A stretch of DNA of 56,840 nucleotides from the NCBI GenBank assembly GCA_900321255.1, contig ONVK01000004.1:1-56840 (forward strand), written 5' to 3'. The stretch is from an uncultured Lentisphaerota bacterium. GTDB lineage: Bacteria > Verrucomicrobiota > Kiritimatiellia > RFP12 > UBA1067. Positions 1 to 56,840 of the stretch are shown here, one piece after another (the first letter of the stretch is position 1; every line of letters starts with the position of its first letter). The notes under the pieces are model-generated. The model saw only the letters and a program-made list of their open reading frames with translations. It had not been told where the DNA came from and ran no database searches. The translations under genes and the position numbers were made by a program.

Positions 1-386
1 TGGGGAAGGTCGACGCCGATGACCTTGTCGTTGAAGAACAGCGCCTTGACCTCCATCTCGTCCATGAGGAAGTACTTCTTGTCGCCCATGACGTCGTAGC
101 TGACGCGGATCTCCTCGAAGTTGTCGTCGGTGAAGACGAACGCCGTGCCGTCGTCGTACGAGTACGTGACGCTCATCTGCACGAGCTCGGGCTTCTCGAA
201 CTTGTCGCCCGAGCGGTAGCTCTTGGTGCAGCCGCCGCCGGTCATCATGTTCCTGAGCTTGCAGTTGTAGATCGCCTGTCCCTTGCCAGGCTTCGAGAAC
301 GAGAACTCCGTGATTTCCCACGGCTCCCCGTCGATAAGAAGCTTCACACCCTTGTGCAGCTCTCCGGCTCCGATTACTTCGCCCAT
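1..386 (-). CDS. efp: Elongation factor P, C-terminus cut by the window edge
   Basis: Elongation factor P binds stalled ribosomes between the P and E sites and rescues polyproline synthesis in the cytoplasm. The visible 128 residues read as the N-terminal KOW-like domain and the start of the central OB domain. The conserved KPGKGQA loop lies at residues 32-38, and K35 corresponds to the lysine that is modified in many bacteria. The ATG at 386 follows an AGGAG ribosome site eight bases upstream. The protein begins MGEVIGAGEL, slightly different from the usual start. The gene has its own candidate promoter and follows pcrA. The rest of the gene lies left of the window. Confidence 0.93.
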   Translation of the reverse strand, partial: MGEVIGAGELHKGVKLLIDGEPWEITEFSFSKPGKGQAIYNCKLRNMMTGGGCTKSYRSGDKFEKPELVQMSVTYSYDDGTAFVFTDDNFEEIRVSYDVMGDKKYFLMDEMEVKALFFNDKVIGVDLP

Positions 387-426
387 TTTTTGGCTCCTGT
401 TTCCTTTAATGGTTAAAAACGACAAT

Positions 427-455
427 AGTATACCAAAATCGGGCTGTAATGAAAA
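427..455 (-). promoter_or_regulatory. Candidate sigma-70 promoter for efp
   Basis: On the minus strand TTTTCA (450-455) and TATACT (427-432) are separated by 17 bases, about 40 bases before the efp start. The -10 box is good and the -35 is weak. It lies in the 87-base gap after the pcrA stop. Confidence 0.5.
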
Positions 456-473
456 CGCCCCGCAGCCGGATTT

Positions 474-2612
474 TCAGCGGAGCGAGGCGCTGGAAAGCCA
501 GCGCGTCGTCGCGAGGCGGTCGAAGCAGACCTGGCAGATCGGATCCTTCGCGTCCGTCGCGACGACCGTTCCCTCCCCGAACACCTCGTGCCTGACGCGC
601 GCGCCGACGGGAAACACCGCAGGCGCGGCGCGGGGCGCGGACTCCTCGGCGAGCTTCTTCCTGAGCGACGCGACGAGGTCCTCCCTCGGCGGCTCCACGT
701 AGTCTACCGCGCTCTGGTCGATGTCGAGGAAGAAGCGCGACGGGAACTTCGGCGTGCCGTCGAAGCCGCATCCACCAGACGACGTGAGGTAGAGCCCCCT
801 CTCCGCGCGCGTCACAGCGACGAACGCGAGGCGGCGCTCCTCCTCCATCTGCTCCTTCGACTCCGTCTTGCGCGACGGCAGCACGCCCTCGTCGAGCGCG
901 CAGAGGAAGACGTGCGGGAATTCGAGCCCCTTCGCAGTGTGCACCGTCATCAGCTTCACGCGGTCGCCCTTCCCGCTGTCCGCGTCGCGGTTCGTGAAGA
1001 GCGCGACGTGCGCGAGGTACTCACCGACGGAGCACTCCTCGCCGCTCGCCGCCTCGTACTGGACGATTCCGTTCTTCAGCTCAGACACGTTGTCCAGGCG
1101 CGTCTGCGAGCCCTCGGTGCGAAGCATCGCCTCGTACCCGCTCTCGTCGAGGAGCGCGGAGAGGAGCTCCGACGGGCGCTCCGACGAATTCTGGTGGCGC
1201 TCCACGAGATCGACGAGCTCGCGCGCCTTCGTGCCCTTGAATATCTCCGCGTCGAGCGACGATTTAAGAGTCTCGTACAGCGTCTTGCCCTCTTCCTCCG
1301 CGCGCTCGCGCAAAAACGCCATGCGGCGCGTCCCGATGTTTCGGCGCGGCACATTTGCCGCGCGCGCGAAGGCGAGGTCGTCGCGCGAGTAGACGAGGCG
1401 AAGGTACGAGAGCGCGTCCTTTATCTCCGCGCGGTCGTAGAACGCGACGCCGCTGTAGATCGCGTACGGAACCTCCGCCTTCTTGAGCTGGGTCTCGAGC
1501 TCGCGCGTCACGAAGTGCGCGCGGTAGATGACAGCCATCGCGGAGTACGGAACGCCCTCCTTGTGCAGCCCGCGCATCTTCCGCGCGATCCACTCCGCCT
1601 CGTCCGCCGGGTTCTTCGCATGGCGGCAGAGGACGCGCGGACCCTCCCCGCGCATCGACACGAGGTTCTTCTCGATGCGCATTGCGTTCTTCGCGATGAG
1701 GGAGTTCGCGACGGACAGGACCTCGTTCGTCGAGCGGTAGTTCCTGTTCATCACAATCGTCTTCACGCCCGTGAAGCGCTTGTCGAAGTCGAGCAGGTAC
1801 TTCACGTTCGCGCCGCGCCACGAGTAGATCGTCTGGTCAGGATCGCCAACGACGAACAGGTTGCGGTGATGCGCGACGAGCGTCTCCATCAGCTCGTACT
1901 GGAGCGGGTCCACGTCCTGGAACTCGTCGATCATCACGTACTCGAGGCGCTCCCGCCACTTGCGGCGCACCTCGGGATGGTCGCGGAATATCTGGAGCGT
2001 GAGGAGGATGAGGTCGTTGTAGTCGAGCGCGAAGCACTTCTTCTCGTAGTAGACGTAGCCGCGGAAGAGGATCTCGCCGACGGTCGACGCGTCGCGGTAG
2101 CGCGCGCGGAGCGTCTCCAGGGGGAGCTCCACCATCTCGCGGCAGTATCCACGCTCCTTGATCGTCTTGCGGACCTCGAACATGTCGCGCGCGTCGGAGA
2201 ACGTGCAGTCGCGCATCGTGAGGCCGCGCTCCTCGTAGATGGTGCGCAGTATCGCGTCGATGTCGGGATTGTCGAGGACGGGGAAGTTCTGCGGATACCC
2301 GACGCAGTGCCCGTCCTCGCGTATCACCCCTGCGCAGAAGCCGTGGAAAGTGTTGACGAGCCCCGAGCCGATGTCCCCGACGAGGCTTCTGATGCGCGCG
2401 CGCATCTCGTTCGCAGACTTGTTTGAGAACGTGACGCAGAGGATATGCCCCGGAAGGACGCCGAGCCGCTTCACGAGGTAGGCGAAGCGGTGGGCGAGCG
2501 CACGGGTCTTTCCGCTGCCCGCCCCCGCGACGACGCGCACGAAGCCCTCGGTCGTCTCGACCGCCCGCCGCTGCTCGTCGTTGAGCCCGTCCAGGATGCT
2601 GTCGCTGCCCAT
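474..2612 (-). CDS. pcrA: UvrD/PcrA-type superfamily 1A DNA helicase
   Basis: This 712-residue protein is an ATP-dependent 3'-5' DNA helicase of the UvrD/PcrA/Rep family, acting in excision repair, mismatch repair or removal of stalled replication complexes. The Q-motif region (LNDEQRRAV) precedes Walker A AGAGSGKT at residues 29-36. Motif II reads DEFQD, motif IV/V residues are present, and motif VI reads VAVTRAERGLYLT. The C-terminus (about 660-712) has the small VRHEVFGEGTVV module typical of PcrA tails that contact RNA polymerase. Length is normal. The ATG at 2612 follows a purine-rich GGGGGGAG 16 bases after the pantothenate kinase stop, so the two are probably co-transcribed. Telling PcrA from UvrD or Rep would need a phylogeny. 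Confidence 0.93.
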   Translation of the reverse strand: MGSDSILDGLNDEQRRAVETTEGFVRVVAGAGSGKTRALAHRFAYLVKRLGVLPGHILCVTFSNKSANEMRARIRSLVGDIGSGLVNTFHGFCAGVIREDGHCVGYPQNFPVLDNPDIDAILRTIYEERGLTMRDCTFSDARDMFEVRKTIKERGYCREMVELPLETLRARYRDASTVGEILFRGYVYYEKKCFALDYNDLILLTLQIFRDHPEVRRKWRERLEYVMIDEFQDVDPLQYELMETLVAHHRNLFVVGDPDQTIYSWRGANVKYLLDFDKRFTGVKTIVMNRNYRSTNEVLSVANSLIAKNAMRIEKNLVSMRGEGPRVLCRHAKNPADEAEWIARKMRGLHKEGVPYSAMAVIYRAHFVTRELETQLKKAEVPYAIYSGVAFYDRAEIKDALSYLRLVYSRDDLAFARAANVPRRNIGTRRMAFLRERAEEEGKTLYETLKSSLDAEIFKGTKARELVDLVERHQNSSERPSELLSALLDESGYEAMLRTEGSQTRLDNVSELKNGIVQYEAASGEECSVGEYLAHVALFTNRDADSGKGDRVKLMTVHTAKGLEFPHVFLCALDEGVLPSRKTESKEQMEEERRLAFVAVTRAERGLYLTSSGGCGFDGTPKFPSRFFLDIDQSAVDYVEPPREDLVASLRKKLAEESAPRAAPAVFPVGARVRHEVFGEGTVVATDAKDPICQVCFDRLATTRWLSSASLR

Positions 2613-2628
2613 GGCGGAGGCTCCCCCC

Positions 2629-3420
2629 TCAGGTGGCGCAGACGAGTCCCGTGCCGTACAGCGTGAGCGTCGGGTCGACGACGAACGGCAGGTCGAGATC
2701 CTTCAAGACCCACTTGGCGAAACCGCCCGTCGCGACGAGCCGGAACTCCTCGTTGAAGTTGCGCTTGAGCTCGGCGACAATCTCGCGCACCATGCCGCGG
2801 TAGCCGACGAGCGCACCGAAGCGCATCGCCTCCTCGGTCGATCGGCCGATCTTCGGAGCACGGCCTGCGCCGATCTTCATGCGGGGGAGCTTTGCCGTCC
2901 TCTCGAAGAGGTAGTCGCGCATCAGCGGGAACCCGGGCGCAATCACGCCGCCGCGCCACACGCGGTCGCGCGTCACTACCGCGGCGGTGAGCGCCGTCCC
3001 GAAATCCATCACGAGCACGGGCGCGCCGTAGCGCGAAACAGCGCCGGCGGCATCTGCGAGACGGTCAGCGCCGATCGTCTCGGGCTTCGGGTAGTCGATC
3101 TTGAGCATCAACTGTCTGCCAGTCGTTGCTTCGAAGCACTTATGCGTGACCTGGCGGAAGGCAAGGCCGTGCGCCTTCGCAAACATGCGCCACGCGCGGT
3201 CGGCTTTCGGCACGACCGAGACGTAGGCGAGAGCGAGCGGGGGAGCGGGGGAGTTGGAGAGTGAGGGAGTGGAGGAGTGGAGGAGTTTAATCAGCGACGC
3301 AACGATACGGGAGGCCTCAGTGAAGCCGCCGTCGCAGTGGGCCACATGACTCACACGGCCGTCGGACCAAAGTCCCACGGCCGTGGATGTGTTGCCTACG
3401 TCTACTACGATGAGCTTCAC
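2629..3420 (-). CDS. coaX: Type III pantothenate kinase
   Basis: Type III pantothenate kinase phosphorylates pantothenate, the first step of coenzyme A synthesis, and is not inhibited by CoA. The 263-residue protein starts with the DVGNT phosphate-binding motif (D7-T11) of the ASKHA fold. It continues with the second motif around VLVMDFGTALT and the conserved GGVIAPGFPLM and RTAKLP segments. The start is a GTG at 3420 that overlaps the TGA of the upstream lipoprotein gene (GTGA), implying translational coupling. A long Ser/Pro-rich insertion near residues 48-58 (HSSTPSLSNSPAPP) is unusual for the family. Confidence 0.93.
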   Translation of the reverse strand: MKLIVVDVGNTSTAVGLWSDGRVSHVAHCDGGFTEASRIVASLIKLLHSSTPSLSNSPAPPLALAYVSVVPKADRAWRMFAKAHGLAFRQVTHKCFEATTGRQLMLKIDYPKPETIGADRLADAAGAVSRYGAPVLVMDFGTALTAAVVTRDRVWRGGVIAPGFPLMRDYLFERTAKLPRMKIGAGRAPKIGRSTEEAMRFGALVGYRGMVREIVAELKRNFNEEFRLVATGGFAKWVLKDLDLPFVVDPTLTLYGTGLVCAT

Positions 3421-3911
3421 TTGCAGAGCCGAAGCTGCTGGTCGCAGAATGTCTTCACGTAGCCATCGTCAGACGCGGCCCTCGCGCGCTCGAGCGCGGC
3501 GACCCAGACCTTGCGGCATGCGGGCGCCTTGGGGCACTTCGGGCACATCACGAGCTGCGTCACGGCGGCGATCTGCGTGAGCGCAACCGGGTCGCCGTCG
3601 TAGGACGTGCCGATCTTCGCCAAGAGCGCGTCGGCCGCAGCGGGCGTCTCGACGAACGCCTTCAGAACCTCGGGCTTCGTCGCGTCCGCGACGAGCTTGG
3701 GGTTGGCGCGCTGCCACTCGTAGGCCATCTGGTAGCCGTCCACATGCGCCATCGCGGCGCCATACGAGGCGTAGGCCGTCGCGTTGGGCTGGCCAAGCTC
3801 ACACTTGGGCTCGAACGCGCCGTACTTCGGCTCTGTCGCGCAGCCGGCCGCGAAAAGAAGGACGAGCGACGCGAGACTCGCGACCCGAATCATTTTTTCC
3901 TTTGCAATCAT
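3417..3911 (-). CDS. Small hypothetical lipoprotein
   Basis: This is a 164-residue protein of unknown function. The N-terminus is a signal peptide ending in a lipobox (LLFAAGC, Cys near residue 24), so the mature protein should be lipid-anchored. The remainder is Ala-rich with several cysteines, including MCPKCPKAPAC near residue 130, which may form disulfides or bind a metal. The ATG at 3911 has AAAGGAG eight bases upstream, which favours it over the internal Met seven codons later. It overlaps coaX by four bases. No family was recognised. Confidence 0.75.
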   Translation of the reverse strand: MIAKEKMIRVASLASLVLLFAAGCATEPKYGAFEPKCELGQPNATAYASYGAAMAHVDGYQMAYEWQRANPKLVADATKPEVLKAFVETPAAADALLAKIGTSYDGDPVALTQIAAVTQLVMCPKCPKAPACRKVWVAALERARAASDDGYVKTFCDQQLRLCK

Positions 3912-3945
3912 CTTAAGCTCCTTTCGCTTTGCAGCAGCGCAGACG

Positions 3946-3969
3946 ACTCTGCGTCTCTGCGCCTCTGCG
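3946..3969. repeat. Three tandem copies of an 8-base unit (NCTCTGCG)
   Basis: CTCTGCG occurs three times at exact 8-base spacing (3947-3953, 3955-3961, 3963-3969) just upstream of the lipoprotein gene. On the minus strand it reads as repeated CGCAGAG. Such units are found as dispersed intergenic repeats in several bacterial genomes. It lies in the 65-base gap between the oxidoreductase stop and the lipoprotein start. Confidence 0.7.
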
Positions 3970-3976
3970 TTAAAAA

Positions 3977-5305
3977 TCAGCCGAACATCTCCTTGCGCCA
4001 CGGCTCGCGCATCATGTCGTCCTGGTAGAGGAAGCGCTCCGCCGCCTCGTCGTTCTTCGCGTGAAGCGTGACGGGGTCGAACTCGAACCCGCGCCCGAGG
4101 CGCCACGCGACGATGGCGAGGTTGAACATCGTCGACGAGCGGAAGCCGTTCGACTCGTTGAGCGCGAACGTCTTGCGGTTTACACAGGAGTCGATGAAGT
4201 CGGTCTGCTGCGGCGCGGGCTTCGGAAGATCGGCGAGCGTCTTGAGGACCTTCTCCTCGCTCCACCACGTTCCGTCCGCCTCGCGGATGCGGAGCGTCTT
4301 GCCGTCCTTCGCCTTCTTGTAGACGCAAAGGCCGTTCGAGCCCCTGAGAAGCGGCTCGTCGCGAAGCGACACGTCGCCGTCGAGGATCACCTCCGTGCCG
4401 TCGGCGTAGGTCAGCGTGAAGCGGTCGAAGCTGCCGACCGCCTCGGGATGCTGCTTGAGCCCCTTGTAGTCGATCTTGACTGGCGACGTCTCGTCCTTGC
4501 AGAGAAGGTACTGCAGCGGGTCGAGGTAGTGCTGCGCCATGTCGCCAAGCCCGCCGGAGTCGTAGTCCCAGTAGCCGCGGAAGGACGTGCCGAAGCGGTG
4601 GTCGCTGTAGGGTTTCCACGGCGCAGGGCCGAGCCACATATCCCAGTCAAGCCCTTCGGGGATCATCTGCGCCTTGTCCTGGACGCGGCCCGACCAGCCG
4701 AACTTCCACGTGAAGCCCTGGCCTTCGCCGAAGACGCACTTAAGCGGGCCGTTGCCAAGGAGTCCGTTCTCGACGATCTGGCGGATCGGCTCGACGGGCG
4801 TGCCGAAGCCGTAGAACGAGCCCTGGAAGCGGAACCACGTGTTGAGGCGGAACATGCGCTTCTGGGCCTGGATGACCTCCTTCACGCGAACGCCCTCGCC
4901 GACCGTGCGCGTCATGGGCTTTTCGCACCAGACGTCCTTGCCGGCCTTCGCCGCCATGACGCTCTGGACACCGTGCCAGTGCGGAGGCGTGCAGATGTGG
5001 ACGATGTCGACGTCCGGGTCGTTGATAAGCTCGATGAAGTTCTTGTAGCCCTTGATCTTGCCCCAACCGCACTTCTCGGCGGCGGCAAGGCCCGCCGCGA
5101 CGCGCGGAGCGTAGCAGTCGGTGAGGCCGACGAGCCGCGAGCCCTGGAACGGCAAGTGGTTGGCGCTGTGCGCGATCTCGCCGAAACCGATCAGCGCGCG
5201 AGTTAGCTGGTTGGAAGGAGCCGTAGCCCCCCAAAGGACCTTGGCCGGGACGATGTTGAACGCCCCAAGCGCGGCCGCACCTTTAAGGAATTCTCTTCTT
5301 TTCAT
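3977..5305 (-). CDS. Tat-exported Gfo/Idh/MocA family oxidoreductase
   Basis: This 442-residue enzyme belongs to the Gfo/Idh/MocA NAD(P)-dependent oxidoreductases, which act mainly on sugars and inositols. The N-terminus carries a twin-arginine signal (KRREFLKGAAALGAF), so the folded protein is probably exported with its cofactor. The Rossmann domain follows with IGFGEIAHSANHLP near residue 39. The family's catalytic Glu-Lys-Pro is in VWCEKPMTRTVGEG near residue 131, preceded by VHICTPPHWHG. The C-terminal domain contains GLGDMAQHYLD, where the His is a likely catalytic residue. Enzymes of this kind are highly multiplied in PVC bacteria and often serve polysaccharide breakdown. The substrate cannot be read from the sequence. 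Confidence 0.9.
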   Translation of the reverse strand: MKRREFLKGAAALGAFNIVPAKVLWGATAPSNQLTRALIGFGEIAHSANHLPFQGSRLVGLTDCYAPRVAAGLAAAEKCGWGKIKGYKNFIELINDPDVDIVHICTPPHWHGVQSVMAAKAGKDVWCEKPMTRTVGEGVRVKEVIQAQKRMFRLNTWFRFQGSFYGFGTPVEPIRQIVENGLLGNGPLKCVFGEGQGFTWKFGWSGRVQDKAQMIPEGLDWDMWLGPAPWKPYSDHRFGTSFRGYWDYDSGGLGDMAQHYLDPLQYLLCKDETSPVKIDYKGLKQHPEAVGSFDRFTLTYADGTEVILDGDVSLRDEPLLRGSNGLCVYKKAKDGKTLRIREADGTWWSEEKVLKTLADLPKPAPQQTDFIDSCVNRKTFALNESNGFRSSTMFNLAIVAWRLGRGFEFDPVTLHAKNDEAAERFLYQDDMMREPWRKEMFG

Positions 5306-5380
5306 GTCTCTGTCCGATTCCCTTTTCGTGTATTTAGTGTATTTCGTGGTTTAGATTTCGCAGTTCTGAAATCGCCTGCG

Positions 5381-6271
5381 TCAGACCTTGCGCCATTCGA
5401 GCGAAAGGTCCACCGACCCCGCCGAGTGGGTGAGGCACCCGAGCGAAATCGCGGTGACGCCAGTCGCGGCAACCTCTTTCGCGCGCTCGAGCGTAATGCC
5501 GCCGGAGGCCTCGGTCCTGGAAATCCCCTTGCACATCTTCACGCACTTCTTCATGTCCGCGCAGGACATGTTGTCGAGCATTATCCACTCTGGCTTCGCC
5601 TTAAGCGCGCTCGCGCACTCCCGCAAGCTTTCGACCTCGACTTCGACGGCGAGCTTGGGGAACTTTTTCCGCGCCGCGACGACGGCCTGGTCGAGCTCGT
5701 CGGGATCGCCGCCCTTCCAGAGACGGCGGTGGTTGTCCTTCATGAGGACGCGGTCGTACATGCCAAGCCGGTGGTTCGTGCCGCCGCCGCAGGTGACGGC
5801 GTACTTCTCGAAGACGCGGAGCCCCGGCGTAGTCTTGCGCGTGTCGAGGATGAGCGTGCCGTAGCGCTTCGTCGCGTCGACGAACTTCCTCGCGAGCGTC
5901 GCAGTCGCGCACATGCGCTGCATGAAATTGAGTGCAGTGCGTTCCGCTGCGAGAATCGACCGCGCCTTGCCGCGGAAGGAAAGAATCGGTTCCTTCGGCT
6001 TCACGACGGAGCCGTCGGGTTTGTGGATCACGACCTTGATCTTCGGGTCCACCGCCTTCATGACGGCCTTTGCGACAGTCGCGCCGGCGACTACGCAGCC
6101 AGTCCCCTTCGCGTATATCTCGCCAGTCGCGACGGCCTTGGGGTCGACAAGCGCCTCGCTCGTCGCGTCGCACCACTTCGACTTGCGCGCGTCGAGCGCA
6201 TCGGCGAGATCCTCGTCCAGCGCGAGCCGTACGGCTGCGCGGGCCCTCGTGGAAAGCATGACGTCCTTCAT
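5381..6271 (-). CDS. nadC: Nicotinate-nucleotide pyrophosphorylase (quinolinate phosphoribosyltransferase)
   Basis: NadC converts quinolinate and PRPP to nicotinate mononucleotide, CO2 and pyrophosphate in de novo NAD synthesis. The 296-residue protein has the diagnostic run from LDTRKTTPGLR through EKYAVTCGGG and NHRLGMYDRVLMKDNH, which binds quinolinate and PRPP. The C-terminal barrel glycine-rich strand SGGITLERA is also present. The ATG at 6271 (MKDVMLSTRARAAV) was chosen because an upstream ATG at 6295 would overlap the stop of the preceding membrane protein, and AGGGGA lies about 11 bases before 6271. A third possible start is at 6259. The nearby nadA and nadB are not in the window. Confidence 0.9.
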   Translation of the reverse strand: MKDVMLSTRARAAVRLALDEDLADALDARKSKWCDATSEALVDPKAVATGEIYAKGTGCVVAGATVAKAVMKAVDPKIKVVIHKPDGSVVKPKEPILSFRGKARSILAAERTALNFMQRMCATATLARKFVDATKRYGTLILDTRKTTPGLRVFEKYAVTCGGGTNHRLGMYDRVLMKDNHRRLWKGGDPDELDQAVVAARKKFPKLAVEVEVESLRECASALKAKPEWIMLDNMSCADMKKCVKMCKGISRTEASGGITLERAKEVAATGVTAISLGCLTHSAGSVDLSLEWRKV

Positions 6272-6287
6272 ACGGAAGAGACGTCCC

Positions 6288-6518
6288 CTATGCAAACCTC
6301 AGGAATTCCCAATGCTTGTAGATCATCACCGTGAGCGTGACGGTGATGACAAAGGCGATCAGCCCGAACACGAGCGCGGTGGTTGCCGCGGACTTGCTGA
6401 TGTAGCCGTGGCGCGGCGCTGTGGTATCTACGGGCTCGAGCTTGAACCTGTCGGCGATCGCGGCGCCGCCGGCGCCTTCGCCGCCTGCCGGCTTCTTCAT
6501 TGGCTTCTTGATCTTCAT
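6288..6518 (-). CDS. Hypothetical one-TM membrane protein
   Basis: This is a 76-residue protein of unknown function. The first 40 residues are Lys/Pro/Gly-rich and polar. A single hydrophobic segment of about 22 residues (TTALVFGLIAFVITVTLTVMIY) follows at about 46-67, with a short charged tail, suggesting a cytoplasmic N-terminus. It lies 16 bases before nadC. A near-consensus promoter ends five bases before the ATG, so its mRNA is probably leaderless. Confidence 0.7.
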   Translation of the reverse strand: MKIKKPMKKPAGGEGAGGAAIADRFKLEPVDTTAPRHGYISKSAATTALVFGLIAFVITVTLTVMIYKHWEFLRFA

Positions 6519-6524
6519 GCGTCA

Positions 6525-6554
6525 ATTATACCTAAAAAACCCCGCGGAAGTCAA
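6525..6554 (-). promoter_or_regulatory. Near-consensus sigma-70 promoter, apparently leaderless
   Basis: On the minus strand TTGACT (6549-6554) and TATAAT (6525-6530) are 18 bases apart. The ATG at 6518 begins six bases after the -10 box, so transcription should start at or next to the start codon. It probably drives the membrane protein, nadC and the genes beyond. Confidence 0.75.
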
Positions 6555-6582
6555 GTGCGGCACGACCTCCAGTCACATTGCG

Positions 6583-6618
6583 AAAAGAAAGAGCCGCGCG
6601 TCAGAAGACGCACGGCTC
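6583..6618 (-). terminator. Rho-independent terminator after rpsU
   Basis: Read on the minus strand, a GAGCCG/CGGCTC and GCGTC/GACGC stem with one internal mismatch (6591-6618) and a four-base loop is followed by a T-rich tail (6583-6590). It closes the ribosomal operon 32 bases after the rpsU stop. Confidence 0.75.
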
Positions 6619-6650
6619 TGCGCACTTTCGCGCTGTATTCCGCGAGGAGC

Positions 6651-6854
6651 TTAGTTGAGCTCCATGCGGCCGCGGCGCGAGCGGTTGCGGATGCGGGCGC
6701 GCTGGGATTTCTTGCGCGCCTTGACGCAGGGCTTCTCGAAGTAGCGCTGGTCGCGGATGGTCTTGAGGAGACCCTCCTTGTCGAGGATCTTCTTCATGCG
6801 CTTTAGGCCGCGTTCAACGGACTCGCCCTTCTTGAGCTTGAGCACGATAGCCAT
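6651..6854 (-). CDS. rpsU: 30S ribosomal protein S21
   Basis: S21 is a small basic protein near the anti-Shine-Dalgarno end of 16S rRNA on the 30S platform. The 67-residue product begins MAIVLKLKKGESVERGLKRM, contains the RYFEKP motif and ends in a Lys/Arg-rich tail. The ATG at 6854 overlaps the rplQ stop (TAATG), so translation is coupled. S21 more often lies near dnaG and rpoD, so its position at the end of the alpha operon is a local peculiarity. Confidence 0.93.
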   Translation of the reverse strand: MAIVLKLKKGESVERGLKRMKKILDKEGLLKTIRDQRYFEKPCVKARKKSQRARIRNRSRRGRMELN

Positions 6855-7261
6855 TATTTCACCTCCTTCGCCTGCTCTTCGGCAGCGGCCGGGGCGGCGA
6901 GCTCCGCCGCGCAGGTCCACTGGAGGATACACATCTCAGCCGCGTCGCCCCTGCGGGTCCCGAGCTTGACGATGCGTGTGTAGCCGCCCTTGCGATCCTT
7001 CATCGCGGGGGCGATCTTGTCGAAGAGCTTCTGGACGGCCTTCGGCTGGAGGAGGCGGCTCGCGGCGAGGCGGCGGGCCGCGAGATCGCCCTTCTTGGCG
7101 ATCGTCACGATCTTGTCCGCGTCCTTGCGGGCCTCCTTGGCCTTCGGCAGGGTCGTCTTGATCGACTCGGCGAGGATAAGGTTGGTGACGAGGCTCTTCA
7201 TGAGCATCGCGCGATGCTCGGAAGAACGCCCGAACTTCTTCATTACTCTTTGATGACGCAT
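6854..7261 (-). CDS. rplQ: 50S ribosomal protein L17
   Basis: L17 lies near the peptide exit tunnel of the large subunit. The 135-residue protein starts with the family signature MRHQRVMKKFGRSSEHRAML and ends with GGYTRIVKLGTRRGDAAEM before an Ala/Glu-rich extension. It follows rpoA by 18 bases, the common bacterial order. Confidence 0.95.
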   Translation of the reverse strand: MRHQRVMKKFGRSSEHRAMLMKSLVTNLILAESIKTTLPKAKEARKDADKIVTIAKKGDLAARRLAASRLLQPKAVQKLFDKIAPAMKDRKGGYTRIVKLGTRRGDAAEMCILQWTCAAELAAPAAAEEQAKEVK

Positions 7262-7279
7262 TGCTTTAAACCTTCTTGA

Positions 7280-8278
7280 TTACTTCTTGGACTCGAGGAG
7301 GTCGGCGTCGAACTTGTAGCCGAGGCTGAGGCCCAGCTGGACGAGCTTCTCCTTGATCTCAGTGAGCGACTTCTTGCCGAAGTTGCGGTACTTGAGCATG
7401 TCGGCCTCGGTCTTCGAGGCGAGCTCGCCCACGGTCGAGATGTTCGCGTTGTTGAGGCAGTTCGCCGCGCGGACCGAGAGCTCGATCTCGTTGACGGACA
7501 TGTTGAGGAGCTTCCTGAGGCGCTCGCGCTCGTCGGCGTCCTTCTTCTCGGTGTCCTCGAACTCGAGCGTCTCCTCGCCGGCGTAGTCGACGAACACGTC
7601 GAGGTGGCGGCGGAGAACCGCGCCTGCGGTCTTGAGCGCCTCCTCGGGGTCGATGCGGCCGTCGGTCCAGATGTCGAGAACGAGCTTCTCGTAGTCGGTG
7701 CGCTGACCGACGCGGGTGTTCTCGACGAGGAAGTTGACGCGCGTGACGGGCGAGAAGATCGAGTCGATGGCGATCTTGCCGATCTCCTGGTCGGGCTTCT
7801 TGTTGCCGTCGGCGAGGCAGAAGCCGCGTCCCGTGCGGACGTCGCACTCCATCTCTATGGAACCGTCGACGTCGAGGGTGCAGATCTCCTGGCGCGGATT
7901 GAGCACCTGGACGTTGTTCTCGGTCGCGAAGTCGCCGGCGGTCACGGTGCAGGGCCCTTTGGCCTTGAGGGTGATCGTCTGGGCGTCGCGCGTGTACGTC
8001 TTGAGAAGGACGCGCTTGAGGTTGAGGACGATATCGGTCACGTCCTCCGCGCAGCCCTTGATCGTGCAGAACTCGTGGCTCACGTCCTTGATCTTGACCG
8101 CCGAGATGGCGGCGCCCTCGATGGACGAGAGCAGGACGCGGCGGAGCGAGTTGCCGATCGTGCGCGCATAGCCGATTTCGAAAGGTTCCGCCGTGAAACG
8201 GGTGTACGTCGCGGTGGCCGTGGATTCGTCCTTCTGGACGCCCTTCGGCATTTCGAAGCGGCTCAAACGGATAGGCAT
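7280..8278 (-). CDS. rpoA: DNA-directed RNA polymerase subunit alpha
   Basis: The alpha subunit dimerises to nucleate RNA polymerase assembly, and its C-terminal domain binds UP elements and activators. The 332-residue protein has the N-terminal assembly domain (EPFEIGYARTIGNSLRRVLLSS near residues 31-52), a central insert domain and an acidic linker. The C-terminal helix-hairpin-helix domain (SVRAANCLNNANISTVGEL, about 267-285) is complete. Length is normal. It lies between rpsD and rplQ, as is usual. Confidence 0.96.
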   Translation of the reverse strand: MPIRLSRFEMPKGVQKDESTATATYTRFTAEPFEIGYARTIGNSLRRVLLSSIEGAAISAVKIKDVSHEFCTIKGCAEDVTDIVLNLKRVLLKTYTRDAQTITLKAKGPCTVTAGDFATENNVQVLNPRQEICTLDVDGSIEMECDVRTGRGFCLADGNKKPDQEIGKIAIDSIFSPVTRVNFLVENTRVGQRTDYEKLVLDIWTDGRIDPEEALKTAGAVLRRHLDVFVDYAGEETLEFEDTEKKDADERERLRKLLNMSVNEIELSVRAANCLNNANISTVGELASKTEADMLKYRNFGKKSLTEIKEKLVQLGLSLGYKFDADLLESKK

Positions 8279-8313
8279 TTGTTACCTCCCTGTGAAGTGG
8301 TTGGAACGGACGA

Positions 8314-8943
8314 TTAGCGCGAGTAGAGTTCGACGATGGCCTGCTCGTCGACAATCGGAGCGATCTGCTCGCGAGTCGGAACGGCGAGGACCTCGGCTCT
8401 GAGGTTGGCCCTGTCGAACTGCATCCACACGGGGAGCTGGGCCCCGGTGGCGGCCTCGACGGAACGGTTCGCGGCATCCTTGGACTTGGCGGTATCCTTC
8501 ACCGAGATGAAATCACCGACCTTGACGACCATCGACGGAACGGCCGCCTTGCGGTCGTTGACGAGGATGTGGCCGTGCAGCACGAACTGGCGGGCGGCGC
8601 GGCGGCTCGGCGCGAGGCCGAGGCGGTAGACGATGTTGTCGAGACGCATCTCGAGCATCTGGAGAAGGATTTCGCCGGTGATGCCCTCCTTGCGGAGCGC
8701 TTCCTCGAAGAAGCGGTGGAACTGGAGCTCGCCCATGCCGTACTGGCGGCGGAGCGCCTGCTTCTGGCGAAGCTGGGTTCCGTATTCGGACATCTTCTTG
8801 GCGCGGCGGCCGACGTGCATGCCGGGAGCGCCGGTGCCCTTCTCGACCGGGCACTTGGACATGTAGCAGCGAGCCCCCTTGAGGAAGAGCTTGCGCCCTT
8901 CGCGGCGGCACTGACGACAGACTGGACCTGTATAGCGACCCAT
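8314..8943 (-). CDS. rpsD: 30S ribosomal protein S4, zinc-binding form
   Basis: S4 is a primary 16S rRNA-binding protein that nucleates 30S body assembly and can regulate its own operon. The 209-residue protein begins MGRYTGPVCRQCRREG. Four cysteines (C9, C12, C26, C31) form the C+ zinc-ribbon version. The S4 RNA-binding domain contains RLDNIVYRLG and ARQFVLHGHILVND. The ATG at 8943 lies just after the rpsK stop. Confidence 0.96.
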   Translation of the reverse strand: MGRYTGPVCRQCRREGRKLFLKGARCYMSKCPVEKGTGAPGMHVGRRAKKMSEYGTQLRQKQALRRQYGMGELQFHRFFEEALRKEGITGEILLQMLEMRLDNIVYRLGLAPSRRAARQFVLHGHILVNDRKAAVPSMVVKVGDFISVKDTAKSKDAANRSVEAATGAQLPVWMQFDRANLRAEVLAVPTREQIAPIVDEQAIVELYSR

Positions 8944-8945
8944 GA

Positions 8946-9395
8946 TTAGACCCTCCTGCGCTTGCGGGCACGGCAGCCGTTGTGGGGAACGGGCGTTGTG
9001 TCCGTGATCTGGGTTACGCGGATGCCCGCGGCCTGGATGGCGCGGACGGCGCTCTCGCGGCCGGCTCCCGCCCCCTGCATGCGGACTTCGCACTCGTGCA
9101 TGCCCTTCGCGACCGCGACGCGTGCCGCGTCCTGCGCGACCATCGTCGCGGCGAACGCGGTGGACTTGCGGCTGCCCTTGAAGCCCGCCTTGCCGGCCGA
9201 GCTCCAGGAGATCACGCCGCCGCGCGCGTCGGCGATCGAAACCTGCGTGTTGTTGAAAGTGGAGCGGATGAACGCGATTCCCGCGGGAATCGACTTGCCG
9301 CTCTTCTTGGCCTTGGCCTCGCCCTCCGCCGCGGATGCCGCGGCGTCCGCGGCCGGAGCGGCCGGGGCGACCTCGTTCTTGACTTCTTCGCTCAT
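8946..9395 (-). CDS. rpsK: 30S ribosomal protein S11 with an Ala-rich N-terminal extension
   Basis: S11 lines the 30S platform near the mRNA exit. The core contains [19 protein letters not shown], the GRESAVRAI helix and the C-terminal [13 protein letters not shown]. The 149-residue length exceeds the usual 120-130 because of a low-complexity Ala/Glu/Lys N-terminus (about 34 residues). It sits between rpsM and rpsD. Confidence 0.95.
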
Positions 9396-9408
9396 TTCTT
9401 AAAGCTCC

Positions 9409-9789
9409 TTAGCGGCCGGCCTGCTTCGGCATGGCGATCGAGACGCGCTTGCCGCCCTTGCGGGTGCGGGCGTTCGTCTTGGTGCGCTGCCCGCGGACGG
9501 GGAGGCCCTTCTTGTGGCGGAGACCGCGGTAGGACCCGATCTGGATCAGACGGCGGATGTTCTGGGAGACCTCGCGGCGGAGGTCGCCCTCAACGCGGTA
9601 GTGGTCCTGGATGAAAGTCGTGATCGCGTGGATCTCGTCCTGCGTTACGTCGTCGGCCTTCTTCATCGGGTCGACCTTGACCGCCGCAAGCACGTCATCG
9701 GCGCGCTTGGGCCCAATTCCGTGGATATAGCGCAGGGCGAAGCGAATATGCTTCTTGCCCGGGATATCCACACCCATCATTCTTGGCAT
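9409..9789 (-). CDS. rpsM: 30S ribosomal protein S13
   Basis: S13 sits in the 30S head and contacts the large subunit and P-site tRNA. The 126-residue protein starts MPRMMGVDIPGKKHIRFAL. It has the helix-two-turn-helix segment YIHGIGPKRADDVL and the basic tail GLPVRGQRTKTNARTRKG. It lies between rpmJ and rpsK. Confidence 0.96.
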   Translation of the reverse strand: MPRMMGVDIPGKKHIRFALRYIHGIGPKRADDVLAAVKVDPMKKADDVTQDEIHAITTFIQDHYRVEGDLRREVSQNIRRLIQIGSYRGLRHKKGLPVRGQRTKTNARTRKGGKRVSIAMPKQAGR

Positions 9790-9808
9790 GTTGTTTTTAC
9801 CTCTTTTC

Positions 9809-9922
9809 TTAGCCCTGCCGCTGCTTGTGGCGCGGGTTCGTGCAGATTACGCGCACGACGCCTTTACGGCGTATGATGCGGCAGTTCTCGCATATGCGAC
9901 GAACAGAACTACGTACTTTCAT
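9809..9922 (-). CDS. rpmJ: 50S ribosomal protein L36
   Basis: L36 is a tiny zinc-ribbon protein of the large subunit. The 37-residue product begins [20 protein letters not shown], continues [17 protein letters not shown], and has the C-x2-C...C...H zinc ligands (C11, C14, C27, H32). It heads the rpmJ-rpsM-rpsK-rpsD-rpoA-rplQ order typical of bacteria. It is short enough to be missed by automated calling. Confidence 0.95.
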
Positions 9923-9961
9923 TGTTGTTGTTTACTCTTTAGAGTGGTCGAATGAACGAGT

Positions 9962-9991
9962 ATTGTATCATATTTTGCTGTTAGCGCGCAA
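9962..9991 (-). promoter_or_regulatory. Candidate promoter of the rpmJ ribosomal operon
   Basis: On the minus strand TTGCGC (9986-9991) and TACAAT (9962-9967) are 18 bases apart, 40 bases before the rpmJ ATG. It diverges from the promoter at 10016-10044. Confidence 0.6.
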
Positions 9992-10015
9992 GGGGGTAAA
10001 TTAAAAAAATCGCCG

Positions 10016-10044
10016 TTGCAAAAACAGGGCGAAAAGTGTATCAT
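10016..10044 (+). promoter_or_regulatory. Candidate promoter of the TRL-like lipoprotein gene
   Basis: TTGCAA (10016-10021) and TATCAT (10039-10044) are separated by 17 bases, about 57 bases before the ATG at 10101. It is divergent from the ribosomal operon promoter. Confidence 0.6.
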
Positions 10045-10100
10045 ATCACCGTTCGGCTCAATGTCTGAGCCGGCCACACAAAATCCAAGGAATCATAACA

Positions 10101-10415
10101 ATGAAGAAACTTATGTTTGTCGCGGCTCTCGCCGCCCTCGCCTCCGGCTGCGTATGTGTCGGACCCTCCAACGCCAACTCCCTCCTCACGCTCGACGTCC
10201 AGAGCCCTGACATGAGCTTTGTCGACAATGACGTCAAGCCCGCCAAGATGGGCGCCGCAAAGGCCGAAGGCATCATCTGCTTCTGCGAAGGCGACGCTTC
10301 CCTCAAGGCCGCCATGGACAACGGCGGCATCAAGAAGGTTCACCACGTCGACTACAAGGTGAAGAACATCCTCGGCATCATCGGATCGACCACCACGATC
10401 GTCTGGGGCGAATAA
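10101..10415 (+). CDS. TRL-like family lipoprotein
   Basis: This 104-residue lipoprotein is of unknown function. The signal peptide MKKLMFVAALAALASGC ends in a lipobox with Cys17. The C-terminal segment KAAMDNGGIKKVHHVDYKVK followed by a NILGIIGSTTTIVWGE ending matches the TRL-like family of small envelope proteins. AAGGAA lies upstream of the ATG. A strong hairpin terminator follows 25 bases after the stop. It is the last host gene before the prophage junction. Confidence 0.85.
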   Translation: MKKLMFVAALAALASGCVCVGPSNANSLLTLDVQSPDMSFVDNDVKPAKMGAAKAEGIICFCEGDASLKAAMDNGGIKKVHHVDYKVKNILGIIGSTTTIVWGE

Positions 10416-10440
10416 TCGGGTTCGACAACCTGAAAATCGA

Positions 10441-10470
10441 AAAGCCGCACTTCAAGGTGCGGCTTTTTTG
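10441..10470. terminator. Strong hairpin terminator after the TRL-like gene
   Basis: GCCGCAC (10445-10451) pairs with GTGCGGC (10458-10464) around a six-base loop. Six T's follow on the plus strand and four A's precede it, so it may work in both directions. It separates host and prophage transcription. Confidence 0.9.
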
Positions 10471-10474
10471 ATTT

Positions 10475-10497
10475 GGTCGGAGCGGAGGGATTTGAAG
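10475..10497 (-). other. tRNA 3'-end fragment: left prophage attachment junction
   Basis: Read on the minus strand, these 23 bases are a T-loop (TTCAAAT), the 3' half of a T-stem, a seven-base acceptor strand, discriminator A and CCA. The sequence beyond (10498 onward) does not supply the 5' half of the T-stem, so no tRNA is present here. This is the usual remnant after a phage integrates in the 3' end of a tRNA gene. The acceptor ending ...CCG-A-CCA implies a C1-G72 pair with A73, which is typical of bacterial tRNA-Pro. The intact tRNA should lie at the right end of the prophage, outside the window. Confidence 0.7.
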
Positions 10498-10526
10498 TAT
10501 TCGTTTTCGCATAGAAACCCTCGCCC

Positions 10527-10556
10527 TTGACAAGAGTAAAATGCTTATGGTATAAT
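10527..10556 (+). promoter_or_regulatory. Perfect consensus promoter upstream of the integrase
   Basis: TTGACA (10527-10532) and TATAAT (10551-10556) both match the sigma-70 consensus exactly, with an 18-base spacer. It lies 30 bases inside the prophage junction and points toward the integrase. An ATG begins six bases after the -10 box. Confidence 0.85.
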
Positions 10557-10562
10557 GGTCGC

Positions 10563-10640
10563 ATGAAAAACAAAGAAAAATTCAATGCGAAATCTTCGCA
10601 CATCCTTCGCAAACTAACCATACCCCAAAAGGAGGGTTAA
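10563..10640 (+). CDS. Tiny leader ORF before the integrase
   Basis: A 25-residue ORF (MKNKEKFNAKSSHILRKL, then TIPQKEG) starts seven bases downstream of the TATAAT box, so it would be translated from a leaderless mRNA. The product is basic with no recognised family. It could be a leader peptide, an excisionase fragment or a chance ORF. Its DNA includes an inverted TGCGAA/TTCGCA pair (10586-10600). Confidence 0.4.
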   Translation: MKNKEKFNAKSSHILRKLTIPQKEG

Positions 10641-10721
10641 TCGCACTATCTCGCATTTTCGCCCTCCACCCCAAATACAACTGAAAACCTCGCAAAAACC
10701 ACATTCAAGGACTGTTTTGCC

Positions 10722-11930
10722 ATGAGCATCCTCGACAAGAAGACAACCCTCCACTCGGTCAAGTGCCGCGACATCAGATGCGGCGACAACTACTACCAAA
10801 TATACGAAGTATATTTGGGCATACACCCATACACCAAGAAGCCCGTGCGCCTCGCCGCGAGAAGCCGCGAGAAGCTGCGCCACAAGATCGAGGACTTCTA
10901 CAAGCAGCTCACGTTTGGTGGCGAAATGTCCGTCCTGCTCACCACGTACCAGTCGGTCGACGCGAAGAACGCCATCGACATGCTCGCCAAGGCTGGACTC
11001 AACATCCCGCTCTCGGAGTGCGTCCGCCGCGTCCTGGAGAGCTCCGACGGCATAGCGCAATGCACCACAACCCTTGCGGCGGCCTACGAGCGCTACCTCA
11101 ACGCGCAGACGGGCAAGAGCGACGACCATCTAAAGGCCGTCCGCAGCCGCGTCGGGAAGTTTGTCGAGACCTTCGGTGCAGAGCGGCTCCTCTCCGACGT
11201 GACTCCGAAGGCTGTGAGCGCCAACCTCGAAGGGCGCCTCTACAACGCAAGCGACTCCAAGACCAAGACCACGTTCAACAATCACCTCGGCTACGTCAAG
11301 ACGTTCATGCAGTGGTGCGCCGCGCCGGAACAGGCGCTCATCAGGGAAAGCCCAATAGCCGGCATGAGGCTCAAGACGAAGGAATGGACGGACCCCGAGT
11401 ACATGAAGCCGGCGGACGTCGAGAAGCTGTTCCGCGTGCTGGAGGCACACAAGGCCGACGCGCCGCAGGACTTGGCCGACGCGATCCTCTCGTTCTTCTG
11501 CGGAGTGCGCCAGTGCGAGATCGAGCGCGTCCGCGACGGCGAAAGCGCGGTGAGGATTTCCCTTGAGCAGCGCAACGTCCGCATCGTCAAGTGCAAGGGC
11601 TCGCTCAAGGGCGTGAAGCCTCGCTCGTTCACGATACCCGAACAGGCGCTTGCGTGGATGAAGTCGTTCGACTTCATGGCGGCGTCGCAGGTCTCCAACA
11701 AGAAGTTCCGCGAACACCTCAACGCCTACGCGAAGGAGGCGAAGGTCGAACTCCCGAAGAACGCGGGGCGGCACACGTTTATCACGATGCACGCCGCCGC
11801 CTACCACGACCAGAACCTGCTGACGAGCATCGTGGGCAACTCGCCCGACGTGCGCGGAAGGAACTACGACGGCCTCACATTCGAGGACGAAGGCAAGGCC
11901 TACTTCGACATCATGCCGAAGGCGTCGTAG
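10722..11930 (+). CDS. int: Phage tyrosine recombinase (integrase)
   Basis: This 402-residue integrase should recombine attP with the tRNA-derived attB. An N-terminal arm-binding region and a SAM-like core-binding domain (about 105-215) precede the catalytic domain. Visible catalytic residues are R263 (GVRQCE), R350 (NAGRHTF) and the nucleophile Y382 (RNYDG). The His of the usual HxxR box is Asn (N347), and the His of the GHSS box is also Asn (N373 in GNSPDVR), so two accessory positions are non-canonical. The start at 10722 has AAGGA ten bases upstream. It converges on the 2410-residue gene with a single base between the two stops. Location next to the tRNA fragment supports the role. Confidence 0.9.
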   Translation: MSILDKKTTLHSVKCRDIRCGDNYYQIYEVYLGIHPYTKKPVRLAARSREKLRHKIEDFYKQLTFGGEMSVLLTTYQSVDAKNAIDMLAKAGLNIPLSECVRRVLESSDGIAQCTTTLAAAYERYLNAQTGKSDDHLKAVRSRVGKFVETFGAERLLSDVTPKAVSANLEGRLYNASDSKTKTTFNNHLGYVKTFMQWCAAPEQALIRESPIAGMRLKTKEWTDPEYMKPADVEKLFRVLEAHKADAPQDLADAILSFFCGVRQCEIERVRDGESAVRISLEQRNVRIVKCKGSLKGVKPRSFTIPEQALAWMKSFDFMAASQVSNKKFREHLNAYAKEAKVELPKNAGRHTFITMHAAAYHDQNLLTSIVGNSPDVRGRNYDGLTFEDEGKAYFDIMPKAS

Positions 11931-11931
11931 C

Positions 11932-14900
11932 TCACTTGCCGAGGGCGCGGAGCACCTTGGCCTGCAACTCAAGTCGCCGCTTCCTGTACTTCTCCCTCTG
12001 CTCTTCCGTGCGCGGAGTCTTCGGCTCCACCCACTTCTGCCCGACCTTGATCTCGCCGCGCTCGAGGTGCGAAAGCTCCTTGACGCGCTCGATCTGCCCG
12101 TCGAGGAGGGACTTTCCGGCAAAGAGATACGGCTTCTCGGCCTTCATCTCCCTGCGGCGCTCGGGCGTTGTCTTCTTGAACTCGGCCTTGTCGCGCTCGT
12201 AGGCGTCCATTGCGTCGTAGTAGCGCGCAGTATTCTCGGGGTATTCCTGCACAAGCGTGCGGACAAGCGGAAATTGAGAGAGTGACTTCTCCGGCGTCCC
12301 TCCAGTCGCGGCTTGCGCGGTATTGTTGAAAGTCGAAAGCGTGTTGCTGAAGTCCCGTCCGAGTCCACCTCCGATAAACTCGATGATAAACTGAACGTCC
12401 TCCGGCGCAACGTCAAGCCAGCCCTTGCGGTACTCGTTGCCGCCCGTAAGCCAGTTTAGGCTCTTTGCCATTTCCTTGTAGATGACGGATGTGTTGCGCT
12501 TGCCGTTTGAAGATGCCGGCGTCGTCTTGTCGAACGACCTCGCACGCAAGTCGTCGCCCTTGTAGTCCTTACCCGTCCAGAGCTGCACAAGCGGATCGGC
12601 AAGCGTCGGCGCAAAGCTCTGTCCGAGAAGTGCGCCGTCAAACTCGCCCTTGTCGTTGAATACTCCGTTTCCGCCGACGACATCAGTCGCCTGGTCCGTA
12701 AGCTCTTTCAGGGCAATCTTGGTTGCGTCGTTCACACTTGTCTCCCCGAGAGCGACATTGGTGAATGTCTGCGCAAGGTACGGTATCGCGGCGTACGGGC
12801 CGCGCATCCGAAGCCCAGTGAACTGGTAGCCGCCTCCAAGCGGAATGCCAAGCTTGTGCTTCTTGCTGTATTCGCTCAGGTTGCGTGCGTTACGTCCACC
12901 GGCCTTTTCGCGGTCTTCGTCGTCGCCGAGGTAGTGGTCGAGTGCGGCCTTCACGACGCCAGCGAGCACGAGTGTACTCGTGAGCGCCCCCCGCATCTTG
13001 TTCGCGCCAGGGCCAGAGGAAGGACCTTTTGTCCAGTCGTCGCGAAATGCCTGAGCCGCGCGCATCGCGCCCTGTATGGAAGCGTTCGAGAACATAAAGA
13101 GTCCGTTCATCCACGGCGTATGCGTTCCCTTGCGGTTGAAGTCGACTGTCGCCTCGCGGGCGAACTTCGCGGCATCGGCCTTAGACACGCCCTTCTCGCG
13201 CAACGCGGAGTACAGGCCGATGCGCGTCGAGTTCTCGATTGTCTCGTTCAGCCCAGAAACGGCCTCTTTCAGCCAGTCCCAGACGAACCCCGCCTTTTCA
13301 GTCCAAGACATCTTCGAGAAGCCCTTCGCGTCGCGCACGAACCTGTCGTACTTGCTCTGGATGGCCTTCAGTTCGCCCGCATATCCCTGCGCCGCGACGC
13401 CGCCCTTGATTAGCACCCCTGCGTCGATTGCCTCCTTGACGTATCCGCTTCCGGCGTTGCCGGTCTTGATGTAGTTGCGGATGTCCTTCCAGTTGCGCTT
13501 CTCCCATTTCAGCGCACTGCCGGCAAGCGCAAACCCGTCCTTGAAGCCATACTTGCCGACAAGGGCCTGCGTCGACTCCATGTGGTCTGCGAGCGCGTTC
13601 GAAAAAATGAACTCCGGCGCGTACTGCGTGCGCATCCGTCCAAGCCAGCCGGTCCACCTTGGGATGAACGCAAGGTCCTTGTGCCACTGGCGGACATTGC
13701 GCCCGAGTATCGCGTCCACGACGATCTCACCGCGCCCGTTCGCACCGCGATCCAGACGCGCCGCCTTGAGTTTGCCGTCCTCCTTGAACAGGAATATGTC
13801 CTTGCGATTGTCAACGAGCTTCATGTTGCCGCCGACGCGCACGGCGTCGCCCTTCCCGAAGTCGAATGTCCAGCCCTTGCCATAGCCACCCTCGCGACCC
13901 TCCACGATGTCGCCAATGTGGAGGCCGCGGCTCTCGGCGAGCCTGATGAGGTTGGCCGCCGACACGTGTATGACATTCGCCTCCGCACCGCGCAAGCCCT
14001 GCTGGAGCTGCAACATGGCAAAGGCGTACGGCGAGTCGGCGAGGCTCTCGCGACCTTCAGCAGTCATAAATTCCGAATTGCGGAACCCTCCGACGGAGAG
14101 ATTGTGGGCGGCATTGTCCTTGCCCTCGACGTCCGTGCGCAAAGGCACGTACTTCTGCCAGCGCGTCGTAAGCAGGTCGTAGAAGTCTTTCGAGATTCGC
14201 CCAGACTCCAGAAGCCTGTCAAGGTTTTTGCGCTCGGCGTCGTAGAGTTCCTTCGCCGCGCTGTCGTATGCCGAACGCTTCGACCGCACCTCCGGTGAAG
14301 ACAGAATGGCGTTGGCCTCGTCCGTGCTCATTCCGGAGTAGTCCTTGCTCGCGGGATCAACGACAACGGCCTTCTTCAGTGCGTCAAGTGCGGCGGGCTT
14401 GCCGGCCGCAGCCTCCTCGCGAGCCTTCTGCCATATCTTCGGATTGGCCCTCTCAGCCATGCGTTCTGCAACCGTCTCGTTGCGTTCTGGGGCATGGCTT
14501 GCGTAGAGGAACTTGTCGAACTGCTCTGGCGTAATCCCATTGTCGGCAAGGGTCTTGTCTATCTTCGCGCCGGACGTTTCGATTTCTTTCATGCCGGCCT
14601 GTATGTGGCCGTTGGCGCGCATCTTTGCCGCGTACACATTGGACGAACCGAGCTCCTTTACCGTGCCGTCGGGATTGAACGTTGTCTTTGCGTCGGTATG
14701 GCCGCTCGCGTTCTGCTTGTCAACGACACCACCGACATCGTCCTGCAATGTCTTGATGGATATGTCGGAATCCTGCGCGCCTTCACGCAGCTTCTCGCCC
14801 TTGCTCTGCACGTCGTCCATAATCTTGTAGCCAGCCGGCTTCGGCGCGCGGGACTCGCGGACGCCCCCTTGATTTTCGGCGGGGGGATTTGGTATATTAT

Positions 14901-17900
14901 GCGCCGAATCACCCGAACTGGATGCGTCGGCCACGTTTTCAACACGTGATTTGTCGAAATGCGCTCCTTCGGGTGTTTTCATTTGTTGTGGCGGATAATC
15001 TGTCTGATCCCTTGTCGTGAACAGGTTCACCATCTCGCCGGTGTCTTCGTTGCGGGCGATTCGCCATGTAAGCTCATAAGCCCCGTGCGCATCTGTCTTC
15101 GGATATTTGACGGTCCACTGCCAAAGTTCCTGTCCGTCGTGCTTGTTGGGAAGTTTCTGGATGTTCTTCAGGTTGTACGGGCGGAATGCACGGTCGAACT
15201 CCGGCCAGGTGTAGTACCCGGAATATGCGCCGCCGGACTCCCAGTTGTGCAGGAACGCCGAATGGTCGAGCCCCAGCCTTTTCGACACGCCCCCAGCGGT
15301 CTCCGGGCTCTTGATGAGGAGCGGCGTTTCCTGGAAGCCCGGGAGTTGTATTGTCTTCTTCCCGCCGCGTTCAAGCATCGTGACAATGGACTCGGTAAAC
15401 GGCGAGAACTCCACCCCCGCCGACTTGTACTTGTTGATTGCGCCGCGGATCTTCTGCATTGTTCCAGGTAGAAGCATTGCGCGGGAATCGCCTTCGCCTG
15501 TCGCCTCCAGCCGTCCGATTGTCTTGCCGTCGGACATGATGCGGTCGAGGTGCGAGAGGAACTCGTCGTTCGACATCTTGTCAATCTGCGAGAGGTCGGC
15601 GCGGTTGAAGCCCATGCGGGCGAGAAGCCCCTTCCACGCATCGCGGAACGCGGCCCATGCGCGGTTGTACCACGCCCTGCCCTGGAGCGTCTTGATCGCC
15701 TTCTCCATCGCGGGGGAGTTGCGCTCGCGCAGGGCAGCCCATATCTCGTCGCGGATGGCGGTTTCGTTCACCTCGGGATAGCGGCTGCGGATCTCGTCCT
15801 TGAGCGCCTGGGGAGCCTCGTCGATTGCGCGGTTTATGCGGTCGAGGAGCTGGCGGTTGCCGCGCTCGGCCTCCTGCTCGGCAAAGCGCAGCGTGGCGTG
15901 TCCTCCGAGTTCGTGGACGAGCGTCGCGGCGGTTGCGCCGCGGTAGAGCGTGACCTTGTTCGTGGAGCGGTCGAATGTGCCGACGACGCGGCCCTCGCCG
16001 TCGCGGAGTTGGCGGTTTCCGCCATCGGTTTCGGAATTGAAGTCGCGGTCTACGACCTCGACGTCCACGCCGGGGAGCGTGTTCCTGGCGATGGACTTCG
16101 CCGCCTTCGCCTGCTCCTGCTCGTAGCGTTTGCGCAATGGCTCCGCGTCGTTCGCCTTGCGGTCCTTGAGCCATTTCTGGTAGTTCTCGTCCGTGGCGTA
16201 GCGAAGGTCGCGCTCGGCGGAGGATTCGGCCTCGCCCTTGGAGAACCGCAGTTCCTCGCCACTTTCAAGCTTGTCGATGAGAGCCTTGGCTTCTGGACTG
16301 GCCTTCGCAATGGTGCGCAACGCATCGAGCGGCGCACGCTTCACGACCTCGCCCATTTCGTTGCGCCACACGACATTCGTCTTTCCCCCCTTGGTCTCGA
16401 GCTGAATGCGGCGGTTGCCGACGGCATTGTCCTTGGCTTTTGCATCCTTCATGTCGCGGACTTCTTGCTGCCTACTCTCTTTCGCCTTCTTCCGCTGTTC
16501 CGCCTGTTTCAACTTCTGTTCTTCCGTCCTGTTGTCAAAGATCGACTCGTCTACCGATACATCGTATTCGGAAGACTTATTGTTATCAGTGACATGACGA
16601 GTGTGGTCTAAATCAAGCTCGGCTTCCTGGTCTGTGTCAGTGGTCACATCCTCTCCGTCGACAGGCACATCCATCTCCTTGCCTTCCTGGGTTGAACGCG
16701 ACTGCCTGTTTTTCCTCTCCATCGGGGAGAGTTTTTTCTGGATGTTCTGTTGTTGTTTCTGAAACTCAGCAAGGCGTTCTGGCTGAAGTTTGCCAATGTC
16801 CTTATTGAGTGCAGAAAGCCTTTCTCCCCAAAACCTCGCACCTTGCTCATCGCCCTGGCGACTTGCGGCTTCGGCCGCCGCCGAAACCTGATTGTGCGCA
16901 AGAGCCAGCTGATACAGGTCATTTGGCTTGGCCGCGAGGCGTTCCAGCGCCTTCGACGCCGAGACGGAGTAGGTATCCTGCCCGGACTCGTTCGCCTTGT
17001 CCTTGCGGTTGGGCGATGCGGCGCGCTGCTCCTCGTAGGCTGTCCTTACGGCATTGCGCAGCTCGTCGGCGCGCTCCTTCGGGAGCCCCAGCTCGTACTG
17101 CCACCCCTCGTTGGCGGGGTCGTCGAGCATCTTGAGGTCGCCGAGCTTCAGTCCGTTGGGGTTGTTCTGCCCGTAGCGGAGCGCCTTCGTGTCGATTGGC
17201 TTGCCGAGGTCGATGCGGCCAAGTATGCCCTGCACCTTCGCAAGACGGTTGCGCTTCTGCGTGGGCGACATTGCGCCTGGCTTCGCCTCAGCTTCTGCCC
17301 CCTTTTCTGCAACGGGCTCGATTGCCTGGTTTTGCCCTGTCGCGTCAGACGCGCGAGAGGCGGCCTCTGCGCCCTCGGCGGGTTTAGGGGTGTCCTCGCC
17401 CACCTTCGGCCCTGCGGCGGCCTCTGCGGGCTTCTGCGCCGTCTCCACGGGCTGCGCGGGTGGTTCTACCACTCGCGCATCTGCCGCTTCTGCTGGCGCT
17501 TCTGCGCTTTCCACAGGTCGTGCTTCCGCTCCTGCTGGCGGGGCGACCACTTCTGCTTGTTCGGGTTGCGCTGGTGCTTCAGCGGCTCCATTCCCTGTCT
17601 CATCTGGTGTCTCCTGCTTTGGGGGTTGTCCAATCGCGGCCTGCGCGTCTCCGCGCTGTTCCGCCGCCTCTTCGGCCGAGAGGAACTCGCGATGCGGCGC
17701 CTCTGCCGTCTCGGCCGGCGGAGCTGGACGCGTCGGCTGATCTGCGCTCCACGCCTCGTCCACGTAGGGCTGCAAGTCCTTGCGCCAGTCGGACGCGAAC
17801 TTCTTGAGTTCCTCCGCCGTCATGTCGGGAGGGAGGAATGCCGCGTCGAGTTCCGCAGGGCGCGGCGTGCCGCCATGCTCCACGATGTCAAGGATGCGTT

Positions 17901-19164
17901 CCGTGGCAGCGGGGTTCTGCTTCATCAGCATCATGCGACCCTCGGAGGTATTGAGGAGCCCCGGCTCGTCGTGCGGCTTCCCGTCGGGGCCGACGACCTT
18001 GTAGCCTTTGCCACGGAATATCTTGTCGGCGATGAACTTCCTCGCCTCGGACGGGGACTTCAAGACCGCCGCCGCGCCGAGAGCACCTTCCATGAGCGCA
18101 CCCTCGCCAACGCCCTCAGCGCCGGCCTTGAGCATCCGCGAGAAGTCGATGTCGTCGATTGCCTTCCCCTCGGCGACCTGCATCACGGGATCGGAAAGGA
18201 AGTTCTGCAAGCCCATTATGCCGCCCGCGCGGAGAGCGCCCTTGCCGCGCTCGGCGAGAGTGTACTTTATCATGCCGTTCCTGACGCCACGCGCAAGCGA
18301 CGAGAATGACTGACCTCCCGCCTCCGCCGCCTCGCCAGCCCACTTCGGCATAAGCCCCTCCATTTCAGCAGGCATTCCGAGCATCTTGTTGAGCGCCTTG
18401 TTCTCGAACGCCTTGAAGCCGAGGAAGTGGATCGCGCCGTTCAGCCCCGCAAGCGAAGCCGCCTCGGTCTTGCTGCGACCGTTCGCCCTCGCCGTGTCGT
18501 AGGCGCGGACGGCGGCATCGTTGCCGAACATCAGAGGAAGCGTGTTGGCAACCGCGGCGGCAGTCTTCGCGTGCCCTGCCGCCTTGAGCGCGGTCCCCGC
18601 CGCGCCCACGGCCTTGCCAACTCCGCCGAGAGCCGCGAGCGACCCTGCGACGCCAGCGACCTTCTCGCCCGCACGACCGAGCGCATAGCCCCAGCCATCG
18701 GGGTTCTCGCCGTATTCACTCATCAGCGCATCGCGGCCGAAGTTCTCGTAAGACGAGTCGATGGTGTCGGCGAGGCGGTGAAGCCCCTCCCACCCCGTGG
18801 CGAGGCGGACGGGCGTCCCCGCGAGACGCGCCGCGCCGGACACCATGCCGACGATGCCGCCGCCAATGTCCTTGACCGCACGCGCCGCGCCCTTCACGCC
18901 CTCGAGGACAGCCAAGTCAAAGCCGTCTTCACCATCGCCCGGCTGTTGTGCACGCTCGATTGCGCGCTGATTCTGCGCAATGCGCTCCTCGCGCGTCATG
19001 CGCGGAGCCTCGCCGCCAGCGGATGCGAGCGCCGCGTTGAGCTCTTCGTCGCTCATCGCGGAAACGTCAAAGCTGCCCTGCGGCGCGGCGGGGGCTGGTG
19101 TCTGGGCCGATGCGAGGGCCTTATCGAGTTCCTCGTCGGACATGCTGCTGAAGTCGTATTCCAT
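11932..19164 (-). CDS. Giant ejection-type virion polyprotein (2410 residues) with an HExxH domain
   Basis: This is probably a large polyvalent protein ejected with phage DNA into the host. The N-terminus has two repeats of SMSDEELxxALASA (residues 7-48), then Gly/Ala-rich amphipathic helices. A Pro/Ala/Glu low-complexity linker spans about 470-640. A metallopeptidase-like segment holds HELGGH at 1084-1089. The C-terminal 800 residues contain long helical segments of the kind found in large polyvalent proteins (FIPRWTGWLGRMRTQYAPEF, FARE.TVDFNRKGTHTPWMN). No frameshift is visible over 7.2 kb. It is the last gene of the virion block, where short-tailed phages keep internal proteins. The role is inferred; the peptidase activity is untested. 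Confidence 0.75.
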   Translation of the reverse strand: MEYDFSSMSDEELDKALASAQTPAPAAPQGSFDVSAMSDEELNAALASAGGEAPRMTREERIAQNQRAIERAQQPGDGEDGFDLAVLEGVKGAARAVKDIGGGIVGMVSGAARLAGTPVRLATGWEGLHRLADTIDSSYENFGRDALMSEYGENPDGWGYALGRAGEKVAGVAGSLAALGGVGKAVGAAGTALKAAGHAKTAAAVANTLPLMFGNDAAVRAYDTARANGRSKTEAASLAGLNGAIHFLGFKAFENKALNKMLGMPAEMEGLMPKWAGEAAEAGGQSFSSLARGVRNGMIKYTLAERGKGALRAGGIMGLQNFLSDPVMQVAEGKAIDDIDFSRMLKAGAEGVGEGALMEGALGAAAVLKSPSEARKFIADKIFRGKGYKVVGPDGKPHDEPGLLNTSEGRMMLMKQNPAATERILDIVEHGGTPRPAELDAAFLPPDMTAEELKKFASDWRKDLQPYVDEAWSADQPTRPAPPAETAEAPHREFLSAEEAAEQRGDAQAAIGQPPKQETPDETGNGAAEAPAQPEQAEVVAPPAGAEARPVESAEAPAEAADARVVEPPAQPVETAQKPAEAAAGPKVGEDTPKPAEGAEAASRASDATGQNQAIEPVAEKGAEAEAKPGAMSPTQKRNRLAKVQGILGRIDLGKPIDTKALRYGQNNPNGLKLGDLKMLDDPANEGWQYELGLPKERADELRNAVRTAYEEQRAASPNRKDKANESGQDTYSVSASKALERLAAKPNDLYQLALAHNQVSAAAEAASRQGDEQGARFWGERLSALNKDIGKLQPERLAEFQKQQQNIQKKLSPMERKNRQSRSTQEGKEMDVPVDGEDVTTDTDQEAELDLDHTRHVTDNNKSSEYDVSVDESIFDNRTEEQKLKQAEQRKKAKESRQQEVRDMKDAKAKDNAVGNRRIQLETKGGKTNVVWRNEMGEVVKRAPLDALRTIAKASPEAKALIDKLESGEELRFSKGEAESSAERDLRYATDENYQKWLKDRKANDAEPLRKRYEQEQAKAAKSIARNTLPGVDVEVVDRDFNSETDGGNRQLRDGEGRVVGTFDRSTNKVTLYRGATAATLVHELGGHATLRFAEQEAERGNRQLLDRINRAIDEAPQALKDEIRSRYPEVNETAIRDEIWAALRERNSPAMEKAIKTLQGRAWYNRAWAAFRDAWKGLLARMGFNRADLSQIDKMSNDEFLSHLDRIMSDGKTIGRLEATGEGDSRAMLLPGTMQKIRGAINKYKSAGVEFSPFTESIVTMLERGGKKTIQLPGFQETPLLIKSPETAGGVSKRLGLDHSAFLHNWESGGAYSGYYTWPEFDRAFRPYNLKNIQKLPNKHDGQELWQWTVKYPKTDAHGAYELTWRIARNEDTGEMVNLFTTRDQTDYPPQQMKTPEGAHFDKSRVENVADASSSGDSAHNIPNPPAENQGGVRESRAPKPAGYKIMDDVQSKGEKLREGAQDSDISIKTLQDDVGGVVDKQNASGHTDAKTTFNPDGTVKELGSSNVYAAKMRANGHIQAGMKEIETSGAKIDKTLADNGITPEQFDKFLYASHAPERNETVAERMAERANPKIWQKAREEAAAGKPAALDALKKAVVVDPASKDYSGMSTDEANAILSSPEVRSKRSAYDSAAKELYDAERKNLDRLLESGRISKDFYDLLTTRWQKYVPLRTDVEGKDNAAHNLSVGGFRNSEFMTAEGRESLADSPYAFAMLQLQQGLRGAEANVIHVSAANLIRLAESRGLHIGDIVEGREGGYGKGWTFDFGKGDAVRVGGNMKLVDNRKDIFLFKEDGKLKAARLDRGANGRGEIVVDAILGRNVRQWHKDLAFIPRWTGWLGRMRTQYAPEFIFSNALADHMESTQALVGKYGFKDGFALAGSALKWEKRNWKDIRNYIKTGNAGSGYVKEAIDAGVLIKGGVAAQGYAGELKAIQSKYDRFVRDAKGFSKMSWTEKAGFVWDWLKEAVSGLNETIENSTRIGLYSALREKGVSKADAAKFAREATVDFNRKGTHTPWMNGLFMFSNASIQGAMRAAQAFRDDWTKGPSSGPGANKMRGALTSTLVLAGVVKAALDHYLGDDEDREKAGGRNARNLSEYSKKHKLGIPLGGGYQFTGLRMRGPYAAIPYLAQTFTNVALGETSVNDATKIALKELTDQATDVVGGNGVFNDKGEFDGALLGQSFAPTLADPLVQLWTGKDYKGDDLRARSFDKTTPASSNGKRNTSVIYKEMAKSLNWLTGGNEYRKGWLDVAPEDVQFIIEFIGGGLGRDFSNTLSTFNNTAQAATGGTPEKSLSQFPLVRTLVQEYPENTARYYDAMDAYERDKAEFKKTTPERRREMKAEKPYLFAGKSLLDGQIERVKELSHLERGEIKVGQKWVEPKTPRTEEQREKYRKRRLELQAKVLRALGK

Positions 19165-19182
19165 GCGGAACCTCCCGTGTGT

Positions 19183-20925
19183 TTACCTTGCCGCGACCAT
19201 CACCGTGTCGTCTGGGCCGTTGAGCTCGGCCTCGAGCATAGCCAAGTCGTTGTCAGCATTCACGCCGAGGTCTTCGGCCGCCTTCTGCCTGGCTTCGTCC
19301 TGGCGGCGTCTCCAGTATGCTATGCGCTCCTTCTTCGACTTCTCCGAAAGGGACTTGTCATTCTGGATCCTGTCGATGTGCCATTCGGGGCTGCCCTCTG
19401 TGAGCGACACGTCGTAGTTCGTCCCGGAAAGCCTCTGCCCGTTCCTGGCGCGACGCTGGCGCTCGGCCTCGTTCGCGGCCGCGGCCTTCTCGGCATCGCG
19501 CCTGGCCTTCTCGGCTCTCAGCGCGGCGATCTGCTCGGGCGTGTATTGCGTGCCGCCCTGCGGTTGCGTGGCGGTTGCGCCAGGCGTTGCGCCATTCATT
19601 GCGCCGACGGGCGGCAGTGGGCTTGCGTCATTGCGCGGCTGTTGCGTCGGTTGCGCGGCGCCGCCAATCGGGTTGCCCTGGTAGTCGAGCGGCGTCACGC
19701 CTTGCATGACATTGCCGTAGCGGTCGTATGCCTTGCCGCCCACGACATAGCCGCTCGTGGCAACCATCTCCGGGCCGTTGGGCGTCTCCCTGCGGTAGTA
19801 AAAGCCCGTCTGCGGGATATTGGCGGTCTGCTGCTGTTCAGGCGGGGCCGTGAGGGCGCGGATGCCGTCCACGATGGCGCGCTGGATCTCGTTCATGCCG
19901 GTGCCACCTCCATTCGCCTCGGACTGGCGCAGTCCGTCGAAGAACGCGACCGCGCGCTTCGAGATCTCCTCGGGCGGGAGCGTGATCTCGATTGGCTTGC
20001 CAGTCATCTCGTCCATCACCAGTTGGCCGTTTTCGTCACGCTGGTAGTCGGTGCCGAGCATCGTGATGAGCTTCGGGTTGTTGCGGTAGAAGTCCTCGGC
20101 GGTCACGGGCGTCTTGTTCGCCTTGTCCATCTCCTGAAGCACCTTCAGCGCCTCGAGCTGGAACCTCTTGTCCGCGGCCGAGAGCTCATTTGTTGCCGCG
20201 CCGCGCGCCCACTGCGGGGAGAAGCCGGTCGCTCCCGCGATCTGCTCGGGCGTGTACTTGCCGTCGAGGTACTTCTTCGCGTACTTCTGTGCGTTTTTCC
20301 AGTCGCCCGACTGCACCATCGACTTCATCACGTCGAACGGCCTGACGAGGCCCGTCGGCTGGAGGTTCCCGTCCTGCCCGATGCCGAGCGACATGAAGGT
20401 GCCGTCCTTCGCGAGTGTGCCGAACGCGGGGCCGTTAGTCCCGAGCTCCTGCCCGTATGCCGCGCCGAGTTCGCGCGGGACCATCCCGCCGTTGTCCATT
20501 GCGTGCCCTACCATCGAGCCGAGGGTCGCCCTGCCGCGGCGTGCACGGTCGGCCTTCTGCGCATTGGCGTTCGCCATAATGCCGTCGAAGCCCGCGCGAA
20601 GCGCATTGTCTTCGTTGTAGAACGAGAAGTTCCCTTCGCCGTCGGCGGCGAACGTCGAGATCGGGGAGCGCGGCGCACCAGCCGCCCTCTGCTCCACGAG
20701 GTCCGTGGCCGCCGCATCGCGGGCGACGGCATTGGCCCTCGCGGGGCCGTGCAGCTCGTCCTTGCCGCCGAGGTCCCAGCCGTTGAGCTTCGCGTGGCGG
20801 TAGAGCGCGGAGTTCTCGTCCACGTTGCCGCTCGCCACCGCAGCGCGGGCATCGCGCTCGCGCTGATCCTTGAGGGCCTGTGCCTGAATCGCGGTCATGC
20901 CGCCGTAGTCATAATTCCTTGCCAT
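19183..20925 (-). CDS. Probable internal virion or ejection protein
   Basis: This 580-residue protein of unknown function is rich in Ala, Gln and charged residues with predicted long helices. A low-complexity Gln/Pro/Gly stretch lies at about 395-460, followed by a coiled-coil-like EKARRDAEKAAAANEAERQ segment. The ATG at 20925 has AAGGAG upstream. It sits between two other putative internal proteins and 18 bases before the giant gene, which suggests a shared role in DNA delivery. No catalytic motif was seen. Confidence 0.65.
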   Translation of the reverse strand: MARNYDYGGMTAIQAQALKDQRERDARAAVASGNVDENSALYRHAKLNGWDLGGKDELHGPARANAVARDAAATDLVEQRAAGAPRSPISTFAADGEGNFSFYNEDNALRAGFDGIMANANAQKADRARRGRATLGSMVGHAMDNGGMVPRELGAAYGQELGTNGPAFGTLAKDGTFMSLGIGQDGNLQPTGLVRPFDVMKSMVQSGDWKNAQKYAKKYLDGKYTPEQIAGATGFSPQWARGAATNELSAADKRFQLEALKVLQEMDKANKTPVTAEDFYRNNPKLITMLGTDYQRDENGQLVMDEMTGKPIEITLPPEEISKRAVAFFDGLRQSEANGGGTGMNEIQRAIVDGIRALTAPPEQQQTANIPQTGFYYRRETPNGPEMVATSGYVVGGKAYDRYGNVMQGVTPLDYQGNPIGGAAQPTQQPRNDASPLPPVGAMNGATPGATATQPQGGTQYTPEQIAALRAEKARRDAEKAAAANEAERQRRARNGQRLSGTNYDVSLTEGSPEWHIDRIQNDKSLSEKSKKERIAYWRRRQDEARQKAAEDLGVNADNDLAMLEAELNGPDDTVMVAAR

Positions 20926-20946
20926 AGTCTTTTTCTCCTTTTGCGA

Positions 20947-22071
20947 TTAGAACGGGACGATATTGCCGTCGAGGTCTGTCTTGACGCCAGGGACGGTCTG
21001 CACGATTGTGCCGCCGCCGCCGCTTCCACTGATGCCCTGCCGCCCGACGTTGAGGTAGTAGTCTGCCGCGGAGCTGTAGGCCGTTTGTAGATTCTTGAGC
21101 GCGGACAGTTCGAGTTCCGCAGCCCCGCCTTCGATCTTGGCCGCGCCGCCGAAGATGTCCGCCGCGCTGCCGAAGAGCTGTCCGGCCGTCGCGCGGAGCT
21201 TGCCCGCGTCTCCGAGGAGCCCGCCCTGCGCCTGCACGACGCCCGCCGCGCCCTTCTGCATGTCGCCGGCCGCGCCCGTAGCCTGTAGCGCCGCGCTCTG
21301 CGTGTCCTTGCCCATGTTGTAGAGGGTGTTCGCCGCATCCGTCATGGTGGAGAGCATCTTCGTCTGCTCGTCGATGCCCTGCTGTCGTGCGTTCGTCTTG
21401 GCCGCGGCGCGAGCAACCGCGAGGGCGCGGTCGAGCTGCTGGCGGAGGGCCATCCCCGCGCCGGATCCGGCGGAGACACCGCGCCGCGCGTTCTGCCGCC
21501 CTATCTGCTGCTCGGCGTTCTCGAACGAGGACTGCACGTCGCTCGTGGCGCGAGAGACGTATCGGTCGGGCGAGAGGTATCCGTACTGCTTGATGAACTC
21601 GGCGGAGAGCCCGCCCTTCGTCGGGTCGAGGTTGACGAGCGCGCCGCCCTGCCCGAAGACGTCCTTCGCCTGCTCCGAGAGCGACTTCCCGAGCGCAGCG
21701 AGGTCGTCGCCGTAGCCGCCGAGCTTCTGCGCGTAGGGGTCGAGCTTCGGGACGAGCGCGGCAAGCGCGTCCGCGTCGCGATTGACGGCGTTGCCCTGCG
21801 AATTGACGAGAGCCGCCTGTCCGCGCATGGACGCCGCGTCGCCGCGCATGGCACCAGCTCCGGCGCCAGCTACGCCAATGCCCTGCTGCGCCGTGCTTAT
21901 CGCGTTGTTTATGCGAGCTTCGCCCGACGCCATGTCGCGCTGCCAGTTCGTGCCTATGCCGCCACCGCCACTTGCTTCCTCCTGCGATAGGTCGCGAAGT
22001 TTGTGCCAGCCTATAAGATCGTTGCCGGAATACCATCCGTCTACAAATCTGGTTTCACCAATGCCTGCCAT
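20947..22071 (-). CDS. Probable internal virion or tail protein
   Basis: This 374-residue protein begins MAGIGETRFVDGWYSGNDLI. Its Ala/Gln/Gly-rich helical body includes FENAEQQIGRQNARRGVSAG and repeated GAAGDMQKGAAG-like heptads. Similar helical proteins precede large ejection proteins in short-tailed phages. The start at 22071 has GGGAGG at a proper distance, preferred over an in-frame ATG at 22098. The function is inferred from position. Confidence 0.65.
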   Translation of the reverse strand: MAGIGETRFVDGWYSGNDLIGWHKLRDLSQEEASGGGGIGTNWQRDMASGEARINNAISTAQQGIGVAGAGAGAMRGDAASMRGQAALVNSQGNAVNRDADALAALVPKLDPYAQKLGGYGDDLAALGKSLSEQAKDVFGQGGALVNLDPTKGGLSAEFIKQYGYLSPDRYVSRATSDVQSSFENAEQQIGRQNARRGVSAGSGAGMALRQQLDRALAVARAAAKTNARQQGIDEQTKMLSTMTDAANTLYNMGKDTQSAALQATGAAGDMQKGAAGVVQAQGGLLGDAGKLRATAGQLFGSAADIFGGAAKIEGGAAELELSALKNLQTAYSSAADYYLNVGRQGISGSGGGGTIVQTVPGVKTDLDGNIVPF

Positions 22072-22075
22072 AGTG

Positions 22076-22243
22076 TTACCCTCCCTTCTTTTGATCATCG
22101 TTTACCGCTTTTTCGACGGCGGAGAGACGCGCGTCGAGCGACTTGAAATTTTCCATGAACAGCATCGCGATCTTCTTTAGCTCTGGATTCGCGATGTCCG
22201 CAACGCCTACCTTGTGCGGCAAGGGTTTTGTTGTTATCTTCAT
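22076..22243 (-). CDS. Small hypothetical phage protein
   Basis: The 55-residue product starts MKITTKPLPHKVGVADIANP and ends in a Lys-rich coiled segment (MENFKSLDARLSAVEKAVND). Its ATG at 22243 overlaps the stop of the upstream 826-residue gene (ATGA) and has GGAGGGA at correct spacing. It ends five bases before the next start. Tight packing supports it as a real gene. No family was recognised. Confidence 0.65.
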   Translation of the reverse strand: MKITTKPLPHKVGVADIANPELKKIAMLFMENFKSLDARLSAVEKAVNDDQKKGG

Positions 22244-24720
22244 AGCGCGATTCCCTCCATTGAGGTTCCCACCAAAAGCGTGTCGATCTCGACGTTCGCC
22301 TTGATCTGCACCTGCATGTATCGCTCCATGCGCCGCACGGGGAGCCGCCTCGCGTCCTGGTCCGCAATGTTCGTCAGCGTCGTGGATGCCGTCGGCTTCG
22401 CGTCGACGTCGGGTGCGGAGAACATGTCCACCATCAGCTCGACGAGCTTGGACGGCGGGTAGCCGAGTCCGTCCACGCGGCACGAGGACGGGTTGAACGG
22501 CTTGGACGCGGCGTAGGTCTTGGACCGCCAGACGAGCGCCTTCGGAGTCTTCGAGCCCTCCCACTCGCAGATGGAGTGGTCGTTCTGCGCGAATCGCGCG
22601 TAGAGCGTCACGTCCTCCGTGAGCGGAAATATGTATTCGGGCGTCTTCACCGCATCGCCCTGCCCCGCTGCGTTCTCGTACCAGCCGAGAAAGACATAGC
22701 CGTTCTTGGCGACGGCATTGAGGGTGATATAGGTCGTCGGCTCGCCCGTATCCTCGTCTTCCGTATATGGCTTCACAATCGAAAGTTCGGATCCACCGTC
22801 TATGGAAAGCTCGCCCATCGTGGAATCCGAGCCGTCGGCAAATGCAATCTCGACGGCGAGCGGCGTGCCAGGATCAACCGGCGCCTGCTCGAGAATCACG
22901 CCCACGGCGGTGAACGAGGCGGTCGGCGCGGGCCATGTGCCGCGCTGCGACACTGGGTAGCGCACCTTGCTCGTCGGGTAGTCCGAAGTGTACCAGCCGC
23001 GGTAGCGAAGCCCCTCGACGGGCTCTATCGCGTAGTCAAAAGTCTCGCCGAGCGTGACGTCGAACGGCGTGCCGGGCGTGTACGACTCGCCGTTGACCGT
23101 GATTGTTCCAGTGTCCGCCACGGCGAGCGATAGCGTGACCGCGACCTTGGCCTTTGCGACAAGGTGCGTCTCCTCTGTGATCGTGCGGGCGTATGTCGCC
23201 CCCGCGTCCGCTATTTTCTCGCCGTCGAGATACCACCCCTCGAAGGAGTAGCCCGTGGCCGGCGTCGCCGTGAAAGTCACCTGCGTATTCTTCACGACGG
23301 AGGATGCCGAGACTGCGACCGTGAGCGCACTTGCCGAAGCCGTGTCCGCAGCGCACGTGACGCTGTACTGCCGCGCGGCGAACGCGCCGCGGACATAGCA
23401 GCTCCTGTCGATGCCCGTAATCGTGAACGCGCCGCCAGCGATGCTCTCGCCTGTGTAGGTCGCGTAGTTGACGTGGTTCTCGTCGTCGAGATACGCGGCA
23501 GTCAGCATCTGCTCGTCGCCAAGTTCTGCCGTGACTACTATGTTGCGCCCCGCCGCGTATGCATCCTTGCCGTCCACCGTGCCGTCGGGTTCGGCGGGGG
23601 AGGTGACGGAGAAGGAGTTGCCGCTTGCATCCTCGGCGGGAAGCGAGACGAAGTAGAGCGGATTGGCGAAGACGAGCGAGAGAGACGCGCCCTCGGTTGG
23701 CGAGACTGCCATCGGCGGGAGCGCATAGCCGTCCGCCATTGTGCATACGAGGCGATATACCGCGCCGTCCGCAGCGCCCATATAGGTTAGCGTGCCGCTC
23801 GATTCGGTCGCAACGGTCGTGCCGTCCTTCTGGAGCGTCAGCGTTCCCGCGCCCGTGGTCTTGGTCGCCGTGAGGTTGAAGCCGACGAAGCGCCACTGGG
23901 CGTAAAGAGTGACAGAACCGCCAGGAGTGCTGGTAATCTCGGAGCCGTCGGCCTCATCCTCGTAGGCATCGCCCGAACCGTCGGCAGCGGTGTTCCACCC
24001 ATCGAATGCGTAGAAGCTCGGCGCGGTAAATGCGTTGCGCGTCAGATCCTGTTCCACGCCGTAGACGAACGACTGGTTCGCCATAGCGCCGGTGCCGCCG
24101 TTGGCGTTGAAGTTGACAGTGAACTGCGACCTGTAGTCAACGAAGGCGGTATTATCCGAGGCGTCGGCGTCAAATGTAATCTTCCGCCCATCCACGGTGC
24201 CGCCGTCATCGTCAAGCCATCCGGCAAAAACATAAGTCTTGTTGTTGGTGGTGTATGTCTGCGGCGCAGTCAGGGTCACGGTATCGCCGACAAACTGCGG
24301 CACGCCCTCGTAAAAGGTCAACGTGATCGACGCGACAGCTGCGGTTTTCTGTACTCCGTTCAATGCAACGCGACATGCTTTTGTGTAGTCGGCGCCCGCA
24401 TTTGCGAGAAGCGTTACCTCGCAGTCGGGAAGCGTGGTGCCACTCTCATGGCCATTATACTTCAGAGATCGCACCTCGCCTCCGACGGCAGTGCGCCATA
24501 TTCTGCTGGTACTGTTTATCCATTCGGATTTATACACGCCAATCGCGCAAGCGTAGTTTCCGTTGTAGGTCGTAGTTCCTGCTTGGGATATGCCTTGGCT
24601 AATGTATCCATAAGTACTCGCAGGATCGTTCGCCTTTTTAATGAACACACCCGACTTTATCGGGAATCCACTATACGACCCACTATACGGAATTTTTACA
24701 AGATCATAAAGTGTCGCCAT
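22240..24720 (-). CDS. Tail protein with InlB/Listeria-Bacteroides type repeats
   Basis: This 826-residue virion protein contains several B-repeat modules of about 70-80 residues, seen as VTFNFNANGG-, YVFAGWLDDDGG-, FDGWNTAADGSGD- and VTLYAQW-type signatures between about 145 and 725. Such repeats are common in surface adhesins. The first 140 residues and last 110 (SICEWEGSKTPKALVWRSK onward) are different and may anchor the protein to the tail. The ATG at 24720 follows GGAGGGGG. It is translationally coupled to the small 55-residue gene. A role in host surface binding is inferred. Confidence 0.75.
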   Translation of the reverse strand: MATLYDLVKIPYSGSYSGFPIKSGVFIKKANDPASTYGYISQGISQAGTTTYNGNYACAIGVYKSEWINSTSRIWRTAVGGEVRSLKYNGHESGTTLPDCEVTLLANAGADYTKACRVALNGVQKTAAVASITLTFYEGVPQFVGDTVTLTAPQTYTTNNKTYVFAGWLDDDGGTVDGRKITFDADASDNTAFVDYRSQFTVNFNANGGTGAMANQSFVYGVEQDLTRNAFTAPSFYAFDGWNTAADGSGDAYEDEADGSEITSTPGGSVTLYAQWRFVGFNLTATKTTGAGTLTLQKDGTTVATESSGTLTYMGAADGAVYRLVCTMADGYALPPMAVSPTEGASLSLVFANPLYFVSLPAEDASGNSFSVTSPAEPDGTVDGKDAYAAGRNIVVTAELGDEQMLTAAYLDDENHVNYATYTGESIAGGAFTITGIDRSCYVRGAFAARQYSVTCAADTASASALTVAVSASSVVKNTQVTFTATPATGYSFEGWYLDGEKIADAGATYARTITEETHLVAKAKVAVTLSLAVADTGTITVNGESYTPGTPFDVTLGETFDYAIEPVEGLRYRGWYTSDYPTSKVRYPVSQRGTWPAPTASFTAVGVILEQAPVDPGTPLAVEIAFADGSDSTMGELSIDGGSELSIVKPYTEDEDTGEPTTYITLNAVAKNGYVFLGWYENAAGQGDAVKTPEYIFPLTEDVTLYARFAQNDHSICEWEGSKTPKALVWRSKTYAASKPFNPSSCRVDGLGYPPSKLVELMVDMFSAPDVDAKPTASTTLTNIADQDARRLPVRRMERYMQVQIKANVEIDTLLVGTSMEGIAL

Positions 24721-24721
24721 G

Positions 24722-26134
24722 CTACACCCCCTCCCTCACGAAGTACATCTTGTCCTCCTTCACGTCCACGCAGAGGCAGGTCGCCGCCTCGTCGTGCGTC
24801 GTGACCGCTATCTTCATGTCGTCCATGAGGTCTATCGTCAGCCCCTTGTGCGTGCCGTCCGCAAGGGTGAAGTACAGGAACAGCGCGCCGTCGTGCTGCC
24901 CCATGACGCACGAAGACGGATTCAGCGCAAGCCACTGGTCCTTGGTGAAGATCTTGTCGGTGAGGTTCTGGCACACCGTCCCCGCGTCCGCCGAGTTCGC
25001 TATCACCATCAGTCCCTGGTTGGAGACAAAGTACACGGCGTTGCGGTAGACGCACACCCCGCGCGGCGAGACGCACGCGGCGGGACCCGCGAGTTTCGCG
25101 ACGGACATTGACTCGGGCGCCGTCCCCGACAGGACGTAGGGCCACCCCTCCGTGAGCGCGAAGACGCTGTTGCTCGTCACCGCGAGCGCAACGAGGTTGT
25201 CCGCCACGTCGTAGCGGTACGCGACCGGCCACGAGTAGAGGAGGTCGATGTCGGAGAAGCACACGGTCTTCGGCATGGATGGCGAGAAGCCGCAGTAGAA
25301 CGCGCCGGGGACGTCGTGGATGCAGGAGAGGTCTGCGGGCGGCGCCTCGATCTCGGGCATAATCTCTCCCGCGTCCTCGTCCTTGACAGTGACAGAGAAG
25401 CCGCCCGAAGCAGCCGCTGCGTCCTTGTCGCGTTCGGCGACGAACTGGATGCGCCCCTCCTGCGTCCCGGTGACAACCTTGTAGACGCGGATGGAGACGG
25501 CAAGCTCGGGGATGTCGGAGATCGCCGCGAACTGGATGCTGTCGCCGTCGAGATACTGGAGGTCGTCGTCCACAGGCGGCGTCCCCGCGTTGCGGCTCGG
25601 GAGCGACACGGGCGACTCCATGTGGTACTTGTCAACCCACGTGTAGAAGAAGCGGGTGTAGCGGATGTTCGCCTCGGACGGGTCTATCGGCCCCGCGACG
25701 CGGCTCACGACGGGATAGCCGATTGGGTCCTTCACTATCGGGTAGATCGTCTTGCCCGCCACGGGGTCGCGCATGTAGACTACGGGCGCGTCCACCGTGC
25801 CGTCTCCGTCGCGGTCCCCCGATATGACGATGCGCGTGAGGTCGTCGGCGGCGATGTTGCCGGGCGCGCTCCACGTCACGCCCTTGTACAAAAGGAAGTC
25901 GAACGCGCCATTCGCCCTGCGCCAGACGTGCATCGACTGCGCGTCCGCGATGTCGGCGAGTCCGTTCTCCATGAGGATGTTCGGACCCTCGACGAGCTGC
26001 GGCTCGCGCAGGGGGACGAGCTTTCCGGTCTTGAGGCGGCAGTTGTGCGCCGTGACCGCCATGCCGTCCGCGAGCTGCGTCGGGTGCTGGCGCGGCGCGA
26101 TGCCGCCGAAGGTGTCTATCTTTACTGTCGCCAT
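24722..26134 (-). CDS. Probable tail-hub or stopper protein
   Basis: This 470-residue protein begins MATVKIDTFGGIAPRQHPTQ, followed by an AHNCRL..GKLVPLR signature seen in structural proteins of short-tailed phages. Beta-rich repeats resemble a propeller, and a calcium-like DRDGDGTVDAPVV loop is visible near residue 105. The ATG at 26134 was chosen over an upstream in-frame ATG because it begins the conserved segment. It lies between the adaptor and the repeat-containing tail protein. Confidence 0.65.
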   Translation of the reverse strand: MATVKIDTFGGIAPRQHPTQLADGMAVTAHNCRLKTGKLVPLREPQLVEGPNILMENGLADIADAQSMHVWRRANGAFDFLLYKGVTWSAPGNIAADDLTRIVISGDRDGDGTVDAPVVYMRDPVAGKTIYPIVKDPIGYPVVSRVAGPIDPSEANIRYTRFFYTWVDKYHMESPVSLPSRNAGTPPVDDDLQYLDGDSIQFAAISDIPELAVSIRVYKVVTGTQEGRIQFVAERDKDAAAASGGFSVTVKDEDAGEIMPEIEAPPADLSCIHDVPGAFYCGFSPSMPKTVCFSDIDLLYSWPVAYRYDVADNLVALAVTSNSVFALTEGWPYVLSGTAPESMSVAKLAGPAACVSPRGVCVYRNAVYFVSNQGLMVIANSADAGTVCQNLTDKIFTKDQWLALNPSSCVMGQHDGALFLYFTLADGTHKGLTIDLMDDMKIAVTTHDEAATCLCVDVKEDKMYFVREGV

Positions 26135-26154
26135 TGTGCGTTGTATGTTGAAGG

Positions 26155-26490
26155 TTAGATCATCAGCGCTTCGGCACGGGCGAGGCAGGACGCCGCCCGC
26201 TCGTTGTTCACCGTGTCCGTCGCGTCGTTGAAGTATGCAAGGTACGCCACGTAGAGCGCGAGGGCGCCGGCGTAGCAATTGTCGATCGGAATGTCCGCGT
26301 CGTCCCCCTCGGGCAGCGAGATGTAGTCCTGCACGACGCCTTCGAGGTAGCGCGTCGAGGGGACGCGGCGGTTCAGCCGGCGCACCGCGGTCTGCAAGTG
26401 GTCGCGCAGCTGGGCATCCTCCCAGCGGTAGGGCTCGACGGTATCCTCGAGGATCTGCCTCGCGCGGTTTCTGATAGTCTCTACTGTCAC
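26155..26490 (-). CDS. Small head-tail adaptor-like protein (DUF6682-like)
   Basis: The 111-residue product (TVETIRNRARQILEDTVEPY, then RWEDAQLRDHL) resembles the helical adaptor proteins of short-tailed phages. The start is a GTG at 26490 overlapping the TGA of the upstream gene (GTGA). A similar helical start occurs in the protein at 36145-36768. Assignment to a connector role is inferred from this resemblance and position. Confidence 0.6.
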   Translation of the reverse strand: MTVETIRNRARQILEDTVEPYRWEDAQLRDHLQTAVRRLNRRVPSTRYLEGVVQDYISLPEGDDADIPIDNCYAGALALYVAYLAYFNDATDTVNNERAASCLARAEALMI

Positions 26491-26933
26491 TTCGCGGCCC
26501 CTTCCTGCGGCGCGTTCGCCTTCGCGAGTGCCGCCGCGTTGTCGAGCTCCTGCTGCGCCGTGCGTATCTCGCCCGCGACGAGCTCTATGTCGGTCGGGCG
26601 GATGTTGAGCATGTCGAACGTGCCGTCCATGTGCGGCGGCTTGCCGGGCGTCGGAAAGGAGACGGGCTCCTTCGCCACGGCGTCGCGGAGGGACTTCACC
26701 GCGAGGTCGAACACGGCGTCGTCCTTCGCGGCGGCGGCAATCGTCTGGAGCATCGCGCCCACTCCCGGCGGCACGACGTTCATCAAAAACGCCTCCGCCA
26801 CGGACGGATTCTGCTCCGCCATTATCACGGCGGTCATGTGCCCCGCCTTCGTGAGGGAGAACGAGGGTATCTTCGGCACGACGTTCTTGCCGTACCACCT
26901 CGCCACGCCCTTTACTATCGCCGTCTTCGTCAT
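26487..26933 (-). CDS. Hypothetical phage protein
   Basis: This is a 148-residue protein of unknown function. The first half is hydrophobic and Ala/Val-rich (FLMNVVPPGVGAMLQTIAAA) and the C-terminus is a charged Ala-rich helix (EIRTAQQELDNAAALAKAN). The start has GAAAGGA upstream. It is coupled to the adaptor-like gene by a four-base overlap. It is probably structural or an internal virion component. Confidence 0.55.
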   Translation of the reverse strand: MTKTAIVKGVARWYGKNVVPKIPSFSLTKAGHMTAVIMAEQNPSVAEAFLMNVVPPGVGAMLQTIAAAAKDDAVFDLAVKSLRDAVAKEPVSFPTPGKPPHMDGTFDMLNIRPTDIELVAGEIRTAQQELDNAAALAKANAPQEGAAK

Positions 26934-27013
26934 TTGTCTTTCCTTTCGGTTGAGTTTTGAAACACGTCGGGGGGAAGCCCGAGGGTTGCCCCCCGACGAT
27001 GTTCAAGACCCGC

Positions 27014-27655
27014 TTACGAGCCGGAAGCCGTGGCGGTCTTCGCGGCCTGGAGCTGCGAGTAAACGGCCTGCGACGGCGCGAAGGTCTGCGGCGTGATGTA
27101 GGTGCCGAGCATCGAGCCGAGCTGCGCCTGGAGAGCCGCGTTCTGCGCCTTGAGCGTCGCGACGTCCGCGGCGGTCTGCGTGTCGATGAGCTCCTGGCGC
27201 TGACGCCACTCGACGAGGGTCTTCACAACGCCGTCGATCTTGTTGTCAGTGTAGATCTGCGCCTTGAGCTGGCCGTTCTCGCCCTGGAGCGCGCCATTCT
27301 CGCGGACGAGCGAGAGTTCGCGCTGCGTGACGAAATCGTCGTGGCAGTGGTGGTCGTTGCCGAAGATGCCGCCGTTGCGTCCGAGGAGTCCGAGACCGAC
27401 AAGTCCGAGCGCGGTTGCGCCGAGAGCCGTTCCGGTGGCCGCAAGGCCGCGTCCGCCTCCGATGTTGATGTTGCCGCCGAAGCCGCGCATCAGGTCGCCG
27501 AAGCCGCCGCCGAAGCCGTTGCCGTAGCCGTATGCGGGAACCGCCACGGGATAGCCGTAGCCGCCCCAGCCGCCGCCCCACGGGCCGCCCCAGCCGTTGT
27601 TGTTGGGATACTGGTTGATCGTGGTCGATCCCTCAGTCTTGGTTGTTTCATCCAT
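27014..27655 (-). CDS. Gly-rich hypothetical phage protein with a coiled-coil tail
   Basis: The 213-residue product has a Gly/Trp/Tyr-rich first third (GWGGPWGGGWGGYGYP), then an Ala/Gly hydrophobic segment (ATGTALGATALGLVGLGLLG, about 72-91) that could cross a membrane. A coiled-coil region (ENGALQGENGQLKAQIYTDN onward) and an Ala-rich end follow. The function is unknown. The design of Gly-rich, hydrophobic and coiled segments suggests a virion or membrane-interacting role. Confidence 0.6.
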   Translation of the reverse strand: MDETTKTEGSTTINQYPNNNGWGGPWGGGWGGYGYPVAVPAYGYGNGFGGGFGDLMRGFGGNINIGGGRGLAATGTALGATALGLVGLGLLGRNGGIFGNDHHCHDDFVTQRELSLVRENGALQGENGQLKAQIYTDNKIDGVVKTLVEWRQRQELIDTQTAADVATLKAQNAALQAQLGSMLGTYITPQTFAPSQAVYSQLQAAKTATASGS

Positions 27656-27721
27656 GTTGGTATTCTCCTATTGGATTTGTTGTTGGTTTATCCCGCCCGC
27701 ACCGTGCGGACGGAAATCGTC

Positions 27722-28135
27722 TCAGCCGCGCATGAGGCCGGAGAGGGTCGAAACCTCCTCCTTGACGTCCTTCGCGGCATCCTCCTCGTTGCACGCCCAG
27801 CAGAAGTCGCTCGCGGCCATGATCGCCTCGGCGGCCTGTGTGTAGGACTTATTCTTCATGATCCAGGCAAGCGCCTTGACGGCGCCCTCGCGCGTCTCGA
27901 CGGTTTCGCCCGTGATGGTCTTGAAGGTTTCCACGGCCTTGTCGCGCTTCTCCTTGTACTTCTTCATCTTGGCGCGGTACTCCAGCTTTTCGCGGACGCT
28001 CTCGCCGTTCTGCCTGGAGTCGTCGTTCATGCCGTTCTGCATGGACATCCCGCGCATGGCCGTTCTCGCCATGCCGCTGCCCCAGTCGCCTGTGGCACCG
28101 TTCTGGCCTGTCGTGTTGTTCTGGTCATTTGCCAT
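27722..28135 (-). CDS. Hypothetical phage protein
   Basis: This is a 137-residue protein with an Asn/Gly/Met-rich N-terminus (first 45 residues) and a Lys/Glu-rich helical core (KLEYRAKMKKYKEKRDKAVE). Two cysteines occur in DFCWACNEEDAAKDV. The function is unknown. A long inverted repeat lies 27-68 bases upstream of its start. Confidence 0.55.
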   Translation of the reverse strand: MANDQNNTTGQNGATGDWGSGMARTAMRGMSMQNGMNDDSRQNGESVREKLEYRAKMKKYKEKRDKAVETFKTITGETVETREGAVKALAWIMKNKSYTQAAEAIMAASDFCWACNEEDAAKDVKEEVSTLSGLMRG

Positions 28136-28161
28136 TTTGATTTCCTTTTTTCGCCCTCCCT

Positions 28162-28203
28162 CCGCGAGAGGGGAGAGCCTGTTTGAGTTGTCCCCTCTCG
28201 CGG
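28162..28203. repeat. 13-base perfect inverted repeat in the virion operon
   Basis: CCGCGAGAGGGGA (28162-28174) is perfectly complementary to 28191-28203 around a 16-base loop. It lies in the 239-base gap between two virion genes (28136-28374), which otherwise holds only a shorter GCCGC/GCGGC hairpin near 28257. It has no T-tract, so it may be an RNA processing or stability element rather than a terminator. It also contains one TTGTCCCC (28188-28195). Confidence 0.7.
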
Positions 28204-28374
28204 AAGGGGTTTGATCGCTCCTTGTTCAATCGCCCTGTTTTGGCCTCTCCGCGCTCGCCGCGTTAACCCCGCGGCTCACCCCTCCTCCAGGGTTCGGGCG
28301 TCTCGCGTCAATGAATGGGTGTCGCTGCTATCCCACGGGCCTAAACGGATTCATTGTTTTTCCCGCAATCCCCC

Positions 28375-28866
28375 TTACTTCACCTTGCAGTCCTCGCAGT
28401 CGTCGCCCGACACGATGTCCGACACTGTGTCGATGATCTCGCTCACGCCGTCGGAGGCGGTCTTCGTCGGGCCGTTGTAGTTGAGGTCGACATCCGGCTT
28501 CACGTCCGTCGTGTACTGCGGTGTCGCGGTCTGCGTCTCGGTGCCGCTGTTCTCGATGCTCATGGCCTGGGAAGCGATGTCCACACGAGCAACGTCGTTT
28601 GTCGTGCCGTTGCCCGAGCCGTAGATGTTGATGGTGCAGTCCTTGATCGTGAGGGTCTGCGAACGGCTTGGCGTGACAGTGCCGCACCCGCAGAGGGTTG
28701 CCGCTACGACGAACGCGAGGGCGATTGCGCCCAGCGAGCATTTCCCGCCTTTGCACGGAGAGCACTTGCCGCCCTTGCACTTTGACGCGAGCTTGGCGGC
28801 GACCTTTGCCTTTGCGGTAGCGACCTTCGCCTTGACCGCCGACTTGATGATGTTCTTTAGCTTCAT
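28375..28866 (-). CDS. Cys-rich putative lipoprotein of the lysis or tail region
   Basis: The 163-residue product has a Lys/Ala-rich start, then a repeated CKGGKCSPCKGGKCS motif at about 30-44. A hydrophobic segment ending in a lipobox (ALAFVVAATLCGC) follows at about 48-60, then a polar Thr/Ser/Asp-rich domain. The position of the lipobox far from the N-terminus is unusual. Location near holin candidates would fit an outer-membrane spanin-like lipoprotein, but this is a guess. Confidence 0.5.
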   Translation of the reverse strand: MKLKNIIKSAVKAKVATAKAKVAAKLASKCKGGKCSPCKGGKCSLGAIALAFVVAATLCGCGTVTPSRSQTLTIKDCTINIYGSGNGTTNDVARVDIASQAMSIENSGTETQTATPQYTTDVKPDVDLNYNGPTKTASDGVSEIIDTVSDIVSGDDCEDCKVK

Positions 28867-28903
28867 GGCTGGTTTTCTCCTTGATAGTTTGGTTTATTGA
28901 TGC

Positions 28904-29154
28904 CTACGCCGTCAGCTCCTTCGCGAGCTTCGTCGCCTCTTCCACGAGGGCGTCGGCCTCTGCCTCGTCGAGCTTGCCGTCAGCGAGCTTCGCGTCGAGC
29001 GACTTGAGGAAGCGACTACGGCCTCGATCTTGGCGACTGCGGCGGCGACGATTGCGCGGGCGCGGTCGATGTTGACGTTGTAGGCGGCGAGCGCCTTGTT
29101 CACGACGTCGAGAAGCCACTTCTTGACGCCCCATTTAACTAACCAGTTCATCAT
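28904..29154 (-). pseudogene. Small phage gene interrupted by a one-base frameshift
   Basis: The frame opened by the ATG at 29154 (MMNWLVKWGVKKWLLDVVNK onward, with AAGGAG upstream) reads sensibly to about 29012. The continuation FLKSLDAKLADGKLDEAEAD is then in the next frame and ends at 28904. The total of 251 bases is one short of a multiple of three, so one base seems to be missing near 29010-29018, or a -1 frameshift is used. No clear slippery heptamer is seen. The joined product would be about 83 residues, function unknown. Confidence 0.6.
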
Positions 29155-29189
29155 TGTTTTTCTCCTTTGTGTTGGTGTTAACTTTCGGG

Positions 29190-29549
29190 TTACTTCTTGT
29201 GGGGCTTCTGCGCTGTGCTTTGGCTCCACTTGTCGAAGTCGTTGTGCGCGGGGAGCGCGTCCGTCTGCATCGGCACGCTCGGCAGGGTGTCGCGGACGGT
29301 CTTGAGCCCGCGCTCGCCTATCGCGCCGTATGCGATGACGCCAATAGCGAACAGGAGCAGGAGCACCAGCGCGGCGATAATGCGGTTGGTGGTCGTGTCG
29401 CGCCGCTTCAAAAGGTCTATGAGGTTGACGTTCGACTCGACGACTCCGCGCAGGTAGCCGTTGGTTTCGTCAACCTTGCTCTCGACGGAGTTGATGCGGT
29501 CGTAGACCTTCGAGAGTTCCTGCTGCGCTATGGCGTTGTTCTGCGGCAT
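29190..29549 (-). CDS. Coiled-coil protein with one TM segment, lysis candidate
   Basis: This 119-residue protein has a coiled-coil N-terminus (ELSKVYDRINSVESKVDETN), a TM helix at about 58-76 (IIAALVLLLLFAIGVIAYG) and a polar C-terminal tail. This layout resembles inner-membrane spanin or holin-associated proteins. Position next to a two-TM gene cluster supports a lysis role. The function is inferred. Confidence 0.55.
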   Translation of the reverse strand: MPQNNAIAQQELSKVYDRINSVESKVDETNGYLRGVVESNVNLIDLLKRRDTTTNRIIAALVLLLLFAIGVIAYGAIGERGLKTVRDTLPSVPMQTDALPAHNDFDKWSQSTAQKPHKK

Positions 29550-29568
29550 TGTTAGTAAGTCCTTTCTT

Positions 29569-31011
29569 TTACGGCAGGTTGAACCGCGCCTTGTCTACGC
29601 GGTAGTTGCGCGCGATTTCGTCGGCGGTGAGTTTGCGGGAATATATACGAAGATTGTACAGCTTTCCTCTTACATTTCGGTTTCTTCCCGCGCTCCAGTT
29701 GTAGCAACCAATCGCAAAAGATGTCAAGTCGGACGCGGTGGGAATCGCGGCGGTCGTTGTTATTGTGCCAGACATTTCCCACAATTTCATTTCCTGAGTT
29801 CCGTTTACAGAATCAAAGATAAACGTCGGGTTGAATACAGTTCCAAGTATCTGGTCCCATGATCGTATGTTAGATGGAAAATTTATGACAGCACGCGTAC
29901 TAGCCCATGTCATCATGTTTGCCGAGCCGCAAGACAAGCTATTTGTCACGGAAAATATGCACCCGTCCGTCGTCGTTCCAGAAGGAGAACATTGGAAAAC
30001 ACAGAAGTTTCCGCTCGTCGGCTGTATCTCTGGAATGAAAATACCCTGAATTGTGAAGTCGCCTGTCGTAAATGTGTTTTTTAGCGCAGAGGTCGGCGTG
30101 CCGATAAACATGGCAGACTCCAGCGCATTATAAAAATAGTTATTCCCCCAATATCTGCTCTCTGAAAGTGCCGACTGAAGGGTTGCATCGTTTTCTCCAA
30201 CGATGTCTTTCCACGTCGTCGCGCTCGCGTCATGCACACCCCATCCCGCGTTCTCGATGCCGTCCCACATCGCGACAAGCCCGCTCTGCACGTAGTCCTT
30301 TGCGGTGATGCGGTGGAACAGGTCGGTGCATCCCATCTTGCCGATGGCGACGCCGTTCGACGGCGAGGCGTAGCGGTGGAGCGAGAGTATCGGCACGGCC
30401 TTGTCGGGGCCGAGGACGAACGCGCCGCTACCCGCGTTGCCGAACAGCCGCTTGGATACGCGGTCGTAGAGGTAGCCCACGGCGGACGCGCCGCTCCCCA
30501 CGCGCACGGGGATGTAGTCGCGAACGAGGGTGCCGTTGACATAGATTTTGCACGAGTAGATGCAACCCTTGAAATAATAGCTTGTATGCTTGAATACCAG
30601 TATATTGCCATCGGCTATCGTCGCGGATGTGATGCTCTTTGTAGTCACATTTCCGTCGATGCTCAAGGTCATTGTTGGCGTCGTCGTGATTTCCGCAGAA
30701 ATGCTGTAAACTCGGGAGAGCACAAGCTGTCGTGTTAGTTCGATGTAATTCCCCGATCTATTCCACAACCCAAATTTCCCAGCGGCGTAGTTGCTGTATA
30801 GCTCAAACCCATCTCCGCGAGATCTGCCGACAATAGCCATCTCACCGCCACTTTGCGTCTGCGCACAAACCACGTCGGCGCGGATGCCGAAGCCAGACGA
30901 GACGATGCCCGTGTCGATGTACTGCGTCCCCGTGGATTCCAGATACTCCACCTCCGTGTCATACGGAAGCCGCTTCCCCGCCATCAGCGCGTTTCTGAGG
31001 TTTATCAGCAT
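29569..31011 (-). CDS. Tail protein with lectin-like (LamG-type) modules
   Basis: This 480-residue protein contains a beta-rich module with EVEYLESTGTQYIDTGI and a shared segment RDYIPVRVG...VGYLYDRVSKRLFGNAG. A second LamG-like segment carries SGLVAMWDGIENAGWGVHDA. Such modules bind glycans. The ATG at 31011 (MLINLRNALMAG) has GGAGG six bases upstream and overlaps the stop of the holin-like gene, so it was preferred over in-frame ATGs at 31065 and 31086. It probably acts as a receptor-binding tail protein. It shares modules with the protein at 31828-33009. Confidence 0.7.
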   Translation of the reverse strand: MLINLRNALMAGKRLPYDTEVEYLESTGTQYIDTGIVSSGFGIRADVVCAQTQSGGEMAIVGRSRGDGFELYSNYAAGKFGLWNRSGNYIELTRQLVLSRVYSISAEITTTPTMTLSIDGNVTTKSITSATIADGNILVFKHTSYYFKGCIYSCKIYVNGTLVRDYIPVRVGSGASAVGYLYDRVSKRLFGNAGSGAFVLGPDKAVPILSLHRYASPSNGVAIGKMGCTDLFHRITAKDYVQSGLVAMWDGIENAGWGVHDASATTWKDIVGENDATLQSALSESRYWGNNYFYNALESAMFIGTPTSALKNTFTTGDFTIQGIFIPEIQPTSGNFCVFQCSPSGTTTDGCIFSVTNSLSCGSANMMTWASTRAVINFPSNIRSWDQILGTVFNPTFIFDSVNGTQEMKLWEMSGTITTTAAIPTASDLTSFAIGCYNWSAGRNRNVRGKLYNLRIYSRKLTADEIARNYRVDKARFNLP

Positions 31012-31223
31012 GGAGCGCCTCCGTTCTGCGTCGCGTTTCTTCCGTCCGGTAAATCTATGGTGCATAATGGAATTGTAAAAAACCAAAACGCGGCAAAAGT
31101 GATTACGCCGAGAATCGCGTCGAGGATGCGGTATTTCACAGGACTCTTGTATGTGGCGGTTGTGCCCATGACGAGCGCCACAACAAAACCAACAGCATAG
31201 ATTTCGAGAATTGAATAAAGCAC
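31005..31223 (-). CDS. Holin-like two-TM protein
   Basis: The GTG at 31223 opens a 72-residue frame with GGAGGG upstream. Two hydrophobic stretches (VLYSILEIYAVGFVVALVMG and DAILGVITFAAFWFFTIPL) are separated by a basic loop (TYKSPVKYR), then a polar tail. This two-helix layout fits small phage holins. It starts four bases after the upstream stop, and its own stop overlaps the next ATG. Because it starts with GTG it is easy to miss. The holin role is an inference. Confidence 0.6.
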   Translation of the reverse strand: MLYSILEIYAVGFVVALVMGTTATYKSPVKYRILDAILGVITFAAFWFFTIPLCTIDLPDGRNATQNGGAPC

Positions 31224-31227
31224 GGTG

Positions 31228-31815
31228 TCAGCCCTCCGTCGGTATCGCGTCGAGGAACGCGTCGATTTCAGCGCGGGTCTTGCCGAGCGCGTTCGCCGCG
31301 CCGTCCAAGAGCGCGTTCCACGCCTCCGCTCCGCCGAAGCCCTCCTCGATGTAGTCGCAGTCCGAGAGCGCCGCCCACGCGGGGTAGTCGGGCTTGACGA
31401 GCAGTTCGGTGAGGTACGACTGCGCGGCGGGGAGGAGGTGCGCGTCGGCAAGGGCGCACTTGACGGAGAGGCGCGACCACCTGCGCGGAGGGGGCGGCGG
31501 GTTGTCCACGAGAGTGTAGACCCACTTGTAGCCGTCATCGCCGTTCGGCTCGATCTTGTCCGTGCGCTCGAAGTGTTGCCCCTCGGGCGGGTCTACGGGC
31601 CAGTCGGGGGACAGAGGCAGGTAGCCCATCGCCGCCCTGTCCGCGTCCGTCGGGTTCGTCTTTGTCTCGAAGGTGTCCCAGTCGCGCTCCCAATGCTCGC
31701 CCGTCTCGGGGTCCACGCCCTCGTCGTGGTGGTGCGTGACGACACGGAGAACGGTCGGCGCGTAGATGGGGCGGCTGTTCTCGTCGGGCTTTGCGAAGTT
31801 GCGGTTCTGCTTCAT
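31228..31815 (-). CDS. Hypothetical phage protein, possible tail fibre assembly factor
   Basis: The 195-residue product contains an RPIYAPTVLRVVTHHHDEGV start, an acidic Pro-rich middle (LVDNPPPPPRRWSRLSVKC) and a C-terminal helical domain (AALSDCDYIEEGFGGAEAWN). Location directly after tail fibre genes and the final helical domain resemble tail fibre assembly proteins, but similarity is weak. It ends four bases before the holin-like GTG. Confidence 0.5.
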   Translation of the reverse strand: MKQNRNFAKPDENSRPIYAPTVLRVVTHHHDEGVDPETGEHWERDWDTFETKTNPTDADRAAMGYLPLSPDWPVDPPEGQHFERTDKIEPNGDDGYKWVYTLVDNPPPPPRRWSRLSVKCALADAHLLPAAQSYLTELLVKPDYPAWAALSDCDYIEEGFGGAEAWNALLDGAANALGKTRAEIDAFLDAIPTEG

Positions 31816-31827
31816 GTCGGTTCTCCT

Positions 31828-33009
31828 TTATGCGGGAATGGGGTACTTGAGGTCGTTGCCGTAGCCGAACGCTCCTGTGCCTTGATTGCGGTAGATGCGC
31901 CTCGTCAGCACGTCCATTATCGCGCCCTCCGTGCCGACGCGAACTGGGCGGAAGGAGAGAGCTGGAATAGTATTCAAGTGCGCCGTCAAATTGTACAGAC
32001 GCATCACACCGAGACTCGTAGGTTGGTTGGCGTTATTGATTGCGAAAAGGTAGAGATTATAACTACTGGTAAAAACCCCTGTGCGGCTCCCCACTCCGCC
32101 ACGAACGCCGTTGACCTCGAAATACTGCTCGCCCGAGTATAGATGAGCCTTGACGTTGTAATCCGTGCCGAGTGTAAGCGACTGCACTTCGACGATGACG
32201 TTTGGGTTGGAATAGTTATATGCTAAATTGCCGTTGCTTCGGACGAGTCCAATATAGCAACTTTGATTATTCTCATATTCGCCTCCGATGCCGAGCGGCA
32301 ACGGGTTCTGCGGTCTAAATTTATACTCGAAGTCGTAGCCGTCGCGTCCCTTCATCCCCGTGTCGATATACTCCGTGCCGTGGCTCTCGATGTACGCCAC
32401 AGGCACCACGTCGCTACCGTAGGAGAATGCCCCCGAGCCCGCGTTCCCGAAGAGCTTGCGCGAAACGCGGTCGTAGAGGTAGCCGACAGTGCCCTTGCGA
32501 ACTGGGATGTAGTCGCGGAGAAGGACGCCGTTGTCCCAGATTTTGAAGGAGTAGAACTTGCCAACCATGTTCGCCGTGACTGTCGTGGTACTATTCCGCC
32601 CAGCGAATACAACCATAGTGTATCCGCTCTGCTCGACCACTGTCTGCGTGGCGTCGTATGAGTGTGAAGTGCTGTTTACTATCACACCGCTTGAATCTTG
32701 GGTGATGTCAACAAGTCCACTTGGGGCGGCGCTGGCATAGGCAGATGTCCCCCAGCGCGCAAAGCCTAAGTTCCCAGTCGTGCCAGTCCCCGAAGCGCAA
32801 GAGATGGTGGAGTTTCCGGCGCGAACACCATAGGCGAAATATGAGGTTGAGGAATTTGTCTCAAATACCGCTCTAATCTTTAAGCTCTGCTTTGCGTTTA
32901 CCCCGGTGTCAATCCACTGCGTCCCCGTGGATTCAAGGAACTCCACCTCCGCGTCGTAGGGAAGCCCCGCGCCGCTCGCCCGTATCGCGCCTCTCGCCGC
33001 AAGCATCAT
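31828..33009 (-). CDS. Tail protein with two lectin-like modules
   Basis: The 393-residue protein has a first module starting AEVEFLESTGTQWIDTGV and a shared LLRDYIPVRKGTVGYLYDRV segment ending in LFGNAGSGAF. A second module starts AYIESHGTEYIDTG. The start is the first ATG of an ATGATG at 33009, overlapping the tail fibre stop (ATGA). The modules match those at 29569-31011, so the two are probably paralogous receptor-binding proteins. Confidence 0.7.
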   Translation of the reverse strand: MMLAARGAIRASGAGLPYDAEVEFLESTGTQWIDTGVNAKQSLKIRAVFETNSSTSYFAYGVRAGNSTISCASGTGTTGNLGFARWGTSAYASAAPSGLVDITQDSSGVIVNSTSHSYDATQTVVEQSGYTMVVFAGRNSTTTVTANMVGKFYSFKIWDNGVLLRDYIPVRKGTVGYLYDRVSRKLFGNAGSGAFSYGSDVVPVAYIESHGTEYIDTGMKGRDGYDFEYKFRPQNPLPLGIGGEYENNQSCYIGLVRSNGNLAYNYSNPNVIVEVQSLTLGTDYNVKAHLYSGEQYFEVNGVRGGVGSRTGVFTSSYNLYLFAINNANQPTSLGVMRLYNLTAHLNTIPALSFRPVRVGTEGAIMDVLTRRIYRNQGTGAFGYGNDLKYPIPA

Positions 33010-36000
33010 GACTGCGCCCCTCCGTTCTCGACCGCCTCCTTCGCCACCTGCCACGTCGGAAGCGAGTTCACGCGGAACGCCGTCATCGTGAAGTAGTACC
33101 GCGCCATCTCGCCCGCCGCCACCGTCAGCGTCTCCGACAGGTCGTCCCCTGCCTTCACGACGACCGAGAACGCGCTGTCCAGCCCCGTCAGCGTCAGCGA
33201 CCTGTCGTTCGCGGAGAGGTTCGTCACGTCGAGGATGAAGTCGCCCACCTTGCCCGCCGCCACCGACGGAAGCACGATGGCCTGGTCCGCCGACGCGTCC
33301 GCCGCGAACGTGAACGCGCTCACCTGCTCGGTCAGCACCGTCGCGCTCGATTCCGTCGAGAGGTTGTACCCCTGCCCCCAGAGGATGTCGCCGTTCGTCG
33401 CGACGAGGCGCAGGAGCTTGTCGGTTGCGGTCACGTCGAGCGTCGCGTCGGGCGTAGTCATGTCCTCCGCCGTCCAATTCGTCGAGCCTGTCCATGCGCC
33501 CGCCGTAGTCACCGCAGTCGTGCAACGATAGAGCGCGCCGTTGTAGGTGACATGATCGCCCACCGCGTAGGTCGATGAGGTCGAGAACGCGGGGGCGGCG
33601 GAGGTCGAGTCGAGCTTGTCCGACGCCTTCACTCCGCTGTCCGTCGGGTTGCCGTTCGCGTCGAGCGCGGCGAGGTTATTGGCGGAGGCGACGGACGGAG
33701 CGGCGAGAGCGAGAGTGCCTGCGGACGCCGGAAAATATACTTTCCTTGCGACACCTGGCAACGACCCAAACCATTGCATATAGGATCGGTTAATCGCCAA
33801 CTTAACTCCGCCGACAGTGCCCGGCTCATCATCGTTCAGGGTGAGCGTCTTTCCATTCGCTATTTCCACATCAGAAACAAACGACTTTTTCCCGTTGATA
33901 ACCTCGTCACCAGTCTTGTGTACCACGTTCGTGTTGTTCGCCTTCGCCGCAAGCACTTCTCCTGTCGCCTTCGCGTCTGCCGCCTGCCCCGAGGTTGCGG
34001 ACGTAGACGGAGTAACTACGTCGTCCTTGTCGAGCTTTACTTCCACCATGCCTACCGTAGCTAACGGCTCTGTAGTCGCGTCCCCCCTCACGCGGGACAT
34101 GACTGGATCATCGCCAGTCGTCTCGCCCATAGCAAGCGTCAGCGAGGGGGACGTCGAATCAAGTGAGCCGACATCATAGTACGGGCCTGTGTTATACATC
34201 ATGTGCCAACTACTACCACCGAAGTCTGTGAGGCACCAGACATCGTCGTAGTCGTTCGGGTCAAACGAGTCGAGCTCGCCAAGCGACGACGGGTAGTAGT
34301 AGAGCGGGGCTGTGGACTCTGGGTCTGGGTTCGACGACGGAACTGGGCCGACAAAAGTGATTGTCTCGCCGCCAGACGGGGCCGTGTACGTCTGCTCCAT
34401 CTCGCCGTCGTCGTAGCTGATCGAAAAGCCGTCCGCGAAATCAACGACCGGCTCTTCATAGTCCCCGCCCACGGTAATGGTCGCCGTCCCATCGTCTTTT
34501 GCTTCTACTATCGTCTCGCCGTTGGGCGACGACAGGGATGAGATCTTCAATTTGTCCTGCGTCGTGAGAATGTAATCATAGGAGATCTTTACATAGACCG
34601 TGTACCTGCTATCGTACTCTACCGCCCTACCTCGGTCGTAGTTCAAGACGATGCGTACTGGTATGGATAGCGACCCAAGAGCTACATAAAGTTCATATTC
34701 ACCCACATAACCTCCACTGACTGGAGTAATTTCTATGCGATATTGCGGACTATAACCCCGCCACCGCCAACATCCGTACTCATCATTCCAGAACAATGCA
34801 TAATCCGTCTCTTCCCCCGTGTTTTTGTCTACTACCCGCACATATGGCCTGCCAATGCCGACGCGCACTGGTATCAATCCGCCAGCACCTCGTGTGAGAG
34901 TTAAATCGTCATAGCTGCGCTTCCTGCCCAGCAGATTGTCAGTCTCCGACTTCGTGTAGTAGTCGTCCAAGTCCACCGTCGTGCCGCCGATCTTCTCCCA
35001 GCGCTTCTCGCCGTTCTCCTCCACGACCGTCCATTCCTCGCACAGGTCGCCCTCCTCGCTCGTCTCGCCCGTCGGCACGAGGTACAGCCCCTTCATGTCC
35101 GCCTCGTCGGGGTCGGGCAGCGTCTGCACGAGGTACTTCTGGAACGTCTGCACCCCCGCGATCTTCGTGTCCACCTCGGTCTTCGTGTAGGTCGTCGCCT
35201 TGTCCGCCTTGTTCGCCTCGAGGTCGGCATCGGCGGCGGCGCGCAAGATGGCCTCGTCGTCTATCGCCTTCTCTGCCGCAGTGAGCCTTGTGTCCAGACC
35301 AGACTCCACTCCTTCCGCACGGGCCTTCTCGGTGGCTTCTGCCGCCTTGGCGCGCGTCTCTTCAGCGGCAATTGCCTCGCCCGTCGCCTTCGCATCGGCG
35401 GCGACGCCCTCTTCGCTAAGCGTTGCGTCGGGGCTGTTGATGGACTCGGCGGCGGCAATGGCATCATTGGCAGCATTTTGTGCGGCAGCAGCGGAAGCGG
35501 CGGCACTCTCCTGCGAGGTTTCGGCGGCTTCCTTTGCTTGCTGGGCGACATCGACCGCTTCATTTGCGATTGTCTTCGCCTCATCGGCGGTGTCGTTAGC
35601 CGCGCTTGCATTCTCCGTTGCGGCCTGCGCCGCGTTCTCCGCCGCGGTTATGCGCGAGTCGTAACCATCAAGCCGCGTATTAAAATCTGCTATGATGTCC
35701 TTGTAGTTGTCAAGGTCGGTCGGCTCTTCCTCGCCACGAAGGCGCGGCCAGTGCGTAACCTCGAACTGCTCCTTGAAGTAGAGCGTATTGTTGTCATAGT
35801 CGTCCAGCACCCACAGGAGCGGCATGTTCGTCGCGGGAGGGACGGCCTTCAGCATCTGCACCGTGTTGAGGTTGAGGGTGCAGCGAAGCGGAGAGAGGTC
35901 GGAGTCCCACGTCTCGGGCGTCTCGCCCTCGGGGACGGGCTCGGGGAAGATCGCGAGCGTGCGTCCGTCCATTCCGACGACGCGAAGCCGAAGCGTGGAC

Positions 36001-36134
36001 GCGTCGACGATGAATGCCCCGCCCTCGCCGTTGTCGTTCTGGATCGTTACGGAGACATGCTCGCCCGCCGCGACCGTCCCCCTGAACTTCGCGCCCTTGT
36101 TCTTCCAGTTCGGTGTAATCGCAAGCGTCGTCAT
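33006..36134 (-). CDS. Tail fibre protein
   Basis: This 1042-residue protein probably forms a trimeric fibre. The N-terminal domain (about 1-130) may attach to the tail. A long Ala-rich heptad coiled-coil spans about 145-330 (AAETSQESAAASAAAAQNAA and similar). Beta domains follow, and near residue 900 a carbohydrate-binding-like segment contains VGDHVTYNGALYRCTTAVTT. The ATG at 36134 has AAGGAGG at ideal spacing, which excludes the longer upstream frame. It is followed by two lectin-module tail proteins. Confidence 0.8.
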   Translation of the reverse strand: MTTLAITPNWKNKGAKFRGTVAAGEHVSVTIQNDNGEGGAFIVDASTLRLRVVGMDGRTLAIFPEPVPEGETPETWDSDLSPLRCTLNLNTVQMLKAVPPATNMPLLWVLDDYDNNTLYFKEQFEVTHWPRLRGEEEPTDLDNYKDIIADFNTRLDGYDSRITAAENAAQAATENASAANDTADEAKTIANEAVDVAQQAKEAAETSQESAAASAAAAQNAANDAIAAAESINSPDATLSEEGVAADAKATGEAIAAEETRAKAAEATEKARAEGVESGLDTRLTAAEKAIDDEAILRAAADADLEANKADKATTYTKTEVDTKIAGVQTFQKYLVQTLPDPDEADMKGLYLVPTGETSEEGDLCEEWTVVEENGEKRWEKIGGTTVDLDDYYTKSETDNLLGRKRSYDDLTLTRGAGGLIPVRVGIGRPYVRVVDKNTGEETDYALFWNDEYGCWRWRGYSPQYRIEITPVSGGYVGEYELYVALGSLSIPVRIVLNYDRGRAVEYDSRYTVYVKISYDYILTTQDKLKISSLSSPNGETIVEAKDDGTATITVGGDYEEPVVDFADGFSISYDDGEMEQTYTAPSGGETITFVGPVPSSNPDPESTAPLYYYPSSLGELDSFDPNDYDDVWCLTDFGGSSWHMMYNTGPYYDVGSLDSTSPSLTLAMGETTGDDPVMSRVRGDATTEPLATVGMVEVKLDKDDVVTPSTSATSGQAADAKATGEVLAAKANNTNVVHKTGDEVINGKKSFVSDVEIANGKTLTLNDDEPGTVGGVKLAINRSYMQWFGSLPGVARKVYFPASAGTLALAAPSVASANNLAALDANGNPTDSGVKASDKLDSTSAAPAFSTSSTYAVGDHVTYNGALYRCTTAVTTAGAWTGSTNWTAEDMTTPDATLDVTATDKLLRLVATNGDILWGQGYNLSTESSATVLTEQVSAFTFAADASADQAIVLPSVAAGKVGDFILDVTNLSANDRSLTLTGLDSAFSVVVKAGDDLSETLTVAAGEMARYYFTMTAFRVNSLPTWQVAKEAVENGGAQS

Positions 36135-36144
36135 AAATGCCTCC

Positions 36145-36768
36145 TTACATGAAAAGTCCGCCGCAGGGGATCGCGCTCTCGGGGCCGCCGTCCTCCGGCG
36201 ATCCCCGCCGGTATGCGGCCTCGGCGATGGCATTGGTGTACTTCGCGCCGTACTCCGCCGCGCGCTGCGGGTCGGACCACGGACGGCCCGACATCGAAAG
36301 AAGATGATACATCGCCCCGGCGGCTATCGCCTCGGCGTAGCGGTCCTTGAACCATGTCGGGCACACCTCTCCGCCCGCCTTCGGGTAGACCGAGTAGCGG
36401 GCCACGGCATGCCGTTCGCCGAGATAGTCGCGAACGTAAATGAGGTCGGGATCGCGGAGCGTCTCGAACCCGTGCGAAATGCCACAGGCCCTGACCTCGA
36501 GGACTGTTCCGAGAATCATTCCCTGCGGGGCGGCGGGCATCGGCGCCGAATAGCCCCAGCGGTGGGGGTGTCCCTTGAACCTCAGCGGAGCGGACAGGAC
36601 GCAGGCATCTGTCTCGCGGCAGAACTCGCGGAGCGCATAGGCGAGCTGCTGGCGGACTATAAGGTCGTTGCACTCGGGCAGTTCCGCCAGAATGAGCGAC
36701 GCGAGGGAGCCGATGTTGTCGGTTTCGACGGGCTCCATTTCGATTGCGTTGTCTCCGATGTAGGACAT
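36145..36768 (-). CDS. Probable head-tail adaptor or tail tube protein
   Basis: The 207-residue protein begins with helices containing AELPECNDLIVRQQLAYALR and has a beta-rich middle. Helices with EAIAAGAMYHLLSMSGRPWS and NAIAEAAYR follow. Such proteins act as adaptors or tail tubes in short-tailed phages. The start has AAGGAG upstream. Location between capsid genes and the tail fibre supports the assignment. Confidence 0.6.
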   Translation of the reverse strand: MSYIGDNAIEMEPVETDNIGSLASLILAELPECNDLIVRQQLAYALREFCRETDACVLSAPLRFKGHPHRWGYSAPMPAAPQGMILGTVLEVRACGISHGFETLRDPDLIYVRDYLGERHAVARYSVYPKAGGEVCPTWFKDRYAEAIAAGAMYHLLSMSGRPWSDPQRAAEYGAKYTNAIAEAAYRRGSPEDGGPESAIPCGGLFM

Positions 36769-36847
36769 TTCGCGCTCCTTGCTTGTGTTGTGGGCCAGGA
36801 GCCCGTCGTTTCCCGGAAAGGGTGGCGGACTCCTGCCCAGTTTTGCC

Positions 36848-37189
36848 TTACGCCCTCATTGTCCCCGCCTTGGGGAAATGGGTGACGTTCGGCTGCGTCG
36901 GCTCGCCCTGCGGGATCGACTCGGGGTCGATCTCGTCGGGGGCGGGCTCGTTGGCGGGCTCCTTCGGAGGCGGCGCGACGTTCTGCGGAGCGGTCCCGAC
37001 TTCGGAACCGTCCTGCATGAGCGCCATCTTCGCAAGAACCTTGCCGTCCGTAATCTCGCCGGACAGGTGCCTGGCCCAGAGCGCATCGGGAATCACGACG
37101 AACTTCTCCGGAATCGGATCTTCGACGCAGTACCACGGGCAGATGCGTCCGTCCACGAGACTGGCGATGCGCTTCACTTCGTTTGCCAT
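36848..37189 (-). CDS. Hypothetical virion protein
   Basis: This is a 113-residue protein. The first 60 residues are compact (ICPWYCVEDPIPEKFVVIPD), followed by a Pro/Glu-rich tail (PPPKEPANEPAPDEIDPES). GGAGG precedes the ATG. It lies in the head gene cluster. The function is unknown. Confidence 0.5.
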   Translation of the reverse strand: MANEVKRIASLVDGRICPWYCVEDPIPEKFVVIPDALWARHLSGEITDGKVLAKMALMQDGSEVGTAPQNVAPPPKEPANEPAPDEIDPESIPQGEPTQPNVTHFPKAGTMRA

Positions 37190-37201
37190 GTCGAGCCTCC
37201 T

Positions 37202-37720
37202 TTAGGCGAGCTTCGGGAGATGGTCGATGTCGGTAAGCTCGGGCCAGTCGCCCATGACGACGACCTCGAAGCGGGCGTCAGCCGCCGCACCGGCCGTGAC
37301 GACGAGGTAGTCGTTCTTGCCGGTGACGAACGGATCAGTGCCCGTCGTGGAGCCGCCAGAGGTCGCGGACGCGAACTCGATGAGCGTCTGCCCCGCAGTG
37401 CCGAGAGCCGCCGTGGAGGCGGAGCCGTTGACCGCGGCAAGCGTGGCGTCCGTGAGGTCGGTCGCATTCTTGGCGACCTGGACCGTGAGCGTCGCGGCGC
37501 TGGCGTTGGGCTTGATGACGTTCACGACGACCGAGCGCGGGATGAACCCGGCAGGGAACTTCGCGACCGCGTAGTTGACGCTGGCGTCGAGCTTGTCGCC
37601 GTCGTTGACCGTGCCGAAGTTGTCGGAGGTCTGCTTGAAGACGCGGGAACGGACCACGTTCGCGTCGGTGAAGCCGTCGGGCTGGCCGACGACCACGTAC
37701 TTGTCATTTACTGCTGCCAT
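37202..37720 (-). CDS. Hypothetical head protein, possible decoration protein
   Basis: The 172-residue product is beta-rich and Ala/Thr-rich (VVVNVIKPNASAATLTVQVA). It follows directly after the major capsid gene, where decoration or head-stabilising proteins are often encoded. No catalytic residues or signal are visible. The assignment is positional. Confidence 0.5.
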   Translation of the reverse strand: MAAVNDKYVVVGQPDGFTDANVVRSRVFKQTSDNFGTVNDGDKLDASVNYAVAKFPAGFIPRSVVVNVIKPNASAATLTVQVAKNATDLTDATLAAVNGSASTAALGTAGQTLIEFASATSGGSTTGTDPFVTGKNDYLVVTAGAAADARFEVVVMGDWPELTDIDHLPKLA

Positions 37721-37804
37721 TTCTGGTGTTCCTTTGTTGTGCGGCGGGGGCGGGGCCTATGGCGGCCCCGAGCCCCGCTCGCGGTTTTGCGTTGTGGTTT
37801 CTGC

Positions 37805-38815
37805 TTACGCGCCCTTCGTGACGAACGCGACGCCGAAGCGCTCGGGATAGCGGACCATCCAGTCCGCGATCTGGAGCGAGCGGTGGAAGTCGCCGACGAC
37901 GGACTTGTCGCGCAGGACTTCGGTGATGGACACCTCGTCCGCGAACGTGATCGCCGAGTTGTCGCCGAAGATGATCGGGTACTCGTAGCGGGTCGTCGCG
38001 CCGAGCTGAGTCTTCGGCAGGAGGTTGGAGACGTAGACGTCGAGCCCGGCGACCTTGCCGATGGACGTCACGGCGTCCTTGCGGAGGATGGAAACGTCGT
38101 CGCCCATCTTGTCCGCCGACTGGAAGACCTCGGAGTTCTGGAGAACCTGGGTCATCCACACGGGGACGATGACGAACTTCGACGCGCCCGCTCCGCCCTT
38201 CTGCTCGTCGAGCGTCGCGGCGACGCGGGTGATGAGCTCCATCGGCGTCGTCTTGTCGCCGCTGTTGTACGCGGTGCCCGCAGCCGCAGCCGCGTCGCTC
38301 TTGTAGAGCGAGACGGGAGTGCCGGTGACGCCGAGGTCGTAGGACGCGGAGATCGCGCCTGCGGTGCGTCCGATGTTGGCGGCGTCGGCCTTCGTGCCGG
38401 AGCCGATGTCCTTGAAGAACCAGGTCTCCCAGTCCTGCGCCAGCTGCTTGCCGCCGTCGTCGGTCCACTTCTCGGCCCAGTTCGGGATGTCCGAAAAGGC
38501 CTTCTGGACGTCGGAGACGACAAAGGCGTAGTAGAGGCCCTTGTCGATCTTGAACTGGATGTCATACGACTCGGGCTTCTGGTACTTGAGCTTCATGCCG
38601 TCGACGTAGCGGCTGGTGCCGATGTCGGGCATGCAGCGGACGATGATGGTGTCGCCCTTGTTCTTGAACTGTCCCTTGAACTCGGAGTTGGTGATCTTGC
38701 GGAGAATGGTGTTGTACCAGAACTTCTCGCGCAGCTTGGGGGAATAAATCTGCGGAATGTACGACTTCAGCCTGAAGTCGCCCTTTCCGCCGGTGATCGT
38801 GATGGAGTTTGCCAT
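37805..38815 (-). CDS. Major capsid protein
   Basis: This 336-residue protein forms the phage shell. Features are an N-arm (MANSITITGGKGDFRLKSYI), the FWYNTILRKITNSEFKGQF segment and VVSDVQKAFSDIPNWAEKW. The remaining HK97-like fold has KFVIVPVWMTQVLQNSEVF and an EVLRDKSVVGDFHRSLQIAD end. It resembles N4 gp56/P22-coat-like proteins. It lies after the scaffold gene, the standard order. Confidence 0.8.
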   Translation of the reverse strand: MANSITITGGKGDFRLKSYIPQIYSPKLREKFWYNTILRKITNSEFKGQFKNKGDTIIVRCMPDIGTSRYVDGMKLKYQKPESYDIQFKIDKGLYYAFVVSDVQKAFSDIPNWAEKWTDDGGKQLAQDWETWFFKDIGSGTKADAANIGRTAGAISASYDLGVTGTPVSLYKSDAAAAAGTAYNSGDKTTPMELITRVAATLDEQKGGAGASKFVIVPVWMTQVLQNSEVFQSADKMGDDVSILRKDAVTSIGKVAGLDVYVSNLLPKTQLGATTRYEYPIIFGDNSAITFADEVSITEVLRDKSVVGDFHRSLQIADWMVRYPERFGVAFVTKGA

Positions 38816-38858
38816 TTTGGCGTTCCTTTCGGTCTGCCCCCGTCAAAGAGAGATGCGC

Positions 38859-39743
38859 CTACCTCGGCACGATCCTCCCTTCGTTGAGGGCGGTAGTGAA
38901 CTTCTGCTTTATCGCCCTGTACTGCTCGGAGGTGATGCGTCCCGCCGTAAGGTCTTCACCGGCGCGGCGAAGAGCCTCGCCGTACTGGTCGACCGTGTAT
39001 GTGGTGGTATCATGCGCGTCCGTGGGTGCAGGGTGGCTGCCGCCCGTTGGCGAGAACGACGTGCGGGGTCTGGCGGCGATGCCGTCCCCGTTCGCCTGGA
39101 TGCCCTTGGACTGAACGAACTCCTGGAGGAACTCGGCCACGGTCGCCGCGTCGTTCTGCTGAAACGCCGCCGCAACGGATGCCGCGCGTCTCGGGGACGC
39201 CGCCCACTTCTGCCACTCCGCCGCATGCTCGTTGACCACCGCGGCGAGTCCCGGCGCAAGCCTTTCGACTTCCGCGTTGAACTGCGCCTTCGCGGACGCC
39301 GCGATGTTCGCGTCGCGCCTCGCTATCTCCTCGCGGAGACGGTCGTTCTCGGCCTTCTGGGCCGCGGACATGTCGCCTACGCGCCCCTGCACCACCTTGT
39401 CGATCGCGGCGAGCTGCTTTTCGTCGAGCTGCTCCCTCTCCTCGGGGGTGAGGAAGTCGCTGGGCTTGCGCTGTGCGAGGCGGGCGTTCTCGGCCTTGAG
39501 CCGGGCAATCTCCTCCTTCGCGCTGCGGAGTTCGTCGTTCGTCTGGCGGAGCCGCCCCTTCTCCACGCGCTCCTGCTGGAGCTCGCGCTCGAGTTCGGCG
39601 ATGCGCTGGGCGTCGCCGGAGGGTTGGGTCTGCGTCTGCGGGTTTCCGGCTGCGACGGGCGAGAGTGCGTCCGCCGCGACCGGCGTGGTCGTGGTCTGTG
39701 TGGTTTCTGTAGTTTCCTGGTTGGTCTGTTCGTTTTCGTTCAT
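38859..39743 (-). CDS. Capsid scaffold protein
   Basis: The 294-residue protein is rich in Glu, Gln, Ala and Arg with a long coiled-coil (AELERELQQERVEKGRLRQT, LRSAKEEIARLKAENARLAQ). The C-terminus is basic (QKFTTALNEGRIVPR), as expected for a capsid-binding end. It lies immediately upstream of the major capsid gene. The N-terminus is Thr-rich. Confidence 0.75.
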   Translation of the reverse strand: MNENEQTNQETTETTQTTTTPVAADALSPVAAGNPQTQTQPSGDAQRIAELERELQQERVEKGRLRQTNDELRSAKEEIARLKAENARLAQRKPSDFLTPEEREQLDEKQLAAIDKVVQGRVGDMSAAQKAENDRLREEIARRDANIAASAKAQFNAEVERLAPGLAAVVNEHAAEWQKWAASPRRAASVAAAFQQNDAATVAEFLQEFVQSKGIQANGDGIAARPRTSFSPTGGSHPAPTDAHDTTTYTVDQYGEALRRAGEDLTAGRITSEQYRAIKQKFTTALNEGRIVPR

Positions 39744-39784
39744 GGCTTTCCTTTCGCCTTATGAGCCGGATGCTACTCCGGGAT

Positions 39785-40138
39785 TCACAACGGGGGTCGG
39801 CTGCCGGAACCGCCGGGATAGCCGCCTCCGATTTCGGCGTCGAGGCCCGCGTTGGCAAGGGCGATCTCCTCGGGGGAGGTTCCGTCAGCTAACGGAAGTC
39901 CGCCGTAGAGAGGCTCGCCGAAGAGGGCCAGCACCTGTTCGATCTCCTCCATCTTGCCGACGGCGCGGTTGACGACGTTCGGGTCGGTGGAGAGAAAAAG
40001 CTGTCTTACCTCCGCATAGCGGCGGAGGAGCGTCCAGCGCACCAGGTCGAAGTCCTGATGCGCGGCGATCTCGGAGAACGCCTTCGCGGCGTTGTCCTCG
40101 TTGAAGCGCGACGCGAGGTATTCCTTCGGCTTCTTCAT
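39785..40138 (-). CDS. Hypothetical head protein
   Basis: A 117-residue mostly helical protein (MKKPKEYLASRFNEDNAAKA) with a disordered Gly/Ser/Pro end. Its ATG overlaps the portal stop by four bases (ATGA), so translation is coupled to the portal. It lies between portal and scaffold. The function is unknown. Confidence 0.55.
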   Translation of the reverse strand: MKKPKEYLASRFNEDNAAKAFSEIAAHQDFDLVRWTLLRRYAEVRQLFLSTDPNVVNRAVGKMEEIEQVLALFGEPLYGGLPLADGTSPEEIALANAGLDAEIGGGYPGGSGSRPPL

Positions 40139-43100
40139 GCCGCGCCCCTCCTTTCGTTCGCGCTGCCGGGATTGGGCTCGATGGGCATGCGGTATTCCAT
40201 GCCGCTGCGTTCATAGGTGGTCCGCGGCGCATCTGCCGCGCCGCCGCCCTGCGACTGCTCGGAGGGGGGCGGGAGCTGCGGGTTGCCGCCTTCCGCGCCG
40301 GGCTGGGGCTGCTGCGCCTGATTGACGGCGGTCTGCGCCCCTGCGGCGGACTTGAGCCTCGCCACGTAGTCCTGTATGTCGAGGTCGGCCTTCGACGGGA
40401 TGATCTTGTCGATGTTCGCGATCTCGTATGTCTCGAGCACCTGGCGGAACAGCTCCATAAGCCCGCGCGCCCCGACGGTCTGGACGAGGAACTGGTTGCT
40501 CGCGACCATCTGCATGAGCTGGAGTACCTTCTGCATCTCCTGCTGCTTGAGGATGAGCCCCATTACGCCGGTCGGTATGACCTCAACGTCGCCCGTGTAG
40601 CCAATGCTGTCATCGTAGAGCATCAGGCGGTATGCGTCCATGCGCACCATCTTGTTGATGCACTTGGAGCTGAGGTTGTCTATGCGCATCTTCGTCGAGC
40701 GGTTGGACGCCTCGGTGAGCATCGCAAGGCCCGAATACGTGTTGTGCGTCGGGATGAAGTTCTCGCAGACGTAAAGATGGTTCGGCGCGTCAACTGAAAT
40801 GCACGTAGCATTTTCGCGCTTCAGGAACTCGATGCCGGTTATGTAAAGACGGCGGCGCGGACGTTGATGAACCCTGTCCAGCTTGCGCTTCAGATGAAAC
40901 ACCGGTTTGTCGAGCGTGAAGTTTATCCTGTAGGCTTCCTTGCCGTTCAGTATCTTGCCGTTGAACTCCGGCTTGTTCTCGTGCGCTAACACAGAGACAG
41001 ACGAAGCACCAAGCGACTTCACAAGAAACACGAAATCGTCGCGCAGCCGTTCAGACGAGGTGTCGAAAAACACGTGGTCGCCGTTTACGGTGGCGCATCC
41101 GTCGGTGTCCATAAGGCCGCGCAGAAGTTCAAGCCGGACTTCCTCGCTGTTGTGCAAATAGATTTCTGGAATGAACTTCTCTATGCTCTTGCACTCAAGA
41201 CCAAGCGCACGATATTTTGGCCTAATGCCAAGAACAGCCCGTGTATAAGCCTTGTCTGCGGCCTTGCGGTCGATTTTGCCGAGTTTGTACGGAATGCGGT
41301 CGAACACCTCGTCGTCCATGCCACAGACGCGACAACGGGCATCGCTGTTCCCGAGGAGCACGCCCATCGTGTAGGGGTCAATGGGCACCTTGCGCGCTGG
41401 ATAGGCAAGCGCATCAACATAGGGCAATGCCCATTTCGGACGCAGACCGCTCGGACAACGCTCGCTTTTCGGCTGCTTGCGCTCGATGCCGCGCACGAGA
41501 AGCTCACGGATGGTGAACACCTTCCATGAATTTTTCCTGTCGGGGTGGTCGCTGACAAGCCAGCGATGTTCAAGGTCGCAGTCGATCTTCTCGCCATTCG
41601 AGAATGTGACGCGGTAGATGTCGCGCTCACCCTGCGGGAAAACGCCGATAACCGTTGACACGCCAGACAGAGTATTGAACACTTCGTCACCGATTTTGAA
41701 GTCGCAGATTCGCTTCGGCCCTGTTGGCGTAAGGACTCGTTCGTAGTCTGCAAGCGCACGACCCGCGCCGCCGGTGACGTTCTGCCCGTATGTGTAGGAC
41801 GGAATCTCGGAAACATCGTCGATGCGCTTGATCGCCATGTTCATCACGGCGAGGATGTCGTTAATGCGGCTGTCGACGCGGAGAATGCCCATCGGCGGTC
41901 CATTAGGCGTCGCGACGCCGGCCGTCGTGGCCTTGAACGCCCACACCTTGCCGCCTATGAGCTTGAAGCGCGTCGGCGTCTTGTCCAGTAGCCGCGACGC
42001 ATCCGAGATCCACGCCTGCGGAGCCGCCGTCATGTTCATGTTGACGATGAGCGACTGAAGACATCCGTTCATCACGCGCTGGTATGCGATGAGCCGTTGC
42101 GCGATGGACGTGCCGAAGAAGCTGTCCGTCGCCTCGTAGAACTGCGCCTTGGAGAGCGGACGCCCCATGCAGGGGTTGATGATGCGGCAGTACACGCAGT
42201 AGTCGTCTATGACGATTGCGTTGACTTCGTAGAAGTCGTCGGGGTTGATGGCCTTGCCCTCGTGCGTCCTGATGACGCCCATGCGGAGGAGAAGATTCCC
42301 GCGGATCTCGCCGTAGTAGGAAATGCCCTCCATCATGCAGGACGAGTCGGCCACCCACGTTGAATGCCCCTTGAGCTCCTTGTTCTCCTCGTCGCCGTCC
42401 TGCCACGACAGGCGCACGCCGCCCTGCGGATACTTCGCGAGGAGATCCGTCACGGTGTCGCGGAACCACACGCCGTTCTCCGCGTCGTCGCCCCCTGCCT
42501 CGGTGGCGTTGAGCCACAGGTCGTTCGGCGAGAAGCGGACCTTGATGCAGATCGGGCCGTCGTCCACCTCGGACTGGTCGGGCGATGGATAGACGTCGAG
42601 CGGACTGATGGCGCGGAACGCCACGCCGGGCTTCGCCTTGCGCGAGAGCTTGCCCTTGGAGCTCCAGTCGTTTTTCCAGCGCATGCAGGGGACAGGCCCC
42701 TCCCACAGCGTCGTGCCGAATACGGTCAGGTACTCGATGCCCTGGTTGAACGCCGACATGAAGTCAGCCTCCTCAAAGTCGTCGCGGACGCGACGCTCGA
42801 GGAGCGCGATTTGGTCGTTGGCGTACTCGCGCTCGGCGTTGCGCATCTCCGCCATACGGTCGCGGGCGAACTGCGCCGCCATCTCTGGCGTCGGGGCCAT
42901 CCCCGCCTCCATAGAGATCTGCGCGAGTTCGTCGAGCATCTTCTGGAGCATCATCTCCGTGATGTAGTCGGGAAGGTCGGGATGCGCCGTGGACGAAAGC
43001 CTCGCGGGGAAGTTCCCGCTCGTCGAGAATATCTCCTTCATCTGTGACTGCGCGATGAACTTGCGCAGCTCGACGACCGGCTCGGACACGTCGTCGGGAA

Positions 43101-43365
43101 TGCCGAGCGCGGCGAGCTTCTGCTTCTCCGCGGCGGTGTACTCCGAGCGGCAGACGCGCCATGATGCGCGCATCTGGTCATGGTATCCCTGGCGGACGGC
43201 ATACTGCTCGTTCACCTGGAAGACACCGTTGACGTAGCGGGCGACCGTCATTTCGCGCGGAGTGGTGCGGACGTCGCGGTCGAGGGTCTCCGACTCCGAT
43301 GACCCCGCGATGTCCTTCACGTCCGGCGCAAGCGCCGCCGCCGACAATGTGTCTAATTCGCTCAT
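40135..43365 (-). CDS. Portal protein interrupted by an intein
   Basis: The 1076-residue precursor would splice to a 737-residue portal, the ring through which DNA enters the head. The N-extein is residues 1-536 and the C-extein 876-1076. Sequences after removal join GGAGR to TYSGLAMLTEASN, restoring a conserved helix of podovirus-like portals. The N-extein contains helical regions with MLQKMLDELAQISMEAG and DEENKELKGHSTW. The start ATG at 43365 (MSELDTLSAAAL) lies 60 bases after the large terminase stop. A longer in-frame extension upstream is ruled out because it overlaps terminase. The C-terminus is Gln/Gly/Pro-rich. Confidence 0.88.
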   Translation of the reverse strand: MSELDTLSAAALAPDVKDIAGSSESETLDRDVRTTPREMTVARYVNGVFQVNEQYAVRQGYHDQMRASWRVCRSEYTAAEKQKLAALGIPDDVSEPVVELRKFIAQSQMKEIFSTSGNFPARLSSTAHPDLPDYITEMMLQKMLDELAQISMEAGMAPTPEMAAQFARDRMAEMRNAEREYANDQIALLERRVRDDFEEADFMSAFNQGIEYLTVFGTTLWEGPVPCMRWKNDWSSKGKLSRKAKPGVAFRAISPLDVYPSPDQSEVDDGPICIKVRFSPNDLWLNATEAGGDDAENGVWFRDTVTDLLAKYPQGGVRLSWQDGDEENKELKGHSTWVADSSCMMEGISYYGEIRGNLLLRMGVIRTHEGKAINPDDFYEVNAIVIDDYCVYCRIINPCMGRPLSKAQFYEATDSFFGTSIAQRLIAYQRVMNGCLQSLIVNMNMTAAPQAWISDASRLLDKTPTRFKLIGGKVWAFKATTAGVATPNGPPMGILRVDSRINDILAVMNMAIKRIDDVSEIPSYTYGQNVTGGAGRALADYERVLTPTGPKRICDFKIGDEVFNTLSGVSTVIGVFPQGERDIYRVTFSNGEKIDCDLEHRWLVSDHPDRKNSWKVFTIRELLVRGIERKQPKSERCPSGLRPKWALPYVDALAYPARKVPIDPYTMGVLLGNSDARCRVCGMDDEVFDRIPYKLGKIDRKAADKAYTRAVLGIRPKYRALGLECKSIEKFIPEIYLHNSEEVRLELLRGLMDTDGCATVNGDHVFFDTSSERLRDDFVFLVKSLGASSVSVLAHENKPEFNGKILNGKEAYRINFTLDKPVFHLKRKLDRVHQRPRRRLYITGIEFLKRENATCISVDAPNHLYVCENFIPTHNTYSGLAMLTEASNRSTKMRIDNLSSKCINKMVRMDAYRLMLYDDSIGYTGDVEVIPTGVMGLILKQQEMQKVLQLMQMVASNQFLVQTVGARGLMELFRQVLETYEIANIDKIIPSKADLDIQDYVARLKSAAGAQTAVNQAQQPQPGAEGGNPQLPPPSEQSQGGGAADAPRTTYERSGMEYRMPIEPNPGSANERRGAA
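40741..41757 (-). other. Intein of 339 residues, class 3-like, with LAGLIDADG domain
   Basis: The intein begins ALADYERVLTPTGPKRICDF with Ala1 instead of Cys or Ser. It ends NFIPTHN, followed by extein Thr+1. Block B shows DLEHRW with H64 and W66. Block F reads TCISVDAPNHLYV with C319. H338 and N339 are the penultimate His and terminal Asn. W66, C319 and Thr+1 form the WCT triplet that defines class 3 inteins. A homing-endonuclease domain carries two LAGLIDADG helices at about 129-138 (YTMGVLLGNS) and 211-220 (LLRGLMDTDG). The first has Asn137 where a catalytic Asp is expected. It sits in portal residues 537-875. Confidence 0.9.
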
Positions 43366-43424
43366 GCCACCCGCAGAATAACAAAGGGGAGTTTTCGATG
43401 AACCCTGCTGAACCTCGGCATCCC

Positions 43425-44993
43425 TCAGAAGCACAGCCCCATGCCGCCGGCCGACGCCAGGGCCTCGTCCATGTCGGGGTCGTTCTCTCCGTCGACCATG
43501 TACGGGTTGGAGAAGTTCATGCCGCTGTTCTTGATGCCGCAGACGAGGTACTGCAACGCGTCGTGGACGTCGGACACGGGGTGTCCCTTGTCCGGCTCGT
43601 CCGTGTACTTCGCGTCCTCCTCGTCGGCGCCGTCGAGCCGCATGCGGCGGTAGTGGTAGTCGCCGTTGAATCCTCCGATCAGCACCTTGCAGGAAGGGTC
43701 GATGATGATCGCCGGCGCCGAGCCGATGCGGCGGTTCAGCACCTCCGACACGTTGTTGATGCGCGTCACGGACGAGTTGTGGTAGCCGCGCTGGCCATAG
43801 GGCGTCACGGGCGCGGGGACCACGTTCAGCCCGAGCCGGTTCATCGTCTCGATGCAGGTGATGTCGTCCACCTGCGTCGGGTCGGCGCCGGCGGGGTCGC
43901 CGAAGCCGAACGCCTTGACGTGGTAGAGGTCGAAGTCGTTGATGAGCGTGGGGCGGAGCTTCTGCGTCACAAAGTCCGCAATCCCCATGTTGTCCGAGGT
44001 TATCTCGCGGAGGATCCGTATCTGTCCGTCGAGCCCCACCTGCGCCACTACGGTGCACGGCGTCCGCCCGAAGTCCTGCCCGTACACCACGGGGAGGTTC
44101 TGCGAGAACTCCAGCGGCCTCTTCGCGACATGGAAGTCCTGCGAGAACTCCGGGTACACGGGCCGCCCAGCCTTCTTCGCGACCCACTTGCACAGTATGA
44201 AGCGGTCGATCTTGTCCTGCGCCATGCCGAGCTGGTTGCGCCAATACTGGAAGCCCTCGTTGTGGTTCCCCACGTTCTCGGCGGCGGGGAAGGCCGGATC
44301 CTGCCCGACGTTGTTCTCGTAGCGCTTCTCGCCCGTCTCGGGGTCGACGACGAGCAGAAGCGCCGGCGGTTGGTTGAAGAACTCCCAGCCCTCGGGAAGC
44401 TCCTGCATCTTGCGGTAGACCCAGTTGTACTGGTCGAGCGGGTTCCCGTCGGCTATGACGCCCAGCGAGGGGAACACCTTGTCGCCGTCCTTCGGCGGGT
44501 AGCGCCCGAGTCGCGACATGGCCGAGTCCACCGCCGCCTGTGGGACCTGCGGCATCTCGTTGACGTAGATGCCGGAGATCTCGAGGCCGAGCAGGTGGTC
44601 TATCGCCTTCGGCGTGTCCATCGCCCGGAACAGGAGGTGGATCTCCATCGGGTGCCCGCTCGGGGACGGGAGCCTGAGCCACCCCTCCAGGGGCGGGGAC
44701 ATGTGCATCTCCAGGGCGTTCAGCCCCTCGCGGTTGAAGATGTTCTGCGCCGTCGCCACGGTCGTGGACTTCAGCTCGTCGTAGGTGTTTCGTATCACGA
44801 CCCACCTCGCGCGGATCACGCCGTCCGCCATCGGCGGCATGCACTCCGCCGTCTTGCGGTAGATCTCCATCCAGTTCATCCATGTCTTGCCGGAGCCGAC
44901 GGGGCCGATCACGACCCTGACCCTCGCGGTCGAGGCGTGGAACCTCACCCCGGTCGGCGTAGGCCAGTAGTCGAACGACGACTTACCGGACAT
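43425..44993 (-). CDS. terL: Terminase large subunit
   Basis: This 522-residue enzyme is the ATP-driven DNA packaging motor and nuclease. The ATPase domain has Walker A GPVGSGKT at residues 30-37 and a Walker B-like GIYVNEMPQ. The nuclease region carries VVYGQDFGRTPCTVVAQVG and FGFGDPAGADPTQVDDITC with acidic metal ligands. The gene overlaps the small subunit by 11 bases and precedes the portal. Length is normal. Confidence 0.9.
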   Translation of the reverse strand: MSGKSSFDYWPTPTGVRFHASTARVRVVIGPVGSGKTWMNWMEIYRKTAECMPPMADGVIRARWVVIRNTYDELKSTTVATAQNIFNREGLNALEMHMSPPLEGWLRLPSPSGHPMEIHLLFRAMDTPKAIDHLLGLEISGIYVNEMPQVPQAAVDSAMSRLGRYPPKDGDKVFPSLGVIADGNPLDQYNWVYRKMQELPEGWEFFNQPPALLLVVDPETGEKRYENNVGQDPAFPAAENVGNHNEGFQYWRNQLGMAQDKIDRFILCKWVAKKAGRPVYPEFSQDFHVAKRPLEFSQNLPVVYGQDFGRTPCTVVAQVGLDGQIRILREITSDNMGIADFVTQKLRPTLINDFDLYHVKAFGFGDPAGADPTQVDDITCIETMNRLGLNVVPAPVTPYGQRGYHNSSVTRINNVSEVLNRRIGSAPAIIIDPSCKVLIGGFNGDYHYRRMRLDGADEEDAKYTDEPDKGHPVSDVHDALQYLVCGIKNSGMNFSNPYMVDGENDPDMDEALASAGGMGLCF

Positions 44994-45693
44994 CGACCGT
45001 CTCCCCCGCGGTTATGCTCGGCCCGCCCTTGCCGTCGAAGTGGAAGTTCAGCGTGATGCCGCCGCCGGCCGCGGAGCCGCCCCTCCCGCCGGGGACGGAC
45101 AGCCCGGCGTCCTTCCTGAACTCCTGCCCAGAGAGCACCAGCAGGCGGTCGAGCATCTTCTCGGACTTCCTCCTGAAGCCGAGGGGCGTGCCGTCCTTCG
45201 CGCTGTACTGCTCCGCGCCCTCGGTCGCCAGCTCGAACGCCGTCTCGAGTATCTCCTCGCCGCGCGAGTCCTTCTCCATCTGGACGACCTCCTTGCGTAT
45301 GCGCATGATGTCGAAGTAGACCTTCTGGAACGCCTCGCTGCCGTCGACGAGCATCGCGACCATCCCCCACGTCAGGCCGCACGCCTTGATGAGCGGGGTG
45401 CTGCGCCTGCCCTCCAGCATTCCGCCGAGGAAGTTCACGATCCGCAGCGCCGTGCCCTTGCCGCCGTCCCTCTCGACGTCGCCGAGCCACGACCCCATCA
45501 TCGCGTCCATGCCGCCGCCCTCCAGCCCGAGCCGCCTGGCGACAAGGCACACCGCGGACACGAACCGCTTGTCGGGCTTGAGCGGCACGATGTCGGCATA
45601 CGTGTACTGCACGATGGGCCGCGGCTTCTTCTCCTTGGGTTTCGCCTCGCCCTCCGGCGGCTTCGCCCTGGTCTTTGTCTTCTTGGCGCTCAT
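44983..45693 (-). CDS. terS: Terminase small subunit
   Basis: The 236-residue product is inferred to bind the packaging site and recruit the large subunit. A Lys/Pro-rich N-terminus precedes a helical domain with LIKACGLTWGMVAMLVDGSE and FQKVYFDIMRIRKE, which resembles helix-turn-helix small terminases. The tail is Gly-rich with an ITLNFHFDGKGGPS end. The ATG at 45693 (MSAKKTKTRAKPPEG) was chosen; no strong ribosome site is seen, and an in-frame ATG at 45750 is possible. Overlap with terL supports the pairing. Confidence 0.7.
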   Translation of the reverse strand: MSAKKTKTRAKPPEGEAKPKEKKPRPIVQYTYADIVPLKPDKRFVSAVCLVARRLGLEGGGMDAMMGSWLGDVERDGGKGTALRIVNFLGGMLEGRRSTPLIKACGLTWGMVAMLVDGSEAFQKVYFDIMRIRKEVVQMEKDSRGEEILETAFELATEGAEQYSAKDGTPLGFRRKSEKMLDRLLVLSGQEFRKDAGLSVPGGRGGSAAGGGITLNFHFDGKGGPSITAGETVDVR

Positions 45694-45835
45694 GGCGGCG
45701 AGATTACCACGGCCGCGCCGCAGATGAACCTTTCTGAACCTCGCGCCCACCCCCAGACCCCCGTAAAACCCGTTCGGCGGAGGGACTTTTTAGATAAATG
45801 TGGGTTTTTGACGAGAAGCCGCCTAAAATTGACGC

Positions 45836-46069
45836 GGGGGACAAGGGGGACAAGTGGGGGACAAGGCGAGGTTGTCCCCTAAAATCGTCTTATAACTCTC
45901 TACTTTTCTATTATATTCTCCTCTTTTATCTATATATAATAATAGGGGATAAGGGGGTATATAGTAATAGAAAGATATGTAGCCCAAATAGCGCCTATAT
46001 AGTAGCCATAATCTTGACGCCCTGCTTGTGTATGGCTATATAGGAGAGGGTTGTCCCCCGTTGTCCCCC
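45836..46069. repeat. Cluster of GGGGACAA repeats in both orientations
   Basis: GGGGGACAA occurs three times directly at 45836-45844, 45845-45853 and 45856-45864. The reverse complement TTGTCCCC follows at 45872-45879, 46051-46058 and 46061-46068. A 13-base direct repeat CCCTAAAATCGTC (45877-45889 and 46141-46153) is interleaved. Between them is an AT-rich tract. Such spacing fits iterons or operator sites. Confidence 0.8.
45994..46044. repeat. Imperfect inverted repeat in the AT-rich control region
   Basis: CCTATATA-GTA-GCCATA (45994-46010) and TATGGCTATATAGG (46031-46044) are complementary apart from a three-base bulge, with a 20-base loop. It lies between the two groups of GGGGACAA repeats. 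Confidence 0.7.
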
Positions 46070-47030
46070 AAAATGCTATTTTAATGTATTTTAATCTAAA
46101 ACAATGTTATTGCAATTTAGACGTAGGACAACCAAATTTACCCTAAAATCGTCCCCCAAATAGCCATCCACATGTTCACACGCCAAAAACTTTCCACAAA
46201 ACCCCATACCCCCATACCCCCATTCCCCCATGACCCCACCAACGTCTTCAGGATGAGGCTAACCACATCAGGATCGTGGAATGTCGGAGACGAAGATGTG
46301 GAACGACATAAAAAGTAGACGGCTGGCCAACATCGCCCCCGGCAGTCACTCGATGGCAACAGGGAGTCCCCATATATGGTTCCGGCCGCCCGCCATCGTC
46401 ACTCGCGCTCGCCCCCCATACCCGCGCATATTCCATAATTGCGCCGCGCAAGGGTTTTTTACCCTTCTCTTTTTGTGTTTTAATTCGCATTTTATTCGCT
46501 TTTCCTTTTTGTTTTTGCAAGTTTTAATTTTTTATTCGCAATTTTTCGCAATCTTTTCTACTTCTCATTTTTTCTCATAACTTCTCATTTTCTCTCATCC
46601 TCGCGCGTAATTCCTATATAGCGCAACTCCACATTTTTTTGTGTCCTTTTCCGTTTCTGTTTTTTGTTTTTGGTATATATTCGGAAATTGTGCGCTATCC
46701 ATGCGCGAGAGATTTCCACCTCGTTCTTTGAAAATTGGCTTGAAATTGCGCGCTTGCGCGGCGTCCATAACCGCGCGGCATTTGCGGGCGCAAGAGTAGA
46801 CGCGCGGCGTTTTCCGAGTTCGCCGATATGGGAAAACCGCTATCCCCGCGTTATGGGAAAATAAGGAAATGGGCGCGCGGCATTTGATACAGTAATACAT
46901 ATCCGCGGCATGGCGTAAACAAATAAGCGCCATAAAATTGAGCCTCTTAGATATACCATGATTGCGGGGGCTTTCGCCGAAATGATTTTGATTTTGGAAT
47001 TGCGGCGAGAAATGGCATTGAAGCATGGCG

Positions 47031-47151
47031 CGCAACGGCTTTCGTTGCGTGAATGATTGCGCGGCTTTTCGCGCAATCGCCAAAATGCGGCAATGTCCCG
47101 AAAACTTCCTAAACACTTGTCTGCGGCTTGCGGGCGAAAGTCTGCAAGCCG
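47031..47151 (+). other. Three consecutive hairpins before the first plus-strand gene
   Basis: Hairpin 1 is CGCAACG/CGTTGCG (47031-47049) with loop GCTTT. Hairpin 2 is GATTGCGCG/CGCGCAATC (47055-47078) with loop GCTTTT. Hairpin 3 is CGGCTTGC/GCAAGCCG (47124-47151) with a 12-base loop. All perfect stems. They lie 107 bases or more before the first gene and could be a small RNA or part of a leader. Confidence 0.6.
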
Positions 47152-47257
47152 TCTAAATGCGCGGCGGCGGCGCGTGCCGTCCGTCACGGTGGCAAGCCCG
47201 AGAAAAGCATGAGCCGACAAAACAGACAAAAGCGCGAAAGCGCGGAAGGGAGACACC

Positions 47258-47671
47258 ATGAACGAGGAAAACACAAAGGTCGAGGTCGCGTCCGCATTTG
47301 CCACGATTGCGGCGAAGCAGAAGAAGGACGCGCACAAGCTCCCGCGGATTGAGTATTTCCGCGTGGACATCGACAAGGGGACGGGGAGCGCGGCGAACTG
47401 GCACGCGACGGGCTACGTCCTCCACGTGAAGGTGCAGGGGGTTGAAGGGGAGTATCTGGCCGGCTCGGTGGGCGCGTTCTACGGCATGAACGTGAAGTCG
47501 CGCTTCAAGACGGCGGACGAGGCGAGGGCCGAGGGCTTCAAGATGAAGAAGTCCTGGGGCCGCGAGAAGGCGGCGAAGGCGGCGGGCTCGAAGGGGCCGA
47601 CGAAGGCGGACCTGATTGCGCAGGTCGAGGAGCTCACGAAGCAGCTCGCGCTTGCGAAGCTCGCGGCGTAA
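47258..47671 (+). CDS. Hypothetical phage protein, first gene of the plus-strand block
   Basis: This 137-residue protein has a compact middle (TGYVLHVKVQGVEGEYLAGS) and a Lys/Ala-rich C-terminus with a possible short coiled-coil (ADLIAQVEELTKQLALAKLA). GGAAGGGAG precedes the ATG. It is the first gene beyond the control region, so it may be expressed early. The function is unknown. Confidence 0.65.
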   Translation: MNEENTKVEVASAFATIAAKQKKDAHKLPRIEYFRVDIDKGTGSAANWHATGYVLHVKVQGVEGEYLAGSVGAFYGMNVKSRFKTADEARAEGFKMKKSWGREKAAKAAGSKGPTKADLIAQVEELTKQLALAKLAA

Positions 47672-47830
47672 GGCGATAGACGGGGACAAGTCACGGGGGG
47701 CGCGGTCGGACGGAATGGCCGCGCCCCTTCGCTAATCATGCCGCGGCGTATGGTGCGCCGCGCCGGTCCCAAGCCCGGAAAATGAGAGGGGCGAAAACGC
47801 AATGGCCGCAAGGCCGGAAGGGAGATGCAC

Positions 47831-47980
47831 ATGAGCATGGAGCAGATAGACGCGCTCCGCCACAGGGGCGAGGGCGAGGAGACGGAGGTCTACGTCAGCG
47901 GCAACGGTCACGCGGGGTGGGTGCCAAAGAGCTTCCTCGTCGAGTGGCTTGCGAAGCGGGGCAGGCTGGTCCTGGTGTAA
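47831..47980 (+). CDS. Small hypothetical phage protein
   Basis: The 49-residue product starts MSMEQIDALRHRGEGEETEV. The ATG at 47831 lies six bases after GGGAG, which favours it over an ATG two codons earlier. The leader GGAAGGGAG resembles that of the preceding gene. The 159-base gap before it holds a GGGGCGCGG/CCGCGCCCC hairpin (47697-47727) and one GGGGACAA (47682-47689). The function is unknown. Confidence 0.6.
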   Translation: MSMEQIDALRHRGEGEETEVYVSGNGHAGWVPKSFLVEWLAKRGRLVLV

Positions 47981-47991
47981 GGGGGTGCGGC

Positions 47992-48168
47992 ATGGGCGCG
48001 CAAGTCAAGAAGAAGTTCCGCGTCGACACGCACGACTACGGCGTCCACTACCGGTGGGCGACAAGCGCGGCGGCGGCTCGCCAGAGGGTGGTCTACGCCA
48101 TCTTCGGGCGCGGCTACGACGGGTGGGAGCACGAGTATTGGACGGTGACGGAGGAAAGCGATGGCTGA
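47992..48168 (+). CDS. Small hypothetical phage protein
   Basis: The 58-residue product (MGAQVKKKFRVDTHDYGVHY onward) is basic at the start and aromatic-rich (YDGWEHEYWTVTEE). The start at 47992 has AAGGGGG upstream. The end overlaps the next ATG by eight bases. The function is unknown. Confidence 0.6.
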   Translation: MGAQVKKKFRVDTHDYGVHYRWATSAAAARQRVVYAIFGRGYDGWEHEYWTVTEESDG

Positions 48169-48304
48169 CGCAATCATCTTCGTTGCGTGGTGCGCCGTGT
48201 GGTGCATCGGGCTTTGGGCGGCCTGGCGGCTCGGCTTCCGCGACGCGAGGAAAGGCGCGGCGCGGCGTTGCCGTGGCGTGAGGCTGTGGAACAACAACAG
48301 GTGA
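48161..48304 (+). CDS. Small one-TM phage protein
   Basis: The 47-residue product has one hydrophobic stretch (AIIFVAWCAVWCIGLWAAW) followed by an Arg-rich tail, so the tail should face the cytoplasm. GGAGGAAA precedes the ATG. It overlaps the upstream gene by eight bases. The function is unknown. Confidence 0.55.
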   Translation: MADAIIFVAWCAVWCIGLWAAWRLGFRDARKGAARRCRGVRLWNNNR

Positions 48305-48330
48305 AACTGCAAAAGACAAGGAGGCATGGC

Positions 48331-48582
48331 ATGGAAATGTGGGTTCTTGTGCGGATAGACAGGGACGAGAGCGGGTGCTTATATGAGCCAAGCGTGCGGG
48401 TGTTCTCCACGCAAGGGGCGGCGAAGGACGCGATGGCGAAGGACTTCGCGAAAGTCAAGGCGGAGCGGTATCCGGGCGAGAAGGACGTGTTTGCGGACGA
48501 TTGCGGCGAGGCGAGCGCGTATGTGGAGGGAACGGACGACACCGACGTGAGCTGGTTCGTGAAATGCGTGACGGTGGAGTGA
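48331..48582 (+). CDS. Small hypothetical phage protein
   Basis: The 83-residue product (MEMWVLVRIDRDESGCLYEP onward) is alpha/beta-like with an acidic surface. The leader AAAGACAAGGAGG precedes the ATG and recurs in front of other genes of the block. The function is unknown. A structured element follows its stop. Confidence 0.6.
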   Translation: MEMWVLVRIDRDESGCLYEPSVRVFSTQGAAKDAMAKDFAKVKAERYPGEKDVFADDCGEASAYVEGTDDTDVSWFVKCVTVE

Positions 48583-48601
48583 GCGGGTGCAGAAGCGTCG
48601 A

Positions 48602-48667
48602 GACGTGACGCCGGCGGGCAGGGCTTCGGCTCTACCCGCCGTTTCACGTCCCAACGGTTGGGCCGTG
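48602..48667 (+). promoter_or_regulatory. Structured element A with alternative pairing
   Basis: Strand 1 GACGTGA (48602-48608) pairs with strand 2 TCACGTC (48644-48650) and encloses a GGCGGG/CCCGCC stem with a TTCG loop (48613-48640). Strand 2 can instead join a downstream hairpin: CACG (48645-48648) with CGTG (48664-48667), extended by CCCAA/TTGGG. It lies between the genes ending at 48582 and starting at 48703. It is homologous to element B. Confidence 0.6.
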
Positions 48668-48702
48668 GCAGAACAACAACAAAGACAACAGGAGGAAAAG
48701 AC

Positions 48703-49173
48703 ATGGCAAGGATGACAGCAACGACACAGCGTGCGCTCGAGAGCATAATCGACGAGCGCGCCGCGAGCAAGAGGGCGGAGCTCGAGAAGCGCGTCGAGGA
48801 TGCGCGGGGCAAGCAGTCCGGTGCGGTCGACGCGAAGTTCGACAGCTTCAAGAAGGAGCTCAATGCGTTGATTGCAGAGGCGGCTCGCAAGTTCGACGCG
48901 CTCAAGGGCAAGTACAAGGTCGACGTAACCAGCAGGTACTATGACGGTTCCATGACCTTTGAACAAGCGGCGGAATACTTCCGCCGTTCGGACTTCCGCG
49001 ACTACGTCAGCCCCTTGGACAAGAAGCTGTCCGACGAGCTGGGCAAGGCGAAGGACGAGCTCAAGGCGTTTGAGACGAAGGTCGCGAACGCCAAGCGCGA
49101 GCTGATTCTGCGCTCGACGCTCAACGCTTCCTACAAGTCCGTGATGGACTTCATCAACGGGCTCAGCTTCTAA
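48703..49173 (+). CDS. Coiled-coil hypothetical phage protein
   Basis: This 156-residue protein is largely helical with coiled-coil stretches (DERAASKRAELEKRVEDARG, KLSDELGKAKDELKAFETKV). The ATG at 48703 follows the AAAGACAACAGGAGG-type leader. The function is unknown; a structural or nucleoid-type role is possible. Structured element A lies just upstream. Confidence 0.6.
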   Translation: MARMTATTQRALESIIDERAASKRAELEKRVEDARGKQSGAVDAKFDSFKKELNALIAEAARKFDALKGKYKVDVTSRYYDGSMTFEQAAEYFRRSDFRDYVSPLDKKLSDELGKAKDELKAFETKVANAKRELILRSTLNASYKSVMDFINGLSF

Positions 49174-49208
49174 TCGCGCAACAACGCAAAAGACAAGGAG
49201 TAAGCAAC

Positions 49209-49577
49209 ATGGCAGACATCAAGAAGGTTCGCTTCCCCGTTCCGGGCGGCATCGTCCGCGGCATGGACGGCAAGGAGTACAAGTGCACGCACATCGAGTG
49301 CTCTGTCGGCTACGAGCTGGGCGGCCGCAGCTGTTGGACGGGGCAGAACAACGCACGCGGCTACTACGCCTATGTGAAGCCCGTTTCGGTCAGCAGCCGA
49401 GACGGATACACGAGCGTGAGTTTTGAACTGTTCGCAGGCGGCAAGTGGCTTCTCGTTCCCTGCGCAAGGCGGTCGTCGAAGCGCGAGGCGGAGGCGGTCG
49501 CGAAGTTCGACGCGGAGGTCCGCGACTACGTTGCGCACCTCTACGACGTTGCAGGCATCGAGCTTGCGGCGGCGTGA
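49209..49577 (+). CDS. Hypothetical phage protein
   Basis: This 122-residue protein (MADIKKVRFPVPGGIVRGMD onward) is beta-rich in the first half with helical ends. The leader AAAGACAAGGAGTAA precedes the ATG. Several cysteines occur. The function is unknown. Confidence 0.6.
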   Translation: MADIKKVRFPVPGGIVRGMDGKEYKCTHIECSVGYELGGRSCWTGQNNARGYYAYVKPVSVSSRDGYTSVSFELFAGGKWLLVPCARRSSKREAEAVAKFDAEVRDYVAHLYDVAGIELAAA

Positions 49578-49622
49578 CGCAATGTAACGCAACACAACAC
49601 AAGACAACAAGGAGAAACACAC

Positions 49623-50189
49623 ATGGGTCAGTATTATCGCATCGCCTTCAAGCACGAGGGCAAGCGCGTCGTCGTCAACGACCGCCAGATCAAGGGCGAG
49701 GGCTACATCATGGCGAAGCTGCTCGAGCATTCGTGGCTCGGCTGCGACATTGCCGACGCGGTGGCTCGCGAAATGTACGGCAATCCGCTGCGGCTCGCAT
49801 GGGTCGGCGACTATGCCGACGACGGCGACGAGGTGAAGGCCGCGACGCGCGGGGACGTCAGCTACAAGCGCGTGTGGAAGCGCGACCACAAGCACGAGTT
49901 CCCTGCCGACGACAACGGCTTCGACTACTCGCACAAGTGGCTCGTCAACCACGACAAGAAGCTCGCCGTGTCGTTTGACGAATACATCGCCGCGTCGAAG
50001 ACGAAGTATGGCGTCATCGCGCCCTTCCCGCTTCTCACGGCGATTGGAAACAACCGCGGCGGCGGCGACTACTACGAGAGCCATTCGGACTTCGACAAGG
50101 TTGGGACTTGGGTGTGGGACCTCATCTCCATCGAGGACGCGAAGCCCGAGGGCTACGAGGACTTCCGCGTGGTCTTCAAGGAGGGGTGA
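49623..50189 (+). CDS. MGQYY-type phage protein of unknown function
   Basis: The 188-residue protein begins MGQYYRIAFKHEGKRVVVND and contains GNPLRLAWVGDYADDGDEVK. Proteins with this MGQYY start and AWVGDYA segment recur in gut phages, function unknown. ACAAGGAG precedes the ATG. A shorter protein with a similar start lies at 54762-55163. Confidence 0.65.
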   Translation: MGQYYRIAFKHEGKRVVVNDRQIKGEGYIMAKLLEHSWLGCDIADAVAREMYGNPLRLAWVGDYADDGDEVKAATRGDVSYKRVWKRDHKHEFPADDNGFDYSHKWLVNHDKKLAVSFDEYIAASKTKYGVIAPFPLLTAIGNNRGGGDYYESHSDFDKVGTWVWDLISIEDAKPEGYEDFRVVFKEG

Positions 50190-50192
50190 CAA

Positions 50193-50342
50193 ATGAGGAA
50201 GGCGACATGCAGGCTGATTGAAGCCGCCGAGGGCGGAATGCTCTCGTGGGAGGCGATAGCGAGGGAGTGCCTTGCGCAGATGTCCGAGGACGACGTTGCG
50301 GACGTTGCGACGGCGCTCGGGTGCGACGACGAGGACGAGTAG
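50193..50342 (+). CDS. Small acidic phage protein
   Basis: The 49-residue product (MRKATCRLIEAAEGGMLSWE onward) ends in an acidic tail (CDDEDE). It starts three bases after the preceding stop, with GGAGGGG upstream. The helical ECLAQMSEDDVADVATALG segment is typical of small phage proteins. The function is unknown. Confidence 0.6.
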   Translation: MRKATCRLIEAAEGGMLSWEAIARECLAQMSEDDVADVATALGCDDEDE

Positions 50343-50353
50343 AAGCGCCATGA

Positions 50354-50415
50354 GACATGACGCCAGGGGGAACGGTTCGCCGCTCCCTCTGTTTCATGTC
50401 CCACGGTGGGGCATG
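50354..50415 (+). promoter_or_regulatory. Structured element B with alternative pairing
   Basis: Strand 1 GACATGA (50354-50360) pairs with strand 2 TCATGTC (50394-50400) around AGGGGGA...CGG-TTCG-CCG...TCCCTCT (50365-50390). Alternatively CATG (50395-50398) pairs with CATG (50412-50415) as the base of a hairpin containing CCCA/TGGG. Compared with element A, one base pair changes from G-C to A-T and the third strand changes with it. It lies between genes ending at 50342 and starting at 50453. Confidence 0.6.
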
Positions 50416-50452
50416 GCTAAAATGAACACCAAGACAATAGGAGGAAACAACC

Positions 50453-50728
50453 ATGAAGATGACCAAGAACACCACCCACAATTCCATCGAGATCGACTTC
50501 GAGGGCGCCAAGCCGTCCGAGCAGGTCCGCGAGCTGATGAAGGCCTACGGCTTCTGGTGGTTCGGCAAGGGCAAGGTGTGGTGCCATACGCTCACTGTCG
50601 ACGGCGAGTTCTTCGAGAAGTTTGTCGAGGAGCGCATCAAGCCCCTCGTGGCGGCCCCGAAGATCGACGTGTCGGCGATGAGCGACGCGGAGAAGCAGGC
50701 CCTTCTCGCCCAGCTGATGGGCAAGTAA
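50453..50728 (+). CDS. Hypothetical phage protein with GFxWxxxGKVW motif
   Basis: The 91-residue product contains ELMKAYGFWWFGKGKVWCHT, resembling a small domain found in phage and mobile-element proteins. The ATG at 50453 follows an AAGACAATAGGAGG leader. A C-terminal helix (DAEKQALLAQLMG) completes it. The function is unknown. Element B lies upstream and a terminator lies downstream. Confidence 0.6.
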   Translation: MKMTKNTTHNSIEIDFEGAKPSEQVRELMKAYGFWWFGKGKVWCHTLTVDGEFFEKFVEERIKPLVAAPKIDVSAMSDAEKQALLAQLMGK

Positions 50729-50753
50729 GTCCCTGCGCAAGGGAAACGATTTG

Positions 50754-50785
50754 GCCCTCGGCGCGGCGGCGTCGGGGGCTTCTTT
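50754..50785 (+). terminator. Rho-independent terminator-like hairpin
   Basis: GCCCTCGGCG (50754-50763) pairs with CGTCGGGGGC (50770-50779) around a six-base loop, followed by TTCTTT. It lies 25 bases after the small gene stop and before the ATPase gene. It may reduce read-through into the ATPase gene. Confidence 0.65.
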
Positions 50786-50820
50786 CACAAACACGCAAAG
50801 ACAAAACAAGGAGGTAAACT

Positions 50821-52254
50821 ATGGCAGAGAAAAGCGAATGCGACAAGCTTCGCGCAAAGGTGGTCGAGCGGCGCAACGCCCTCGGCTACAAGTTCACGCG
50901 TCATCTGAACATGGCGGAGGGGCAGAGGTTCCTCGACACCAATCTCGTCCCCGCCGACGCGCTCTCGAAGAGCACGTTTGCGGCGGCGAAGAGGCTCGAG
51001 GGCATGCCGTCCGGCTCTACCTGCATGGTCTGCGGCTTGAACATGTCGGGTGGAAGCGGATGGATTGTCGAGGTCGCTACGCCGAGCGGACGCACGTTCC
51101 GCACCATCTGCGAGGCCCACTACGAGGCCGTGATGAACGGCAAGAACGAGTCCGAGCCCGAGCATGAGGAGGAGCCCGCCGTGGCCGTTGCATCTGCTAC
51201 GCCCGTGGCGACGGCCGCTCCTGCGGACCCCGTTGCGGCGGCATTGCAGACCCTCACCGCCGCACTTACCGCGCCGAAGGCTCCGCCCGCCCCGCCTGTC
51301 GACGAGGCGAAGATACTCGCAGGCGCCGTGGAGGCGGCGAAGGAGCAGGCGCGCAAGGAGGCGCAGGAGGTCCTGCGCAAGAGCGTATCCGACATCCTGC
51401 GCGACGGCGCGACGGCGGTGGCTGGCTCCGCCGAAGGCGGCGAAGGCGAGGAGATTGCGAAGCTCGCGAGTGCGACGGGCGACGGTTGCGAAGCGGCGGC
51501 GAAGGCTCACGGGTGGAGCGCGAAAGCGACTCCCGCGGCGAAGGACGCGGTGGGGAAGCTCAACAAGTTCCTCAGCGAGTTCTCGTACTTCCGTGACGGC
51601 GCGTCGATGCGCCTCATCAACTCGTTCGCGATTGCGGCGGACAAGAAGGCGTGCTTGCAGTCCTATTGCGAGGTGTCGCAGATGGAGGACCTGCCCGACC
51701 TCGTGGAGAAGATGAAGTCTCCCGAGTTCACAGCGGTGTGCGACGCCTTTGCGCCGTTCAAGCCGAAGCCGCTCAACAGGAGGTTCGCCGTGTTCTACGG
51801 CGCTCCCGGCGGCGGCAAGACCTACGCGGCGATCAAGGCGGGCGAGAGCATCAACGGCGGACATGTCGATGTCGTGCCGTGCTCGCCGTCGATGGACGCG
51901 GCGGACACGCTGTACGCCTACCGCCTCGACTATAAGACGGGCAAGCGCGGGTATGTCCCGACCGCCCTTCTCACGGCGATGGTGTCGGGGCGTGCGGTGG
52001 TGCTTGACGAGGTAAACCTGCTCCCGATGGAGGCGCGGATGTTCTTGCAGAACATTCTCGACAACAAGGACAAGGTCCACGTCATGGGCGTCGAGCTCCC
52101 GATTGCGGACGGCTTCTTCGTGCTCGGCACGATGAACCTCGAGACGGGGCTCGGGGCGCAGCCGCTCCCGCTTCCGCTCGTCGACCGTGCGGTGGTGGTG
52201 CGGAAGTTCGCAACGAGCGTCTCGCAGGCGGCGGTCGGCGCGGGACTGTGCTGA
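50821..52254 (+). CDS. MoxR-type AAA+ ATPase with N-terminal zinc-binding motif
   Basis: This 477-residue protein has an N-terminal part with C68-x2-C71 and C97-x2-H100, which looks like a zinc-binding site. An Ala/Pro-rich linker (about 118-165) follows. The AAA+ domain has Walker A GAPGGGKT at 327-334, Walker B VVLDEVN with D396-E397, a GTMN sensor and an LVDR arginine-finger-like motif. MoxR/CobS-type ATPases remodel partner proteins together with VWA proteins. The next gene is such a VWA protein. The leader AAAACAAGGAGG precedes the ATG. The substrate is unknown. Confidence 0.85.
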   Translation: MAEKSECDKLRAKVVERRNALGYKFTRHLNMAEGQRFLDTNLVPADALSKSTFAAAKRLEGMPSGSTCMVCGLNMSGGSGWIVEVATPSGRTFRTICEAHYEAVMNGKNESEPEHEEEPAVAVASATPVATAAPADPVAAALQTLTAALTAPKAPPAPPVDEAKILAGAVEAAKEQARKEAQEVLRKSVSDILRDGATAVAGSAEGGEGEEIAKLASATGDGCEAAAKAHGWSAKATPAAKDAVGKLNKFLSEFSYFRDGASMRLINSFAIAADKKACLQSYCEVSQMEDLPDLVEKMKSPEFTAVCDAFAPFKPKPLNRRFAVFYGAPGGGKTYAAIKAGESINGGHVDVVPCSPSMDAADTLYAYRLDYKTGKRGYVPTALLTAMVSGRAVVLDEVNLLPMEARMFLQNILDNKDKVHVMGVELPIADGFFVLGTMNLETGLGAQPLPLPLVDRAVVVRKFATSVSQAAVGAGLC

Positions 52255-52261
52255 CGCAACG

Positions 52262-52372
52262 GCGCAACGACCTCTTGGGGAGACTGGCGGTCAAGTCTCC
52301 CCGGATCCGGGCGGCAACCAGACGGTCGCCATCCGGATCCATTGCGCGGTTCGTCCCGAGCGGGGCGGCGCA
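52262..52372 (+). promoter_or_regulatory. Structured element C with alternative pairing
   Basis: Strand 1 GCGCAA (52262-52267) pairs with strand 2 TTGCGC (52342-52347). The interior holds a GGGGAGACT/AGTCTCCCC hairpin (52277-52302) and a GGATCCGG/CCGGATCC hairpin (52303-52340). Strand 2 can also pair with GCGCA (52368-52372) around a CGTCCC/GGGGCG hairpin. The alternative layout matches elements A and B, although the interior differs. It lies between the ATPase and VWA genes. Confidence 0.5.
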
Positions 52373-52402
52373 TCGGAAACCAAAAAGACAAGGAGGTTCA
52401 AC

Positions 52403-54115
52403 ATGAACATAACCCTGGAGGAAATGAGGGAAATCGCCAAGCGGCTTCCCATCGGATACTACCTGGGCATGAAGGCGCCGGTGTCGGTGGAGCCTGACGG
52501 CGAGGCGCACTGCGACGTCGTCAAGGGCTGCATCCACATCGGGATAGGGCTGTTGCAGGCGGCGGCGGACAACATCGACGCAAGCGACGCCGGCAAGTGG
52601 GACCGCGAGACCCTTCTGCGGTGTCTGCTGTACCACGAGGTCGGGCATCTTCTGCTGACTCCCAAGTGGGGCGGCGACATCGAGGTCGTTGACGCAATGG
52701 GCGCAAAGGACCCCGATTCGAGGACGCTGGTCAACATCTTCGAGGACGAGCGGCTGGAGTGCGTCCTGTCGCGGTGCTTCATGGGCGTCGACTTCAAGGC
52801 GTTCGTCAAGCTCGTTCACAAGAACACGGGCGTTGCGTCACAGAGAACGGGCAAGTTCTTCGAGGCGGTGCGGTTGCGCAGGACTACGCCCGAGCTCTCG
52901 ACGGCGGTCGACGACGCAGTGGCGAGGCTCGCAAGCGTTAATGCCTCAACCCACTGGCTTGACTTAGTTGGCTTCGATGAGTACACCGCCGAAATCAACA
53001 AACTCGTCCGCAAGATACTCGACGAGCCCGAAAAGAAGCCCGAGAACAAGTCGGGCGGAAGCGATTCCGGCGGCGAGTCGAAGGAGGAACAGTCGAACGA
53101 GCCCAAGTCCGACGACGGCGAGGGCGAAGATAATACCGAGAACAAGTCGGGCGGCAATTCCAAATCCGAAAGCGAGGAAAGCGAGGAAGAAGAGGAAAAG
53201 GAAGGTGAAGACAAGGAGGGAGGCGGCGGACAGGACGAGAGCGGCGGACAGGACGAGAGCGGCGAATCCGGCAAACCCGAGGAGGGCCAGCAAGAGGGGG
53301 AGTGCGGCGGCGGACGTTGCACGCAAAGCGAGGACTACGAGGGGCAGACGCAGACGCCGAGGGAGCTTGGCGTTCCCGACGACTTCCTCAAGAACCTTGC
53401 GAAGCAGGTGTTCGTCCAGCCGACGGCGGAAGTAGCCAACGCGCTGAATCGCTTTGCGTCGCGTCTCTCGAAGAAGCGCGGCTCGCAGGCGGCGGGGCGC
53501 TGGTCTGCGCTGCACGGCAAGATCGACACGAGGCGCGACGCAACGGACAAGGACAGGATATTCCGCCGCCGCAGCGACGTGGGCGAGAGGCTGAACTCGG
53601 AGGTGAACCTCACGCTGTGGGTCGACGTGAGCGGCTCGTTCGAGAGGAGCGAGGGAGTGCTGAACCAGATACTCTCCGCCACGTCGAAGGCGATGGCGAT
53701 GTCCGGCGGCAAGCTCTGCGTGAACGTCGTGAAGATGGAAATCGGCGCAAAGGTCGCGAAGCCCGACGAGTGGCAGATAAAGGCGACCGGCGGCAACTCC
53801 ATCGACATTACGTACTACGACGCGTGGAAGAAGACCCGCAGAAAGGACCGCCGCAACATCGACATCGTCGTGTTCGACGGCAACGCCAAGGGCAACGCGC
53901 ACTGCTCTGAGTATCGCGGCATCCCGACAGTCATGCCAAACGGCAACCCCGTGGAGGTCGCGATATGGAACCACCCCGACTGCCACATACTGAGCGACGT
54001 CTACAACAAGAAGTACTTTGACAGGCTCAAGAACGCGCACGTCACGTACATGCACGAGGGGTACGCCGAGTCGTTGCAGTCCGAAGTTCTGAAGATACTT
54101 GATCGCATACTGTGA
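52403..54115 (+). CDS. Metallopeptidase-VWA protein, CobT-like
   Basis: The 570-residue protein pairs with the MoxR ATPase. The N-terminal domain contains HEVGH at 78-82 and a downstream NIFEDERLE motif, together resembling the putative metallopeptidase domain of DUF2201/CobT-like proteins. A long acidic, low-complexity linker spans about 205-305. The C-terminal VWA domain has a MIDAS DVSGS starting at D408. AAGGAGG precedes the ATG at 52403. Similar ATPase-VWA pairs occur in phages, role unresolved. Direct hydrolysis by the HExxH domain is unproven. Confidence 0.85.
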   Translation: MNITLEEMREIAKRLPIGYYLGMKAPVSVEPDGEAHCDVVKGCIHIGIGLLQAAADNIDASDAGKWDRETLLRCLLYHEVGHLLLTPKWGGDIEVVDAMGAKDPDSRTLVNIFEDERLECVLSRCFMGVDFKAFVKLVHKNTGVASQRTGKFFEAVRLRRTTPELSTAVDDAVARLASVNASTHWLDLVGFDEYTAEINKLVRKILDEPEKKPENKSGGSDSGGESKEEQSNEPKSDDGEGEDNTENKSGGNSKSESEESEEEEEKEGEDKEGGGGQDESGGQDESGESGKPEEGQQEGECGGGRCTQSEDYEGQTQTPRELGVPDDFLKNLAKQVFVQPTAEVANALNRFASRLSKKRGSQAAGRWSALHGKIDTRRDATDKDRIFRRRSDVGERLNSEVNLTLWVDVSGSFERSEGVLNQILSATSKAMAMSGGKLCVNVVKMEIGAKVAKPDEWQIKATGGNSIDITYYDAWKKTRRKDRRNIDIVVFDGNAKGNAHCSEYRGIPTVMPNGNPVEVAIWNHPDCHILSDVYNKKYFDRLKNAHVTYMHEGYAESLQSEVLKILDRIL

Positions 54116-54219
54116 ACGCCGAAACGCGCACCGTCGGAAGACAGAGCGCGTTCGCGCAAGCCGGCTACTTGCGCGCTGACGATGGCAAGCCAACCAACGC
54201 AAACGAAAGGAGCAGGGAA

Positions 54220-54327
54220 ATGACTGTAGGAGAACAGAGGTACATGGCGATTGTTGAGTGCAACATTCGCCGCATCGCCGAGCGCATCTGCAACGGCAAC
54301 AAAGCGGAAAGCGAGGTGAGCAAATGA
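54220..54327 (+). CDS. Very small phage protein
   Basis: The 35-residue product (MTVGEQRYMAIVECNIRRIA, then ERICNGNK...) is helical and basic. The ATG at 54220 has AAGGAG at proper spacing. A GTG at 54112 in the same frame is possible but lacks a ribosome site. Its stop overlaps the next ATG (ATGA). The function is unknown. Confidence 0.5.
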   Translation: MTVGEQRYMAIVECNIRRIAERICNGNKAESEVSK

Positions 54328-54548
54328 GCAAGCTGACCTACTACATCGTCCAGCTTGCGCCGGACAAATACGCGGGCCGCAACGGCCCGACGAGGCGCGT
54401 CGGCGACGCCCAGTTCATCGACGGACTGCCGGAGGCGAGGCATCTGTTCAAGGTCGCCTGCAAGTTCGCAGGATCGGACACCCCGAACCGATTCCCCCGC
54501 ATCATCAAAACCACGGTCGAATCCAAGACCATAGCAACAAGGGGGTAA
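54324..54548 (+). CDS. Small hypothetical phage protein
   Basis: The 74-residue product (MSKLTYYIVQLAPDKYAGRN onward) has an alpha/beta look. It is coupled to the previous gene by ATGA, with AAAGCGAGGT upstream, a leader shared with several later genes. The function is unknown. Confidence 0.55.
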   Translation: MSKLTYYIVQLAPDKYAGRNGPTRRVGDAQFIDGLPEARHLFKVACKFAGSDTPNRFPRIIKTTVESKTIATRG

Positions 54549-54552
54549 AACA

Positions 54553-54759
54553 ATGGCAGACTACAACTACGAAATCCACGCCTCCGACGGGCAGCTCGTC
54601 ACGCAGAGCAACCTGACGAACTGGCCCAAGGCGAGCGCAGTGCGGGAGGCAAGCGACCTTCTCGCAAAGGGCGTCGGCGCCTATGCGCTGATAACCTCGT
54701 TCGACTGGCGGCGCGGAAGCCGCGTCTGCGGGAAAATCACTGCGCAGAAAGGAGCATGA
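54553..54759 (+). CDS. Small hypothetical phage protein
   Basis: The 68-residue product (MADYNYEIHASDGQLVTQSN onward) has an even mix of beta and helical segments. AAGGGGGT lies before the ATG. It ends four bases before the next likely start. The function is unknown. Confidence 0.55.
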   Translation: MADYNYEIHASDGQLVTQSNLTNWPKASAVREASDLLAKGVGAYALITSFDWRRGSRVCGKITAQKGA

Positions 54760-54761
54760 CT

Positions 54762-55163
54762 ATGGGACAGTGCTACAGCGTGTACCTCAAGATGAAGCTG
54801 AAGAATGCGGACGAGTTCGTCCGCCTCTCACGTAAGTATGCAACCGACAACAACTGGTCGGAAGACTACATGCGCCAGATGTCCGGCATTGACGGAATAA
54901 TCAAGCAGATGATTTCGTCCGGCGAACTGACGGTTCAGTGCGAAGATGGCTGGCCCATCTTCAGGAGCGACTTCGACGCATCCTATTCGTGGGAAGACGT
55001 GATGTACGAATGGTTCGTCGCCGTCGCCCCCGCCCTCGAGGACTGGAGCGAGCTCGAAGTCTACCCCGATGCGGGTGGCTGGAGGTGCGTCGTCCACGAC
55101 GGCAAGATCGACAAGACCTATGACGAAGTGGAAGACGAAGAAGAGGAGGAGGAAGTGCCATGA
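54762..55163 (+). CDS. MGQCY-type acidic phage protein
   Basis: The 133-residue protein begins MGQCYSVYLKMKLKNADEFV, similar to the MGQYY start at 49623. The C-terminus is very acidic (EVEDEEEEEEVP). The ATG at 54762 has AAAGGAG seven bases upstream. An ATG at 54756 is too close to the ribosome site. The function is unknown. Confidence 0.6.
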   Translation: MGQCYSVYLKMKLKNADEFVRLSRKYATDNNWSEDYMRQMSGIDGIIKQMISSGELTVQCEDGWPIFRSDFDASYSWEDVMYEWFVAVAPALEDWSELEVYPDAGGWRCVVHDGKIDKTYDEVEDEEEEEEVP

Positions 55164-55426
55164 GCAAGTACACCATAACTGCAATCACCGAGTGGGAGGA
55201 AGACACCTACGAGGAAATGGCGGACTCGGGGCACATCAGCGACGGCGACATCATGCGCAAGAAGCTCGGCGAGTTCGTTGACAAAATCGACAACGACAAC
55301 TGGCCTGGGCTCCCGTTCACCTGCGAGGCAGATAACGAGGACGATGCCGTCGAAGAGTACAACAATGCGTGCTGTGATGGCGACTACTACAAGGCCGTCG
55401 AGGCCGAGTTCGAAGAACAGGAATAA
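55160..55426 (+). CDS. Small acidic phage protein
   Basis: The 88-residue product (MSKYTITAITEWEEDTYEEM onward) is acidic throughout, with a CEADNEDDAVEEYNNACCDG segment. It overlaps the previous gene by four bases (ATGA). The function is unknown. Confidence 0.55.
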   Translation: MSKYTITAITEWEEDTYEEMADSGHISDGDIMRKKLGEFVDKIDNDNWPGLPFTCEADNEDDAVEEYNNACCDGDYYKAVEAEFEEQE

Positions 55427-55449
55427 ACCCAAGACGAAAGGAGCGCAAT

Positions 55450-55653
55450 ATGAAAAAGAAATACACAATCCACATCGAGCGGAGGGAAGTCTACGGCTAC
55501 GACGTAGAAGTCGAAGCCGAGAGTTCCGCCGACGCAATAAGCGACGTCGAGAAGCGCTACGCCGACGGCGAGTTCGACGGCGAGAAGTATTTGTTCTACT
55601 CGCCAGACGCCGTCGAGGACCGCGTCTACTGCACAAGGGAAGAGGAGGTGTGA
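55450..55653 (+). CDS. Small hypothetical phage protein
   Basis: The 67-residue product (MKKKYTIHIERREVYGYDVE onward) resembles small beta-alpha proteins with an ESSADAISDVEKRYADGEFD helix. GGAGCGC precedes the ATG. It ends two bases before the next start. The function is unknown. Confidence 0.55.
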   Translation: MKKKYTIHIERREVYGYDVEVEAESSADAISDVEKRYADGEFDGEKYLFYSPDAVEDRVYCTREEEV

Positions 55654-55654
55654 C

Positions 55655-55948
55655 ATGAAGATATACATAGTAAGCGAGGCTATGCACCTTATAGGAACGA
55701 CAAGCTCACTCGACTACGAAGACCTGGGCATATGGGCAACCGCATGCAAAACGCGGGAGGCTGCGGAAAGCGCTGTCGGCGACTGTGTGCGTAGGTTCAT
55801 AGACGAGTTCAACGAAGACGGATGCAGTACGCCGGAAGAGGTGGAGGCGGATTACGAAGCTATCATGGCAAGCCGTGACGGCGACACATGGATGCACGAG
55901 TATTGCGACCGCTCTGCCATTTGGAAAATAATCGAAAGCGAGGTGTGA
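55655..55948 (+). CDS. Hypothetical phage protein
   Basis: The 97-residue product (MKIYIVSEAMHLIGTTSSLD onward) begins with a beta strand and is followed by acidic helices. GAGGAGG precedes the ATG. A 28-base palindrome follows 42 bases after its stop. The function is unknown. Confidence 0.55.
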   Translation: MKIYIVSEAMHLIGTTSSLDYEDLGIWATACKTREAAESAVGDCVRRFIDEFNEDGCSTPEEVEADYEAIMASRDGDTWMHEYCDRSAIWKIIESEV

Positions 55949-55989
55949 CACTCAAACTAAGGCACGCAACAATCTACGCAACAGAACTT

Positions 55990-56017
55990 CTTAATTAGAT
56001 AGATCTATCTAATTAAG
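55990..56017. repeat. Perfect 28-base palindrome
   Basis: The left arm CTTAATTAGATAGA (55990-56003) is followed without a spacer by its exact reverse complement (56004-56017). It is AT-rich in a GC-rich phage region. No gene covers it, and no T-tract follows. A dimeric DNA-binding protein site is likely. Confidence 0.85.
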
Positions 56018-56037
56018 CCCCAAGTCAAACAACAACC

Positions 56038-56056
56038 GCGCAACGGATGGTTGCGC
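56038..56056. repeat. Seven-base hairpin before the next gene
   Basis: GCGCAAC (56038-56044) pairs with GTTGCGC (56050-56056) around loop GGATG, ending 21 bases before the start at 56078. The stem shares GCGCAA/TTGCGC with element C. Confidence 0.55.
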
Positions 56057-56077
56057 AAAAGAAAGCGAGGTATGACA

Positions 56078-56476
56078 ATGCAAAAGATAAACAAGCAGCA
56101 CTTCCTCCAGTCGCTGAACGGAAGGCAGTGCAAGGGACGTGTCCTGCGGCTGATGAAGGCGTTCCCCTCGTTCGAGGAGTTCGTCGAAGCCGACAGGGGC
56201 AAGCTGATGGCAGTGGAGAAGAAGACGAGGCCGTTCGGCAAGAGGGGTCTCGGCGACAGGTTCTTCGCCGACCTCGAAAGCGTGAAGGCGACCGCCTGCG
56301 AGATCGGGTTCCTCCAGGCGAAGGCGGCCGACGACGCAACGCCGAAGCCTGTGCAGCAGTTCTTCACCGTCGGGCAGCTCAAGGCGGTCACGACGCTGAT
56401 GGAGCTGTGCGAGATAGACAGGATCGACATCGGCAAGATTGTCGAGTTCCTGGACTCGATGGGAGCGAAGGTTTAA
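56078..56476 (+). CDS. Hypothetical phage protein
   Basis: The 132-residue protein (MQKINKQHFLQSLNGRQCKG onward) is basic and helical, with FVEADRGKLMAVEKKTRPFG and a C-terminal helix VEFLDSMGAKV. It might bind nucleic acid, but no family was recognised. The ATG at 56078 fits GCGAGG at proper spacing; 56072 is too close. Confidence 0.55.
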   Translation: MQKINKQHFLQSLNGRQCKGRVLRLMKAFPSFEEFVEADRGKLMAVEKKTRPFGKRGLGDRFFADLESVKATACEIGFLQAKAADDATPKPVQQFFTVGQLKAVTTLMELCEIDRIDIGKIVEFLDSMGAKV

Positions 56477-56499
56477 CACAACGAAAGCGAGGTAAACAA

Positions 56500-56840
56500 A
56501 TGAAGATAAAATTCTACTGCCGCAGGTGCGGCGAACAGCTCCCCAGCGACTACGGCTACTGCCCCGTCTGCCGGGAGAACAAGCGGGACTACGATGTCGA
56601 GGAGCGCTACTTCCCCGACGACCCAAAGAACAAGGTGTATGCCGTCGACGTCTACGTGACCGTGTGCAAATGCATAAAGGTCGAGGCGGCGGACAAGTGC
56701 GAGGCGGACCGCAAGGCGGCCGATTACATAACGGAGCTGTTGCGCCACCGCACCGATGCCGAGTATATCCATGCACTCGCCAATGATGGGTTCAGCGACG
56801 GAGAGGAGCTTGAGACCCGCGTCTCCGGCGAGGCCGACGA
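56500..56840 (+). CDS. Zinc-ribbon phage protein, cut by the window edge
   Basis: At least 113 residues are open to the right edge. The N-terminus holds a zinc ribbon (CRRCG...CPVC; C7, C10, C22, C25). A central YAVDVYVTVCKCIKVEAADK segment and an acidic end follow. GCGAGGT precedes the ATG. The function is unknown. Confidence 0.6.
   Translation, partial: MKIKFYCRRCGEQLPSDYGYCPVCRENKRDYDVEERYFPDDPKNKVYAVDVYVTVCKCIKVEAADKCEADRKAADYITELLRHRTDAEYIHALANDGFSDGEELETRVSGEAD

What the first reader, a model, noticed from the sequence alone, without database searches (positions are those of the whole stretch)
48591..48668. Structured element A: strand 2 can pair with either flank
This gap contains a long stem with a TTCG-capped arm and a second hairpin that competes for the same strand (48644-48650). 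Comparison with element B shows a three-way change: g48605/c48647/g48665 becomes a50357/t50397/a50413. The stem sequence of the inner arm differs almost completely while pairing is kept. That pattern suggests selection on two mutually exclusive folds, as in riboswitches or attenuators, and nothing in known families that I recognise matches it.
Basis: partly seen in the sequence, partly recalled or inferred. Interest (0 to 1): 0.85.

Follow-up and report, generated by a model that had tools for sequence, protein, structure and literature searches.

The report
Two-fold switching RNA between phage genes
Between early genes of a small group of little-known phages sits an RNA stretch that can fold in two mutually exclusive ways, and both folds have been preserved by matching mutations in six copies from four phages; it matches no catalogued RNA family and shares its operons with known self-cutting RNAs, so it is probably a new kind of phage mRNA processing or control site.

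Summary
Element A (48591-48672, +) has a paralogue B (50341-50420). I found four homologues in three related phages: C in L137, D in L141, E and F in L147. In all six, strand 2 can pair with strand 1 (long stem) or with strand 3 (3' hairpin). Alignments fitted to one fold support the other: about 94-95% of cells paired, 10 pairs changed on both sides, 0 of 500 shuffles as good. Three column triplets covary across all three strands. G-U pairs in hairpin 2-3 (14 versus 3 cells) and stable-tetraloop swaps point to the + strand mRNA.

No Rfam family matches. Terminal and internal loops are not conserved, no U-run follows, and the Shine-Dalgarno region is free in both folds. So neither an aptamer riboswitch nor a terminator attenuator is supported. 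The elements lie between a stop codon and the next gene's leader in early operons; three of the four operons also carry twister-like or hammerhead ribozymes. In the gap where the window has B, one relative has a hammerhead.

Best guess: an RNase III-type mRNA processing site (long fold) whose 3' hairpin caps the downstream message. Structure is well supported; mechanism is inferred (about 0.4).

The parts
48591..48672 (+). Element A, whole unit
   Evidence: R1 model 101.7 bits; homologues C-F
48602..48608 (+). A strand 1 (GACGTGA); pairs with strand 2 in the long fold
   Evidence: covaries with strand 2 at three columns
48601..48601 (+). A: constant A of the A.C mismatch (opposite C48651), present in all six elements
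   Evidence: alignments A8/A9
48612..48641 (+). A inner arm with UUCG loop (48625-48628)
   Evidence: 7 of 12 pairs have a change on both sides across six sequences
48644..48650 (+). A strand 2 (TCACGTC); shared partner of strands 1 and 3; pairing with strand 3 continues into the following CCAA
48658..48669 (+). A strand 3 (TTGGGCCGTGGC); pairs with strand 2 in the 3' hairpin
   Evidence: hairpin 2-3: 92.6% of cells paired, 3 pairs with a change on both sides
48703..49173 (+). Gene downstream of A (156 aa); its homologue lies downstream of C in L137
   Evidence: 29% identity; synteny
50341..50420 (+). Element B, whole unit (paralogue of A)
   Evidence: R1 92.1 bits
50354..50360 (+). B strand 1 (GACATGA)
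50364..50391 (+). B inner arm with UUCG loop
50394..50400 (+). B strand 2 (TCATGTC)
50407..50417 (+). B strand 3 (TGGGGCATGGC)
50453..50728 (+). Gene downstream of B (91 aa); its orthologue in L141 has a type II hammerhead in the same gap
47150..47219 (+). Context: twister-P1-like RNA in the leader of the first early gene
   Evidence: 34.4 bits, E 1.9e-4, below Rfam's gathering score of 67.2
47729..47794 (+). Context: twister-P1-like RNA in the gap after the first early gene
   Evidence: 55.1 bits, E 2.3e-10, below Rfam's gathering score of 67.2

Best explanation
The element is a cis-acting, two-state RNA in the sense strand of the phage early-operon mRNA, placed between the stop codon of one gene and the Shine-Dalgarno leader of the next. 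As it is transcribed, strand 1, arm and strand 2 fold first into a long imperfect hairpin (24-29 predicted pairs). I propose that this long fold is an mRNA processing site, cut by host RNase III or a similar double-strand endonuclease in the manner of the phage T7 early-mRNA sites. Cutting would separate the neighbouring messages, after which strand 2 pairs with strand 3 and forms a hairpin at the new 5' end of the downstream message, leaving its Shine-Dalgarno sequence open. Before cutting, the two folds compete, which would set how much is processed. Shown: pairing, covariation of both folds, + strand bias, placement, absence from Rfam, and shared operons with self-cleaving ribozyme motifs. 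Inferred: folding order, cleavage, the nuclease, 5' capping and the effect on expression.
For: Both folds are conserved in six copies from four phages: alignments fitted to the other fold give 93.7% and 95.4% of cells paired, 10 pairs with changes on both sides each, 0 of 500 shuffles, and collapse to 40-54% when slid. The long fold has 24-29 predicted pairs in every copy, enough for an RNase III substrate (established knowledge). T7 sequence around seven of nine RNase III sites (positions recalled from memory) folds as a stable arm, with an outer stem and internal loop in most. The two folds lie within about 6 kcal/mol in each copy. The 2-3 hairpin ends 24-36 nt before the next ATG in A, B, D, E and F. 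Elements precede unrelated genes and occur twice per operon in two phages, which suits a general processing site. Other gaps of these operons carry self-cleaving ribozyme motifs: twister-like at 47150 and 47729 and in L137, type II hammerhead in L141. The gap before the 50453 gene holds element B here and a hammerhead in L141.
Against: No transcript or cleavage data. RNase III processing alone does not require the strand 2-3 alternative, so capping is an added assumption. The A.C mismatch in stem 1-2 is constant in all six and unexplained. Stem 1-2 is weaker in E and F, and against shuffled strand 1 it is not significant there. Computed stability favours the hairpin fold in A, B, C and E. The twister-type matches are below Rfam's gathering score, and L147 has no detected ribozyme.
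Confidence: 0.4

Rival explanations
1. A translation- or transcription-coupled switch: a ribosome ending at the upstream stop codon, or a paused polymerase, disturbs strand 1 so that strand 2 pairs with strand 3, changing expression of the next gene.
For: Strand 1 begins 9-18 nt after the upstream stop in A, B, D, E and F. The folds are mutually exclusive and covary.
Against: In C the distance is about 45 nt. The Shine-Dalgarno region is free in both folds and no U-run follows hairpin 2-3, so no output is visible. Downstream genes are unrelated.
Confidence: 0.25
2. A binding site for a phage or host protein or for RNA polymerase: a put- or nut-like antitermination signal or a shared operator.
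For: The hairpin fold is two adjacent stem-loops within about 75 nt, like HK022 put RNA (PMC9378689). Two copies per genome in two phages. Conserved core UGAGAC / GUCCCA / GGG.
Against: The two copies lie in the same operon, 1.75 and 4.8 kb apart, whereas put has one per operon. The terminator scan shows no excess of terminators in the operon. Selection on stem 1-2 is not explained.
Confidence: 0.15
3. A new class of self-cleaving ribozyme, as suggested by its company of twister and hammerhead motifs.
For: Interspersed with twister-like and hammerhead motifs in orthologous operons, once in the same gap. Earlier ribozyme classes were found by such association (my own knowledge).
Against: Known small ribozymes have a set of invariant unpaired core nucleotides; here the loops and the internal loop vary freely and most conserved positions are paired in one of the folds.
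Confidence: 0.07
4. A DNA-level element, such as a three-half-site operator or recombination site; the RNA folds are incidental.
For: Strands 1 and 3 and the complement of 2 are related repeats. Gene order around A, B and C differs between phages.
Against: Hairpin 2-3 has 14 G-U cells on the + strand against 3 that would be G-U on the other strand; the arm has 7 against 3. Tetraloops swap between UUCG and GCGA. All copies are sense-oriented in intergenic gaps.
Confidence: 0.06
5. A ligand-binding riboswitch.
For: Two mutually exclusive folds upstream of genes.
Against: No conserved unpaired pocket; internal loops are CGC/UU, CCU/CA, a single U bulge, and CA/CA; no expression platform seen; no Rfam match.
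Confidence: 0.03

Closest known systems
RNase III processing sites of phage T7 early mRNA
   Same: Intergenic, sense strand, early operon; stable inner arm on an outer stem with an internal loop, just upstream of the next gene's leader (site positions recalled from memory).
   Different: No sequence relation shown; here strand 2 has a conserved alternative partner (strand 3); cleavage is not shown.
Phage lambda cIII mRNA (two alternative structures, RNase III-linked)
   Same: A phage mRNA leader said to exist in two competing folds, with RNase III involved (my own knowledge; no paper read).
   Different: There the folds gate the start of translation; here the Shine-Dalgarno region is free in both.
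HK022 put RNA
   Same: About 70-nt phage RNA with two adjacent stem-loops; two copies per genome (PMC9378689).
   Different: put has one copy per early operon; I saw no conserved alternative pairing described in the passages read; a membership test by sequence was not done.
Intergenic hammerhead and twister ribozymes of phages and prophages
   Same: Occupy the same kind of gaps, and once the orthologous gap, in these operons; multiple hammerheads in polycistronic RNA next to phage genes are known (PMC3088659).
   Different: A-F match no ribozyme model and lack an invariant unpaired core.

Membership tests
T7-type RNase III site | Double-stranded hairpin of about two helical turns | tested here: met
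   24-29 predicted pairs in the long fold of all six
T7-type RNase III site | Intergenic, sense strand of an early polycistronic operon | tested here: met
   operon inferred from gene order and direction
T7-type RNase III site | Cut by RNase III | not testable with these tools
   needs RNA ends or an in vitro assay
Attenuator with intrinsic terminator | G+C-rich hairpin followed by a U-run | tested here: not met
   A-rich sequence follows strand 3 in all six; the scan lists no terminator at A, B, E or F
Attenuator by Shine-Dalgarno sequestration | Ribosome-binding site paired in one fold | tested here: not met
   SD lies 3' of strand 3 and outside both folds
Riboswitch | Conserved unpaired aptamer core or match to a known class | tested here: not met
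   loops vary; no Rfam hit
Known self-cleaving ribozymes | Match to a ribozyme covariance model | tested here: not met
   elements score with none, while neighbouring twister-like and hammerhead motifs are detected
HK022-type put RNA | Two adjacent stem-loops, about 70 nt | tested here: met
   hairpin fold
HK022-type put RNA | One site per early operon, near the promoter | tested here: not met
   two copies in the same operon in the window and L147
HK022-type put RNA | Contact with the beta' zinc-binding domain of RNA polymerase | not testable with these tools
   needs biochemistry

The most novel reading that the evidence does not exclude
The element is a new class of self-cleaving ribozyme, or a ribozyme-like processing RNA, whose activity is gated by exchange of strand 2 between strands 1 and 3; it would be a further class found in the company of twister and hammerhead ribozymes in phage operons.
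Probability: 0.07. Interest if true: 0.9.

Novelty: new variant of a known kind. Interest (0 to 1): 0.58.

Why it matters
It adds a phage RNA family absent from Rfam, with covariation for two competing folds, which is rarely seen directly in sequence data. Sharing gaps with twister-like and hammerhead ribozymes suggests that these phages cut or partition their early messages by several interchangeable RNA devices, which can be tested in a standard reporter. If a switch, its trigger is unknown; if a processing site, it is a natural two-state insulator between genes.

Tried and rejected
Scans of IMG/VR by DNA pattern gave only the window phage itself, relatives found otherwise, and chance matches. 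Weak genome hits with models R1 and R3 (G005, G098, G460, G059, G002 and others) keep only a G+C-rich arm or lack the core, and look like ordinary hairpins. L140, a relative by terminase, has a different early region and no element (one 16.8-bit R2 match was not kept by R3). A human gut phage, MT835477, with a distant homologue of the 50453 protein has no element in the 39.5 kb read. The opposite strand as the active one was considered: it folds as a single hairpin, more stably than the + strand in A, B and F and less stably in C, D and E, but G-U usage in hairpin 2-3 and the arm favours the + strand. Only six sequences were available, from related phages, so covariation rests on few independent events; the shuffles do not correct for relatedness. 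The per-copy test of hairpin 2-3 against shuffled 3' sequence gives p from 0.004 to 0.10, and stem 1-2 gives 0.013 to 0.38; the copies are related, so combined values are only indicative.

Full report
What was checked. The window is a 56.8 kb phage contig of a metagenome-assembled genome (G000:C87). The IMG/VR contig IMGVR_UViG_2799112319_000001 is identical over the 13.9 kb compared. Its terminase resembles those of tailed phages. A + strand operon of small genes starts near 47258. Element A lies in the gap 48583-48702 and element B in the gap 50343-50452, its first two letters overlapping the upstream stop codon. The repeat between A and B runs on into the A-rich leader and Shine-Dalgarno sequence of the next gene.

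Homologues. A covariance model of A and B with stem 1-2 and the arm (R1) found C in L137 (CACWIW010000017.1, RUG10619; 68.2 bits), D in L141 (39.6 bits), and E and F in L147 (40.6 and 30.7 bits). The loci came from phage proteins: terminase for L137 and L141, and the AAA and 50453 proteins for L147. No further member was found among 388 genomes sampled across the phylum, 346 of the class and 162 of the order; the only convincing hits were the window and RUG10619.

Two folds, both selected. R1 does not model hairpin 2-3, yet C-F keep it. On the alignment fitted to 1-2, the arm plus hairpin 2-3 is 93.7% paired, with 10 pairs changed on both sides and 0 of 500 shuffles reaching the covariation score. 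On the alignment fitted to 2-3, the arm plus stem 1-2 is 95.4% paired, with 10 such pairs and 0 of 500. Sliding the partners drops pairing to 40-54%. The arm is common to both counts and supplies 7 of the 10 pairs. The decisive columns are 18, 19 and 20 (strand 1), 74, 73 and 72 (strand 2) and 92, 93 and 94 (strand 3): each triplet changes together between copies, with U.G intermediates. A constant A.C mismatch interrupts stem 1-2 in all six. Folding energies of the two states lie within about 6 kcal/mol; the long fold is favoured in D, the hairpin fold in A, B, C and E, and F is balanced.

Which strand. Hairpin 2-3 contains 14 G-U cells on the + strand and 3 that would be G-U only on the - strand; the arm 7 and 3. 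The outer extension of stem 1-2 goes the other way (0 and 7), six of these being the constant A.C. Loops of the arm are UUCG in A and B and GCGA in C, stable tetraloops on the + strand.

Placement. Elements follow the upstream stop codon closely and end 24-36 nt before the next ATG in A, B, D, E and F. Downstream genes differ; A and C share one (29% identity). No terminator-like site falls on the elements.

Company. Permissive Rfam scans found twister-P1-like RNAs at 47150-47219 (34.4 bits) and 47729-47794 (55.1 bits) in the window and one in L137 (33.5 bits); all are below the gathering score of 67.2, but the 55.1-bit match has E 2.3e-10. L141 has a type II hammerhead of 51.1 bits, above the gathering score of 37, in the gap before the orthologue of the 50453 gene, where the window has element B. 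No ribozyme was detected in L147. None of the six elements matches any Rfam family.

Mechanism. A long hairpin of about two helical turns between early genes recalls the RNase III sites of T7; sequence around seven of nine remembered T7 positions folds into a stable arm. RNase III cleavage can stabilise or destabilise messages depending on the mode of cut (PMC6993053). I therefore propose processing in the long fold followed by capping of the downstream message by hairpin 2-3. This fits several copies per operon, unrelated downstream genes, and exchange with self-cleaving ribozymes. Cleavage itself is inference. Coupling to the ribosome at the upstream stop, a put-like polymerase contact (PMC9378689), and a new ribozyme remain open.

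Limits. Six sequences, four related phages, no expression data, E-values from a shortened calibration, and shuffles that ignore relatedness.

Noticed in passing
window 47729-47794 (+) and 47150-47219 (+): Twister-P1-like ribozymes in the early operon (55.1 and 34.4 bits, below the gathering score). In the second, the pseudoknot strands read GUGGC/GAGCC instead of GUCCC/GAGGG, a compensatory swap.
   Followed up: partly
L141:5642-5708 (-): Type II hammerhead ribozyme (51.1 bits, above gathering) in the leader of the orthologue of the window's 50453 gene.
   Followed up: partly
L137:7774-7842 (-): Twister-P1-like RNA (33.5 bits) in the leader of the first early gene, orthologous in place to window 47150-47219, with the same changed pseudoknot.
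   Followed up: partly
window 40138-44883 (-), about residues 1248-1296 of the open frame: A LAGLIDADG domain inside what looks like a portal gene (weak SU10 portal match): a probable intein in the portal protein.
   Followed up: partly
L147:2154-2296 (+): G+C-rich, self-complementary-looking gap before the 50453-gene orthologue, the gap that holds element B in the window and a hammerhead in L141; no Rfam match.
   Followed up: no
L174:7990-8062 (-) (MT835477.1): RAGATH-18 RNA (72.7 bits) in a human gut phage that has a distant homologue of the window's 50453 protein; RAGATH-18-derived RNAs have been reported as guides of IS607 TnpB (PMC11061315).
   Followed up: no
window 48703-50728 and L137 4255-6231: Gene order differs: the gene after A and C lies before the 49623 gene in the window and after it in L137, so the element plus gene may move as a block.
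   Followed up: partly
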